A DNA stretch of 44,751 bases, from contig DXCO01000027.1 in the NCBI GenBank assembly GCA_019115945.1, positions 1 to 44,751 on the forward strand, read 5' to 3'. A model generated the notes under the pieces. The model ran no database searches and was not told the DNA's origin. It was given only the letters and a program-made list of their open reading frames with translations. The translations under genes were made by a program, and so were the position numbers. Shown piece after piece: positions 1 to 44,751 of this stretch (positions are counted from its first letter, which is position 1; each line of letters begins with the position of its first letter). Origin of the DNA: Candidatus Borkfalkia excrementavium. Its GTDB lineage: Bacteria; Bacillota; Clostridia; Christensenellales; Borkfalkiaceae.

Positions 1-407
1 GTCACACGTTCAGAAAGATGCGGCTCCTTCGCGCGCGCCTGTTCTCCGCTCAGAATTTCCAACCCCTCCACCCCGTTCTTTTCGCCGCGCGATCTGAGTT
101 CGCGGAGGGTGTTTTCCTGCTCTTTGCCGAACGCAACGACGAGGGACCCGTTGTTTTTGTATCCCACGCCGAGTTCTCTGCAGATTTCGGGCATCATGCG
201 GTTGCCGAGCACGTTGAATCTCGCTTTCAGAGTGCCCTCCGCAGCATCGAACCCCGCATGCACGATCCCGCTGTTCGCACGGCTCGCACCGGCGGCAACG
301 TCGTCCGCCGCTTCCAGGATCACGACGGACAGATTGTAGCGCGTCAGTTCGCGGGCGCAGAACCCGCCGATGACTCCGCCGCCGATAATCGCCGCATCAT
401 ACATCAT
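1..407 (-). CDS. FAD-dependent glycerol-3-phosphate dehydrogenase-like oxidoreductase, C-terminus missing
   Basis: The gene runs off the left edge; 135 codons are visible, read by translating the minus strand directly. It begins MMYDAAIIGGGVIGG, a Rossmann dinucleotide-binding loop for FAD, then GASRANSGIVHAGFD at about residues 41-55. That string is characteristic of the GlpA/GlpD-like family of Clostridia, membrane-associated or soluble enzymes that oxidise glycerol 3-phosphate to dihydroxyacetone phosphate. A GGAGAG ribosome site lies about 8 bases before the start; the second ATG at 404 is also possible. It sits downstream of tpiA, which handles the same triose phosphate, but has its own promoter (540-568) and a long leader with a terminator hairpin (449-502). 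The substrate is inferred from family; L-2-hydroxyglutarate oxidase-type relatives cannot be excluded without the C-terminus. Confidence 0.8.
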   Translation of the reverse strand, partial: MMYDAAIIGGGVIGGFCARELTRYNLSVVILEAADDVAAGASRANSGIVHAGFDAAEGTLKARFNVLGNRMMPEICRELGVGYKNNGSLVVAFGKEQENTLRELRSRGEKNGVEGLEILSGEQARAKEPHLSERV

Positions 408-448
408 TCTTTTCTCTCTCCTTCCCTTTATTTACGGCAAAAGGACGC

Positions 449-502
449 AAAAAAGCCGACAAAACGCAGAGACGATGTTTTCGTCTCCCGTTTTGCCGGC
501 TT
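449..502 (-). terminator. Leader terminator or attenuator hairpin before the GlpA-like gene
   Basis: Arms at 453-475 and 481-502 pair over about 20 base pairs with one mismatch and a small bulge, around a five-base loop. On the minus strand the stem is followed by six U (449-454). It lies between the promoter at 540-568 and the start codon at 407, so it would stop transcripts before the gene. It may also catch read-through from pgk-tpiA. Confidence 0.8.
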
Positions 503-539
503 CTCCTGTTCTCCGCCGTCTTGTTATTCAACTTATTAT

Positions 540-568
540 AGTATATACTTCCGCCAGCCGTTTGTCAA
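540..568 (-). promoter_or_regulatory. Promoter of the GlpA-like gene
   Basis: Minus strand TTGACA (563-568), 17 bases, TATACT (540-545). Transcription would start near 533, giving a leader of about 125 bases. Confidence 0.85.
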
Positions 569-578
569 CGTTTGGCGG
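551..578. promoter_or_regulatory. 28-base dyad over the -35 box, candidate operator
   Basis: Outer half-sites CCGCCA and TGGCGG and inner half-sites CGTT and AACG are symmetric about one centre. The dyad covers the -35 hexamer of the GlpA-like gene, a position typical of repressor binding. The binding protein is unknown. Confidence 0.55.
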
Positions 579-600
579 AAAAATTTTTACGGTTTTGAAA

Positions 601-1347
601 TTATTTGTCGTAATTGACGATCAGGGAGAAATCCTCTGCTTTGAGGGAAGCGCCCCCGATCAGCCCGCCGTCGATTTCGGGCATGGCCATCAGTTCCTTG
701 CAGTTTTTGGCGTTCATGCTGCCGCCGTACTGGATGCGCACCTTTTCCGCGCATTTGGGGCAGAAAACCTCCGCGCAAGTCTTGCGGATGAACGCGATTG
801 TCTCGTTTGCCTGTTCTGCCGTCGCCGTTCTGCCCGTGCCGATCGCCCAGACGGGTTCGTACGCGATGACGATTTTGGAAACGTCGTCCAGCCCTTTGAG
901 CCCTTCGCGGATCTGTACGTCGAGCACCGCTTCCGTTTTGCCCGTTTCGCGCTCTTCAAGGCTCTCGCCCACGCAGACGATGGGGATCAGCCCCGCCGCA
1001 AGCGCCGCGTGCATGCGCTTATTCACCGTTTCGTCCGTTTCGCCGAAATACTGCCTTCTCTCGCTATGCCCGATGATGACGTATTCCACGCCGAATTCTT
1101 TGAGCATAGCCGCGGAAATTTCGCCCGTGAACGCGCCCTTTTCCGCAAAGTGTACGTTCTGCGCGCCGAGGTGGATGTTGCTGCCCTTGACCGCCGCAGA
1201 TACGGCGGGAATATCGGTGAAAGGCACGCAGGCCACGACGTCACAGTTCGCGTTTTTGACCAGCGGTTTGAGCGCCTCGATAAGCGCGACGCCCTCCGCC
1301 GCCGTATTGTTCATTTTCCAGTTGCCCGCAATAATAGGTTTTCTCAT
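601..1347 (-). CDS. tpiA: Triosephosphate isomerase
   Basis: This cytosolic enzyme interconverts dihydroxyacetone phosphate and glyceraldehyde 3-phosphate in glycolysis. At 248 residues it is the usual length. Visible active-site parts are AGNWKM with catalytic Lys11, GHSERR with His94, AYEPVWAIGTG with the base Glu164 and flexible loop 6, and the phosphate-binding YGGSM near residue 208. It follows pgk after 36 bases on the same strand, so the two form an operon driven from the promoter at 2739-2767. An AGAGG ribosome site lies about 13 bases upstream. The downstream gene has its own promoter, and the hairpin at 449-502 is the first terminator after tpiA. Confidence 0.98.
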   Translation of the reverse strand: MRKPIIAGNWKMNNTAAEGVALIEALKPLVKNANCDVVACVPFTDIPAVSAAVKGSNIHLGAQNVHFAEKGAFTGEISAAMLKEFGVEYVIIGHSERRQYFGETDETVNKRMHAALAAGLIPIVCVGESLEERETGKTEAVLDVQIREGLKGLDDVSKIVIAYEPVWAIGTGRTATAEQANETIAFIRKTCAEVFCPKCAEKVRIQYGGSMNAKNCKELMAMPEIDGGLIGGASLKAEDFSLIVNYDK

Positions 1348-1383
1348 GGTAATTTTTCTGACCTCTGATTCTGCAAAAATTTC

Positions 1384-2700
1384 TTATTTGTCGTTCAGGC
1401 AGGCGATGCCGGGGAGAACTTTGCCTTCGAACAGTTCCAAAGAAGCGCCGCCGCCCGTGGAAATATGCGTCATTTTATCCGCGAACCCGAGTTGCTGCAC
1501 GGCCGCCGCGCTGTCGCCGCCGCCGATGATCGTGGTCGCATCCTTTGCTTCCGCCATCGCCTCTGCGATCGCGATTGTGCCTTTGGCGAGCGTGGGATTC
1601 TCAAAAACGCCCATAGGACCGTTCCAGATGACCGTCTTGGCACCCTTGATGGCGTCCGCAAACAACTTTCTCGTTTCCTCGCCGATATCCAGCCCCTCCA
1701 TGTCCGCGGGGATCTCGCTGACTTTGACCGTCTTGACGTCGATGGGCGCGTCGATGGGATTGGGGAAATCCTTCGCCACGACCGTATCGATCGGCAGAAG
1801 AAGTTCTTTGCCCATATCTTTCGCTTTCTGCATCATATCTTTGCAATAGCCGATCTTTTCGTCGTCTACGAGAGATTTGCCGATCTCGTACCCTTTGGCT
1901 TTGAGGAACGTATAGGCCATGCCGCCGCCGATGATCAGCGTGTCGCATTTATTCAGAAGGTTGGAAATGACGTTAAGTTTATCCGCGACTTTCGCGCCGC
2001 CGAGAACGGCGACGAAAGGACGGACGCGATGCTCGAGGCTGTCCGCCATGACTTCGAGTTCTTTCTGGATCAAAAATCCGCAGACCGCCGTCTTGACGAA
2101 GCCGTATTCGACGATCGCGGCCGTCGAAGCGTGCGAGCGGTGCGCCGTACCGAACGCATCGTTCACGTACACGTCGCAATACGAGGCAAGTTTTTTGCAG
2201 AAAGCCTCGTCTCTGCCCTCTTCGCCGGCATAGAAGCGCAGGTTTTCGAGGAGCACGCATTCGCCGGGCTTGCAGGCGGCGACCTTTGCTTCGGCATCGG
2301 GGCCGATCACGTCTTTCGCGAACGTGACTTTATTGCCGAGAAGTTCGTTGAGCCTGTCCGCAACGGGTTTGAGCGTAAGTTTGACGGGATCGTTTTTCTT
2401 CGCTTTTTCGATATATTCCGCCGTCGCCTTCGCCTGTTCGTCCGCAGGGAGAGCCTCCACCGCCTTCTTTTCCTTTTTATTGAGTTTGACTTTTTCGTCA
2501 AATACGTTGTGCGGCTTGCCCATGTGCGAACAGAGGATCACCTTCGCTCCCTGTTCCATAAGGTATTTGATCGTGGGCAGCGCGCCGATAATACGGTTTT
2601 CATCGGTGATCTTGCCGTCCTTCATAGGCACATTGAAATCGCAGCGAACGAGCACTCTCTTGCCCTTGACGTCTACATCGGTTACAGACTTTTTGTTCAT
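1384..2700 (-). CDS. pgk: Phosphoglycerate kinase
   Basis: It transfers phosphate between 1,3-bisphosphoglycerate and ADP in the cytosol. Family markers are [11 protein letters not shown] (residues 15-25, substrate Asp21), SHMGKP, LLENLRF at 150, the hinge segment GGAKVADKL, and the nucleotide-site GGGDSAAA near the C-terminus. At 438 residues it is about 35-40 longer than common bacterial Pgk. The extra material is a charged, Lys/Glu-rich insertion at about residues 66-107, between SHMGKP and LKPVADRL. An AAGGAG site lies 9 bases before the ATG. It is first in the pgk-tpiA operon; no gapA is visible beside it. Confidence 0.98.
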
Positions 2701-2738
2701 AACGAAATCTCCTTGTATATTTTGATTTACCGTATAAT

Positions 2739-2767
2739 ATGATATACTTTTTTCGCGGATTTGTCAA
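2739..2767 (-). promoter_or_regulatory. Promoter of pgk-tpiA
   Basis: Minus strand TTGACA (2762-2767), 17 bases, TATCAT (2739-2744), about 40 bases upstream of the pgk start. Confidence 0.85.
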
Positions 2768-2834
2768 TGATTTGCATTCAATCCGCGCGAAAGAATGCCC
2801 GCCGCTTATCCCTCCGCGAAAAAACGGACGGATC

Positions 2835-3320
2835 TCATTCGCTTCGGAGTTTGCCCTCCCGCAGCGCGCCCGCATAGCCGCACTGGCGCCACGCCTCGTA
2901 AACCGCCACCGCGACCGAATTTGCAAGATTGAGGGAACGGATCTCACCCGCCATAGGCAGCCGCACGCATTCGCCGTAATGTTGTTTCAGAAGAGGTTCC
3001 GGAAGCCCCTTCGTCTCCTTGCCGAACACAAGAAAATCCCCTTCCCTGTACGAGACGTCGCTGTGCGTGTTTTTTGCTTTTGTCGTAAAAAACCAAAAAC
3101 GCCCGTCGGGAAAACGGGAAAAGACATCCTCGACGCGGTCATAATAAGAAATGTCGACAAAATGCCAGTAATCCAGTCCCGCCCGTTTCAGATATTTGTC
3201 CGAAACCTCGAATCCGAGCGGGCGGACGAGATGCAATCTGCATCCCGTCGCCGCGCAAGTGCGCACGATATTGCCGGTGTTCTGCGGGATCTCCGGCTCT
3301 ACCAAAACGATATTGAACAT
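2835..3320 (-). CDS. trmL: tRNA (cytidine(34)-2'-O)-methyltransferase, SPOUT family
   Basis: It methylates the 2'-OH of the wobble nucleotide of certain leucine tRNAs using SAM. The 161-residue protein is full length and carries the SPOUT trefoil-knot motifs PEIPQNTGNIVRTC (residues 9-22), FGKETKGLP, and RSLNLANSVAVAVYEA. I start it at MFNIVLVEP (3320), not at an in-frame codon 30 residues earlier, because a GGGAGGGAT ribosome site lies just ahead and the family begins here. It stands alone. A weak promoter candidate is at 3382-3410, back to back with a plus-strand promoter for a small transcript. Confidence 0.93.
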   Translation of the reverse strand: MFNIVLVEPEIPQNTGNIVRTCAATGCRLHLVRPLGFEVSDKYLKRAGLDYWHFVDISYYDRVEDVFSRFPDGRFWFFTTKAKNTHSDVSYREGDFLVFGKETKGLPEPLLKQHYGECVRLPMAGEIRSLNLANSVAVAVYEAWRQCGYAGALREGKLRSE

Positions 3321-3381
3321 GCTCTCATCCCTCCCGGCCCTGCACGTCGGCGCGGGCCGTCTATTGTCGTAAAATTCGCAT

Positions 3382-3410
3382 ACGTTATCGAAAAAAGCGC
3401 CCTTTGTCAA
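3382..3410 (-). promoter_or_regulatory. Possible trmL promoter
   Basis: Minus strand TTGACA (3405-3410), 17 bases, TAACGT (3382-3387). The -35 is perfect but the -10 matches consensus at only three positions. Confidence 0.4.
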
Positions 3411-3463
3411 AAAAAGACAGCAGACCTTGTTTTGTCGATTTTATAAAAAGTTTATTGAACAAC

Positions 3464-3492
3464 TTGACTTATCGCTTTTTTTGCTGTATAAT
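3464..3492 (+). promoter_or_regulatory. Strong promoter with no protein gene behind it
   Basis: TTGACT (3464-3469), 17 bases, TATAAT (3487-3492). It fires into a 140-base stretch ending in a terminator at 3601-3627. Confidence 0.8.
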
Positions 3493-3498
3493 TTATAT

Positions 3499-3630
3499 GT
3501 ATTTTCGGGCAGAAAATCTACCCTTCCAAGGTCAGTCGCCTGAAAAATTATTTTTATTCGCTTATCCTACTACCCATATTTTTTCTCATTTGTTTTAGGA
3601 GAAAGGCCCGCATTCTGCGGGCCTTTCTTC
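3499..3630 (+). ncRNA. Candidate small RNA of about 130 nucleotides
   Basis: The interval is bounded by a near-consensus promoter and an intrinsic terminator and holds no convincing gene. A 33-codon reading frame starting at the ATG at 3497 lacks a ribosome site and begins where transcription would start. Near the 5' end GGGCAGA and TCTACCC (3507-3523) can fold; the middle (3545-3595) is AU-rich and looks unpaired. I could not match it to 6S RNA, SRP RNA or any riboswitch. This is inferred from flanking signals only and fills the 3321-3707 gap between trmL and the next gene. Confidence 0.45.
3601..3627. terminator. Intrinsic terminator, probably shared by convergent transcripts
   Basis: Perfect 11-base arms GAAAGGCCCGC (3601-3611) and its complement (3617-3627) around a five-base loop, followed on the plus strand by a pyrimidine-rich TTCTTCTTCT tail. 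It ends the small-RNA candidate and lies downstream of the minus-strand gene at 3708. Confidence 0.75.
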
Positions 3631-3707
3631 TTCTGTTCTCCGCCGAAAGCAGCGGCTTCGGGTTTGCCCGGACCGATTTTCGTCCGCTTTCCGGCAACGT
3701 TTCCGCT

Positions 3708-4634
3708 TTAATATTTCTTCATCGTCGAAGAAGTCTTCTTCTGTTGCCGCACCATCGCGACGACGTTGACCACGATTCCGATGACCGTGAAGAGGATCGT
3801 CATCAACAGATCGCCGATCACGGCCCTTTTGACCTCCGCATCCATTCTGATCAGTCGGAAAAACATCTGCGTCGCACTGCCGTACAGATGATTTTCCGCC
3901 ATGAGATGATCCACATAGACGATATTACAGACGAAAAAGGTTATGATGATCAGCACAAAAGTTACCGCCGTTACGATGACGATCTTGACTTTATTGTTCT
4001 TACCGCCGAATTTACTGTATAGGGCGGAAGCGAGAAGGGCTCCGACCAGCGAGGACAGCGACGCGAGATATCCGATCGCAAACAGGATCGCGAACACGGC
4101 ACATCCGGCCAATGCGCCGATCAGCGCGCCGGCGAACCCGTTCAGATAATGATTCGGCGCGGCCGACTCTGCCGATTCCGCCGCGGCGACCTGCATATAT
4201 TTGTTGTTGAAACATTCGTCGTGCGCATAAAAAAGGACGCTCTGATCTTCCACCAAAGCGGGCTTTTCCATCGGCCGGCCGCAATACGGACAGCCCTCGC
4301 AGGGAACGCCGGTCGCTTTCATGTAATCGGTGATCTCCCGCAGAAGATTTTCCGCCTTTTTTAACGAACCGCCTGCCGTCCATGCCAAAAAGATACAATA
4401 GAATCCGCTGCTGTCCGTAATCACGTTGGCGATGCGAAAATCTTTCTTTTTCGTGATCGTAAGCCAGGAAAGGACGGCGTTCGTTTTCTCTCCCAAATTG
4501 ACGTGAAATCCGACAAACGCCGTAGTCGAATCGAACCGTATGCTCACCTGATACCCGTTATACAGGCCGCAGGCGCGCTTTTTGTCACAATAAAAACCGT
4601 GCGCCGCCGCAAAATCGGCAATTTTTTTATTCAT
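3708..4634 (-). CDS. Hypothetical membrane protein with a cysteine-rich motif
   Basis: I do not recognise this 308-residue protein. The N-terminal 130 residues look soluble and globular. They are followed by CEGCPYCGRP (about residues 133-142) and HDEC about 24 residues later, which could bind a metal as a small zinc-ribbon-like site. The second half has about four hydrophobic membrane segments, with a basic, polar end. A GGGGAG ribosome site precedes the ATG, and a clean promoter at 4667-4695 drives it alone, with the terminator at 3601-3627 downstream. A plausible reading is a membrane-anchored sensor or housekeeping protein, but no function is supported. Confidence 0.8.
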   Translation of the reverse strand: MNKKIADFAAAHGFYCDKKRACGLYNGYQVSIRFDSTTAFVGFHVNLGEKTNAVLSWLTITKKKDFRIANVITDSSGFYCIFLAWTAGGSLKKAENLLREITDYMKATGVPCEGCPYCGRPMEKPALVEDQSVLFYAHDECFNNKYMQVAAAESAESAAPNHYLNGFAGALIGALAGCAVFAILFAIGYLASLSSLVGALLASALYSKFGGKNNKVKIVIVTAVTFVLIIITFFVCNIVYVDHLMAENHLYGSATQMFFRLIRMDAEVKRAVIGDLLMTILFTVIGIVVNVVAMVRQQKKTSSTMKKY

Positions 4635-4666
4635 ATTCTCCCCTTTATCCGATATATCTTTCTCAT

Positions 4667-4695
4667 ATTTTATCAGAAAAAAGCGACCGCGTCAA
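4667..4695 (-). promoter_or_regulatory. Promoter of the membrane protein gene
   Basis: Minus strand TTGACG (4690-4695), 17 bases, TAAAAT (4667-4672). Confidence 0.8.
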
Positions 4696-4716
4696 CCCAA
4701 AATCCGAAATTTATAC

Positions 4717-4747
4717 AAAAAAGCGGGAGGCACGCCTTCCCGCTTTT
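4717..4747 (-). terminator. valS terminator
   Basis: An AAAAGCGGGA-type stem with one bulge around a short loop, followed on the minus strand by six U. It starts 6 bases after the valS stop. Confidence 0.85.
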
Positions 4748-4752
4748 ACAGA

Positions 4753-7374
4753 TCAGAATTCTTTCAGTTGCTTTTCCAGTTTTTCTTTCATTTCGATAAA
4801 CTTTTCGAGTTTCGCCCTCTCAGCGTCCACAAGATTTTTCGGCGCCTTGTCCACAAAACCGCGGTTATGCAGTTTTCCGTCCGCCCTGCCGATCTCGCCG
4901 ATCACGCGTTCGAGTTCTTTTTGGATCCTCTCTTTTTCTTTCGCAAGGTCGACCAATTCTCCCAGCGGCACGCTCACCGTACACGTCTCCGTAACCTGCG
5001 TTAGCATTTTTTCGCCCGATGCAGCGGCGTTATCGGTAAATTCCAGTCCGCTCACGCCGGCAAGTTTCATGATACTGCCCGCATTTGCGGAAATCAGCCG
5101 CCTGTTCTGCGCGGTGATATACAGTTTCACCTTTTTAGAGGGCGGGCAGCCCACCGAAGTTTTCATGTTACGGACGCTCTTGATCACGTCCATGACCGTT
5201 TCGAACGCCTTCGCCTCTTTTTTATAGGCAAGTTTCGCGTTGTAGCGGGGGAATTCCGCCACCATGATGCTGCCCGATACGGTCGGAAGATTCTGATAGA
5301 TCTCTTCCGTTATGAAGGGCGCGAAGGGATGCAGCAATTTGAGCGCGTTTTCCAGCACGAAACAGAGGACGGAAAGCGTCGCCGCCTTTTTGTCGGCATC
5401 CTCGCCGTAAAGCGCGTTTTTGGAAAGTTCGATATACCAATCGCAGAAATCGCTCCACATGAAATCGTAGAGCGCACCCGCGGCGATACCCAACTCGAAT
5501 TTTCCCATATTGAGGGTCACTTCCCGGATGCAACTTTCCAGTTTGCTGACGATCCATTTGTCCGCGCCGGAAAGTTTGATCTGGCCGAGAGGAGGGATCT
5601 TATTTCCCTCCGCGTTCATGATGACGAAGCGGGACGCATTCCACACCTTGTTCATAAAGTTGCGCATCGCCTCGACCTTTGCGCGGCTGTACCGGCTGTC
5701 GTTGCCGGGCGCAACGCCCGAAATAAGGGCAAAACGCAGAGAATCCGCGCCGTACTCGTCGATCACTTCCAAAGGATCGATGCCGTTTCCGAGCGATTTG
5801 GACATCTTTCTTCCCTGCTCGTCGCGCACGATGCCGTGCAGGAGCACATCCCTGAAAGGCACTTTTTTAGTATGCTCGATGCCGGAAAAGATCATGCGGG
5901 CAACCCAGAAGAATATGATGTCGTATCCGCAGGAAAGCACGTCGGTGGGATAAAAATATCTCAGATCTTCCGTATCGTCCGGATAGCCCAGCGTAGAGAA
6001 GGGCCAGAGCGCGGAGGAAAACCAGGTATCGAGCACGTCCTCGTCCTGTTTGAGATTTTTGCCTCCGCAGTGCGGACAGGCGTCCGGATCCGTCTTGGAA
6101 CAGATGACTTCGCCGCAATCTCCGCAATACCAAACGGGGATGCGGTGCCCCCACCACAGTTGGCGGGAGATGCACCAGTCTTTGATGCCTTCCATCCAGT
6201 TGTAATAAATTTTGGAGAACCTGTCCGGCGTAAAGTTGATCTTGTTGCGGACGACCGCATCGATGGCGGGTTTTGCCAAAGGCTGCATGCGCACGAACCA
6301 CTGTTTGGAAACGATGGGTTCGACCGTGCTCTTGCAGCGGTAGCAGTGCCCGACGTTGTGGCTGTGCGGCTCGATCTTGACGAGCGCGCCGCACGCTTTG
6401 AGATCTTCTACGATCTTTTCGCGCGCTTCATAGCGGTCCATCCCCTCGTATCTGCCGGCCTCCCCGTTCATCGTGCCGTCGTCGTTCATGACGCGGATGA
6501 CGGGAAGATCGTGGCGGAGCCCCACTTCAAAGTCGTTCGGGTCGTGCGCGGGCGTGATCTTGACCGCGCCGCTGCCGAATTCCATATCCACGTAATCGTC
6601 GGCTATAACGGGGATCTCTCTGCCGACCAAGGGCAGGATGAGTGTCTTGCCGACGTATTTTTCATAGCGCTTGTCCTTGGGATTGACGGCGACCGCCGTA
6701 TCACCGAGCATCGTTTCGGGACGGGTGGTCGCCACCTCGATCGAGCCGCTTCCGTCCTTGAAAGGATAGCGCAGATGCCAGAAAAAGGACGCATCTTCGC
6801 TGTACTCCACTTCCGCGTCCGAAAGGGCGGTCTTGCATCCCGGGCACCAGTTGATGATCCTGTCTCCCCGATAGATCAAACCTTTTTCGTACAGGTTGAC
6901 GAAAACTTCGCGCACCGCCTTCGAGCAGTGTTCGTCCATCGTGAACGCGAGGCGGGACCAGTCGCAGGAGACGCCCATCTTTTTGAGTTGTTCCACGATC
7001 CTGCCGCCGTATTTTTCCTTCCACTGCCAGGCGCGGCGCAAAAATTCTTCTCTGCCGACGTCCTGCTTTGTGAGCCCCTCTTTTTTCATTTCTTCCACGA
7101 TCTTCACTTCCGTGGCGATGGAAGCATGGTCGCACCCGGGAAGATACAGCGCGGAATATCCCTGCATCCTCTTGAACCGGATCAGAATGTCGATGATCGT
7201 GTTGTCGAGCGCGTGCCCCAGATGCAACTGCCCCGTGATATTGGGAGGCGGAATGACGATCGTAAAGGGAATTTTGGACGGATCCACTTCCGCGCGGAAA
7301 TAGTTTTTTTCCATCCATTCGGCATATAGCCTGTCCTCGAAATCTTTCGGATTGTACGTCTTTTGCATTTCCAT
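4753..7374 (-). CDS. valS: Valyl-tRNA synthetase
   Basis: This class I aminoacyl-tRNA synthetase charges tRNA-Val in the cytosol. At 873 residues it is full length. The ATP-binding HLGH motif is at residues 51-54 after PPPNITGQL, the KMSKS loop reads [11 protein letters not shown] near residue 525, the connective editing domain lies between, and the C-terminal coiled coil ([13 protein letters not shown]) is present. A GGAGG ribosome site lies 11 bases before the ATG; a second ATG two codons in is possible. The promoter at 7462-7490 gives a leader of only about 80 bases, too short for a T-box, so this copy is not under tRNA-sensing control of the usual Firmicutes type. Confidence 0.98.
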
Positions 7375-7461
7375 AAAAACACCCGCCTCCGTCGGCGCGT
7401 TCGGGCTCTCACTCCTTACGCAACAGTACGCGCCGCATATTGACCCATTTTATTGTTTTCT

Positions 7462-7490
7462 ATTATATAAAATCGGCCGCGCCTTGTCAA
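7462..7490 (-). promoter_or_regulatory. valS promoter
   Basis: Minus strand TTGACA (7485-7490), 17 bases, TATAAT (7462-7467): a perfect consensus promoter. Confidence 0.9.
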
Positions 7491-7530
7491 ATAAAAAGAA
7501 TCGGACAAAGAAGATAAACGAAAGAAATAA

Positions 7531-7586
7531 ATCCCGCTCCAGCCAAAGGGAGAGCGGGATTCCGGAACAATTCCCGTCTTGTCCGG
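7531..7586 (-). other. Two adjacent hairpins upstream of valS and the ABC operon
   Basis: The first has nine-base arms ATCCCGCTC and GAGCGGGAT (7531-7560), followed on the minus strand by a U-rich TTTATTTCTTT tail, so it looks like a minus-strand terminator. The second pairs CCGGAACAA with TTGTCCGG (7562-7586). No minus-strand gene lies to the right, so any transcript ended here would be a short RNA antisense to the ABC leader. The rest of the 7375-7704 gap holds the valS promoter and the leader of the plus-strand operon, with only a weak TTCAAA-17-TATATT promoter candidate at 7594-7622. Confidence 0.5.
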
Positions 7587-7704
7587 CGAACACTTCAAAG
7601 GGGCAGGCGCATAGGATATATTATTATCTTTGCTCTGTTCCCGCCCGAAAGACGTGCGGAGAAATCAGCGCAGGGATAAAGCAATCTATCCATCGGAGAA
7701 ATGA

Positions 7705-8715
7705 ATGAAAAAGATACTTACGGCAATACTCTGTTGCATTTTTGCGCTGATCCCCCTAACTGCGTGCGCCAAAGAGGATTCGGACGGACTGAAAAAGATC
7801 CGCGTGAGCGAAGTGACGCACTCCATCTTCTACGCGCCCATGTACATCGCCGACGCGCTCGGCTATTTCGAGGACGAAGGCATCAAAATAGAACTGACCA
7901 ACGCGGGCGGCGCGGATGCGGTCATGGCGTCCGTTCTGTCGAACGGGGCAGACATAGGCTTCTGCGGGCCGGAAGCGGCGCTATACGTGCTCGTGGGCGG
8001 CAGCAATAACGTGCCCACCGTATTCGGCCAACTGACCAAGAGAGACGGCTCTTTCCTCGTCTCGCGCGTGGACGAAGCGGACACGTTTACCTGGGAATCC
8101 CTCGAAGGCAAAGAGATCCTTGCGGGAAGAAAGGGAGGCGTTCCCGCCATGACGTTCGAATACGTGCTCAACGAACACGGACTCAGGGACGGCCAGAACG
8201 TGACCATGAATTACGACGTGAACTTCAACTACATGACCGCAGCATTCGAATCGGGCACGGCGGATTACTGCACCATGTTCGAACCCGTGGCTTCCGAATA
8301 CGAAAAGGCGGGCAAGGGCTACGTGGTCGCTTCCGTAGGCGAAGCGTCGGGAGAAGTACCCTATACCTGCTACATCGCAAGGGAGAACTATATCGAGAAA
8401 AACGAATCGTATATCGAAGGTTTCCTGCGCGCCGTGATGAAGGGCATCAAATACGTGAACGAGACGGACAGCAAGACCGCGGCCCCCTATCTTGCGCCCT
8501 ATTTCGACGGTACGGACGAAGCCTCCATCGCCGTCTCGCTGGACAGTTATAAATCCATCGACGCCTGGCAGACGGACATGACGATGACCGAAGCGGCATT
8601 CAACCGCCTGCAGGACATCATTGCAAACGCGGGCGAACTGGAAAGGCGCGTAAGCCTTTCGGAAATGGTAAACACGACCTATTCGCAGAAAGTATACGCG
8701 GAAGTGTACGCCTGA
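7705..8715 (+). CDS. SsuA/THI5-type ABC transporter substrate-binding lipoprotein
   Basis: It is the extracellular binding component of an importer of the nitrate/sulfonate/taurine/pyrimidine-precursor class. The 336-residue protein has a lipoprotein signal with lipobox LTAC and lipid-anchored Cys21. The mature part starts IRVSEVTHSIFYAPMYIA and continues through GYFEDEGIKIEL, GADIGFCGPE and a two-lobe fold typical of the NMT1/THI5 and SsuA families. A GGAG site lies 8 bases upstream. It heads a three-gene operon with ATPase and permease. The ligand cannot be read from sequence: sulfonates, taurine or a thiamine precursor are all family possibilities, and no thiamine or sulfonate enzyme gene lies nearby. 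Confidence 0.9.
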   Translation: MKKILTAILCCIFALIPLTACAKEDSDGLKKIRVSEVTHSIFYAPMYIADALGYFEDEGIKIELTNAGGADAVMASVLSNGADIGFCGPEAALYVLVGGSNNVPTVFGQLTKRDGSFLVSRVDEADTFTWESLEGKEILAGRKGGVPAMTFEYVLNEHGLRDGQNVTMNYDVNFNYMTAAFESGTADYCTMFEPVASEYEKAGKGYVVASVGEASGEVPYTCYIARENYIEKNESYIEGFLRAVMKGIKYVNETDSKTAAPYLAPYFDGTDEASIAVSLDSYKSIDAWQTDMTMTEAAFNRLQDIIANAGELERRVSLSEMVNTTYSQKVYAEVYA

Positions 8716-8730
8716 GGCGTATTCCGCTTG

Positions 8731-8775
8731 CGCCCGCCCGAACGCCCATCGGTTCGGGCGGGCGGAATTCTTTTT
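8731..8775 (+). terminator. Intercistronic hairpin with U tract between binding protein and ATPase genes
   Basis: A 13-base GC-rich stem (8731-8743 with 8752-8764) is followed by GAATTC and five T. It probably ends part of the transcripts so that more binding protein than transporter is made. A second perfect hairpin, CCGCGGG with CCCGCGG (8794-8813), stands directly before the ATPase ribosome site. Confidence 0.65.
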
Positions 8776-8826
8776 ACCGACAATCTGAAAAACCGCGGGC
8801 TTTATACCCGCGGACGGAGAACGATC

Positions 8827-9597
8827 ATGAAGGAAACTAAGCCAAACCATACTCTCGAATTTTCGGACGTTTACCTCACCTATCACTCGAAGGAGGGGGA
8901 AACGCTCGCCGTTAAAGACCTCAATTTTTACGTCCGCGAGGGGGAATTCATGGCGGTCATCGGCCCTTCGGGGTGCGGCAAAACGACCGTGCTTTCCCTT
9001 GCCGCCGGGCTTTTGAAACCCTCTTCCGGCGAAATCACCGTTTGCGGGAAACCTGCCGCAGAATACTCCGGAAGTTTCGGTTATATGCTGCAAAAAGACG
9101 AACTCTTCCCCTGGCGCACGGTGGAAAAAAATATACTGCTGCCGCTTGAGATCAAAAAGAGGACCTCGCCGCAAAGCAGGGACAGAGCCCTCGCGCTCGC
9201 CGCGAAATACGGGCTGAAAGACTTTCTGAAACACTACCCCGACCAACTTTCGGGGGGCATGCGCCAAAGGGCGGCGCTCATACGCACCCTTGCGCCCGAT
9301 CCCGCGATCCTGCTGTTGGACGAACCTTTTTCCGCGCTCGATTATCAGACGCGCCTGTCCGTTTGCGACGACGTGTACCGCATCATCCGCGAAGAAAAAA
9401 AGACCGCGCTGCTCGTCACGCACGACATCAGCGAAGCGATCTCCCTTGCGGACAGGATCCTCGTGCTGAGCAAACGCCCCGCAACCGCCGTGGGCATGCA
9501 TGAGATCGGGTTCGGCACGGCCGAGCCCCTCAAAAGAAGAGAATCTCCGCAATTTTCCGTTTGGTTCGAAAAATTGTGGAAGGAGTTGAACATATGA
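8827..9597 (+). CDS. ABC transporter ATP-binding protein, SsuB/TauB/NrtD type
   Basis: This cytoplasmic ATPase powers the importer. The 256-residue protein has Walker A GPSGCGKTT (about 46-54), the Q-loop within YMLQKDELFPW, signature LSGGMRQR, Walker B ILLLDEPFSALD and the switch histidine in LLVTHDI. I start it at 8827, where an ACGGAG site precedes the ATG, instead of an upstream in-frame ATG at 8728 that falls inside the intercistronic hairpin. Its stop overlaps the permease start (ATGA, 9594-9597), so the two are translationally coupled. ELFPW after the Q-loop is characteristic of the sulfonate/nitrate/taurine importer group. Confidence 0.95.
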   Translation: MKETKPNHTLEFSDVYLTYHSKEGETLAVKDLNFYVREGEFMAVIGPSGCGKTTVLSLAAGLLKPSSGEITVCGKPAAEYSGSFGYMLQKDELFPWRTVEKNILLPLEIKKRTSPQSRDRALALAAKYGLKDFLKHYPDQLSGGMRQRAALIRTLAPDPAILLLDEPFSALDYQTRLSVCDDVYRIIREEKKTALLVTHDISEAISLADRILVLSKRPATAVGMHEIGFGTAEPLKRRESPQFSVWFEKLWKELNI

Positions 9598-10406
9598 ACA
9601 CAAAAAATCAGACTTTTTCCGCCGAGCATCTTTTATATCTGAGAAAGGAGAGACGGAGCACAGCCGTCGTGTGGATCTCGCGCATCCTGCTCCTCGCCCT
9701 GATTTTGGGCGTTTGGGAACTGATCGCCGCGCTCGAAGTGGTTGACCCGTTTATCATCAGTTCTCCGTCGAGGATCTTAAAGATGATCGCGGAACTGTGG
9801 GAAAACGGCTCTCTGTTCCGCCATATCTGGACGACGCTTTGGGAAACGCTGGTAGGCTTTGCGATCGCCGTTGCGCTGGGTTCTGTAATCGCTCTCGCAC
9901 TGTGGTGGAGCGAACGGGCGAGAAAAATCCTGGAACCGTACATCGTCGTGCTCAACAGCCTGCCGAAGATCGCGCTCGGGCCCGTCATCATCATCTGGTT
10001 CGGCACGGGCTCCTCTTCCATCGTATTTATGACCGTGCTGGTCGGAATCATCGTGGCAATCATGAACATGCTGAGCGGATTTCTCGCCACCGACAAAAAC
10101 AAGATCACCCTGCTCAGATCCATGGGTGCGAGCAAATTGCAGATTTTGACAAAACTCGTCATCCCCTCTTCCCTGCCCCAGTTCATCGCGATGCTGAAAA
10201 TCTGCGTGGGCATGGCGTGGATCGGGTCGATCATGGGCGAATACATCGTTTCAAAAGCGGGGCTCGGCTATCTGATCGTATACGGCGGGCAGGTCTTCAA
10301 ACTCGACCTCGTAATGGCGTCCACCGTCATTCTCTGCATTCTCGCCGCGGCCATGTATTTTCTCGTCGTGCTTTTGGAAAAGATCATCATCAAGCATCCC
10401 CGCTGA
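9594..10406 (+). CDS. ABC transporter permease, SsuC/TauC type
   Basis: It is the membrane channel of the importer, 270 residues with about six hydrophobic segments. The loop after LRSMGASKLQILTKLVIPSSLPQF is the EAA-type coupling helix that docks on the ATPase, and NSLPKIALGPVIIIWFGTG is a family signature in this group. The start at 9594 overlaps the ATPase stop and has AAGGAG 10 bases ahead. The gene overlaps the 3' end of the convergent YkvI-like gene by 17 bases. The operon terminator follows at 10437-10471. Confidence 0.95.
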   Translation: MNTKNQTFSAEHLLYLRKERRSTAVVWISRILLLALILGVWELIAALEVVDPFIISSPSRILKMIAELWENGSLFRHIWTTLWETLVGFAIAVALGSVIALALWWSERARKILEPYIVVLNSLPKIALGPVIIIWFGTGSSSIVFMTVLVGIIVAIMNMLSGFLATDKNKITLLRSMGASKLQILTKLVIPSSLPQFIAMLKICVGMAWIGSIMGEYIVSKAGLGYLIVYGGQVFKLDLVMASTVILCILAAAMYFLVVLLEKIIIKHPR

Positions 10407-11532
10407 CCTTTCGGTTTTTCCGCGGGTGCAGACACGGCGCGCTTCGCTCTTTTGCCGAAGCGCGCTTTTTTACCGCCGGACAGGGCGTTCTTTTCATCGC
10501 GGCCTTTGCACGGCCGCTCTTCCTCCCGCGCAGGCGCTGCAAGGCGGGCATGACCGCGCAGGCGAGCAGGAATATCACGCCCGCAAGCCCCAAAAACGGA
10601 TAAAAGCGATCCACGATATTTTTCAGCCCCATGCGGGAAAGGAGAAAGGCCGCGCCCAAAACGATCGCTCGGACGAGGCGCGGCTTCGGCGCTTCTTCCG
10701 CCTTTGCGCCCAGCGGATACCAGGAGGAAAAGAGGGTCGTGACGATGCCGAACGCCGAAACGACGGCAAAGATGCGCGCCGCGCTTCCGCCGCCCAACGC
10801 GCTCAAAAGGGGCATATCCGCCAAGATCGCGTTTGCGCCCGCCGTATAGATGTTGGCGAGAATGACGGCGACGGCAAACCCGATCGCGCACGATGCCAGC
10901 CCCGCAGCGCCCGCACCCGCGCCGCGCGCACCGAGATCGCACACCACCGGCGCGGCGAGAAATACGTTCATGCCGACGTAAAGAAGTATGTTCGCAAAAG
11001 CGGCGAAAGGGTCGCCCGCGGGGGAAAACGCATAACCGGCGCTCATATCCTGACAGCCCAGATATACGACGAAACAGAGAATGACGGGAACGAGGCAGAG
11101 ATTGACGGCGCCGATCCCCTTCAGCCCCTTCGCGGACAGAAAAAACAGGGCCGATACGAGCGCTGCAGACAAAACGGGCAGTTTTTTGGATACGCCGAAC
11201 CCTTCCGCCATGACGGAATCCAACCCAGCGAGCATACATGCGCATATGACCAGAGAAGAAAGGAGCACGAACCAGCGCACGGCGGCGGCTCCCCTGCCGA
11301 ACACGGCGCGCAGAACGCCGTCGAAACCGCCGTGCGCCGCGCCCAAGCGAAAGAGCAGAAAGAAACCCAGAAACAGGAGCACGGCCGCAAGATATGCGCA
11401 CGGCACGAAATTTGAAGTGGGAAAAAAGCGGACGAGTTCCGCGCCCGAAACGAACCCCGCACCGACCACGGTGCCCACGAGCACGAACGCATTTTTAACC
11501 GTGCCTCCCGCACGGGACAGCAATGTATTCAT
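10390..11532 (-). CDS. YkvI-like multispanning membrane protein with a basic tail
   Basis: This 380-residue integral membrane protein has about ten hydrophobic segments. Near the N-terminus LVGTVVGAGFVSGAEL matches the G-x-x-x-GAGFxxG pattern of the YkvI family, distant relatives of amino-acid/Na+ symporters of the APC superfamily; substrates are not known. The last roughly 45 residues are Arg/Lys-rich and not membrane-like, and they are encoded across the terminator of the convergent ABC operon (10437-10471). This suggests the reading frame was extended past an older stop. YkvI proteins are usually nearer 350 residues. The ribosome site is weak, and I found no clear promoter in 11533-11676. 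Confidence 0.82.
   Translation of the reverse strand: MNTLLSRAGGTVKNAFVLVGTVVGAGFVSGAELVRFFPTSNFVPCAYLAAVLLFLGFFLLFRLGAAHGGFDGVLRAVFGRGAAAVRWFVLLSSLVICACMLAGLDSVMAEGFGVSKKLPVLSAALVSALFFLSAKGLKGIGAVNLCLVPVILCFVVYLGCQDMSAGYAFSPAGDPFAAFANILLYVGMNVFLAAPVVCDLGARGAGAGAAGLASCAIGFAVAVILANIYTAGANAILADMPLLSALGGGSAARIFAVVSAFGIVTTLFSSWYPLGAKAEEAPKPRLVRAIVLGAAFLLSRMGLKNIVDRFYPFLGLAGVIFLLACAVMPALQRLRGRKSGRAKAAMKRTPCPAVKKRASAKERSAPCLHPRKNRKVSGDA
10437..10471 (+). terminator. Terminator of the SsuA-type ABC operon
   Basis: Perfect 10-base arms GCGCGCTTCG and CGAAGCGCGC (10437-10446, 10456-10465) followed by six T. It lies inside the convergent YkvI-like coding region, where it has no U tract in the other direction. 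Confidence 0.88.
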
Positions 11533-11676
11533 ACGCCTATTCTATGCCCGTACAAAAGCGTATTTTCGGAAAAAGGGCATTTTTTGCAAAATTTTCGCCA
11601 ATAAACCGCGCCGGCAGCGGCAACAACGGCGGCATACGGCCATTGCGTACGCAAGACATTGCCTCTACAGGCTTTT

Positions 11677-11712
11677 CAAAAAATGCGGGGCCGCTCTGAA
11701 GAGCGGCCCCGC
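11677..11712 (-). terminator. Terminator of the small lipoprotein gene
   Basis: Perfect 12-base arms GCGGGGCCGCTC (11685-11696) and complement (11701-11712), four-base loop, then ATTTTTT on the minus strand. Confidence 0.88.
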
Positions 11713-11792
11713 AATACGGTATGCTTGCGCCGCTTTTTTCAAAGCGGCTGTATTGTGAACGAAAAACCGGCCCCATCCGTGTCGGGGCGCGA

Positions 11793-12119
11793 TTATTTCT
11801 GTTTGAAAGTGACCTTGACGGTTATGCCGTCCTGCGTCATGCTCATCGTCAGTTTTTTACCGTCCACTTTCATCGTCTGTCCTTCGACCGTAACGGTATC
11901 ACCGTACTGTTTGTAAGAGATCTCTTCGCCGTTCATAGAAACCTTTCCGTCTTTAAAAGTTATTTCCATTGCTTTAAAATCTGTCTCGAAGGCCGCATTG
12001 CCCACAATGCTGTCGTAAACGTACGTCTTGCCGTCCACGTCCGTCGAGCACGCGACAAGCGTTACCGCAAGGCAGGCAGCCAGCAATATGCCGGCGATTG
12101 CTGTTAAAAGTTTTTTCAT
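11793..12119 (-). CDS. Small predicted lipoprotein of unknown function
   Basis: The 108-residue protein has an export signal ending in lipobox LVAC with anchored Cys24. The mature part is about 85 residues of alternating polar and hydrophobic stretches (for example GKTYVYDSI, AMEITFKDGKVSMNG, KKLTMSMTQDGITVKVTF). That reads as a small beta-sheet or lipocalin-like domain, similar in style to the lipoprotein at 20865-21320. I start at the MKKLLTAI codon because GGAGGTGC lies just ahead; an in-frame ATG five codons earlier is less well placed. It is a single-gene unit with promoter 12147-12173 and terminator 11677-11712. Function unknown. Confidence 0.85.
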   Translation of the reverse strand: MKKLLTAIAGILLAACLAVTLVACSTDVDGKTYVYDSIVGNAAFETDFKAMEITFKDGKVSMNGEEISYKQYGDTVTVEGQTMKVDGKKLTMSMTQDGITVKVTFKQK

Positions 12120-12146
12120 ATTGCACCTCCGCATTTTTATAATAGG

Positions 12147-12173
12147 ATTATATCATTTACCCCCCCCCGTCAA
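12147..12173 (-). promoter_or_regulatory. Promoter with a nine-G spacer tract
   Basis: Minus strand TTGACG (12168-12173), 15 bases, TATAAT (12147-12152). The spacer begins with eight of a run of nine G on the minus strand (C9 at 12160-12168). At 15 bases it is two short of the 17 used by most other promoters here, so slippage in the run would change promoter strength. Confidence 0.65.
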
Positions 12174-12267
12174 GTAATTTCGACATATTTATTCAAAAAA
12201 TCTTATTTTTTCTGCAAAAATGCGGAACATGAAAAACATTCTGCGCAGCCGCTCTGCCCCCGAAGCC

Positions 12268-13224
12268 TTATCGGTCCGGAATACGGACGCCCGCTTCCGC
12301 AAGCAATCGGGGAAAGACCTTGTATCCTTCGGCAGAAGGATGGACCCCGTCCGCAAACATCCCTTCTTTCTGAGATCCGTCGCCGTCTGCAAAGAGCGTA
12401 TACGAATCCAGAACGATCAACCCCGCATGTTTTTCCGCGTATTCCGCCACAGCCCCGTTCACCTGCTGTATATCGGCGGACGAAACGCCGGCGCGGGGTT
12501 CTATGGTAAACCAGTAAAACTGCGTTTCGGGAAGGTTGTACAGAAGTTCGTCAAACAGCGCGCATAAATTACCGACCGTACCCGAAACGCCCGCCGTGCC
12601 GGCGAGATCGTTCGTTCCCACGTGCAGCGCGACCGCCGCAGGACGGAAAGGATACAGCACGCGCCGCGCAAACAGGCGCCACTGTTCGGCCGTGCTTGCG
12701 GAAATGCCGGCGGCATAGGCGGACTTCCCCTCGAACTGCGCCGAAAAACCATTCCAGTAAGAGGCGGAAAAAAAAGAATCTCCCGCAAAAATCAATCCGC
12801 CGGACCGATAAGAATCATGCAGGTCATTTTCCAGTTTTTCCGCAGTATAACTCAGGCCCGCCTCGAATATGCCGCCGCAGATCACCTCAAAAAATGCCTC
12901 CGCATCCTCCGTTTCCGCATAGACCGTTACGCGCTTTTCCCTGTCGGGCGTCTTTTCAAGGACCGCGACGCCATTTTCGATCGTGAACAGGTCCGTATCG
13001 TACGTATATCTGACCTCGCCGCCGTATTGAGGATTTCCGAACTGCACGTAAATTCTGGCCGTGGGGAAATTTTCGTAAAGATAAACGTCTTCGATCATCA
13101 AAGACCCCGCGCCCGTTTGCGGTTTTTCTCCCGCATCCGCGTCGTTCGCATCCTTGCCGCATCCGGCGAGACAGCCCGCCGATAATACAGCCAAAAGCAT
13201 AAAAACAGCCACCCATCTTTTCAT
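12268..13224 (-). CDS. SGNH/GDSL-family hydrolase lipoprotein
   Basis: This exported esterase or deacylase-type enzyme has 318 residues. The signal ends in lipobox LAGC with anchored Cys22. Residues 40-125 form an extra N-terminal domain. The SGNH hydrolase domain begins near 143 with FAGDSFF (nucleophile Ser150), Gly173 in the AAGIS turn, HVGTNDLAG with Asn205, and DGVHPS with Asp292 and His295. All four catalytic blocks are present, so it should be active; relatives act on acetylated carbohydrates or lipids, but the substrate is unknown. The start is fixed by GGGAGGAAT at 13224; a longer open frame upstream is an artefact. It lies outside the membrane, facing the wall. Confidence 0.9.
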   Translation of the reverse strand: MKRWVAVFMLLAVLSAGCLAGCGKDANDADAGEKPQTGAGSLMIEDVYLYENFPTARIYVQFGNPQYGGEVRYTYDTDLFTIENGVAVLEKTPDREKRVTVYAETEDAEAFFEVICGGIFEAGLSYTAEKLENDLHDSYRSGGLIFAGDSFFSASYWNGFSAQFEGKSAYAAGISASTAEQWRLFARRVLYPFRPAAVALHVGTNDLAGTAGVSGTVGNLCALFDELLYNLPETQFYWFTIEPRAGVSSADIQQVNGAVAEYAEKHAGLIVLDSYTLFADGDGSQKEGMFADGVHPSAEGYKVFPRLLAEAGVRIPDR

Positions 13225-13337
13225 TCGCGATTCCTCCCGGACTGATGAAAATATATGTATATCATACTCCGTCGGCGCCTGCGGTTCCATAACAAAATTG
13301 CTCGCTGCAATAACAAAAACGCTTTTTTCGGCAAACG

Positions 13338-13380
13338 GACAGGGCCGCGGGGTATTCCCGCGGCCCTGTCTGCCTTTTTT
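13338..13380. terminator. Strong hairpin between proS and the SGNH gene
   Basis: Perfect 14-base arms (13338-13351, 13357-13370) around a five-base loop. On the plus strand a run of six T follows (13375-13380); in the proS direction the tail is only CCGTTTG. It most likely ends proS despite the poor tail on that side. Confidence 0.7.
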
Positions 13381-13430
13381 ATATAGAAATATCTTTGCGT
13401 TCGTTTGCGCATCCGCCGAAAATGTTCCGC

Positions 13431-14861
13431 TCAGTAAGCGCGCGCGAACAGTACGACGTGTTTCGCTTCTTTGCCGCAACAGACGCACTTTTCGGCGTGT
13501 TCGTCCTCTACGAGCACGCGGGCGGAAGCCGCCGTCTTTTCTTTGACGGCATCTTCGCACTCGCGGCAGCCGCACCAGCCCGCTTTGACAAAGTTGCCCC
13601 CCTCGACGCCCTGCAAAAGTTCGTCCATCGTCTCTGCCGTTACGACGCGCTCTTCCTTGCGCTTTCTTGCCATTTCCAACAGGTTGGACTGGATCTCCGC
13701 GAGCAATTTCCGCACCGTTTCGGCCGCGTTTTCCAAAGGAGCCTCCGTCTTTTCGTGCGTATCTCTGCGGACGAGGACCATTTTGCCCGCCTCGATATCC
13801 CTGGGGCCGAGTTCGATGCGGAGAGGAACGCCCTTCATCTCCCACTCGTTGAACTTCCAGCCGGGGCTGTTGTCCGTCGTATCCGAATCCGCGCGGATCC
13901 CCGCCGATACGAGTTGTTCTTTCAGATTTTTGACTGCTTCCAGCACGCCCTCTTTTTTTGCCGCGATCGGGATCAGGATGGTCTGCACGGGCGCGACGAC
14001 GGGCGGAAGGACGAGCCCGCGCTGATCGCCGTGCGCCATGATGAGCGCCCCGATCAGCCGCGTGGATACGCCCCAGGAAGTCGTATACGCATATTTATGC
14101 GTGCCGTCTTTGTCCAAAAACTGAATGTCGAACGCCTTGGCAAAATTCTGACCGAGATAATGGGACGTGCCCGCCTGCAGGCTCTTGCCGTCGTGCATCA
14201 TCGCTTCCATGCCGAAAGTCGCGACCGCGCCCGCAAATTTTTCCTTTTCCGTCTTTCTGCCCGTAAATACCGGAATGGCGAGGCATGTCTCGGCAAATTC
14301 TTTGTAAACGCCGAGCATTTTCATCGTCTCTTCCATCGCCTCTTCTTCCGTTGCGTGCGCGGTATGCCCCTCCTGCCACAAAAATTCGCTCGTCCTTAAA
14401 AAGGGGCGGGTCGTCTTTTCCCAGCGCATTACGTTCGCCCACTGGTTGATCAGGATGGGAAGATCGCGATACGATTGCAGCCATTTGGAATACATTTCCC
14501 CGAAAATCGTCTCGCTCGTGGGGCGGATGACCAGAGGCTCGGCGAGCGTTTCGCCGCCGCCCACGGTTACGACCGCGACTTCGGGCGCGAACCCTTCGAC
14601 GTGTTCCGCCTCGCGCGTCATGTAACTGTACGGAATGAGCAGCGGAAAATAGGCGTTCTGGTGCCCCGTAGCCTTGATGCGCGCGTCCAGTTCTTTCTGA
14701 ATGTTTTCCCAGATCGCATATCCGTAAGGGCGGATGACCATCGTGCCCTTGACGGGGCCGTAGTCGACGAGTTTCGTCTTGATGACGACGTCCGTATACC
14801 AACGGGGAAAATCCGTTTCGATATCCGCGATCTGATTGACAAACTGATTGTTGTTCGACAT
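13431..14861 (-). CDS. proS: Prolyl-tRNA synthetase, archaeal/eukaryal type
   Basis: This class II synthetase charges tRNA-Pro. At 476 residues, without the large INS editing insertion of the bacterial type, it belongs to the short archaeal/eukaryal form found in many Clostridia. Motif 2 appears in NVMRWEKTTRPFLRTSEFLWQEGHTAH and the HGDQRGLVLPP segment is motif 3. The C-terminal domain has a Cys-rich site, GWCGCRECED with KCVCCGKEA, as in zinc-binding members. I start at MSNNNQF (14861), 4 codons inside the longest frame, because GGGAGGAG lies immediately ahead. The promoter is at 14903-14931; the leader is too short for a T-box. Confidence 0.97.
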   Translation of the reverse strand: MSNNNQFVNQIADIETDFPRWYTDVVIKTKLVDYGPVKGTMVIRPYGYAIWENIQKELDARIKATGHQNAYFPLLIPYSYMTREAEHVEGFAPEVAVVTVGGGETLAEPLVIRPTSETIFGEMYSKWLQSYRDLPILINQWANVMRWEKTTRPFLRTSEFLWQEGHTAHATEEEAMEETMKMLGVYKEFAETCLAIPVFTGRKTEKEKFAGAVATFGMEAMMHDGKSLQAGTSHYLGQNFAKAFDIQFLDKDGTHKYAYTTSWGVSTRLIGALIMAHGDQRGLVLPPVVAPVQTILIPIAAKKEGVLEAVKNLKEQLVSAGIRADSDTTDNSPGWKFNEWEMKGVPLRIELGPRDIEAGKMVLVRRDTHEKTEAPLENAAETVRKLLAEIQSNLLEMARKRKEERVVTAETMDELLQGVEGGNFVKAGWCGCRECEDAVKEKTAASARVLVEDEHAEKCVCCGKEAKHVVLFARAY

Positions 14862-14902
14862 AACTCCTCCCATGCCTTGGCTGTTGTCTTTCTGTTTGAT
14901 TC

Positions 14903-14931
14903 AGTATATCACATTTTTGATTGCAAGTAAA
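14903..14931 (-). promoter_or_regulatory. proS promoter
   Basis: Minus strand TTTACT (14926-14931), 17 bases, TATACT (14903-14908). Confidence 0.75.
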
Positions 14932-14956
14932 ATTTTTTTCGCGCCGAAAATCATTT

Positions 14957-15523
14957 TCAGCGGACGATTCCTCTTTTGGCCGTGTCGAAAGCCTTCGTGA
15001 GCGGATAAAAGAGAAGGGATACGGTGATCAGCGTGCAGAGGCACTGCACCCCCATGACGGGCAGAGAAAAATATACGTACATTTCCCACGCTCTTCCGGA
15101 AAGCCCCGCAAAGAGAGGATAGATAAGATCGTCTAGAAGAGTGAAGCAGGCGGTAAACGCTACCGCAAAACATACCACGAGCGCGAGATGCGGGCTTTTT
15201 TTACGGACGAGCCCGAAAAAGAGGGCAAAAAGATTATAATATACCAGATAAAGAACCACGACGCTCGGGAAAAAACCGAATAAAATACAGCGCAGAAGGG
15301 AAAAAGCGGTCGCGGAAAGCATCCCCTTCCCCGCCCCGAAAGACCAGGAAAAGGCGAGCAGCAAAACGGTGACGACTTCCACCCCCGCAACGGCGGAAAG
15401 CGCGGTCTGCCCCGCAATGAGAAGCGCCGTCATCAGAGAGACGGCGGCAAGATCTTTTGCGGAACGGGACCATGCCCGCCCGCCGGAAGATATTTCTTTT
15501 TTTTCCGCACGCAGTTCCTTCAT
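14957..15523 (-). CDS. ECF-type transporter substrate-binding (S) component
   Basis: The 188-residue membrane protein has about six hydrophobic segments. DLAAVSLMTALLIAGQ with SWSFGAGKGMLSA and LLRCILFGFFP is the pattern of energy-coupling-factor S components, the substrate-capturing subunits of vitamin and metal importers. These borrow shared ATPases and a T subunit encoded elsewhere; none is in this window. It follows the DUF4430 lipoprotein with almost no gap (stop at 15529), so the two are co-translated. I start at the ATG at 15523; a TTG at 15532 overlapping the upstream stop is possible. Pairing with DUF4430, a domain related to transcobalamin, suggests a corrinoid-type ligand, which is inference. 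Confidence 0.8.
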   Translation of the reverse strand: MKELRAEKKEISSGGRAWSRSAKDLAAVSLMTALLIAGQTALSAVAGVEVVTVLLLAFSWSFGAGKGMLSATAFSLLRCILFGFFPSVVVLYLVYYNLFALFFGLVRKKSPHLALVVCFAVAFTACFTLLDDLIYPLFAGLSGRAWEMYVYFSLPVMGVQCLCTLITVSLLFYPLTKAFDTAKRGIVR

Positions 15524-15528
15524 TTTTC

Positions 15529-16047
15529 TCAATAATAGGTAAAATACAGAACGGCGCCCGCTTCGACGGACATATACGAGACGCCGACCGCGGAATTGAC
15601 GAGCGTCTGACCGAGATATTCCACCTCGGAGGCATAGTTGCCCGTATCCTGATCCTTTTCTACGCTCGTATAGACGTAAATATAGTTCCCGTTCCCCTCT
15701 TGCAGAACGGGATCGTATACGGTCACGGGATATTCGCCGCTTTCATCCGTGCGGACGGTGCCCATTTCGAGAAGATACGCCCCGTATACGCCCTGACGCG
15801 CCTGGTAATAAAACGTTCCCCCTTCCGCCAGAACATCGAGCACGTCGATCCCGGCGGCTGCGCTCGACAGCCCCGCCTTGCCGACGGGCACCGAAAAAAC
15901 GGAAGGCGCGTCCTCTTTGTTGTCAAGCACGACGGTGACCGTCGCTTCACTGCCGAAGGGTTCGCCCGTCTCCTGCCCGCAGCCGCCGAACAGGGTTAAC
16001 CCCAGCACGGCCGCGATACCGAGAATTGCAATCAATAATTTTTTCAT
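15529..16047 (-). CDS. DUF4430-type lipoprotein, possible ligand-capturing partner of an ECF transporter
   Basis: The 172-residue exported protein has a signal ending GGC with the probable anchor Cys23; Phe at -3 makes this a slightly unusual lipobox. The mature domain runs EATVTVVLDNKED, AGIDVLDVLAEGG, YYQARQGVYGAYLLEMG and ends LGVSYM-like beta strands, the layout of DUF4430, a family related to the C-terminal domain of transcobalamin and intrinsic factor. It would sit on the outer face and deliver ligand to the S component encoded next. The start at 16047 has GGTGGAT 6 bases ahead. It follows degV, with a terminator whose U tract overlaps this ribosome site. Confidence 0.8.
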   Translation of the reverse strand: MKKLLIAILGIAAVLGLTLFGGCGQETGEPFGSEATVTVVLDNKEDAPSVFSVPVGKAGLSSAAAGIDVLDVLAEGGTFYYQARQGVYGAYLLEMGTVRTDESGEYPVTVYDPVLQEGNGNYIYVYTSVEKDQDTGNYASEVEYLGQTLVNSAVGVSYMSVEAGAVLYFTYY

Positions 16048-16060
16048 GCGATCCACCAAA

Positions 16061-16090
16061 AAAATAAAGGCGCGCCCGCACGGCCGCGCC
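16061..16090 (-). terminator. Hairpin between degV and the DUF4430 gene
   Basis: GGCGCG/CGCGCC arms (16069-16074, 16085-16090) followed on the minus strand by TTTATTTTTTT. The U tract runs up to the next gene's ribosome site, so termination and translation of the DUF4430-ECF pair may be linked. No separate promoter for the pair is obvious. Confidence 0.7.
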
Positions 16091-16100
16091 CAGATTCAAA

Positions 16101-16991
16101 TCAGTCCTGACGCTCTTCTTTGCTCGTCCAGATGACGGCGACCGCGCCCGGCCCCACGTGCGATCCGATCACGGGCCCCATGATACTGACGTCCGGTTTG
16201 AAATTCCAGCGCTCTTCCACCATCGCGGCAAGTTCGTTCGCTTCCTTTTCCGCATCCGTATGCACCACCCACATCATGCGGTTTTCTTCGACGGGAGGAA
16301 ATTTTTCCTGCTTTTCGAGCGCCCAGGCAAACGCTTTTTTCATGCCCCTGATCTTATCCACGACGATCAGTTTTCCGTCTTTCGTGAACGAAAGGGCGGG
16401 CTTCACCTTGAGCATAGTCCCCGCGAGCGCCGCCACGGCGGACACGCGGCCGCCGCGCTTCAGGTAGTAAAGATCGTTTGCGAAGATCGCGTACTGGATA
16501 TGTTTTTGCATATCCACGACATAATCGTACGCCTCCTGCACCGTTTTCCCTTCGTTGCGGAGGCGCAGCGCGGCGCGCACGAGCGCGCCCTGCCCGATCG
16601 TTGCGGAGAGAGAGTCGACCGCCAGAAGATTGAAATCGGGATAATCTTTTTTAATATCCGCCGCCGCTTTTTCCGCGACCGTCACCGTGGGAGACAGGCC
16701 GCTGGAAATAGTAAAATGCAGAACGTCTTTCGCGCCCTCTTTCGCCAGTTTCAGAAAGTGGGAATAATGGCTCTCGTAATTGAGCATGGACGTGCGCGAA
16801 AATCCGCCCGCCCTGAGTTGATCGTAAAAATCAACGTACTGGGAATACTCGGTAAATGCGTCCAATCCGTCCGTCATGACGCCGTCCTTTTCCATCGTGT
16901 ACGTCAGGCTGACGAAGCGGATGTCGTTTTCCGCCACGAAATCGTGGTAAAGGTCACAGGTAGAGTCGGTAGACAAAACAAATTTATACAT
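16101..16991 (-). CDS. DegV family fatty-acid-binding protein
   Basis: DegV proteins (FakB type) bind a fatty acid and present it to a DAK-type kinase for phosphorylation and phospholipid synthesis. The 296-residue protein shows the family layout: N-terminal LSTDSTCDL with the STCD lipid-site segment, SRTSMLNYESHYSHF, TISSGLSPT, the DSLSATIGQG segment, RGGRVS, and C-terminal GPVIGSHVGPGAVAV. No kinase gene is adjacent. The promoter is at 17035-17063. A GAGGAAATT ribosome site precedes the ATG. Named by family; the actual lipid bound is unknown. Confidence 0.93.
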   Translation of the reverse strand: MYKFVLSTDSTCDLYHDFVAENDIRFVSLTYTMEKDGVMTDGLDAFTEYSQYVDFYDQLRAGGFSRTSMLNYESHYSHFLKLAKEGAKDVLHFTISSGLSPTVTVAEKAAADIKKDYPDFNLLAVDSLSATIGQGALVRAALRLRNEGKTVQEAYDYVVDMQKHIQYAIFANDLYYLKRGGRVSAVAALAGTMLKVKPALSFTKDGKLIVVDKIRGMKKAFAWALEKQEKFPPVEENRMMWVVHTDAEKEANELAAMVEERWNFKPDVSIMGPVIGSHVGPGAVAVIWTSKEERQD

Positions 16992-17034
16992 AATTTCCTC
17001 GTTTTTGTGTCAAATCGTGTTAGAATGCTTCATT

Positions 17035-17063
17035 ATTATATCATAAAAGAAATCCTTTGTAAA
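17035..17063 (-). promoter_or_regulatory. degV promoter
   Basis: Minus strand TTTACA (17058-17063), 17 bases, TATAAT (17035-17040). Confidence 0.8.
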
Positions 17064-17152
17064 TTGAAATGAACATGTAAATTATACCGAAAAGTTTTCA
17101 CCGCTTTTTTGCCGGACGCCGCAAAAAAAAACGCTTTTCTGTCAAAAATAAC

Positions 17153-17181
17153 TTGAAAAGGCGGTCCGTTTCGGATATAAT
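17153..17181 (+). promoter_or_regulatory. Promoter of the phosphohexomutase-transketolase operon
   Basis: TTGAAA (17153-17158), 17 bases, TATAAT (17176-17181). It is divergent from the degV promoter; the start is about 57 bases before the first codon. Confidence 0.85.
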
Positions 17182-17245
17182 AGATACTGGACTTGATTTC
17201 GCGAAGAAACGGCGGTCCATATTACGGATAATACGGGAGAAAAGC

Positions 17246-18769
17246 ATGCTTCTCAACGACTGGCTGGAACTGAAAAGCGGCTCGGACGTGCGCGGCGTTG
17301 CGCTCGAAGGCGTGGCGGGAGAACCCGTCAACCTTACCGACGAGGCGATACGCGGCGTTTGCGAGGCCTTTTTAGTTTGGTTCGCTAAAAAGACGGGCAA
17401 AACAAGGATGAAAATCGCGATCGGACACGATTCGCGCCTCTCCGCAGAGCGCATTTCCGCCTGCGTGCTCGGCGCGGTCACGGAAAGCGGGGCAAACGCC
17501 CTGTTTACGGGGCTTTCCTCTACGCCGTCCATGTTCATGCTCCTTAAAGACGGGCTTGCGGACGCCTCCGTCATGATCACGGCAAGCCATCTCCCCTACA
17601 ATAAAAACGGACTGAAATTTTTCACCGGCGAGGGCGGACTGGAAGGCAGGGACATCACGGAGATCCTGACGCTTGCCGCAGAGGGCGCACGCCTGAAAGC
17701 GGACCGCAAAGGGAGCGTGGAAAGGGCGGACTACCTTTCGCGTTATTCCGAAAACCTCGTTGCCCTCGTGCGCGAACGCACGGGCGAAGAAAAGCCCCTT
17801 TCGGGCAAAAAGATCATCGTGGACGCGGGAAACGGCGCGGGCGGATTTTATGCCGAAAAAGTGCTCAAGCCCCTCGGGGCGGACACGGACGGGAGCCAGT
17901 TCCTCGAACCGGACGGAAGGTTCCCCAACCATATCCCCAACCCCGAAAACGCGGACGCCATGCGCTCCGTCTCGGAGCAGGTCAAAAAGACGGGCGCGGA
18001 TTTCGGCATCATCTTCGATACGGACGTGGACAGGGCGGGCGCCGTGGATAAAAACGGCGAAGAGATCAACAGAAACCGCCTGATCGCCCTTATTTCCGCC
18101 ATTTTACTGAAAGAAAAGCCGGGCGTGATCGTGACCGATTCCGTCACTTCCGACGGCCTTGCGGAATTTATCCGCGCGCACGGCGGATGGCACCGCAGGT
18201 TCAGGCGCGGATATAAAAACGTAATCGACGAGGCGATACGCCTCAATGCCGCGGGAGAATATGCTCCCCTTGCCATCGAGACGAGCGGGCACGCCGCGCT
18301 GATGGAGAATTATTTTCTCGACGACGGCGCCTATCTGGTCACGAGGATCCTGATCAGCCTCGCCCTTCTGTCCAAACAGGGTAAAGATATTTCCGATCTG
18401 TTTTCCGATCTGAAGGAGCCCGCCGAAGCGGCGGAAGTGCGGCTGGGCTTTACGGAACAGGGCAAAAAAGATTCCAAAAACAAGGGCCTCGCCGCCATTG
18501 AAGGCATCAAACAGACGGCGGCGCAGACGGAAGGACTTTCGCTTGCGCCCGATAATTTCGAGGGCGTGCGCATCAACTTCGACCGTGCGCGCGGAAACGG
18601 CTGGGCGCTCGTGCGCATGAGCCTGCACGAACCCATCGTGCCCGTCAACATCGAGAGCGACGATAGGGGCGGCGCGAAGATGATCGCGCGTTCGCTCGAA
18701 ACACTGCTCTCCCCCTATCGGGCAGACATCGATCTTTCCGCACTCGAGCGCTTTCTAAACGAAAAATGA
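17246..18769 (+). CDS. Alpha-D-phosphohexomutase (phosphomannomutase/phosphoglucomutase)
   Basis: It interconverts hexose 1- and 6-phosphates in the cytosol through a phosphoserine intermediate. The 507-residue protein has all four superfamily loops: TASHLPYNKNG with phosphoserine Ser114, FDTDVDRAG with metal ligands Asp258/260/262, the sugar-specificity segment IETSGHAAL (Glu345-Ser-Gly-His), and a C-terminal phosphate-binding region. ETSGH is the usual mark of mutases handling glucose or mannose phosphates. The start at 17246 has GGGAGA ahead; an in-frame codon 31 residues earlier lies in the promoter. The stop overlaps the region leading into tkt, forming an operon that links hexose phosphate and pentose phosphate metabolism. 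Confidence 0.92.
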   Translation: MLLNDWLELKSGSDVRGVALEGVAGEPVNLTDEAIRGVCEAFLVWFAKKTGKTRMKIAIGHDSRLSAERISACVLGAVTESGANALFTGLSSTPSMFMLLKDGLADASVMITASHLPYNKNGLKFFTGEGGLEGRDITEILTLAAEGARLKADRKGSVERADYLSRYSENLVALVRERTGEEKPLSGKKIIVDAGNGAGGFYAEKVLKPLGADTDGSQFLEPDGRFPNHIPNPENADAMRSVSEQVKKTGADFGIIFDTDVDRAGAVDKNGEEINRNRLIALISAILLKEKPGVIVTDSVTSDGLAEFIRAHGGWHRRFRRGYKNVIDEAIRLNAAGEYAPLAIETSGHAALMENYFLDDGAYLVTRILISLALLSKQGKDISDLFSDLKEPAEAAEVRLGFTEQGKKDSKNKGLAAIEGIKQTAAQTEGLSLAPDNFEGVRINFDRARGNGWALVRMSLHEPIVPVNIESDDRGGAKMIARSLETLLSPYRADIDLSALERFLNEK

Positions 18770-18792
18770 TTAAAAAGGAGATATATGAACCA

Positions 18793-20769
18793 ATGAACGT
18801 ACGCGAACAAACGGTAAACGCGATCAGGATCCTTTCGGCTGAAGCCATTCAGAAGGCGAACTCCGGACACCCGGGCCTCCCTTTGGGCAGCGCGCCGATC
18901 GGATACGAACTTTTCTCCGATTTTCTCAAATTCAATCCCAAAAACCCCAAATGGGACGATCGGGACAGATTTGTTCTTTCTGCGGGGCACGGATCGATGC
19001 TGCAGTATTCCCTGCTGTATCTGTTCGGATACGACATATCCAAAGAGGATCTGATGAATTTCCGTCAACTCGGCTATAAGACGCCGGGGCACCCCGAATA
19101 CGGCCACACGCCCGGCGTGGAAACCACCACGGGGCCGCTCGGCCAGGGGATCGCAAACGCGGTGGGTATGGCGCTTGCAGAGGCGCATCTGGCGGCGATC
19201 TTCAACAGGGAAGGATTCCCCGTCGTCGACCACTACACGTATGCGCTGTGCGGCGACGGCTGTCTCGAAGAAGGGATCTCGTACGAGGCGTGCTCCTTTG
19301 CGGGGGCGCATAAACTCGGCAAACTGATCCTCCTGTACGACGACAACGACATTACCATCGAGGGAAATACCGACTGCACATTCAGCGAAGACATTCCCGC
19401 GCGTTTCAAAGCGCAGGGCTGGCAGGTCATCAAGGTGGACGACGCGAACGATCTGGACGCGCTCAAACGGGCCATCCGCAAGGCGCGCGCGGATCTCGAA
19501 CGCCCCTCTCTGATCATCTGCAAGACAATTATCGGCTACGGCTCTCCCCTTGCCGGTTCCGAAAGTTGCCACGGCGCGCCGCTCGGCGAAGAAAACGTAA
19601 AAAAGACGAAAGAATTTTTCGGCTGGGACTGCGAGCCGTTCGAAGTGCCCGAAGAAGTATCCGCCCACTGCGGCGCCATTGCTAGAAAGGGTGCCGCCAA
19701 AGAGGGCAAATGGAAAAGACTGTTTAAGGAATATGCGAAAGCGTACCCCGATCTTGCCGAACTTTACGGCAAATTCATGTCCAAAGAGATGCCCGACCTG
19801 AAAGCAAATCAGGATCTGTTCGATTTTACAAAGCCCGACGCGACCCGCGGGACGAGTTCTACGGTGCTCAATAAACTTGCGGATATCTTCCCCAACCTGA
19901 TCGGGGGCTCGGCGGACCTCGGCCCTTCGAACAAATCGGTCATGAAAAAGCGCGCCGACCTTACGGCTGCGGACAAATCCGGTTCGAACATCCACTTCGG
20001 GATCCGCGAACACGCGATGGCGGCCATCACCAACGGCATGCAACTGCACGGCGGCCTGAAAGCGTACTGCGCGACCTTCTTCGTGTTTACCGATTATATG
20101 AAGAACGCCATGCGCCTTTCCGCGCTCATGCATCTGCCCGTCACGTATATCCTTACGCACGACTCCATCGGCGTGGGCGAAGACGGCCCCACGCACGAGC
20201 CCGTCGAACAACTGATCGGATTGCGCAGCATTCCCAACATGAAAGTTTACCGCCCCGCAGACGGCAAAGAGACGGCGGCGGCCTGGATCTCTGCGCTCAC
20301 GGGCAACGCGCCGACCTGCCTCGTCCTCTCCCGCCAGAATCTGCCCCAATACGAAAATTCGGGGCTGGAAGCGCTGAAAGGAGGCTATATCCTTGCCGAC
20401 AGCGAAAAACCTACGCCCGACGTGATCCTGATCGGAACGGGATCGGAAGTGGAACAGTGCATGCAGGCGAAAAAACTGCTTGCCGAAAAGGGAGTGGACG
20501 CGCGCGTCGTATCCATGCCCTGCATCGAAGAATTTGAAAAACAGCCCCTTTCGTATAAAGAGAGCGTGCTGCCTTCCGAAGTGAAGGCGCGCGTATGCGT
20601 GGAAGCGGGATCCCCCTATTCCTGGTACAAGTATGCGGGAGACTGCGGCGAGATCATCGGCATGTCCACATTCGGCGCGTCCGGACCGGCGAAAAAATTG
20701 TTCGAGATGTTCGGATTTACCGCTGAAAATGTTGTGGAAAAAGCATTCCGCTCCCTCAACAAGGTATAA
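18793..20769 (+). CDS. tkt: Transketolase
   Basis: This thiamine diphosphate enzyme moves two-carbon units between sugar phosphates in the pentose phosphate pathway. At 658 residues it is full length. It has the ThDP-associated SGHPGLPLG with His26, GPLGQGIANAVGMA, cofactor motif GDGCLEEG (154-161), and the pyrimidine-domain segments FGIREHAMAAITNGM and HDSIGVGEDGPTHEPVEQL. I start at MNVREQ (18793), 12 bases after AAGGAG. An in-frame ATG at 18766 overlaps the mutase stop and is an alternative. Between them lies a three-codon frame (ATG AAC CAA TGA) whose stop overlaps the chosen start, which could couple translation. Terminator at 20781-20820. Confidence 0.97.
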   Translation: MNVREQTVNAIRILSAEAIQKANSGHPGLPLGSAPIGYELFSDFLKFNPKNPKWDDRDRFVLSAGHGSMLQYSLLYLFGYDISKEDLMNFRQLGYKTPGHPEYGHTPGVETTTGPLGQGIANAVGMALAEAHLAAIFNREGFPVVDHYTYALCGDGCLEEGISYEACSFAGAHKLGKLILLYDDNDITIEGNTDCTFSEDIPARFKAQGWQVIKVDDANDLDALKRAIRKARADLERPSLIICKTIIGYGSPLAGSESCHGAPLGEENVKKTKEFFGWDCEPFEVPEEVSAHCGAIARKGAAKEGKWKRLFKEYAKAYPDLAELYGKFMSKEMPDLKANQDLFDFTKPDATRGTSSTVLNKLADIFPNLIGGSADLGPSNKSVMKKRADLTAADKSGSNIHFGIREHAMAAITNGMQLHGGLKAYCATFFVFTDYMKNAMRLSALMHLPVTYILTHDSIGVGEDGPTHEPVEQLIGLRSIPNMKVYRPADGKETAAAWISALTGNAPTCLVLSRQNLPQYENSGLEALKGGYILADSEKPTPDVILIGTGSEVEQCMQAKKLLAEKGVDARVVSMPCIEEFEKQPLSYKESVLPSEVKARVCVEAGSPYSWYKYAGDCGEIIGMSTFGASGPAKKLFEMFGFTAENVVEKAFRSLNKV

Positions 20770-20780
20770 AAAAGGAACGC

Positions 20781-20820
20781 AAGAGTCCGCCTCGGCCGAG
20801 GCGGACTCTTTTATTTTTTC
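20781..20820 (+). terminator. Terminator of the tkt operon
   Basis: A perfect 30-base palindrome (20781-20810, arms AAGAGTCCGCCTCGG) followed by TTATTTTTT. Confidence 0.93.
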
Positions 20821-20864
20821 AGATTTTTCGGGCAATACCCATGCCGCCTCCCGCAAGGAGGCGC

Positions 20865-21320
20865 TTAACCCGCGACTTCGAATTTTAACACCAGTTCTTT
20901 CCCTCCGAGCGACTGACAGATCGTGAAACTTCCGTTCTGCATTTTACAGGTTTTGTCCAGTTTTCTGCCGAAAAGATTCGCGCTGAAGGTAATTTCTCCG
21001 CTCTCCTCGTCGTAATCGTAACGCCCGTAAACGGACTGCATCGTTCCCCTTTTCTTCTGTGCGGTCAGGCGGAACACGCCGCCCTTATCCAATGCAAGTT
21101 TTACGTGCGCATATTCTTCAAGCAGATCTTCCCCCGCAAGGGACGCGTGCGTGCAGTCGTATTCGCCCGTATACGCTTTGGAAAACTCGCTGAGGGAGGA
21201 AAGGTTTTCTACGTCGCATCCGCAAAGGACAAAACACAAAACCGTGCAAAGAACGATCGCCGCGGCAAAGGATATGCGCCGAATTATTTGTATGATACCG
21301 AAATTCGATTGATTTTTCAT
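20865..21320 (-). CDS. Predicted lipoprotein of unknown function
   Basis: The 151-residue exported protein has a long signal ending LCGC with anchored Cys35. The mature domain of about 115 residues alternates beta-like strands (TGEYDCTHASL, VKLALDKGGVFRLTA, YGRYDYDEESGEITFSA, GSFTICQSLGGKELVLKF), similar in plan to the lipoprotein at 11793. I start at MKNQSNF (21320), preceded by AAAGGG; 47 in-frame codons upstream overlap the divergent promoter and are unlikely. A possible promoter is TTGCCT-16-TATAAA between 21328 and 21355. Function unknown. Confidence 0.8.
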   Translation of the reverse strand: MKNQSNFGIIQIIRRISFAAAIVLCTVLCFVLCGCDVENLSSLSEFSKAYTGEYDCTHASLAGEDLLEEYAHVKLALDKGGVFRLTAQKKRGTMQSVYGRYDYDEESGEITFSANLFGRKLDKTCKMQNGSFTICQSLGGKELVLKFEVAG

Positions 21321-21337
21321 AAAATACCCTTTATAAT
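21309..21337 (+). promoter_or_regulatory. Promoter of the kinase/zinc-ribbon operon
   Basis: TTGATT (21309-21314), 17 bases, TATAAT (21332-21337). It overlaps the start of the divergent lipoprotein gene. Confidence 0.75.
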
Positions 21338-21393
21338 ATATAAAAAAGTATAGGCAAGCGGCGCAAAAAAAATGCGCCCTTACGGAGAACTTT

Positions 21394-22215
21394 ATGAAAT
21401 TCGACGTAGAACTCGTCGGCAAGATCGGCTCGATGGCCCTGATCGACAGGGAAGACAACATGATCGACTATACGCGCGTGGCGCGCCTTTCGAGGGAATT
21501 GAAGCCCGGCTATATCTGGATCTCGAGCGGCGCGACGGAGATCGGCAGGCTGGATTATAAAATGCGCTCGGGCCGAGAACTGCCCGATTCGGAGGAATCG
21601 AAGACGGATTACAGCGCGCAGGGTCAGGCGATCCTGATGCAGACGTACCGCCAGTTCGTGGACAGCAAATATTCCGTGCGGCAGATCCTGGTAGAGCACC
21701 ACCACTTTAACGACGAGGTAAAGCGGGAACATCTTCGCAAACTTCTTCTGCGGTGCATAGAACAGAACGCGATCCCCATCATCAATTATAACGACGCCGT
21801 ATCCGAATCGGAAAACCGCAGGCTGGAACTTGCGGCGCTTTCCAAATCGCACGCGCGCGTCTACGAATGCGTGGACAACGACGAGACGGCTTCGCTCGTG
21901 GCGTGCCTCGTCAAGGCGGAGACCCTGCTCATTCTTACGAGCGTGGACGGAATTTATACCGATCCGCACGACGCCGAAAGCCTGATCCCCGAAATACGGG
22001 GCAAAGATGCGTACGAACTTGTCGAAAATATCGAAAATTATAAAAAATACTGCGACGGCGCTTCCCGCAAGGGCGCAAACGGCGCAAAGGCGAAACTCGA
22101 ATACGTGAAAGACGCCGCCGCGCAGGGAACGAAAGTCATCATCGCAAACGCGAAATATCCGATCAAAAGCATTCTGGCAGGGCAGGTGCGCTGCACGAAA
22201 ATTTATATCGGTTAA
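21394..22215 (+). CDS. Amino-acid kinase superfamily protein related to glutamate 5-kinase
   Basis: The 273-residue protein has the order of motifs of ProB-type kinases: ISSGATEIG (about 43-51), YSAQGQAILMQTYRQF, RQILVEHHHF, IPIINYNDAVSE, DNDETASLVACLVKAETLLILTSVDGIY, and a final GASRKGANGAKAKLEYVKDAAAQGTKVIIANA. In true ProB the last reads GTGGM-type and the N-terminus has a KxGS phosphate loop; here the start reads VELVGKIGSMAL, so the loop is only partly kept. The PUA domain is absent and no proA is adjacent, so a role in proline synthesis is uncertain. Ribosome site ACGGAG. Promoter at 21309-21337; next gene 30 bases on. Confidence 0.75.
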   Translation: MKFDVELVGKIGSMALIDREDNMIDYTRVARLSRELKPGYIWISSGATEIGRLDYKMRSGRELPDSEESKTDYSAQGQAILMQTYRQFVDSKYSVRQILVEHHHFNDEVKREHLRKLLLRCIEQNAIPIINYNDAVSESENRRLELAALSKSHARVYECVDNDETASLVACLVKAETLLILTSVDGIYTDPHDAESLIPEIRGKDAYELVENIENYKKYCDGASRKGANGAKAKLEYVKDAAAQGTKVIIANAKYPIKSILAGQVRCTKIYIG

Positions 22216-22245
22216 ACCCGAAAAAAACCAAGGAGCACCAAAAGT

Positions 22246-22734
22246 ATGAATCGGCAGCAAAAACATGCAAGGGCCAAACTGATCCTGAAAATCGTTGGAC
22301 CGATCGTGGCGGCGGCGGGACTCACATTGACGATCATCTGTTTCGCGGATCTGTTTTCCTCCGTAGCGGACGGCAAAGGGTTACCCGACCTGTTCTGGTT
22401 CGGATTTATCGGCCTGCCCCTGTTGGGGATTGGCATAGCGCTGACCATGTTCGGATACAGAAAGGAACTTGTGCGCTATATAAAAAACGAGACGGTGCCC
22501 GTTATCAACGAGGCGGCAGCAGAAATTGCGCCCGCCGCGAAAATCACCGCGGCAGCGGCAAGCGAAGGATTTTCAGCAGACGACATCCCCTGCCCCGCAT
22601 GCGGAGAAAAGAACAGAAAAGACGCAAAATTCTGCAAATCCTGCGGAAATGCCCTGCAAAAGGCCTGCCCTTCGTGCGGGGAAACGATCGATGCGGAAAG
22701 CAAATTCTGCGATCATTGCGGAAAGCAAATTTAA
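22246..22734 (+). CDS. Two-helix membrane protein with two C-terminal zinc ribbons
   Basis: The 162-residue protein starts with a basic segment, then two hydrophobic helices (about residues 15-35 and 47-66). A linker of about 40 residues leads to two treble-clef/zinc-ribbon knuckle pairs: CPACGEKNRKDAKFCKSCG and CPSCGETIDAESKFCDHCG. This layout, membrane anchor plus double zinc ribbon facing the cytoplasm, is common in Firmicutes and has no single known function. The start at 22246 has AAGGAG 12 bases ahead. It shares an operon with the kinase-like gene and is followed by the terminator at 22760-22791. Confidence 0.85.
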   Translation: MNRQQKHARAKLILKIVGPIVAAAGLTLTIICFADLFSSVADGKGLPDLFWFGFIGLPLLGIGIALTMFGYRKELVRYIKNETVPVINEAAAEIAPAAKITAAAASEGFSADDIPCPACGEKNRKDAKFCKSCGNALQKACPSCGETIDAESKFCDHCGKQI

Positions 22735-22759
22735 CGCGCATATCTTAACTTAAAAGCTG

Positions 22760-22791
22760 AAAGCGCCTCTGCATACAGCAGAGGCGCTTTT
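22760..22791. terminator. Terminator between the zinc-ribbon gene and gdhA
   Basis: Perfect 13-base arms AAAGCGCCTCTGC (22760-22772) and complement (22778-22790) with flanking T/A runs on both sides. It can serve both convergent transcripts. Confidence 0.85.
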
Positions 22792-22880
22792 CATATAAAA
22801 TAATACGGAGGCAAAGGACTGCTCCTCTGCCTCCGCTGAATATAACTGAAAAATTTCCCTTTTTCAAATTATACGCGAGA

Positions 22881-24248
<1,368 letters not shown>

Positions 24249-24250
24249 CT

Positions 24251-24279
24251 ATTTTAACAAAAACGAATCAATTTTGCAA
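24251..24279 (-). promoter_or_regulatory. gdhA promoter
   Basis: Minus strand TTGCAA (24274-24279), 17 bases, TAAAAT (24251-24256). Confidence 0.75.
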
Positions 24280-24333
24280 ACATATATCCGAACAACTGCT
24301 ATTAAATAATTTTATATTTATTATAATTGCAGT

Positions 24334-24696
24334 TTATGAAAACAGCCTGTGCGCACTGCCGATCAGTTCGCGTTCGGTCGTATTCAATCCGCGCAGAGAG
24401 GAAAGCCCCGCGATCATCTCGTCGAGCGCGTCGGAAAACGCATTTGCATCTTGCACAGACACGGCGCGGCGCGCGAGTTTTTCGCCCGCCGCAGCGCGGA
24501 GAGCAAATTCTTCCGGAAAGGCGCCCCTTACTGCGGCAACGGCCGCCGCGCGCAACGGCTTTTCCGCCTGCTCAGATCTGCGCGGCGCTTCCCGATCGAT
24601 ACGGATCACCCGCGCCCCGCAAGCATTCCCCTGCAAAGCGGGAGACTCCTTTTTGCCGAACAGAATGGATACGAATATTTTTTTGATCTTTTTCAT
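24334..24696 (-). CDS. Hypothetical 120-residue protein divergent from a WYL regulator
   Basis: I do not recognise it. The N-terminus is a basic amphipathic stretch (MKKIKKIFVSILFGKK) that could lie on the membrane. The middle is rich in Ala, Arg and Glu (about residues 35-75) and likely helical. The rest, LDEMIAGLSSLRGLNTTE, also looks helical. The ATG has GGAGGACAAG 5 bases ahead, and this ribosome-site segment is itself a 20-base-spaced direct repeat (24696-24729). A TATAAT (24746-24751) on the minus strand suggests transcription from next to the dyad at 24764-24778, so the regulator at 24833 may control it. Alternate frames here lack ribosome sites. Confidence 0.6.
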   Translation of the reverse strand: MKKIKKIFVSILFGKKESPALQGNACGARVIRIDREAPRRSEQAEKPLRAAAVAAVRGAFPEEFALRAAAGEKLARRAVSVQDANAFSDALDEMIAGLSSLRGLNTTERELIGSAHRLFS

Positions 24697-24729
24697 TTTT
24701 GCTTGTCCTCCGACTTTTTTGCTTGTCCT
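24696..24729. repeat. Duplicated ribosome-site segment
   Basis: The minus-strand sequence AGGACAAGCAAAAA occurs at 24696-24709 and again at 24716-24729, a repeat unit of 20 bases. The inner copy abuts the start codon of the 120-residue gene. Confidence 0.85.
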
Positions 24730-24762
24730 TTGCGTTTACGAGCCGATTATAGCAAATTAAAC

Positions 24763-24791
24763 TTGACAACTATTGTCATATATATTAAAAT
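24763..24791 (+). promoter_or_regulatory. Promoter of the WYL regulator gene
   Basis: TTGACA (24763-24768), 17 bases, TAAAAT (24786-24791). Confidence 0.85.
24764..24778. promoter_or_regulatory. Candidate operator TGACAA-CTA-TTGTCA
   Basis: A perfect inverted repeat of six-base half-sites with a three-base centre covers the -35 box of the regulator promoter. It lies just upstream of the divergent gene's -10. The position suggests autorepression plus control of the divergent gene. Confidence 0.6.
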
Positions 24792-24832
24792 ATTTTCGGT
24801 AAATCCAAAAAATTTTATACGGGAGAGCGGTC

Positions 24833-25762
24833 ATGAAATTTCAGGTTATGATAAAAATTTTATTTACCCTGCTCAAAAGGCGCAAAGTGAGCGCCGCTGC
24901 CCTTGCGGCGGAAAACGGCGTTTCCGAACGGAGCATCCGGCGGTATCTCGACGAACTGACGATATGCGGCATTCCGATAGATATTATACGGGGCAGATAC
25001 GGCGGAATATGCCTGCCCGACACATTCCGTCTGCCCGAAAATTTTTTCACGAAAGAGGAATACGCCGCGGCGGTGAACGCGCTGGGCGCATTTTACGAGC
25101 AGATGCGCGACGAAGCCGCTGCCGGCGCGCTGGAAAAATTGCAGTCACAGCAAAAATCCGAACAAAAAAATCTGACCCTTTCGGGCAACGTGCTCGTGGA
25201 CAGCGGCACGTGGGGGGATGTATATGATTTTTCGGAAAAACTGCGCGTCTGCGAACGCGCCACGGAAGAGAACGACTGCCTTGACCTGCTGTATATCGAC
25301 CGCGGAGGCGCGGAAAGCAGGCGGATCGTGGAGCCGCATCTTTTGGTATACAAACAAAACGTATGGTATGTGTACGCCTTTTGCAGAAAGCGGCAGGATT
25401 TCCGCCTGTTCCGCGTCGCAAGGATCAAAAGCGCGCGCGTTACGGGCGAAAAATTTGAAAAGCGCGCGTTCGACAGGGAGAGCATCCCCTTAAAATTTAC
25501 CTTTGAAAAGACGGAACTGACAGACGTGCGGTTTTCCGTAACGAAAAAAGCCCTCCCCGATCTTGAGGAGTGGCTGGGAATCGACCATATTAAAATTTCG
25601 GGCGAAGAGATCCTGGCAGAGGCGACCCTGCCTGCGGGAGAGGTTTTGCTGTCGAAAATTTTAAGTTTCGGAAACGATCTCCGCGTGCTGTCGCCGTCGA
25701 TGCTCGCGGACGAGGTGAAGGCCCGCGCAGAAAAAATTTGCAGACAATACGATTCAAAATAA
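24833..25762 (+). CDS. YafY-type transcriptional regulator, HTH plus WYL domain
   Basis: The 309-residue cytosolic DNA-binding protein has an N-terminal DeoR-like helix-turn-helix (ILFTLLKRRKVSAAALAAENGVSERSIRRYLDEL, residues about 8-42), then a wing with GIPIDIIRGRYGGICL. The WYL ligand-sensing domain follows (about 140-230, with VEPHLLVYKQNVWYVYAFC and FRLFRVARI), and a C-terminal WCX-like extension. WYL domains are thought to sense nucleotides or small ligands. The start at 24833 has GGGAGAG ahead. It is divergent from the 120-residue gene with a dyad between them. Terminator at 25764-25805. Confidence 0.92.
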   Translation: MKFQVMIKILFTLLKRRKVSAAALAAENGVSERSIRRYLDELTICGIPIDIIRGRYGGICLPDTFRLPENFFTKEEYAAAVNALGAFYEQMRDEAAAGALEKLQSQQKSEQKNLTLSGNVLVDSGTWGDVYDFSEKLRVCERATEENDCLDLLYIDRGGAESRRIVEPHLLVYKQNVWYVYAFCRKRQDFRLFRVARIKSARVTGEKFEKRAFDRESIPLKFTFEKTELTDVRFSVTKKALPDLEEWLGIDHIKISGEEILAEATLPAGEVLLSKILSFGNDLRVLSPSMLADEVKARAEKICRQYDSK

Positions 25763-25763
25763 A

Positions 25764-25805
25764 GCACAGGGCGGAAGGAAAAATTCCTTCCGCCCTGTGC
25801 TTTTC
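25764..25805 (+). terminator. Terminator of the WYL regulator gene
   Basis: Perfect 17-base arms (25764-25780, 25784-25800) followed by TTTTC. Confidence 0.9.
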
Positions 25806-25812
25806 ATATCCT

Positions 25813-26196
25813 TTACCCCCTTCTGTCTCCGTCAGTCGGATCTTTCGACTTCTTTTTTACCCCATAAACCTCGAACATTGGCTGCTCCGTCAAAAAATCA
25901 TCAAAACTGTTTAAGTTTTTTCTATATAATCTATTACGGATAATTTTAATATCACATGCTACCATCAAAACAAAACGTGCCCCCAACCAACTTAACCATA
26001 CGATAAACAAATCCGTAGCAAATGCAATCAGCCATAATATAAAATCCATCGCCTCTGCCTCTTTAAAAAATTCTGTTTCCCCTAAAAGAAGAGGTTCAAA
26101 TATGTAATCAAAAGCCACCAAAAAGGCCCATATGATTGCGGCTATATTTACGACGCTCCTTAAAAAGTGCAACGGGCGATCAAGTTTTTCAAACAT
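25813..26196 (-). CDS. Small membrane protein paired with an XRE regulator
   Basis: The 127-residue protein has two hydrophobic segments (about residues 14-32 and 50-75). These are followed by VACDIKIIRNRLYRKNL and a polar, charged C-terminal tail of about 40 residues that should lie in the cytoplasm. I recognise no family with confidence. GAGGTG lies 5 bases before the ATG. The gene and its flanks are strongly AT-rich against the surrounding GC-rich genes, a sign of transfer. It is divergent from an XRE repressor, with overlapping promoters and an operator, as in small phage- or plasmid-derived regulatory pairs. A role as immunity or stress protein is speculation. Confidence 0.75.
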   Translation of the reverse strand: MFEKLDRPLHFLRSVVNIAAIIWAFLVAFDYIFEPLLLGETEFFKEAEAMDFILWLIAFATDLFIVWLSWLGARFVLMVACDIKIIRNRLYRKNLNSFDDFLTEQPMFEVYGVKKKSKDPTDGDRRG

Positions 26197-26218
26197 ATTT
26201 CACCTCAAAACAAATTTT

Positions 26219-26248
26219 TTGATTAAATTATTTAATCATAGCTATAAT
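26219..26248 (+). promoter_or_regulatory. Promoter of the XRE regulator gene
   Basis: TTGATT (26219-26224), 18 bases, TATAAT (26243-26248). The second TATAAT at 26301-26306 is too close to the ribosome site (26310-26314) to serve. Confidence 0.6.
26220..26238. promoter_or_regulatory. 19-base perfect palindrome, candidate XRE operator
   Basis: TGATTAAAT-T-ATTTAATCA. A third half-site TGATTAAAT stands at 26282-26290, and a related repeat ATTAAA-N3-TTTAAT at 26254-26268. The palindrome covers the -35 of the rightward promoter and the first transcribed bases of the leftward one, so one bound dimer could silence both. Confidence 0.75.
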
Positions 26249-26275
26249 TATAAATTAAATTTTTTAATAAGTCAA
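26247..26275 (-). promoter_or_regulatory. Promoter of the small membrane protein gene
   Basis: Minus strand TTGACT (26270-26275), 17 bases, TATAAT (26247-26252). Confidence 0.8.
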
Positions 26276-26321
26276 TTATTTTGATTAAATATTCTGATAA
26301 TATAATATCAGGAGCATAGAA

Positions 26322-26645
26322 ATGATCAGATTATTTGAACTGAGGAGCGGAAAAAAACTTTCGCAGCGAAACGTAGCCAGTCAATTGAACATTACCCAAG
26401 CGACCTATCATAACTGGGAAACCGGAATTACGCAACCATCACTTGAACAGCTTATCGCTCTTTCCAAATTGTTCGGGGTTTCTGTCGATTATATGATCGG
26501 GAACTCAGACGACTTCGGCATTATTAAAACGCAACAATCCCTTTTACCTGAACAAGAAAATTTACTCAATAAATTTGAATTGCTTAAACCCGAAAATAAA
26601 CACGCTTTACTCTCTTATTTGAATTATCTGCTCGAACATAATTAA
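26322..26645 (+). CDS. XRE-family helix-turn-helix regulator
   Basis: The 107-residue DNA-binding protein is of the lambda-Cro/SinR type. Residues 1-60 hold the HTH: LRSGKKLSQRNVASQLNITQATYHNWETG with the recognition helix around ITQATYHNWE, then QLIALSKLFGVSVDYMIG, the usual end of the domain. The C-terminal 40 residues (LLPEQENLLNKFELLKPENKHALLSYLNYLL) look like a helical dimerisation segment. AGGAG lies 7 bases ahead of the ATG. It is AT-rich like its divergent partner. It probably represses both genes through the palindrome at 26220-26238. No toxin or protease partner is visible. Confidence 0.92.
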   Translation: MIRLFELRSGKKLSQRNVASQLNITQATYHNWETGITQPSLEQLIALSKLFGVSVDYMIGNSDDFGIIKTQQSLLPEQENLLNKFELLKPENKHALLSYLNYLLEHN

Positions 26646-26674
26646 AAAGCGACGGTGTCCTACCGTCGCTTTTT
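26644..26674. terminator. Bidirectional terminator after the XRE gene
   Basis: 13-base arms AAAAAGCGACGGT and complement around a five-base loop, with T runs on both strands. It serves the XRE gene and the convergent NifX-ZIP-CoADR operon. Confidence 0.88.
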
Positions 26675-26847
26675 TATTTTCCGTTCCGTTTTTTCTCCCC
26701 GTCCGATTTTTCAGAGCCTTCTTCCGCGGGTTCGGTTTCTGAATTTTCGGAAAGTTTTTTGGCCATTTCAATGAGGCGCTCTTCGGAAAAATCTTCGGTT
26801 AAAGATGCGAGTTTTCCGTATGCGAGTTTATCGTGGTGAATGGTCAT
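26674..26847 (-). CDS. 57-residue charged protein, last gene of the NifX-ZIP-CoADR operon
   Basis: A small gene read directly from the minus strand: it begins MTIHHDKLAYGKLASL, continues through SEERLIEMAKKLSE and ends with a strongly charged, disordered tail rich in Glu, Ser and Lys. AAAGGAGG lies about 6 bases before the ATG and 12 bases separate it from the upstream stop, so it is almost certainly translated as part of the operon. The stop sits in the A-run of the terminator. The first 35 residues could form a helical hairpin; there is no cysteine. Function unknown; position suggests it assists the CoA-disulfide reductase or the metal genes. Confidence 0.75.
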   Translation of the reverse strand: MTIHHDKLAYGKLASLTEDFSEERLIEMAKKLSENSETEPAEEGSEKSDGEKKRNGK

Positions 26848-26859
26848 GGCGGCCTCCTT

Positions 26860-28548
26860 TCAATCCTCTGCGGGGATCCCGCAGGGATGGCAGGCGCGGC
26901 CTTCGGCGCGCGCTTCGCCCGCTACGATCGCGTAAAAACGATACCCGCCCGAAAAATTCAGGCAGTCGAACCCGTGCCCCATCAGCATGCGGCAGGCGAT
27001 ATAACTTCTAAGACCGCTCTGACAGTTTACGTATATCCGTTTATTCCGATCCAATTCGCCGAGACGGGGCCGAAGTTCGTCGACGGGAATATTGACCGCG
27101 CCGGGGAAATGCCCTGCCGCAAACTCCTGCGGCGTACGCACGTCGAGCAGAAAAGCGTCTTTTTCTCCGTACACTTTCGGAAGGTCTTTCCAGTGGAACT
27201 GCTTTACGCCCTGCCGCACGTTCTCGGCAACATACCCTGCCATATTGACGGGGTCTTTTGCGGAAGAATACGGCGGCGCATAGCAAAGATCGAGATCCTG
27301 AAGGTCCGCTGCGGTCATGCCCGCACGCATTGCCGCCGCAAGCACGTCTATCCGCTTTTCGCTGCCCTCGTACCCCACTGCCTGCGCGCCGAGCAGTTTG
27401 CCGCTTTCAGGCGAAAACAAAACTTTCAGCGTCATATTTTTCGCGCCAGGATAATACGTGGCGTGATTGGGAGAAAACAGGACGACCCGATCGAAATTCA
27501 GCCCGACAGCCTCGGCGCCGCGCTCGGAAAGCCCCGTAAATGCGGCGGTCATATCGAACACTTTGAGCACGGAAGAGCCCGCCGCGCCCTTATATTCGCT
27601 CGCAATGCCCGCAATGTTGTCCGCCGCAATGCGGCCCTGTTTGTTTGCAGGCCCCGCAAGGGAGACGAGAGCATCCGCGCCCGCCGAATTTTTTACCTGC
27701 ACGGCATCGCCCACGGCGTAAATATCGGGATCGGAGGTGCGCATGTGCGCATCCGTAAGGATGGCGCCCTTGATACCGAGGGACAGCCCCGCTTCCTTTG
27801 CCAATCGCGTATCGGGCGTAACGCCCACCGCCATGACCGCAAAGTCGGCAAAAAGATCTCCCTTGTCCGTGCCGACGCACAGGCCGCCTTTTTCGGAAAA
27901 GCCCTGTACTTTGCAGTTCAGCCGAAGATCGAGGCCCTTTTCACGAAGGTGCGCGTGCAGGATACAGGCCATATCGTAATCGATCTGCGGAAGGACTTGT
28001 CTGCCCCATTCGACGAGGGTGACCGAAATGCCCCTGTGCATGAGGTTTTCCGCCGTTTCCAGGCCGATGAATCCGCCGCCGACCACGATCGCGCGCGCGG
28101 GATTTGCGCTGTTGATAAAATCGTCGAGCGCGAAGGTATCTTCTACGGTGCGGAGCGTAAAGACCTTTCCCGAATCCGCGCCCGAAACGTCGGGTACGAG
28201 CGCTTTCGCGCCGGGAGAAAGGATCAGTTTGTCGTACGGTTCGAGATATTCAGAGCCGTCTGCAAGCCTTTTTACGCGGACGCACTTTTCGCCGCGCAGG
28301 ATCTCGACAGCCTCGTTTTTCACGCGCACGTCCACGTTGAAACGGGATCTGAAACTTTCGGGCGTCTGCAGCGTGAGCGCGCCGCGGCGCGTAATGACGC
28401 CGCCGACGTAGTAAGGCAGTCCGCAGTTTGCATACGAAACATAGCCGCTCCGCTCCAGAACAACGATCTCTGCGGATTCATCCAGCCGGCGGAGCCTTGC
28501 CGCCGCCGTGGCGCCGCCCGCGACGCCGCCGATAATAACTACTTTCAT
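26860..28548 (-). CDS. CoA-disulfide reductase with C-terminal rhodanese domain
   Basis: This flavoprotein of the pyridine nucleotide-disulfide reductase family has 562 residues. The N-terminal FAD site is IIGGVAGGATAAARLR (5-20). Active Cys42 lies in SYANCGLPYY, the single-cysteine centre of CoA-disulfide/persulfide reductases. The NAD(P)H site is AIVVGGGFIGLETAENL, and a dimerisation domain follows. A rhodanese domain (about 465-545) carries active Cys509 in CQSGLRSY. Such fusions reduce CoA disulfides or polysulfide/persulfide in anaerobes. The start is fixed by GGAGGAG ahead of 28548; a longer frame reaching 28815 overlaps the ZIP gene and is spurious. It is third in a four-gene operon. 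Confidence 0.93.
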   Translation of the reverse strand: MKVVIIGGVAGGATAAARLRRLDESAEIVVLERSGYVSYANCGLPYYVGGVITRRGALTLQTPESFRSRFNVDVRVKNEAVEILRGEKCVRVKRLADGSEYLEPYDKLILSPGAKALVPDVSGADSGKVFTLRTVEDTFALDDFINSANPARAIVVGGGFIGLETAENLMHRGISVTLVEWGRQVLPQIDYDMACILHAHLREKGLDLRLNCKVQGFSEKGGLCVGTDKGDLFADFAVMAVGVTPDTRLAKEAGLSLGIKGAILTDAHMRTSDPDIYAVGDAVQVKNSAGADALVSLAGPANKQGRIAADNIAGIASEYKGAAGSSVLKVFDMTAAFTGLSERGAEAVGLNFDRVVLFSPNHATYYPGAKNMTLKVLFSPESGKLLGAQAVGYEGSEKRIDVLAAAMRAGMTAADLQDLDLCYAPPYSSAKDPVNMAGYVAENVRQGVKQFHWKDLPKVYGEKDAFLLDVRTPQEFAAGHFPGAVNIPVDELRPRLGELDRNKRIYVNCQSGLRSYIACRMLMGHGFDCLNFSGGYRFYAIVAGEARAEGRACHPCGIPAED

Positions 28549-28577
28549 ACTAAAAACTCCTCCCTGTTCTGATTCGA

Positions 28578-29369
28578 TCATCCCAGCGCGACGTCGAGCA
28601 GCATCATCACGAGAAACCCGACGATCACGCTCGCCGTGCCCGCGTGCGAATGTTCGCCCAAATGCGCCTCCGGTATCAGTTCTTCGACGACGACGTAGAT
28701 CATGGCGCCGGCCGCAAAAGAGAGGACCCACGGCATGATACCCTGCACCGTACCCGCCACGAGTACGGCAAGGATCCCGAAAACCGGCTCTACGACGCCG
28801 GAAAGCGCGCCGCACAAAAACGCGCGCCGCTTGCCCGCGCCCGACGAGCGCAAAGGAAGGGACACCGCCGCGCCTTCCGGAAAGTTTTGCAGCGCCATGC
28901 CGATGGCGAGCGCAACCGCGCCCGCAAGCGCGGCCGTTTCGTTCATCGCCGCGGCGGCAAAGGCAAGCCCGACCGCCATGCCTTCGGGAATGTTATGCAA
29001 AGTGACCGCAAGTACGAGCATGGTCGGCTTTTTCAGATGAGAAGGCAACCCTTCCGGTTCGTCGCTGCCGATATGCTGATGCGGCAGAAGCCTGTCGAGC
29101 AACAGCAGAAACAGGGCGCCCGACGCAAAGCCGATCCCCACAGGAAGCAGTTCGTTATGCCCCTGTTCCCTTGCCGCCTCCATCGCGGGAATCAGAAGAG
29201 ACCATACAGAGGCCGCGATCATTACGCCCGCCGCAAAGCCTAAAAATATTTTCTGCATTTTGGGCGACATGTCCTTTTTGAAAAAGAACACCATCGCCGC
29301 GCCCAGAACGGTTGCAAGGCAGGTCGCGCCCGTACCGATCAGGGCGAACAGCAATTCTCGTCCTAACAT
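28578..29369 (-). CDS. ZIP-family divalent metal transporter
   Basis: The 263-residue membrane protein has about eight hydrophobic segments. The paired metal-site helices are TLHNIPEGMAVGLA and GMALQNFPEGAAVSLP, diagnostic of ZIP importers for zinc, iron or manganese. A loop between segments carries a short His-containing stretch (LPHQHIGSDEPEG), and near the end GEHSHAG adds two more His. AAAGGA lies ahead of the ATG. It follows the NifX-like gene by 22 bases and precedes the CoA-disulfide reductase by 29, within one operon from the promoter at 29845-29873. Metal specificity cannot be read. Confidence 0.93.
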   Translation of the reverse strand: MLGRELLFALIGTGATCLATVLGAAMVFFFKKDMSPKMQKIFLGFAAGVMIAASVWSLLIPAMEAAREQGHNELLPVGIGFASGALFLLLLDRLLPHQHIGSDEPEGLPSHLKKPTMLVLAVTLHNIPEGMAVGLAFAAAAMNETAALAGAVALAIGMALQNFPEGAAVSLPLRSSGAGKRRAFLCGALSGVVEPVFGILAVLVAGTVQGIMPWVLSFAAGAMIYVVVEELIPEAHLGEHSHAGTASVIVGFLVMMLLDVALG

Positions 29370-29391
29370 TTATTTTCCTTTTATGAAACGC

Positions 29392-29814
29392 TCAGCGTCC
29401 GCAGCCGTGAGAGCCGCAACCGCCCTGCGCGGAAGAGCCGCAATGATGTTCATGCGACCCGCAGTCGTGCCCTTTCTCTTCATGATGCGAGCATTTTGCA
29501 TCCGGATCGTAGGCAAGGGCGCCTGCCAGAAATTCTTCGGCGCGCGCATCCGCATCGCCCGAAACGCCCGGATAAACGGCGATGCCCGCCTCTTTGAGCG
29601 CAGCGATCGCGCCGCCGCCGATACCGCCGCACAGGAGCGCCTCCACGCCCCGCGCCTGCAAAAAAGCCGCCAGGGCACCGTGCCCCGCGCCGTTCGTCGG
29701 GCAGGTCTCCGCCTTTACGATTTTACCGCCCTCCGCATCGTATATCCTGAACTGTTCACAGTGGCCGAAATGCTGAAAAACTTTGCCCTCTTCGTAGGGT
29801 ACTGCAATTTTCAT
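29392..29814 (-). CDS. NifX/NifB-type cofactor-binding domain protein with Cys/His-rich tail
   Basis: The 140-residue cytosolic protein has an RNase H-like dinitrogenase iron-molybdenum cofactor domain at residues 1-107: MKIAVPYEEGKVFQHFGHCEQF, ETCPTNGAGHGALAAFL, ALLCGGIGGGAIAALKEAGI, VYPGVSG. The last 35 residues are unusually rich in Cys and His (CSHHEEKGHDCGSHEHHCG and CGSHGCG), a probable metal-binding tail. Free-standing members occur in many non-fixing anaerobes and are thought to carry iron-sulfur or metal clusters, so it is not evidence of nitrogen fixation. It is first in the operon with the ZIP transporter. AAAGGAAG lies ahead of the ATG. Confidence 0.92.
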   Translation of the reverse strand: MKIAVPYEEGKVFQHFGHCEQFRIYDAEGGKIVKAETCPTNGAGHGALAAFLQARGVEALLCGGIGGGAIAALKEAGIAVYPGVSGDADARAEEFLAGALAYDPDAKCSHHEEKGHDCGSHEHHCGSSAQGGCGSHGCGR

Positions 29815-29844
29815 GATCTTATACTTCCTTTCATTATTGACATT

Positions 29845-29873
29845 ATTTTACCGCTGCAAAAAGAGATTGTCAA
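29845..29873 (-). promoter_or_regulatory. Promoter of the NifX-ZIP-CoADR operon
   Basis: Minus strand TTGACA (29868-29873), 17 bases, TAAAAT (29845-29850). A TGTCAA repeat just downstream (29837-29842) forms an inverted pair with the -35 and might be part of an operator. Confidence 0.82.
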
Positions 29874-29893
29874 CAAATCCGCCCGATGAAAAA

Positions 29894-29949
29894 AGAAAAT
29901 GCGGATTTACGTTTTCTATGCCGAAAATCGGCAACATACGTAAATCCGC
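29894..29949 (-). terminator. Terminator after the glycyl radical activase gene
   Basis: Perfect 12-base outer arms GCGGATTTACGT and complement (29901-29912, 29938-29949) with an inner GCCGA/TCGGC stem (29920-29932), followed on the minus strand by ATTTTCTTTTTT. A separate 14-base palindrome, GTTTCAGCTGAAAC, stands at 29957-29970. No gene is supported in 29874-30047. Confidence 0.75.
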
Positions 29950-30047
29950 GCTTAAAGTTTCAGCTGAAACCAAAACCCCGTCAATCCATCCCGAAACAAA
30001 AAGGGTCGCAAGTAAAATCGTGAATGGCATATTCGCACAAAGCATTT

Positions 30048-30959
30048 TTACCGATTGATGCTGCATCGGACACCCAAAGCAAGAAGTCGTTTTCGGATCT
30101 CTTTCAGATGATCGGAAGTTACCGACCAATTTTTATTTCCGCCGTAAGGAATGCCGAGTGCGCTATACTTTGATTCTCCGTATTGTCTGTAAGAAAAAAT
30201 TTCTACACCACGGCAGTTTTTCAGCGCATGATAAATTTCCGCAATCTTTTCGATATGTTTTCCGTCGGTATTCAATCCGTTGAGTAAAATACAGCGAATC
30301 AGCGTTTTTCCCCCGAGCCTGTCCGCTGCGAACAGGTTATCAATTATTTTGCGATTGGATACGCCGGTATATTTTCTGTGCCTTTGCTCATCCGTATCTT
30401 TGATATCCCATAAAAAAAGATCAGTGTTCCCGACAAGGGGCAATATAAACTTTTCGTCAAAATACCCGCACGTTTCCATTGCGGTATGCAACCCGCGCGA
30501 CTTTGCGGATTTCAGCAGTTCGATCGTCTTTTCGCCATGAAACATCGGTTCCCCGCCGGAAAGCGTAATACCGCCTGTCTTTCCATAAAACGCCCTGTCC
30601 TTTTCCGCCTCTTCCAAAATATTTTGGATACGCATGCGGATACCCTGTATTTCCAGTGCGCCCGTAGGGCAACTTTCCGCGCAACGCATACATTCCGAGC
30701 ATAACTCTCTTTTCAAAATATGCTTTGGTTGAAATACATGTACCTTATCCGGGCATACTTGTTCACAGATTCTGCAACCAATGCACAGAGACGGCGTATA
30801 GAAAAATTCCGCTCCGGAACTTTGCGATTCGGGATTATGGCACCATCTGCACCGAAGCGGACAGCCTTTGAGAAAAATGACGGTTCGCAGCCCCGGCCCG
30901 TCATGCGAACAAAACCTCTGTATTTTGAGTACGGGAATCTCGTCCCTCTGTTCAGACAT
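30048..30959 (-). CDS. Glycyl radical enzyme activating protein, radical SAM with two extra 4Fe-4S sites
   Basis: It installs the glycyl radical on its partner enzyme by SAM cleavage. The 303-residue protein has the radical SAM cluster CPLRCRWC (Cys33, 37, 40). A ferredoxin-like insert follows with CIGCRICEQVCP (Cys59-69) and CSECMRCAESCP (Cys87-97), then TLSGGEPMFH for SAM binding. Two extra clusters occur in activases of dehydratase-type glycyl radical enzymes (choline lyase, glycerol dehydratase group) but not in the plain pyruvate formate-lyase activase. The start overlaps the last 8 bases of the partner gene, so they are co-translated. Lower GC than the core genes. Confidence 0.95.
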   Translation of the reverse strand: MSEQRDEIPVLKIQRFCSHDGPGLRTVIFLKGCPLRCRWCHNPESQSSGAEFFYTPSLCIGCRICEQVCPDKVHVFQPKHILKRELCSECMRCAESCPTGALEIQGIRMRIQNILEEAEKDRAFYGKTGGITLSGGEPMFHGEKTIELLKSAKSRGLHTAMETCGYFDEKFILPLVGNTDLFLWDIKDTDEQRHRKYTGVSNRKIIDNLFAADRLGGKTLIRCILLNGLNTDGKHIEKIAEIYHALKNCRGVEIFSYRQYGESKYSALGIPYGGNKNWSVTSDHLKEIRKRLLALGVRCSINR

Positions 30960-33078
30960 TCTGCTCCGTTCTCCCGATAATCATATCCTGCCACTCCCGA
31001 GTGAGCGTGATAAACCGCGCATTCCAACCGGAAACGCGCACGGAAAGCGTTTTATATTCTTTAGGATTTTGTTGCGCATTGCGCAATGTCTGTGCGCTCA
31101 CGGCATCGATTTGCAAAAAATATCCGCCCAGTTTCACAAAGCCGCGGAGCAGAGACTTCAAAGACGAAATCCCCCCTTCTCCGCTCAATGCCTGCGGAGA
31201 AATTTTGAGATCAAGAGCGGCACCCGTAACCATTTCGGAAAGATCTGCCCTGCAGTAAGATCGGATCACCGCTGTAACGCCCTCCGTATCCGTACCCGGC
31301 GAAGGTGACGCATTGCCCGCGAGCACTGCACCCGCCCGGGTGCCCTCCGCCGCCGCAAGGCGGTTCTGCGCCCATCCGATCTCCCTGCCGAATGTAGATA
31401 CGCCTGCAGGAAAAAAACAGTTCCCCCTCTTATCCCATCTCCTGCACGCAAGAGCAAAATCATGCAACAGGGCGGCATAAATCCTGTCGACCTCTTCATT
31501 ATCCGTACCGTAGTAGTGAAGTGAAGCCGCATAACTGCGCAAAAGATCGTTTCCGCGCCAATTCTCGCGCAAAACGTCCATAAATTCCGCAAATGAGATT
31601 TTCTTTTCGTCGAATACCAATTTTTTGATCGCATACAGGCTGTTGACCGTATCGGCCACACCGCCGATGTGCGGGGAAAATACATTGTATTCGGGTCCGC
31701 CTTCATAATAAGAACGCGCCTTTTCGATACACCCCCGTTCAAACAGTGACACGACGGAACAGGGCGCAGCCGTTTTCCATTCGCCGCAAGGCGCATTGAT
31801 TTCCGGCCCGCCGAATGCCTGCGAAATAGACTCGTAAATCTGTTTCACCTGATCGTTCAAATCGGAGACGTATGCTTCATACAGGCTTTCAAATGAAGAA
31901 AATTCCCTGTTGCGGTAACCGTTCAGCGTTTTTTTCTGTAACAAAGCGAGCGAATCGAAAGGGATGTAAATAAAAAACGATTTTCCCGGAATTTGCACTT
32001 CCCAACACCCGTCGTTTGCAAAATTTTGCGCATCTTCTGACGGGTATCCGTATGCCGTAAGGGACTTCAAAATCAATGTCTCGTTGTAAACCGCCACGAC
32101 CCCGCCGCCATGCCGCATCACTTTGGAAACTTTACGCAGCAGCCTTTCCGGAGTATTTTCATGCAGGCGAACCGTGATCGGAAAATCAGAAATCCCCAGT
32201 TCCTCCACAATATCCAATACAAGATAGGTAACTTCGTTTGCGACCTCCCTGCCCTGCATATCAGTTCCGGCGAGAATAATATTCTGATAATGCTGTGCAT
32301 CACCGTTTGAAGGAGGCGTATCTTTGAGAATCCATTCCGTCCCCTTGATAAAAAATGAGGCGAGAATCTCCCTTGCACGGTTACGGGTCAAAATGCCGCT
32401 TTCCAGATCCCTTTTCAAATAATCGCCCAAAAGCACATCCAGTCTTCCGATTCCCGGCCAGTTTCCGCAGAGACGGACAAAAGAAAATACAAACCACACA
32501 GATTGTACCGCTTCATGAAAATTGCGCGCAGGATGAAAAGGGACTTGTTGCAGATTGCGGTAAATTTCAGGCTTTTCTTTCTCAACCTTCTCAAGATAGC
32601 GCTGATGATAAATTCGCATTGCCGAAATCACGTTCAAAAGGCTTTTCAAAAAACGGGTCTGCCGATTTGAAAGTGTTTTATCTTCAAGCCGCTCGGCAAT
32701 TTTTTGTCTGTAACTGTCTATCCCGAACCGAAGTGCAGTTTCATAATCGATGGTAAGGTGACTCACGCTCGAAAATATTTTCTCCCCTTTAAAATAAGCG
32801 GGGATAACGTGGCCGATTGCCGCCCCCAGCGTCGCCGAACCGGAAATCAATTCTTCTTCGCACACGCGAAGAGGCGCTTTTTTTGCAATCTCCGTAACCA
32901 TGAAATCGTACTTGTCTAAATCGTCGTACTCGTTGAAATGTTCATTCTCGATTTCGATATCAGGCGTTTTCATCGCCTCTTCTCCGTATTTTCCGCGCAT
33001 GGATTCATCTGCCCACCTGCGAATCTTTGCCGGAAGACGGACAGGGCGTTTACTGTCCGATGACGTAAAAAACTCCAT
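30952..33078 (-). CDS. Glycyl radical enzyme of unassigned substrate
   Basis: An oxygen-sensitive cytosolic radical enzyme, 708 residues, shorter than pyruvate formate-lyase or choline lyase (roughly 760-850). The glycyl radical loop near the C-terminus is RVSGWNARF with Gly684; the family usually has Tyr where Trp685 stands. The thiyl-radical loop is NDGCWEVQIPG with Cys358 and Glu360. A single Cys followed two residues on by Glu is the dehydratase/lyase arrangement, whereas pyruvate formate-lyase has two adjacent Cys. Also seen are SPSPGTDTEGVTAVIRS (about 591-607) and GGYFLQIDAV (651-660). It is co-transcribed with its activase and divergent from an AraC regulator. Substrate unknown; no microcompartment, transporter or dehydrogenase gene is adjacent. 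Confidence 0.93.
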   Translation of the reverse strand: MEFFTSSDSKRPVRLPAKIRRWADESMRGKYGEEAMKTPDIEIENEHFNEYDDLDKYDFMVTEIAKKAPLRVCEEELISGSATLGAAIGHVIPAYFKGEKIFSSVSHLTIDYETALRFGIDSYRQKIAERLEDKTLSNRQTRFLKSLLNVISAMRIYHQRYLEKVEKEKPEIYRNLQQVPFHPARNFHEAVQSVWFVFSFVRLCGNWPGIGRLDVLLGDYLKRDLESGILTRNRAREILASFFIKGTEWILKDTPPSNGDAQHYQNIILAGTDMQGREVANEVTYLVLDIVEELGISDFPITVRLHENTPERLLRKVSKVMRHGGGVVAVYNETLILKSLTAYGYPSEDAQNFANDGCWEVQIPGKSFFIYIPFDSLALLQKKTLNGYRNREFSSFESLYEAYVSDLNDQVKQIYESISQAFGGPEINAPCGEWKTAAPCSVVSLFERGCIEKARSYYEGGPEYNVFSPHIGGVADTVNSLYAIKKLVFDEKKISFAEFMDVLRENWRGNDLLRSYAASLHYYGTDNEEVDRIYAALLHDFALACRRWDKRGNCFFPAGVSTFGREIGWAQNRLAAAEGTRAGAVLAGNASPSPGTDTEGVTAVIRSYCRADLSEMVTGAALDLKISPQALSGEGGISSLKSLLRGFVKLGGYFLQIDAVSAQTLRNAQQNPKEYKTLSVRVSGWNARFITLTREWQDMIIGRTEQNV

Positions 33079-33118
33079 ATTGCTCCTTTAAAATCACGAA
33101 TTTTTATTTTCTAATACT

Positions 33119-33147
33119 ATTTTATTGATCATATCATCAATTTGCAT
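33119..33147 (-). promoter_or_regulatory. Probable promoter of the glycyl radical enzyme operon
   Basis: Minus strand ATGCAA (33142-33147), 17 bases, TAAAAT (33119-33124). The -35 is poor, as expected for an activator-dependent promoter, and abuts the divergent promoter's -35. Confidence 0.55.
33124..33141. promoter_or_regulatory. Dyad ATTGAT-N6-ATCAAT filling the promoter spacer
   Basis: Perfect six-base half-sites, six-base centre. It occupies essentially the whole spacer of the enzyme operon promoter and ends 5 bases before the AraC gene's -35. Confidence 0.5.
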
Positions 33148-33175
33148 TGACTAAATCCTCATTTTTTTGTATTAT
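33147..33175 (+). promoter_or_regulatory. Promoter of the AraC regulator gene
   Basis: TTGACT (33147-33152), 17 bases, TATTAT (33170-33175). Predicted start near 33182, directly before the G8 tract. Confidence 0.78.
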
Positions 33176-33201
33176 ATTATCATATGGGGGGGGATAACCG
33201 C

Positions 33202-33990
33202 ATGATCATTTCGGATATAAAAATCGAAAGTCTTTCGGCAAACGGGTTTTCACACAGCGCGGAAGGAATACACCAGATAAAATTTTTGCCTTTTCTTTCC
33301 GTTGTACAGGCAACGGAAGGAAGTTATGACATCCGGATCGGCAACTCACCCACTTTTTCAACAGGGGAAAACGGCATTTTTATTGCCCCTGCAAACGCCT
33401 TGCAGGAGATCACCCATCACGACGGAAAAGAGGGCAATATGCAGGCGCATTGGGTGTTTATCGACGCCATAGTGAACGGAGAATACCGATTCGATGAAAT
33501 TTTCACCTTTCCTGTGATTCTCGATGCTGCTTATAACGAAGAAATTTCTATGCTCACCGAAAAAATCCGTTCCCCCAAAAATATCTTTCAGAAAAAGCAA
33601 GCGGCATACAGACTTCTGGAAATCCTTGCAGCGGAAGGCAGGGAACGAAAAAACGGTCTGCACCCGATTCATACGAAAATAGAAACTTTCGTAAAGTCTC
33701 ATTTTATGGAAGATATACGTGCCGAAGATCTTGCCAAACATCTTTTTTGCTCTGTCCCGCAAGTATTCAGATATACGCACAAATATTTCGGGCTTTCCCC
33801 TGCAAATTATATCAACGGAATACGGCTGCAACAAGCGGAAATCAAACTCCGCACTTCGAATAAAACCGTAACGGAAATCGCTTTTTCCTGCGGGTTTAGC
33901 GACAGTGCCTATTTTTCCAAACTTTTCAAAAAAAATTATGCCCAATCCCCTTTGCGCTACCGCAGGGAGCATTTTGAAAAAATTGATTGA
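33202..33990 (+). CDS. AraC-family transcriptional regulator with cupin-like sensor domain
   Basis: The 262-residue DNA-binding protein has an N-terminal sensor of about 150 residues with cupin-type beta strands (FLSVVQATEGSYDIRIG, GENGIFIAPANALQEITHH). The C-terminal double HTH has IRAEDLAKHLFCSVPQVFRYTHKYFGLSPANYINGIRLQQA and VTEIAFSCGFSDSAYFSKLFKKNY, an intact AraC signature. I place the start at 33202, where the G-rich GGGGGAT serves as ribosome site. An in-frame ATG at 33184 would add six residues but lies at the predicted transcript end and is followed by the G8 tract. It most likely controls the divergent glycyl radical operon in response to a sugar-like or small organic ligand. Confidence 0.92.
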   Translation: MIISDIKIESLSANGFSHSAEGIHQIKFLPFLSVVQATEGSYDIRIGNSPTFSTGENGIFIAPANALQEITHHDGKEGNMQAHWVFIDAIVNGEYRFDEIFTFPVILDAAYNEEISMLTEKIRSPKNIFQKKQAAYRLLEILAAEGRERKNGLHPIHTKIETFVKSHFMEDIRAEDLAKHLFCSVPQVFRYTHKYFGLSPANYINGIRLQQAEIKLRTSNKTVTEIAFSCGFSDSAYFSKLFKKNYAQSPLRYRREHFEKID

Positions 33991-34071
33991 ACTCCCAAAT
34001 ACTTTTCTTTCAACATACTGCAATCACAAATTCGTTTGCCTGACAGAAACAAAGGGTAGGCTTGATATAAA

Positions 34072-34125
34072 TATGCACCCCAAAAGTTGGACAGACTTTT
34101 GGGGTGCATATCACTTTTTATTTTC
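34072..34125. terminator. 16-base perfect hairpin terminator between the AraC and YerC genes
   Basis: Arms TATGCACCCCAAAAGT (34072-34087) and complement (34095-34110), seven-base loop, then TCACTTTTTATTTT. It ends the AraC transcript and can also serve the convergent YerC operon. The arm sequence resembles terminal repeats of IS3-group elements, but no transposase is present. Confidence 0.82.
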
Positions 34126-34167
34126 AATTTACGGCACAAGAATTTTTTAATTTTCCAAAAATGATGA

Positions 34168-34461
34168 TCAGTTTCCTTTTCTTTGCGGAATAAGCACGTT
34201 TGCAATAAACTTTCTGTACCCGCCGCTGCCGTGGTTGACGGCGCGCGAGACGCGGGATAAGGTCGCGGAAGAAATATCCGTTTCCAAAATGATCTCCGCA
34301 TACGTTTTTCCTTCGATCAGCAGTTTTGCCGCCGCGGCACGCTGAGAAAGTTGTTCCAATTCCTGGTAGGTGCACAGATCTTCCAGAAGAAGGCGCACGT
34401 CTTCCTCCGTTCTGCAGTTGAGGAAAGCGCCGTACAGCACCGGCGAAAAATCCTTTTTCAT
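34168..34461 (-). CDS. YerC/YecD family TrpR-like protein
   Basis: The 97-residue protein has the Trp-repressor-like helical fold: LYGAFLNCRTEEDVRLLLEDLCTYQELEQLSQRAAAAKLLIEGKTYAEIILETDISSATLSRVSRAVN, with the HTH at about residues 53-75. Members are widespread in Firmicutes and of uncertain role; DNA binding is inferred from the fold. It follows the amino-acid transporter ATPase by 13 bases with GGGGGTGAG ahead of the ATG, so it is the last gene of that operon. It might feed back on transport, but no TrpR-like operator is evident near 36875-36903. Confidence 0.9.
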   Translation of the reverse strand: MKKDFSPVLYGAFLNCRTEEDVRLLLEDLCTYQELEQLSQRAAAAKLLIEGKTYAEIILETDISSATLSRVSRAVNHGSGGYRKFIANVLIPQRKGN

Positions 34462-34474
34462 CGGCTCACCCCCG

Positions 34475-35347
34475 TCAGATCTCTTCCAGCGACTTGGAAA
34501 GGAAAGCGCGCGTCTTTTCGCTTTTGGGGCTGCCGAACACCTCTTCGGGCGTGCCCTCCTCTTCGATCACGCCGTCCGCCATGAAAATAACGTGATCGGC
34601 GACGTTTCTTGCAAATTCCATCTCGTGGGTGACAACGATCATCGTGCTGTCTGCCGATTTCAGGCTTTTGATCACCTTGAGTACCTCGCCCGTCAGTTCC
34701 GGATCGAGCGCGGACGTCGGTTCGTCGAAACAGAGGATGTCGGGATTGAGCGCGAGGGCGCGGGCGATCGCGACGCGCTGCTGCTGGCCGCCCGAAAGTT
34801 CGTAGGGGTACGCATTCCGCTTTTCCGACAACCCCACCCGCACGAGGAGGGATTCCGTCTTTTCCGCTATGCGCGCTTTCTGTCCGTTTTTGATATCCGC
34901 TAAAACTTTTTTCTGTTCGGCTCTTTTTGCCGCGCGCTCTTCTTTCGGGAGAGCGCGCGCTTCCGCCGCAAATTCTGACTTGATGCGGCGGAATTCACGC
35001 TTTGCCAGAAGCATCTGCGCGAGCGCAACATTTTTATACACGGTATATTGCGGAAACAGATTGAAAGACTGAAATACCAGCCCGAAATGCAGGCGTTTTT
35101 GACGGATCTCCCGCTCTTTGGTCTGCTTTTTGTCCGCAGCGTCGAACAGCCGTTCGCCGCTCAGGGAAAGGGAGCCTTCGTCGGGGATTTCGAGAAAATT
35201 CAGGCATCTTAAAAGGGTCGTCTTACCCCCGCCAGACGAGCCGATGATGGCGAGCACTTCTCCCTTTTCGAGCGTGAAAGAGATGCCTTTGAGCACTTCG
35301 TTGTCGCCGAATTTCTTTTTATAATTGTTTACTTCGAGAAAGGACAT
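34475..35347 (-). CDS. Polar amino-acid ABC transporter ATP-binding protein with helical insertion
   Basis: This GlnQ/HisP-type ATPase has 290 residues against about 245 usual. Walker A is GSSGGGKTT (36-44), the Q-loop lies in VFQSFNLFP, the signature is LSGGQQQR (184-191), Walker B is [12 protein letters not shown] and the H-loop is VVTHEM. The extra length is a charged helical insertion at about residues 117-160, between the Q-loop and the signature, rich in Lys, Glu and Ala. Related insertions occur in some clostridial amino-acid transporters. The gap from the permease stop is 3 bases. Substrate presumably the amino acid bound by the 36004-36789 protein. Confidence 0.94.
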
Positions 35348-35350
35348 CGT

Positions 35351-35998
35351 TTATACCCTGAAATAGTTGAGTTTCTTTTCCAAAAACCCGAAAAGGAGAG
35401 TGAGGATCCCGACAAAAATCAAATAATATACAGCCGTATAGAAAAGAGGCCATATTAACCCTTCTGCCGCATAATCATAAGCCACTTTCAAAATTTCTGC
35501 TACCATAATTACACGAGCCAAAGCAGTATCTTTTACGAGCGTTATTATTTCATTTGACATAGGTGCGAGGATGCGCTTTACGACCTGCAGAAGCACGACG
35601 CGGAAAAAGATCTGCACGCGCGACATGCCAAGCACCTGCCCCGCCTCGTACTGGCCTTTAGATATGCTTTCGATCCCGCCGCGAAAAATCTCAGAAAAAT
35701 AACAGGCATAATTAACGACAAATGCAGCAATAACAGCAGTTATCCGAGGCAGGAAAGGTGCTTGGAACAAAAGCGCCGGACCATAATAGACAGCAATCAC
35801 CAATAACATCAAAGGTGTTCCGCGCACAATCCAGATAATCGTTTTTAGGACTGATCGCAACGCCTTTATCTTCGACATTGAACCAAAAGATAAAAGCAAC
35901 CCCAAAGGCAATGAAATTAATAGCGTAAGAAAAAATATCGAAAGCGTTATTTTGAATCCATTCAGAAGATTCAAAGATACTTCAATAAACTCATTCAT
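35351..35998 (-). CDS. Polar amino-acid ABC transporter permease
   Basis: The 215-residue HisM/GlnP-type membrane subunit has about five hydrophobic segments. The N-terminal region LLNGFKITLSIFFLTLLISLP is the typical family opening and GTPLML marks the next helix. The EAA coupling loop is EIFRGGIESISKGQYEAGQVLGMS. Base composition changes along the gene: the stretch coding for the EAA loop (35581-35680) has 60 of 100 G+C by hand count, while flanking parts are nearer 40, suggesting a mosaic by recombination. The ribosome site is weak; the start lies 5 bases after the binding protein stop. Confidence 0.94.
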   Translation of the reverse strand: MNEFIEVSLNLLNGFKITLSIFFLTLLISLPLGLLLSFGSMSKIKALRSVLKTIIWIVRGTPLMLLVIAVYYGPALLFQAPFLPRITAVIAAFVVNYACYFSEIFRGGIESISKGQYEAGQVLGMSRVQIFFRVVLLQVVKRILAPMSNEIITLVKDTALARVIMVAEILKVAYDYAAEGLIWPLFYTAVYYLIFVGILTLLFGFLEKKLNYFRV

Positions 35999-36003
35999 AA
36001 TTT

Positions 36004-36789
36004 TTAGGCTATATATTTGTCATATAATGCTTCGAGGGTTCCGTCCTCTTTATATTGTGCAATTAAATTATTAATCTTTTCACAAAGGCGGGTATCTATC
36101 TTGCGCATACCAATTCCATACTCCTCTTTTTCAAAACCAATGTCAGTATAGGTCAAGGATGCGGAATAATCCGTCCCAGGAGAAGTCATTGCTTTCGCCA
36201 TTGTAACGTCTACCACTGCAACTTCCGACGTGTTGGCAAATACTTCCAAAAAAGCATCTCTTTGTGCCGAGCACTCCACTTTTGTTACATCCTTAAGCGC
36301 TTCGTTTTCAGAAATAAGCGTGTCCGCCGCAGATCCTTTTTCGTAAGCAATCGAAGATGCCTTGGCCAAATCTTCAACACTCTTAAATTTATTCGCAGAA
36401 TCCTTTTTTACAACGATTACCTGCTGATTTTCTAAATAGGGATCCGAAATCAAAATTTTTTCTTTCAATTCATCCGTAATCGTCATGCCATTCCATATTA
36501 AATCAATCTCGCCAGCATTGAGAGAAGTCTCTTTACTATTCCAATCAATTTCAATAAATTTCGGATTATATCCTAAATCGGCACAAACTTTTTGCGCAAA
36601 TTCAGTGTCATGACCAACGAATTTATTGTTCTCGTCAAAATAATTCATAGGTTCATATTTTGTATAACCTATTTTAAGCGTATACCCTTCTGTTTCGGGA
36701 ATCGGTTCAATTTTCCCGCAAGCGGTGAAAACCGAAAGCCCGCATACGCCGAGGACCAGCGTGAGCATCAGTGCCAGTAATTTTTTCAT
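36004..36789 (-). CDS. Amino-acid ABC transporter substrate-binding lipoprotein
   Basis: Family 3 extracellular solute-binding protein, 261 residues. The lipobox is FTAC with anchored Cys24. The mature protein has YTLKIGYTKYEPMNYFDENNKFVGHDTEFAQKV (about 36-68), EIDLIWNGMTIT with the ligand-contacting Asp/Asn region, and YGIGMRK near the end. This is the glutamine/cystine/basic amino-acid group; the ligand is not resolvable. The signal region (36711-36790) is about half G+C, but the mature region 36361-36460 has only 32 of 100, so the gene looks mosaic or recently acquired. AAGGAG lies 6 bases before the ATG. First gene of the operon. Confidence 0.95.
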   Translation of the reverse strand: MKKLLALMLTLVLGVCGLSVFTACGKIEPIPETEGYTLKIGYTKYEPMNYFDENNKFVGHDTEFAQKVCADLGYNPKFIEIDWNSKETSLNAGEIDLIWNGMTITDELKEKILISDPYLENQQVIVVKKDSANKFKSVEDLAKASSIAYEKGSAADTLISENEALKDVTKVECSAQRDAFLEVFANTSEVAVVDVTMAKAMTSPGTDYSASLTYTDIGFEKEEYGIGMRKIDTRLCEKINNLIAQYKEDGTLEALYDKYIA

Positions 36790-36874
36790 ACATTTCTCCT
36801 TCCGCCGAAATCCGGCGCCATTGTTCTGCTCTAAAGCCGCACAAAAAACGGCCGTCAGAATCGTTTACCCGCAC

Positions 36875-36903
36875 ATTATACTTTATTGCGCTAAATTAGT
36901 AAA
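36875..36903 (-). promoter_or_regulatory. Promoter of the amino-acid ABC operon
   Basis: Minus strand TTTACT (36898-36903), 17 bases, TATAAT (36875-36880). Confidence 0.8.
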
Positions 36904-36934
36904 GTGATTTTAACGGATTTTTTCATAAAAACGC

Positions 36935-36962
36935 AAAAAAGCCGCCCGATTGGCGGCTTTTT
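36935..36962 (-). terminator. Terminator after the histidine phosphatase gene
   Basis: 11-base arms AAAAAGCCGCC and complement around a five-base loop, with T runs on both strands; it ends the aminotransferase-phosphatase operon. Confidence 0.85.
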
Positions 36963-36969
36963 GAAAAAT

Positions 36970-37695
36970 TTATTCGTGGCGTTCGTCCGAATCGAAAATT
37001 TCGCAGAACTTTCCCATGACGGAGGGCGGCTCTTTGCCGAGATACAGATGCGTCGTATCCCCGAAAACGGAACAGCGGAACTGCGCGATCCCCTTTTCCC
37101 GCTCTTCGCTGAACAGCACGGTGACGGAAGAAGGCGCCGCAAAAAAATGCTGCAAGAGCGGTACGGGCGACATGTTGAAAAGGTGCGACAGCAAGATCCC
37201 CGTAATGCCCAAATGGCAGAAAAACACCAACGTGTCGCGGTTGGATCCGGTCACCTCGTAAACCATCCCCTTCCGGCGGTATCCGTGCGCTTCAAGAACG
37301 CGATCCAGCCCCTGCGCGGCCTCGGCATACGCTTCGGGCACACGGCTTGCGCGGATAAAGGGAAGGTTCAGCCAGTCGTTTGCAGAATACAGTGCGGGAT
37401 ACTTTTCGATAAAGCGGGGCGGAAAATCCCAGACGAGATGCTCTTTTCCCGTATCCGGCATAAGAACGGGCACGGTAAACTCTTTCAGCCATGCGCACGT
37501 TTCGCCCGTGCGGCCGATGCGGGATAAAGTTGCCTGCGCGGTTTTCTGCGCTCTGCCGAGCGGGGAAATATAAATATCCGTGATCTGCTCTTCCGCCAGT
37601 TTTTCGGCGAGAAGCGCGATTTCCCGCTCTCCCTTTTCGGTGACGGAATCGCGCGCGTAATCGGGATCGCCGTGGCGGATAAAAATCAGTCTCAT
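36970..37695 (-). CDS. Histidine phosphatase family protein (phosphoglycerate mutase-like)
   Basis: The 241-residue cytosolic phosphatase of the RHG superfamily has catalytic MRLIFIRHGDPDY with His8 that becomes phosphorylated, TEKGEREIALL, YISPLGRAQKTAQ with the second phosphate-binding Arg, and FFCHLGITGILLS containing the second catalytic His. Substrates in this superfamily range from sugar phosphates to nucleotides and cannot be assigned here. It follows the aminotransferase by 12 bases on the same strand and is probably co-transcribed from 38948-38976. Terminator at 36935-36962. Confidence 0.9.
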   Translation of the reverse strand: MRLIFIRHGDPDYARDSVTEKGEREIALLAEKLAEEQITDIYISPLGRAQKTAQATLSRIGRTGETCAWLKEFTVPVLMPDTGKEHLVWDFPPRFIEKYPALYSANDWLNLPFIRASRVPEAYAEAAQGLDRVLEAHGYRRKGMVYEVTGSNRDTLVFFCHLGITGILLSHLFNMSPVPLLQHFFAAPSSVTVLFSEEREKGIAQFRCSVFGDTTHLYLGKEPPSVMGKFCEIFDSDERHE

Positions 37696-37707
37696 GCGCC
37701 TTTCCCT

Positions 37708-38892
37708 CTATCCCCTGTACTCCGCGGCGAGTTGCCCGAACGCGGGCAAAGCGCGCGCGATCATATCGGGCGAAACGCAGTAGGCGATGCGCACGTATCC
37801 TTCGCACCCGAAATCGTCGCCGGGAACGAGCAGAAGGCCGTATTTTTTTGCCCGTTCACAGAAAGCGTTCGCATCCGCTTCGGGCGATTTGACGAACAGA
37901 TAGAACGCTCCGTCCGGCTGTACGCACGTGAACCCGTACCCTCTGAGGGCGGAAAGAAGCGTGTCTCTGTTCTTTTCGTAGACGGAAACGTCGGAAACGG
38001 CGCCCTGACAGCGGGCGATCAGTTTCTGAAAGAGCGCGGGTGCGCACACGTAGCCCAGCGCCCTGCCCGCGCCGCAAACGGCGAGGTACAGTTTTTTTGC
38101 GTCCTCCATTTCGGGACAGACGAAAATATACCCGATGCGCTCGCCCGGAAGAGAGAGAGATTTGGAATAAGAGTAACAGACAAAGGTATTCCGATAATAT
38201 TTCGTGAGATACGGCACCTTTACGCCGCCGTAAACGAGTTCGCGGTAAGGTTCGTCCGTGACGATATAAATGGGCCTGCCGTACTGTCGGGACTTTTCCC
38301 CGAGCAGGGCGGAAAGTTTTCTGATCGTATCTTCGTTATATACGACGCCGCTCGGATTGTTGGGCGAATTGACGAGCACTGCGGCCGTCTTTTCGTTGAC
38401 CGCCTTTTCCAACAGGGCAAAATCGATCTGAAAGGTATCGGGATCGGACATGAGCGGCACGAGTTTCGCACCGGCAGTCTCCGTAAATACCCTATATTCG
38501 GTAAAAAAGGGCGCAAACGCGATCACTTCGTCTCCCGCATTGCAGATAGCAGAGAGCGTGATCGTAAGGGACGCCGCCGCGCCGCACGTCATATAAATAA
38601 GATCGGGATCCGTCTTTACGCCGTGCGTTGCCGCGATATAGTCTGCGATCGCTTTCCGCACGGAAAAATCCCCCTGCGCGGAGGTGTAGCCGTGCAGAGC
38701 GGCGGAATCTTTCGTTTTCAGAAGGTCCTCCAGCGTTTCGGTGACGATCGCGGGAGGATTGACGCTCGGATTGCCGAGACTGAAATCGAACACGTTTTCC
38801 GCGCCCACTTCGGCGGCGCGCTTTTTGCCGAATTCAAAAATTTCGCGGATGACGGACCGTTTGCTGCCCAAGGCGTACATTCTTTGGTTCAT
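37708..38892 (-). CDS. PLP-dependent class I/II aminotransferase
   Basis: Fold-type I aminotransferase, 394 residues, cytosolic. It has FSLGNPSVNPP (38-48), HGYTSAQGDFSVRKAIADY, NSPNNPSG (175-182) with the substrate-loop Asn, TDEPYRELVY, and SYSKSLSLPGERIGY with the Schiff-base Lys244 and the phosphate-binding Arg252. The C-terminal substrate carboxylate Arg lies in GYVRIAYC. It is similar to aspartate/aromatic aminotransferases of Clostridia, but the amino donor is not readable. First gene of a two-gene operon with the histidine phosphatase. A GGAG-type ribosome site lies ahead of the ATG. Confidence 0.93.
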   Translation of the reverse strand: MNQRMYALGSKRSVIREIFEFGKKRAAEVGAENVFDFSLGNPSVNPPAIVTETLEDLLKTKDSAALHGYTSAQGDFSVRKAIADYIAATHGVKTDPDLIYMTCGAAASLTITLSAICNAGDEVIAFAPFFTEYRVFTETAGAKLVPLMSDPDTFQIDFALLEKAVNEKTAAVLVNSPNNPSGVVYNEDTIRKLSALLGEKSRQYGRPIYIVTDEPYRELVYGGVKVPYLTKYYRNTFVCYSYSKSLSLPGERIGYIFVCPEMEDAKKLYLAVCGAGRALGYVCAPALFQKLIARCQGAVSDVSVYEKNRDTLLSALRGYGFTCVQPDGAFYLFVKSPEADANAFCERAKKYGLLLVPGDDFGCEGYVRIAYCVSPDMIARALPAFGQLAAEYRG

Positions 38893-38947
38893 ATTTCTCC
38901 TTGCCCGACGGATATGTGCGGGCTTTTGCTTTTATTTTTTCCGTATC

Positions 38948-38976
38948 ATTATATCACAAACGTTATGAAGATACAA
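38948..38976 (-). promoter_or_regulatory. Promoter of the aminotransferase operon
   Basis: Minus strand TTGTAT (38971-38976), 17 bases, TATAAT (38948-38953). Confidence 0.75.
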
Positions 38977-39026
38977 GCCGATGGCGGTTTATTTGAGGAT
39001 AAAATAGCCGCCGAACGTGCGATCGC

Positions 39027-39055
39027 TTGACAAAAACCGCAAAAAAATTTATACT
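39027..39055 (+). promoter_or_regulatory. mgtE promoter
   Basis: TTGACA (39027-39032), 17 bases, TATACT (39050-39055). The leader is only about 27 bases, too short for a magnesium riboswitch. Confidence 0.85.
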
Positions 39056-39088
39056 CATGCAGAGAAATTTTTCAGGGAGGATGGCGCG

Positions 39089-40786
39089 ATGATCGAAAAA
39101 ATCGTCCAACTGCTGGACGAAAACAGGACAGACGACCTGGTTGCGGCGATCGAAGGCTTAAAGCCGGAAGAACTCGCCGAGATCCTCGAAAAACTCGAGG
39201 GAGAACGTCTGACAAAATTTTTCGACTGTCTGGACAAGGAAGAGGCCGCGGACGTATTCGTCCTGCTCGACAAAGATACCCAGCAGCAACTGCTGAAAGA
39301 CTTTTCGGACGTAAAACTGCAGGAAGTATCCGACGAAATCCTCGACGACGACGTCAAGGACATCCTCGAAAGCATGCCCACGGAAGTCGTGCATCAGGTC
39401 CTGCTGAAAGCACCGCCCGAAACGCGTAACGACAAGATCGTCGAGATCGTAAACTTTCTGGAAGAAAAAAAATTCGCGCAGTTGAAGCCCCTTCTTGCCG
39501 AACTGGAACCTGCGGACCTTGCAGAAATTTTTGCGGAACTGAACGAGGAAGATCTCCCCATCGTGTTCCGGCTTCTGCCGAAAGAACTGGCGGCGGACAC
39601 CTTCGTGGAGATGAACAGTTCTCAGCAGGAATTGCTCATCCGTTCCTTTTCGGATAAGGAACTCAAACTGATCCTCGACGAACTGTTCGTGGACGACACG
39701 GTCGACCTGATCGAGGAAATGCCTGCAAACGTCGTAAAACGCATACTCCTGCAGGCGGACAGCGAGACGCGCAAAGAGATCAACGAGATCTTAAAATATC
39801 CGAAAGACAGCGTCGGCAGCATCATGACGACGGAATGCATATCCCTGCGGATGCACATGACCGTAGAGCAATGCTTCAAAAAGATACGGGAACAGGCGAT
39901 CGACAAAGAGACCATTTACACCTGCTACGTGACCGACGATATGAAAAAACTGCTCGGCATCGTTACGGTGAAAGATCTGCTTTTGCACGACTATTCGGAA
40001 AAAGTGGAATCTTTTATGGAGACCAACTTTATCTACGTCGATACGCTGACCGACAAGGAAGAGGCGGCGAACTATCTTTCAAAATACGACCTTCTCTCCA
40101 TCCCCGTAGTGGATCAGGAAAACCTGCTCGTCGGCATCGTGACCGTCGACGACGCGCTCGACGTCATCACCGAGGAGGCAACGGAGGATATTTCCTTTAT
40201 CAATTCCGTTACCCCTTCCGACAAGCCGTATCTGGAAACGAGCGTCGCCAAGATCTATATCCACCGCATCCCCTGGCTGCTGATCCTGATGATCAGCGCC
40301 ACGTTTACCGGTTTCATCTTAAACACCTGGCAGGCGGGCCTAGGGCCCCTGCTTGTGGCGTGCGTGCCCATGATCATGGGTACGGGCGGCAATGCGGGCA
40401 GCCAGGCATCCGTTACCGTGATCCGAGGCATGGCGCTCGACGAAATACGGCCGAGAGACATCCTGAAAGTCATCTGGAAGGAACTGCGCGTCGCGGTGCT
40501 CGTGGCGATCTCCGTCGGTATCGTATGCTTTGCGAAACTGCAACTGATCGACGGTTTGATCTTCGGCGACAAATATCCCTTCTTTGACGCGCTGGCCGTT
40601 TCCGTTGCGATCGCCATTGCGGTGATCATGGCAAAAATCGTGGGATGCTGCATCCCGATCTTTGCAAAGACCATCCACGTCGACCCCGCGGTATTCGCGA
40701 ACCCCTTTATTACGACCATCACAGACGTCGTTTCCCTGCTCATCTTCTGCGGCGTTGCGCTCGGCATATTCGGAAACGTGATATAA
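39089..40786 (+). CDS. mgtE: MgtE magnesium channel with duplicated N domain
   Basis: This Mg2+-gated channel for magnesium uptake has 565 residues, about 115 more than the usual 450. The excess is explained by a second copy of the MgtE N domain: residues about 24-123 and 139-238 align along their length (for example LKPEELAEILEKL with LEPADLAEIFAEL, and VHQVLLKAPPETR with VKRILLQADSETR). A CBS pair follows (about 245-370), then five membrane helices with the selectivity region PMIMGTGGNAGSQASVTVIRG. I start at MIEKIVQ (39089), with GGGAGG 8 bases ahead; an earlier in-frame codon at 39017 lies in the promoter. Terminator at 40797-40837. Confidence 0.96.
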   Translation: MIEKIVQLLDENRTDDLVAAIEGLKPEELAEILEKLEGERLTKFFDCLDKEEAADVFVLLDKDTQQQLLKDFSDVKLQEVSDEILDDDVKDILESMPTEVVHQVLLKAPPETRNDKIVEIVNFLEEKKFAQLKPLLAELEPADLAEIFAELNEEDLPIVFRLLPKELAADTFVEMNSSQQELLIRSFSDKELKLILDELFVDDTVDLIEEMPANVVKRILLQADSETRKEINEILKYPKDSVGSIMTTECISLRMHMTVEQCFKKIREQAIDKETIYTCYVTDDMKKLLGIVTVKDLLLHDYSEKVESFMETNFIYVDTLTDKEEAANYLSKYDLLSIPVVDQENLLVGIVTVDDALDVITEEATEDISFINSVTPSDKPYLETSVAKIYIHRIPWLLILMISATFTGFILNTWQAGLGPLLVACVPMIMGTGGNAGSQASVTVIRGMALDEIRPRDILKVIWKELRVAVLVAISVGIVCFAKLQLIDGLIFGDKYPFFDALAVSVAIAIAVIMAKIVGCCIPIFAKTIHVDPAVFANPFITTITDVVSLLIFCGVALGIFGNVI

Positions 40787-40796
40787 CGGGTTTGTC

Positions 40797-40837
40797 AAAG
40801 GACCTGCCTTGGAAACGGCAGGTCCTTTTATTTTTTC
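40797..40837 (+). terminator. mgtE terminator
   Basis: 12-base arms AAAGGACCTGCC and complement, eight-base loop, then TTATTTTTT. Confidence 0.88.
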
Positions 40838-40871
40838 CTCTTGCCCGAGCAATACCCGTTTTGCAACACAT

Positions 40872-40900
40872 AAAAAGGAGCCGGTCGCGGCTCCTTTTTT
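40872..40900 (-). terminator. Terminator of the surface protein gene
   Basis: Arms AAAAAGGAGCCG and CGGCTCCTTTTT around a short loop, with U tract on the minus strand, 10 bases after the stop. Confidence 0.85.
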
Positions 40901-40909
40901 GCTGTCTGA

Positions 40910-43198
40910 TTATTTTCTCTTTTTGCGCTTTTCTTTCAGGCTCTGTTTCTGTTCGGCCTCGCCCCCGTTCTTGACGGATACGACTTTTTTATCTTTCGGC
41001 TTGATAAGAAGCAGTACCACGATGCCGATCAGGCACACGCCGCCGATGCACATAAACACGACGGACAGGATATTGTTCTGCAGCCAGTACGTTTCTCCGG
41101 GGAGAACGTCCGCTTCCGAACTTACGCTGATCACGACCGCTTCGTTTGCCGCGGCAGTCGTCATACCCTGGTCTTTCGCGCTTACGGTGATGCCGTAATA
41201 ACCCGTTTCCTGAGGAATGAAAGACAGAGCGGAAGAAGGATTCCATGCATATACATTATCGCCGTAATCCTCATCCTCGTCCGCATTCTCCTCTTCGATC
41301 ATGCGCCAGGTGCCGTATTCGCACTCGCCCGTTTCGGACATGTTCATGAGAGAATTTTTCAGATCCTCTTTGGAAATCGTCCTGCCGGCATACGATGCGT
41401 TTACTTCCAGATAATACAGTTTATATTCCTTTTTGATCTTGTTGTAATCGTCTTCAAGGGAGATGATCTCGAAACCGTCCGACGTATACGTCACGTCGAT
41501 ATAGCCGTCATCCGCTTCTTCCGGTTCTTCGATCGCCACGCCGTTGTACTTCACGGTAAAGGTAAAGGTGGGGATCTCCGCCAGATCCCAAACATTGGAA
41601 GAGGTGATCTCGGTCACGGGGATCGTCTGCGGTACGCCGTCTTTCAATTCGTGCGCGATAATCGCATTTCCGAACGTGTTTGTAGGCACGATACGGAATT
41701 CGTATTTGCCTTCTGCGGTCAGTTCGATCTCGAGTTCGTCATAAGCGAGTCCCGTAAGGCTCTGCGTATCCGACTTCGGCGTGCGGTAGTAGATATCGAA
41801 CTGCATATCCGTGTACCCGCAGGTAGCGTCTGTAATATACGCTTTAAGAGAAGGGAGATAGAAGTACGCGCCCGAACCTACCTGAATGCTCGTCGTTCCG
41901 TCATCCTGCACGGCGGCCTGGTTTACCAATTTCTGATAATCGGCGATATCGTTCGCACCTACAGTAGAAGGATTGCCTTCCGCATCATTCTCGGCGGTCG
42001 TATCGTTAAACGTATAGGAAGGCGCCGCATCCGAATCGGGCTTGACCACTTTGATATAGCCGTAATCGTCTTCGATAAATCCGGAAGTATTGCCAGAATC
42101 GGACGCCGCGGCATACCATTCGATAAAGTAATAAGCGTCGTTGTCGCCGTCGTCAAGATTGAAGGCGACGCTCAGATACCCCGTCCCGTCCGAATCGATG
42201 GAAGGGAGATCCTTTTCAAAGAAAACAGCGTTCGAATCCATCCTCTCGTAGTTGGTATCTTCGCTGTCGATCGCAACGCGGGGATTTTCTGCATCGTAAC
42301 CGTAATAATATCTCGTCGTGGTGACGGAACTGTCGAGCACGTCGATCACGACGTAATCGAAATCCAGTTCCGCGCCGAGCATGAACTGCCTGACGTCGCT
42401 GTTGACGACGAGAACGGGCGCTTCGGTATCCTCTACGCTGCCGCTGTCGTTGAGCGCGAGGCTCTGCCCGTTCAGCGAACGGATGACGAGCAACTGCTCC
42501 GTCTGCCCCTGCGCGAATTCGTCTACTTTGAAGGTGAGCGGCGTAATGGGCGTATCGGCCGTGGAAGCCGCATACTGTGCATAAAACTTACCGATATTTT
42601 CAAACACGCCGACGTTCGTGCCGTTTACCGTGACGGTATATTCGCCGTTCGACTCGCCCGTGAAAGCGACTTTGATAACGCTGACCTGAGACTCGCCTTC
42701 CGTGACCGTGTTTTCAGAAAATTCGTGGGATGTTCCGTCGTTGACGGAAGCCTTCAGCGCGCCGTTATCGACGGTAAAGGTGATCTTGTTGGAACTTTTG
42801 CCATCTTTGCTGGAAACGAACTGCCCCGCTTCCATCGTGACGGAAAAGGAATTGAAATGATATTCCGCGCCGAGGGAAAACTCTAATTCGAAATATTTTT
42901 CCGTTCCCTTGAAAAGGTCCGCCGCGGCATCCCCTTCCGGCTGTTCCGCCTGGTACCATTTCAGAGCGAGGTTCTTTCTGTAGTAAATACTGCTGCCCTC
43001 GTACAAATTATAGGCGACATACCCCTGGTCCGTCACGGAAGTTGCCGCAGTGGTGCCGAAAATATTGCTCGGCGTATATGTTGCGGCGTCTGCGCCGATC
43101 GGGGCCGAATACGCCAGCGTAAAACACAGCGCCGCCACGGCCAGCACGAATACCGCGAATAAACTGAGTAATTGAATTTTGAATTTCTTGATTCCCAT
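40910..43198 (-). CDS. Large acidic surface protein with C-terminal membrane anchor
   Basis: I do not recognise a family for this 762-residue protein. A signal peptide covers about residues 1-38 (KFKIQLLSLFAVFVLAVAALCF, ending near GADA). The extracellular part is about 660 residues, strongly acidic, rich in Asp, Glu, Thr, Ser and Tyr, nearly free of Cys, and beta-rich in pattern with stretches suggestive of concanavalin-like or Ig-like folds. A single transmembrane helix (about 705-730) is followed by a Lys/Arg-rich cytoplasmic tail; there is no LPXTG sortase motif. I start at the ATG at 43198; a GTG six codons earlier is possible. Adhesin or wall-associated sensor roles are guesses. Single-gene unit. 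Confidence 0.85.
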   Translation of the reverse strand: MGIKKFKIQLLSLFAVFVLAVAALCFTLAYSAPIGADAATYTPSNIFGTTAATSVTDQGYVAYNLYEGSSIYYRKNLALKWYQAEQPEGDAAADLFKGTEKYFELEFSLGAEYHFNSFSVTMEAGQFVSSKDGKSSNKITFTVDNGALKASVNDGTSHEFSENTVTEGESQVSVIKVAFTGESNGEYTVTVNGTNVGVFENIGKFYAQYAASTADTPITPLTFKVDEFAQGQTEQLLVIRSLNGQSLALNDSGSVEDTEAPVLVVNSDVRQFMLGAELDFDYVVIDVLDSSVTTTRYYYGYDAENPRVAIDSEDTNYERMDSNAVFFEKDLPSIDSDGTGYLSVAFNLDDGDNDAYYFIEWYAAASDSGNTSGFIEDDYGYIKVVKPDSDAAPSYTFNDTTAENDAEGNPSTVGANDIADYQKLVNQAAVQDDGTTSIQVGSGAYFYLPSLKAYITDATCGYTDMQFDIYYRTPKSDTQSLTGLAYDELEIELTAEGKYEFRIVPTNTFGNAIIAHELKDGVPQTIPVTEITSSNVWDLAEIPTFTFTVKYNGVAIEEPEEADDGYIDVTYTSDGFEIISLEDDYNKIKKEYKLYYLEVNASYAGRTISKEDLKNSLMNMSETGECEYGTWRMIEEENADEDEDYGDNVYAWNPSSALSFIPQETGYYGITVSAKDQGMTTAAANEAVVISVSSEADVLPGETYWLQNNILSVVFMCIGGVCLIGIVVLLLIKPKDKKVVSVKNGGEAEQKQSLKEKRKKRK

Positions 43199-43276
43199 CG
43201 TTGAAAACCGCTCCACGATTTTAATCGCAACGCCCTCCGCGTGCGCAGAGGGGCGCTTTTATGCCTGTACTTTTCT

Positions 43277-43305
43277 ATTTTACACTTTGGCGTACTATTT
43301 GTCAA
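43277..43305 (-). promoter_or_regulatory. Promoter of the surface protein gene
   Basis: Minus strand TTGACA (43300-43305), 17 bases, TAAAAT (43277-43282). The leader holds a GC-rich hairpin at about 43232-43258. Confidence 0.85.
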
Positions 43306-43374
43306 TCGCATTTTTTCGCTTTCGCGCAAATTTTTGACAATTCGCCGCCCTTTTTACTCGTTTTTACAATACAA

Positions 43375-44070
43375 TCACAATTCGAGCGCGGGCGAAAGAT
43401 CGAATGCTTTCCACGGGATCCCGTCTGCGGGCGGTTCGAGCATGAATTTCATCCGTTCTTTCGTGACGGGATGGGTAAACGTGAGCGAATACGCCCAAAG
43501 CGCGAGATTGCCCTTTTTCGCGTTCGCACCGCCGTAACGCATGTCTCCGTACACGGGGTGAGAGATGCCCGCCATCTGTACGCGGATCTGATGCGACCTG
43601 CCCGTATGCAGTTTGATGTCCGCAAGGCAAAGCCCGCCCTTTTCCTGCAGGACCCTGTATTCGAGGGAAGCCAGTTTCGCCCCGTCGGTAGTCGGCGGGC
43701 AGAGATAAACCATATTGTTTACGGGATTTTTTTTGAGATAATTGACCAGTTTCGCCTGCGGCGGTTCGGGAGTGCCCACAAGCACGGCGAGATATTTTTT
43801 TTCAAAGTCTCCGCTCTTCATCTGCTCGGAGAGCCTGCCCGCCGCCTTGCTCGTCTTGGCAAACACCATCACACCGCCCGTCGGACGGTCGAGACGGTGC
43901 ACGAGCCCTACAAAGACGTTGCCAGGTTTTTTGTACTTTTCTTTGATGTAGCGCCGCACCCGTTCGAGCAGATTGTCGTCTCCGCTCTCGTCTCCGCAAG
44001 AGGGGATCCCCTGCGGTTTCATCACGACGATGATATGATTGTCCTCGTATAAAACGGTGAGTTCATCCAT
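43375..44070 (-). CDS. RluA-family pseudouridine synthase
   Basis: It converts specific uridines of rRNA or tRNA to pseudouridine. The 231-residue protein has the catalytic motif VHRLDRPTGGVMVFAKTS with Asp61 as nucleophile, the KxYLAVLVG strand, and the LHTGRSHQIRVQMA signature followed by HPVYGDMRYGG. No S4 RNA-binding domain precedes the catalytic domain, so it is the short RluA/RluC-like type; the target uridine is unknown. Its start overlaps the last 8 bases of the upstream methyltransferase gene, so both RNA-modifying enzymes are made from one message. Confidence 0.94.
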   Translation of the reverse strand: MDELTVLYEDNHIIVVMKPQGIPSCGDESGDDNLLERVRRYIKEKYKKPGNVFVGLVHRLDRPTGGVMVFAKTSKAAGRLSEQMKSGDFEKKYLAVLVGTPEPPQAKLVNYLKKNPVNNMVYLCPPTTDGAKLASLEYRVLQEKGGLCLADIKLHTGRSHQIRVQMAGISHPVYGDMRYGGANAKKGNLALWAYSLTFTHPVTKERMKFMLEPPADGIPWKAFDLSPALEL

Positions 44071-44751
44071 AAATATAAATACCTCCCGCGCCGCAAGGAA
44101 GAGGAAACCCCTCCTCGGTGGCGATTCCGACTTCGTAGGCGTCGATCTCCCCTTTCCGCCCCTTCATGCACAGTTTGAGAATATTATGCAAAACGCCGGG
44201 CTGCAGCCCCGTGGTATAACTGTTGATGAGAAAAAAGAGAGGGTCGTCGGAGAGCACCTCTGTGCAGAGTTGCACGAAGGGATATAAATTTTCTTCGATC
44301 TTCCACAATTCTCCGCCCGGTCCCCTGCCGTAGGAGGGCGGATCCATGATGACCGCGTCGTATTTGTTGCCGCGGCGGATCTCGCGCTGCACAAACTTTT
44401 TACAGTCGTCCACGATATAGCGGATGCCGCTTGCAATGCCGGAAAGCCGCGCGTTTTCCCCTGCACGCTCCACCATGCCCTTGGCCGCGTCTACATGCGT
44501 GACTTCCGCGCCCGATTTTGCGCAGGCGACGCTCGCCCCGCCCGTATAGGCAAAGAGGTTGAGCACTTTGATCTTGCGGTGCGCGCCTTCGATCAGCCCG
44601 CGCATCCTGTTCCAGTTGACCGCCTGTTCGGGGAAAAGCCCCGTATGCTTGAAGCCCATCGGCTTGACCTTAAAACGAAGGTCGCGGTAAGAGACCGTCC
44701 ATTCGTCGGGTATGGGGCGAAGATATTCCCACGCGCCGCCGCCCCGTTCGC
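44063..44751 (-). CDS. Class I SAM-dependent rRNA methyltransferase, RlmI-like, N-terminus missing
   Basis: The gene continues past the right edge; 228 codons are visible, and reading runs open from the first bases (frame continues as DLRFKVKPMGFKHTGLF). The catalytic domain has NLFAYTGGASVACAKSGA for SAM binding, HVDAAKG, VDDCKKFVQREIRRG, and the catalytic MDPPSYGRG (DPPSY), as in RlmI/YccW-type 23S rRNA cytosine-5 methyltransferases. The N-terminal PUA domain expected in full RlmI would lie outside the window, so that part is unverified. The stop overlaps the RluA start. Confidence 0.9.
   Translation of the reverse strand, partial: ERGGGAWEYLRPIPDEWTVSYRDLRFKVKPMGFKHTGLFPEQAVNWNRMRGLIEGAHRKIKVLNLFAYTGGASVACAKSGAEVTHVDAAKGMVERAGENARLSGIASGIRYIVDDCKKFVQREIRRGNKYDAVIMDPPSYGRGPGGELWKIEENLYPFVQLCTEVLSDDPLFFLINSYTTGLQPGVLHNILKLCMKGRKGEIDAYEVGIATEEGFPLPCGAGGIYIYG

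Follow-up and report, generated by a model that had tools for sequence, protein, structure and literature searches.

The window analyzed here is a stretch of 44,751 nt from Candidatus Borkfalkia excrementavium (GenBank assembly GCA_019115945.1, contig DXCO01000027.1). Its open reading frames include a three-gene cassette: a glycyl radical enzyme (GRE), a GRE activase and a divergent AraC-type regulator (Table 1). The activase and GRE reading frames overlap by 8 nt. Among loci with room for the gene concerned, the window counted, 58 of 78 have an activase homologue next to the GRE and 37 of 75 have a divergent AraC homologue. The adjacent activase is missing in the other 20 of 78, in one case (L007) solely through a broken GRE frame; the activases of L076 and L080 run off contig ends. 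Thus, the trio is one of several arrangements. The hairpin 3ʹ of the activase is followed on the minus strand by A and TTTTCTTTTTTC, and is absent from the list given by our terminator scan, which found 3 sites where 6.1 are expected.

Table 1. Features of the GRE cassette, in window coordinates.
Feature	Position	Strand	Details
Insertion, approximate limits	29850..34205	.	unaligned to three same-genus empty sites, L177, L178 and L179 (blastn)
Terminator-like hairpin 3ʹ of activase	29901..29949	-	12-nt perfect inverted repeat
GRE activase, radical SAM	30048..30959	-	303 aa; NCBIfam TIGR02494 297 bits, cut-off 174
Two ferredoxin-type 4Fe-4S motifs, activase residues ~55-72 and 84-103	30651..30797	-	Pfam Fer4 x2, plus Fer4_6 at 55-72
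Radical-SAM Cx3Cx2C, activase C33, C37, C40	30840..30863	-	read in translation
Glycyl radical enzyme (GRE)	30952..33078	-	708 aa; Pfam PFL-like 2e-85, Gly_radical 2.5e-21
Gly loop R681-V-S-G684-W685-N-A-R-F689	31012..31038	-	Gly_radical Pfam match
Cys loop N355-D-G-C358-W359-E360-V-Q-I-P-G365	31984..32016	-	aligned to CxE of GD, PD, HypD and CutC
G205-N-W-P-G-I-G-R212, family motif at beta-2 substrate-contact site	32443..32466	-	W207 81/81, P208 76/81
His107 codon	32758..32760	-	aligned with HypD His160; His107 81/81
Candidate GRE-promoter -10, TAAAAT	33119..33124	-	good -35 not found
Predicted araC promoter TTGACT-17-TATTAT, conserved intergenic element	33147..33175	+	10/12 consensus
AraC-family regulator, divergent	33184..33990	+	268 aa; HTH_18 7.9e-20, HTH_AraC (Pfam)
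Terminator-like hairpin 3ʹ of araC	34071..34111	+	17-nt perfect inverted repeat; 18-pair stem (terminator scan)

The divergent araC gene and the GRE gene share a conserved control region, and the conserved element is tied to AraC. Allowing up to 2 mismatches, this element occurs at 34 of the 37 loci with a divergent AraC, from which it was derived, versus 7 of 42 without. The motif sampler, which forces one site per sequence, was run six times, with 15.9 bits of information in the top run and 12.0–14.3 bits in the rest; four shuffles gave 7.7–8.1. The description of the regulator as the cassette's own, given in the first-pass annotation, is supported. We base the predicted araC promoter on conservation and not on our promoter scan, since the scan returned 7 promoter-like sites in the region against 6.6 expected. 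The -10 element of this promoter ends too near the first ATG of araC; hence, translation probably begins at the second ATG (33202), which would give a protein of 262 aa. The GRE promoter itself may be activator-dependent. Scanning 20 genomes with a strict two-part version of the element gave a single match, located at a cassette, but this says little about a wider regulon because the pattern misses the window's own cassette.

Four features define the class of the 708-aa protein. It has the Cys-x-Glu and glycyl radical motifs, the barrel fold and a radical-SAM activase, confirming it as an eliminase-type (Cys-x-Glu) GRE, for which a glycyl radical and 1,2-elimination activity are predicted. An AlphaFold2 model (pLDDT 92.1, pTM 0.92) has GRE eliminases as its closest PDB folds, with Foldseek TM scores of 0.84 for glycerol dehydratase (GD) and 0.83 for propanediol dehydratase (PD; 5i2g). 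Cys358-Trp359-Glu360 and Arg681-Val-Ser-Gly684-Trp685 lie where the first-pass annotation had placed them, and its assignment to the eliminases, as opposed to pyruvate formate-lyase, holds: the active site of pyruvate formate-lyase is Cys-Cys, whereas Gly precedes Cys358 here, and the score against TIGR01255 is 82 bits versus a cut-off of 994. Likewise, the predicted activase with two extra iron-sulfur sites scores above the TIGR02494 cut-off and contains Radical_SAM and two Fer4 stretches by Pfam. The claim that the enzyme fits no nameable subclass agrees with our scans, in which no NCBIfam equivalog accepts it. Against TIGR01774 (PFL2/glycerol dehydratase subfamily) it scores 317 bits, under the cut-off of 678, and models for HypD, CutC, HpsG/HpfG, PflD and the indoleacetate and hydroxyphenylacetate decarboxylases give 163–257 bits against cut-offs of 1000–1150.

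The GRE belongs to a family that is discrete by profile. NDGCWEVQ was part of the peptide patterns by which our first set of relatives was retrieved, and conservation of Trp359 in that set is therefore partly built in. For this residue we used instead a profile scan, built from the same relatives but with no motif requirement; some of the genomes scanned are the same assemblies as the pattern-retrieved loci, and two candidates were scored per genome. The family is present in 20 of 391 same-class genomes, many of which are incomplete drafts. In 18 of the 20 the match is full or near-full and reaches at least 1,032 bits, whereas no other scored match exceeds 369. We found no characterised member. 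Cys358-Trp359-Glu360 is kept in all 20 genomes by profile scan, Trp359 included, and in 81/81 sequences of the pattern-derived family alignment (window counted; 61 of the 81 form alignment A1), from which we left out L007, whose frame as read has a stop after 19 codons, and a PD-like second GRE of L035. Trp685 is likewise present in 81/81 sequences and in all 18 readable profile-scan genomes. Chance does not account for the two motifs, given this conservation and the low dN/dS reported below. His263, Tyr264, Tyr371, His470 and Ser561-Arg565 are invariant (81/81), and position 258 is Ser, Thr or Asn in 79/81. In a tree that takes in motif columns and long-branch rows, the family groups with further Cys-Trp-Glu GREs, likewise uncharacterised, with 81/92 support, not starred. 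GD- and PD-like, CutC, HypD, YbiW and PflD rows fall elsewhere; a GD-like GRE (L154, 1293 bits to 1r8w) and the PD-like second GRE of L035 (1171 bits to 5i2a) lie outside the window family.

Could the enzyme be a glycerol or 1,2-propanediol dehydratase that has diverged yet catalyzes the same reaction? GD (1r8w) and PD (5i2a/5i2g) lead both the sequence-based and the fold-based PDB lists, and the window GRE has in common with them the fold, the CxE loop, a beta-1 His and a beta-3 Tyr. His107 and Tyr264 align with GD H164 and Y339 (GD positions counted along the alignment), the latter at the beta-3 aromatic site. However, structural-alignment identity to PD (24–25%) and GD (23%) is close to that for HypD (23%) and CutC (20–23%), and the protein has 708 residues versus 787–843 for GD and PD. 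Trp replaces Val after the Cys, and Trp replaces Tyr after the Gly. In our alignments GD H281, S282 and D447 (GD numbering), which we take to be substrate residues, are not kept: the loop of H281/S282 lacks two residues here and no Asp aligns with D447. Unlike GD and PD, the window GRE is linked to no microcompartment; we rejected a microcompartment reading since BMC genes are absent from 12 of 20 family genomes, the window's included, and in the other 8, all drafts, are never on the GRE's contig. We therefore consider the same reaction quite improbable, and the clustering with GD or PD that the first-pass annotation had named as counting against its reading is not seen in the tree.

HypD, CutC and IslA were compared next to these. 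CutC is, like the window GRE, a CxE eliminase with a dedicated activase, and CutD is an activase of the two-ferredoxin type. The window GRE scores 236 bits against the CutC model (cut-off 1050), and CutC differs in its link to a BMC. HypD has the CxE motif, with His160 at the place of His107 and a polar residue, Ser334, at position 258. The HypD model gives 257 bits versus a cut-off of 1100, and HypD D278, D339, T645 and R156 align with Pro208, His263, Gly564 and Ser103. According to PMC7077986 and PMC8473560, His107 and HypD His160 are equivalent to CutC Asp216 and IslA Gln193, and CutC F395 would correspond to Tyr264. The positions of IslA Arg189, Gln193 and Trp374 (PMC8473560) hold Ser103, His107 and Tyr264, an equivalence that runs through HypD and CutC, IslA itself being outside the alignment. 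A C-N or C-S lyase acting on an amino alcohol or sulfonate would account for the CxE loop, which is common to CutC and IslA (PMC7077986 and PMC8473560). Nonetheless, this is unlikely given the CutC score, the scores against sulfopropanediol models (238 and 256 bits versus 1000) and the Ser and His at the Arg189 and Gln193 positions; no sulfonate or amine gene was found among annotated neighbours, which are part of all neighbours.

These comparisons bear on charge. HypD and IslA place an Arg near the carboxylate or sulfonate (PMC7077986 and PMC8473560). Counting from His107, HypD R156 corresponds to position 103, where our alignments show no Arg that is conserved; this argues for a neutral substrate. 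This argument is weakened by Arg at position 103 in 2 of 19 readable profile-scan genomes (L116 and L117). Furthermore, the invariant Arg565 and Arg573, should they face the pocket, could bind an anion. Pocket residues were placed by sequence alignment at 20–30% identity and not by coordinates.

The two invariant arginines would also suit the opening of an anhydro-sugar, or action on a sugar phosphate. The substrates of YbiW and PflD are 1,5-anhydro-hexitol 6-phosphates (PMC12441222; PDB titles). These E. coli proteins, like the window GRE, combine CxE with a GRE-activase pair, and some family members are arranged as if in an operon with GFO/IDH/MocA or FAD_oxidored genes, or lie near GH genes. 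In contrast, YbiW and PflD occupy separate tree branches, the PflD model gives 244.5 bits versus 1109, and the fructose-6-phosphate aldolase genes that adjoin ybiW and pflD, like the PTS genes beside pflD, are not found at the window cassette. No pathway partner or transporter is conserved beside the cassette: across the 82 loci under comparison, further gene clusters each occur in at most 6, and neither a PTS nor a kinase gene is thus conserved there. Hence, a substrate of this type is distinctly unlikely.

We compared random draws of genes near the cassette (at most 2 genes and 1.5 kb away; 110 of 167) and far from it (more than 4.5 kb; 110 of 146). Among the 25 commonest Pfam families listed, near counts include GDPD 3, FAD_oxidored 2, GFO 2 and URO-D 2 (138 families in all) and far counts rhamnosidase 3, AP_endonuc_2 3 and GFO 2 (123 families). 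Within these listed families, those for carbohydrates are not commoner near the cassette, and we dropped a carbohydrate-pathway link as evidence, keeping it as a possibility. The gut- or plant-derived substrate put forward in the first-pass annotation finds no backing in a conserved transporter or pathway gene or in a carbohydrate excess among the listed families. Genes for GH78, GH127, GH2, GH38, GH32, FAD_oxidored, GFO/IDH/MocA and URO-D proteins were seen as neighbours at odd loci.

How did the cassette reach this genome? In three same-genus genomes the site is empty, and the two genes that flank the cassette are neighbours. The cassette also has fewer synonymous differences (pS) to its relative than the flanking genes have. 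These observations support the cassette being acquired DNA, as had been proposed from its low GC content. The GC argument fares less well: the value of 42/100 at 31921–32020 is exact, but 109 of 894 100-bp windows of the contig are also at or below 42%. GC3 in the cassette (0.46–0.52) is below that of most other measured genes (0.54–0.73), and still lower values occur in a nearby ABC permease and binding protein (0.44 and 0.37). Empty sites and synonymous divergence are therefore the better evidence. Relative to the same-genus copy in G002, whose GRE is 88% identical, dN/dS is 0.08 for the GRE and 0.13 for both activase and AraC; the cassette is under strong purifying selection.

Acquisition also bears on whether the enzyme performs a biosynthetic or housekeeping step that feeds core metabolism, as opposed to catabolism of a special compound. 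No conserved pathway partner was found, and in some AraC-less loci (L041, L055, L037 and L074) the GRE is preceded by a TTGACA/TATAAT-like promoter that reads as strong and constitutive. Such promoters would fit poorly with a purely substrate-induced role. However, the family is patchy, in 2 of 37 same-genus genomes as well as the 20 of 391 class genomes (many incomplete drafts), and shows the above signs of lateral transfer. A housekeeping role is very unlikely.

We propose, at close to even odds, that the cassette is an acquired GRE eliminase unit with its own AraC regulator, and that the enzyme is most likely a dehydratase. Judged from the residues discussed above, a small, neutral polyhydroxy compound would be the most likely substrate. 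The activase would place a radical on Gly684, from which it would move to Cys358. The resulting thiyl radical would take an H atom from a hydroxyl-bearing carbon, with Glu360 accepting the proton of that hydroxyl. A neighbouring group, most likely a hydroxyl, would then depart with the help of His107 and further polar residues that are invariant, for which His263, Tyr264, Tyr371 and His470 are candidates. The leaving-group acid is a guess, because the HypD acid, D278 (beta-2), is Pro208 here. The product would be a deoxy aldehyde or ketone, reducible by general alcohol dehydrogenases. Fe-alcohol dehydrogenases occur in 18 of 20 family genomes and are commonplace (13 of 14 control genomes). AraC would detect the substrate or a relative of it and turn on the GRE promoter.

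The family is sharply bounded and small, and an assay should need only two proteins. The ligand of AraC, a frequent neighbour, should point to the GRE substrate. Since its enzyme belongs to a distinct, uncharacterised family, the trio offers a promising route to new anaerobic chemistry, and the nature of the substrate is directly testable. Somewhat more probably than our substrate proposal, we suggest that the family forms a GRE subclass whose reaction or substrate is not shared by any characterised GRE. It would have spread laterally among gut Clostridia as a stand-alone unit and would belong to a broader Cys-Trp-Glu superclade, where the bulky Trp beside the thiyl Cys would reshape the active site to suit an unusual substrate. 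At least three other groups of uncharacterised GREs also have the Cys-Trp-Glu motif. Trp follows the thiyl Cys in L134, L135, L136, L137 and L148, the first four being 26–29% identical to the window GRE; no NCBIfam cut-off is reached by L134, L136 or L137, the three scanned. The five have three distinct Gly loops, VRVWGWSGYF, VRLGGVTAYF and VRVWGFSTYF. By record titles, the gut Clostridia that carry the window family come from herbivores and birds.

Our analysis identifies the glycyl radical enzyme (GRE) of this cassette as a member of a protein family that is real, discrete, under selection and without a name. ORF calls bear out the three genes claimed in the first-pass annotation, and both the Cys358-Trp-Glu360 and RVSGW motifs it reported are found in the GRE. 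By domain search, the GRE carries PFL-like and Gly_radical domains, the activase a radical-SAM domain with two Fer4 stretches, and the third protein is AraC-type. The activase and GRE genes overlap by 8 nt. Between the window and G002, a same-genus genome with the cassette, dN/dS is 0.08–0.13 across the three genes, indicating that all have been kept working.

The first-pass annotation could name no subclass to fit the Trp substitutions of the GRE, and the NCBIfam scores agree: the enzyme misses the cut-offs for TIGR01774 (317 bits; cut-off 678), HypD (257; 1100), the sulfopropanediol dehydratase models (256 and 238; 1000), PflD (245; 1109), CutC (236; 1050) and PFL (82; 994). The activase exceeds the cut-off of the general model TIGR02494 (297 vs 174 bits), and passes no equivalog among the NCBIfam models shown. 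An AlphaFold2 model of the GRE, made with an input alignment of 61 sequences, has a pLDDT of 92.1 and a pTM of 0.92. Its fold matches are propanediol dehydratase (PD), glycerol dehydratase (GD), CutC, HypD, YbiW, PflD, N-methyl-hydroxyproline dehydratases and IslA, with TM scores of ~0.76–0.85 to the query and 20–25% identity. PD heads the list at 25% identity, and no match stands out.

In a midpoint-rooted tree of 50 GRE rows (49 different), the family forms a single clade (support 100/100) whose stem is 1.44 changes per column long. The weak points of this tree are its root split (52/94) and long branches in ten rows. Clustering with GD or PD, named in the first-pass annotation as evidence against a novel enzyme, is not seen. 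A GD-like row (L154; 1293 bits to 1r8w) lies outside the clade, as do a PD-like row (the second GRE of L035; 1171 bits to 5i2a), with which L092 and L094 group, the CutC and HypD rows (L158 and L138, each above its cut-off), and E. coli YbiW and PflD. The family first joins CWE3, a Cys-Trp-Glu GRE from contig L137 (89/93), and next the CWE2 group together with L148 (81/92). Several uncharacterised GRE groups carry Trp after the thiyl Cys, so this residue does not mark the window's family alone. Trp after Gly is likewise found in CWE2 (VRVWGWSGYF) and in three GCYEP-type rows (VRLCGWN or VRVCGWN).

Of 231 stretches matched when genome contigs were scanned by pattern, 205 are relatives; identity is 50–88% for the best 80. 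Where record titles give a source, it is the gut of roe and water deer, goat, sheep, cattle, buffalo, yak, rabbit (Lapin) or horse; some taxon names indicate birds. A profile scan (E 1e-85), scoring two candidates per genome, found the family in 20/391 same-class genomes. Matches are full or nearly full in 18 (at least 1,032 bits) and broken or partial in two, whose highest-scoring pieces reach 639 and 589 bits; no other scored match exceeded 369 bits. Within the genus, 2 of 37 genomes, many of them incomplete drafts, have the family. Across 81 sequences, including that of the window, His107, Trp207, Asp260, His263, Tyr264, Tyr371, His470, Ser561 to Arg565 and Trp685 are invariant. No account of a Cys-Trp-Glu GRE was found among the titles and abstract openings listed from the open-licence literature, and many abundant GREs are said to be of unknown function (PMC11574389). 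The family is sharply bounded and directly testable, yet one among many uncharacterised GREs.

What might the enzyme act on? HypD was aligned directly or through a HypD-like row, and CutC and IslA equivalences were taken from papers on HypD (PMC7077986) and IslA (PMC8473560). His107 aligns with HypD H160, which corresponds to CutC D216 and IslA Q193 in those sources, and Tyr264 with HypD F340 (CutC F395 and IslA W374, from the same papers). Pro208, His263 and Gly564 stand where HypD has D278, D339 and T645. Position 258 (HypD S334, GD F333) is Ser, Thr or Asn in 79/81 family sequences. Position 103, equivalent to HypD R156, is Ser in the window, variable across the family, and Arg in 2/19 readable family genomes. 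The picture from these alignments is of a polar pocket that would have an eliminase base and a His, and would lack a conserved anion-binding Arg at position 103. At such identity this points weakly to a neutral, hydroxyl-rich substrate, with dehydration as the likeliest reaction.

The activase adjoins the GRE in 58/78 loci with room for it, and a divergent AraC gene is present in 37/75, the window included in both counts. Blast clusters of neighbours in 82 loci contain the GRE 77 times, the activase 58 and AraC 39; the next cluster occurs six times. Near/far tallies revealed no enriched Pfam family among those listed. BMC genes are absent from 12/20 family genomes and lie on other contigs than the GRE in the remaining eight. 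Iron alcohol dehydrogenases occur in 18/20 family genomes and are commonplace (13/14 control genomes).

The 37 loci that have a divergent AraC gene yielded an AT-rich element 5ʹ of the GRE gene. Allowing up to 2 mismatches, it is found in 34 of them, compared with 7/42 loci that lack divergent AraC; one of the seven, L044, lies on a contig that ends inside the upstream gene. On the araC strand the element reads as a sigma-70-type promoter, which in the window is TTGACT-17-TATTAT at 33147-33175. ATAGTAT is repeated 21 bp further in the element consensus, a spacing that presumably suits an AraC dimer. A -10-like hexamer lies on the GRE strand, where no -35 is clearly recognisable.

Features in the window and on related contigs
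Feature	Coordinates	Strand	Detail
Predicted araC promoter	33147-33175	+ (araC strand)	TTGACT-17-TATTAT, sigma-70-type
Probable true AraC start	33202	+	
Insertion	29850-34205		Approximate limits
ABC transporter ATPase	34475-35347		Amino-acid type
CoA-disulfide-reductase-like ORF	26860-28815		Called from GTG inside neighbouring ZIP gene
ORF, 768 aa	40910-43216		No NCBIfam match at E 0.001
ORF, 127 aa	25813-26196		No NCBIfam match at E 0.001
Two-GRE cluster	L136:1075-17331		G023, same genus
Two-GRE cluster	L137:1717-9779		G042
Odd GRE	L068:4638-6710		

The insertion carrying the cassette is missing from three same-genus genomes (G026, G011 and G007), where YerC-like/ABC genes lie directly beside NifX-like/ZIP genes. 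There are hairpins at both its ends, and no further gene was recognised within it. In G002 the cassette occupies the site that it has in the window, and the three genomes may have lost it, rather than the others having gained it. Between the window and G002, the three cassette genes show 0.40–0.51 synonymous differences per site, against 0.69–0.77 for the eight flanking genes compared. This suggests that the cassette copies share a younger common ancestry than their surroundings, and thus lateral exchange. Base composition alone would not explain the lower values, since a permease and a binding protein with low GC3 in both genomes differ by 0.72–0.75, although their protein identity is only 60% and 42%.

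Elsewhere in the window, the ABC transporter ATPase has an apparent charged insert (residues ~95–150) that splits or stretches profile matches; full-length matches at 72–80% identity occur in many genus genomes. Profile matches to the CoA-disulfide-reductase-like ORF begin at residue 90–91, so its true start is probably near there.

Other contigs hold further GREs. The L136 cluster has two uncharacterised GREs, one of GCYEP and one of ACWEF type, and a radical-SAM activase accompanies each. Between the two GREs are apparent sugar ABC transporter and nucleoside-hydrolase-like genes (both by sequence start) and a GH43 gene; this is possibly an unexplored GRE pathway. The L137 cluster has a PflD-like GRE that misses the PflD cut-off (682 bits; 1109) and a Cys-Trp-Glu GRE whose glycyl loop is GGVTAYF. 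Next to these GREs are genes for radical-SAM activases (one by domain scan, the other by sequence start) and for a periplasmic binding protein of sugar type. L068 and L106 encode odd GREs with CCTAD and GCHW replacing CxE, in pieces of 690 and 596 aa, on long tree branches.
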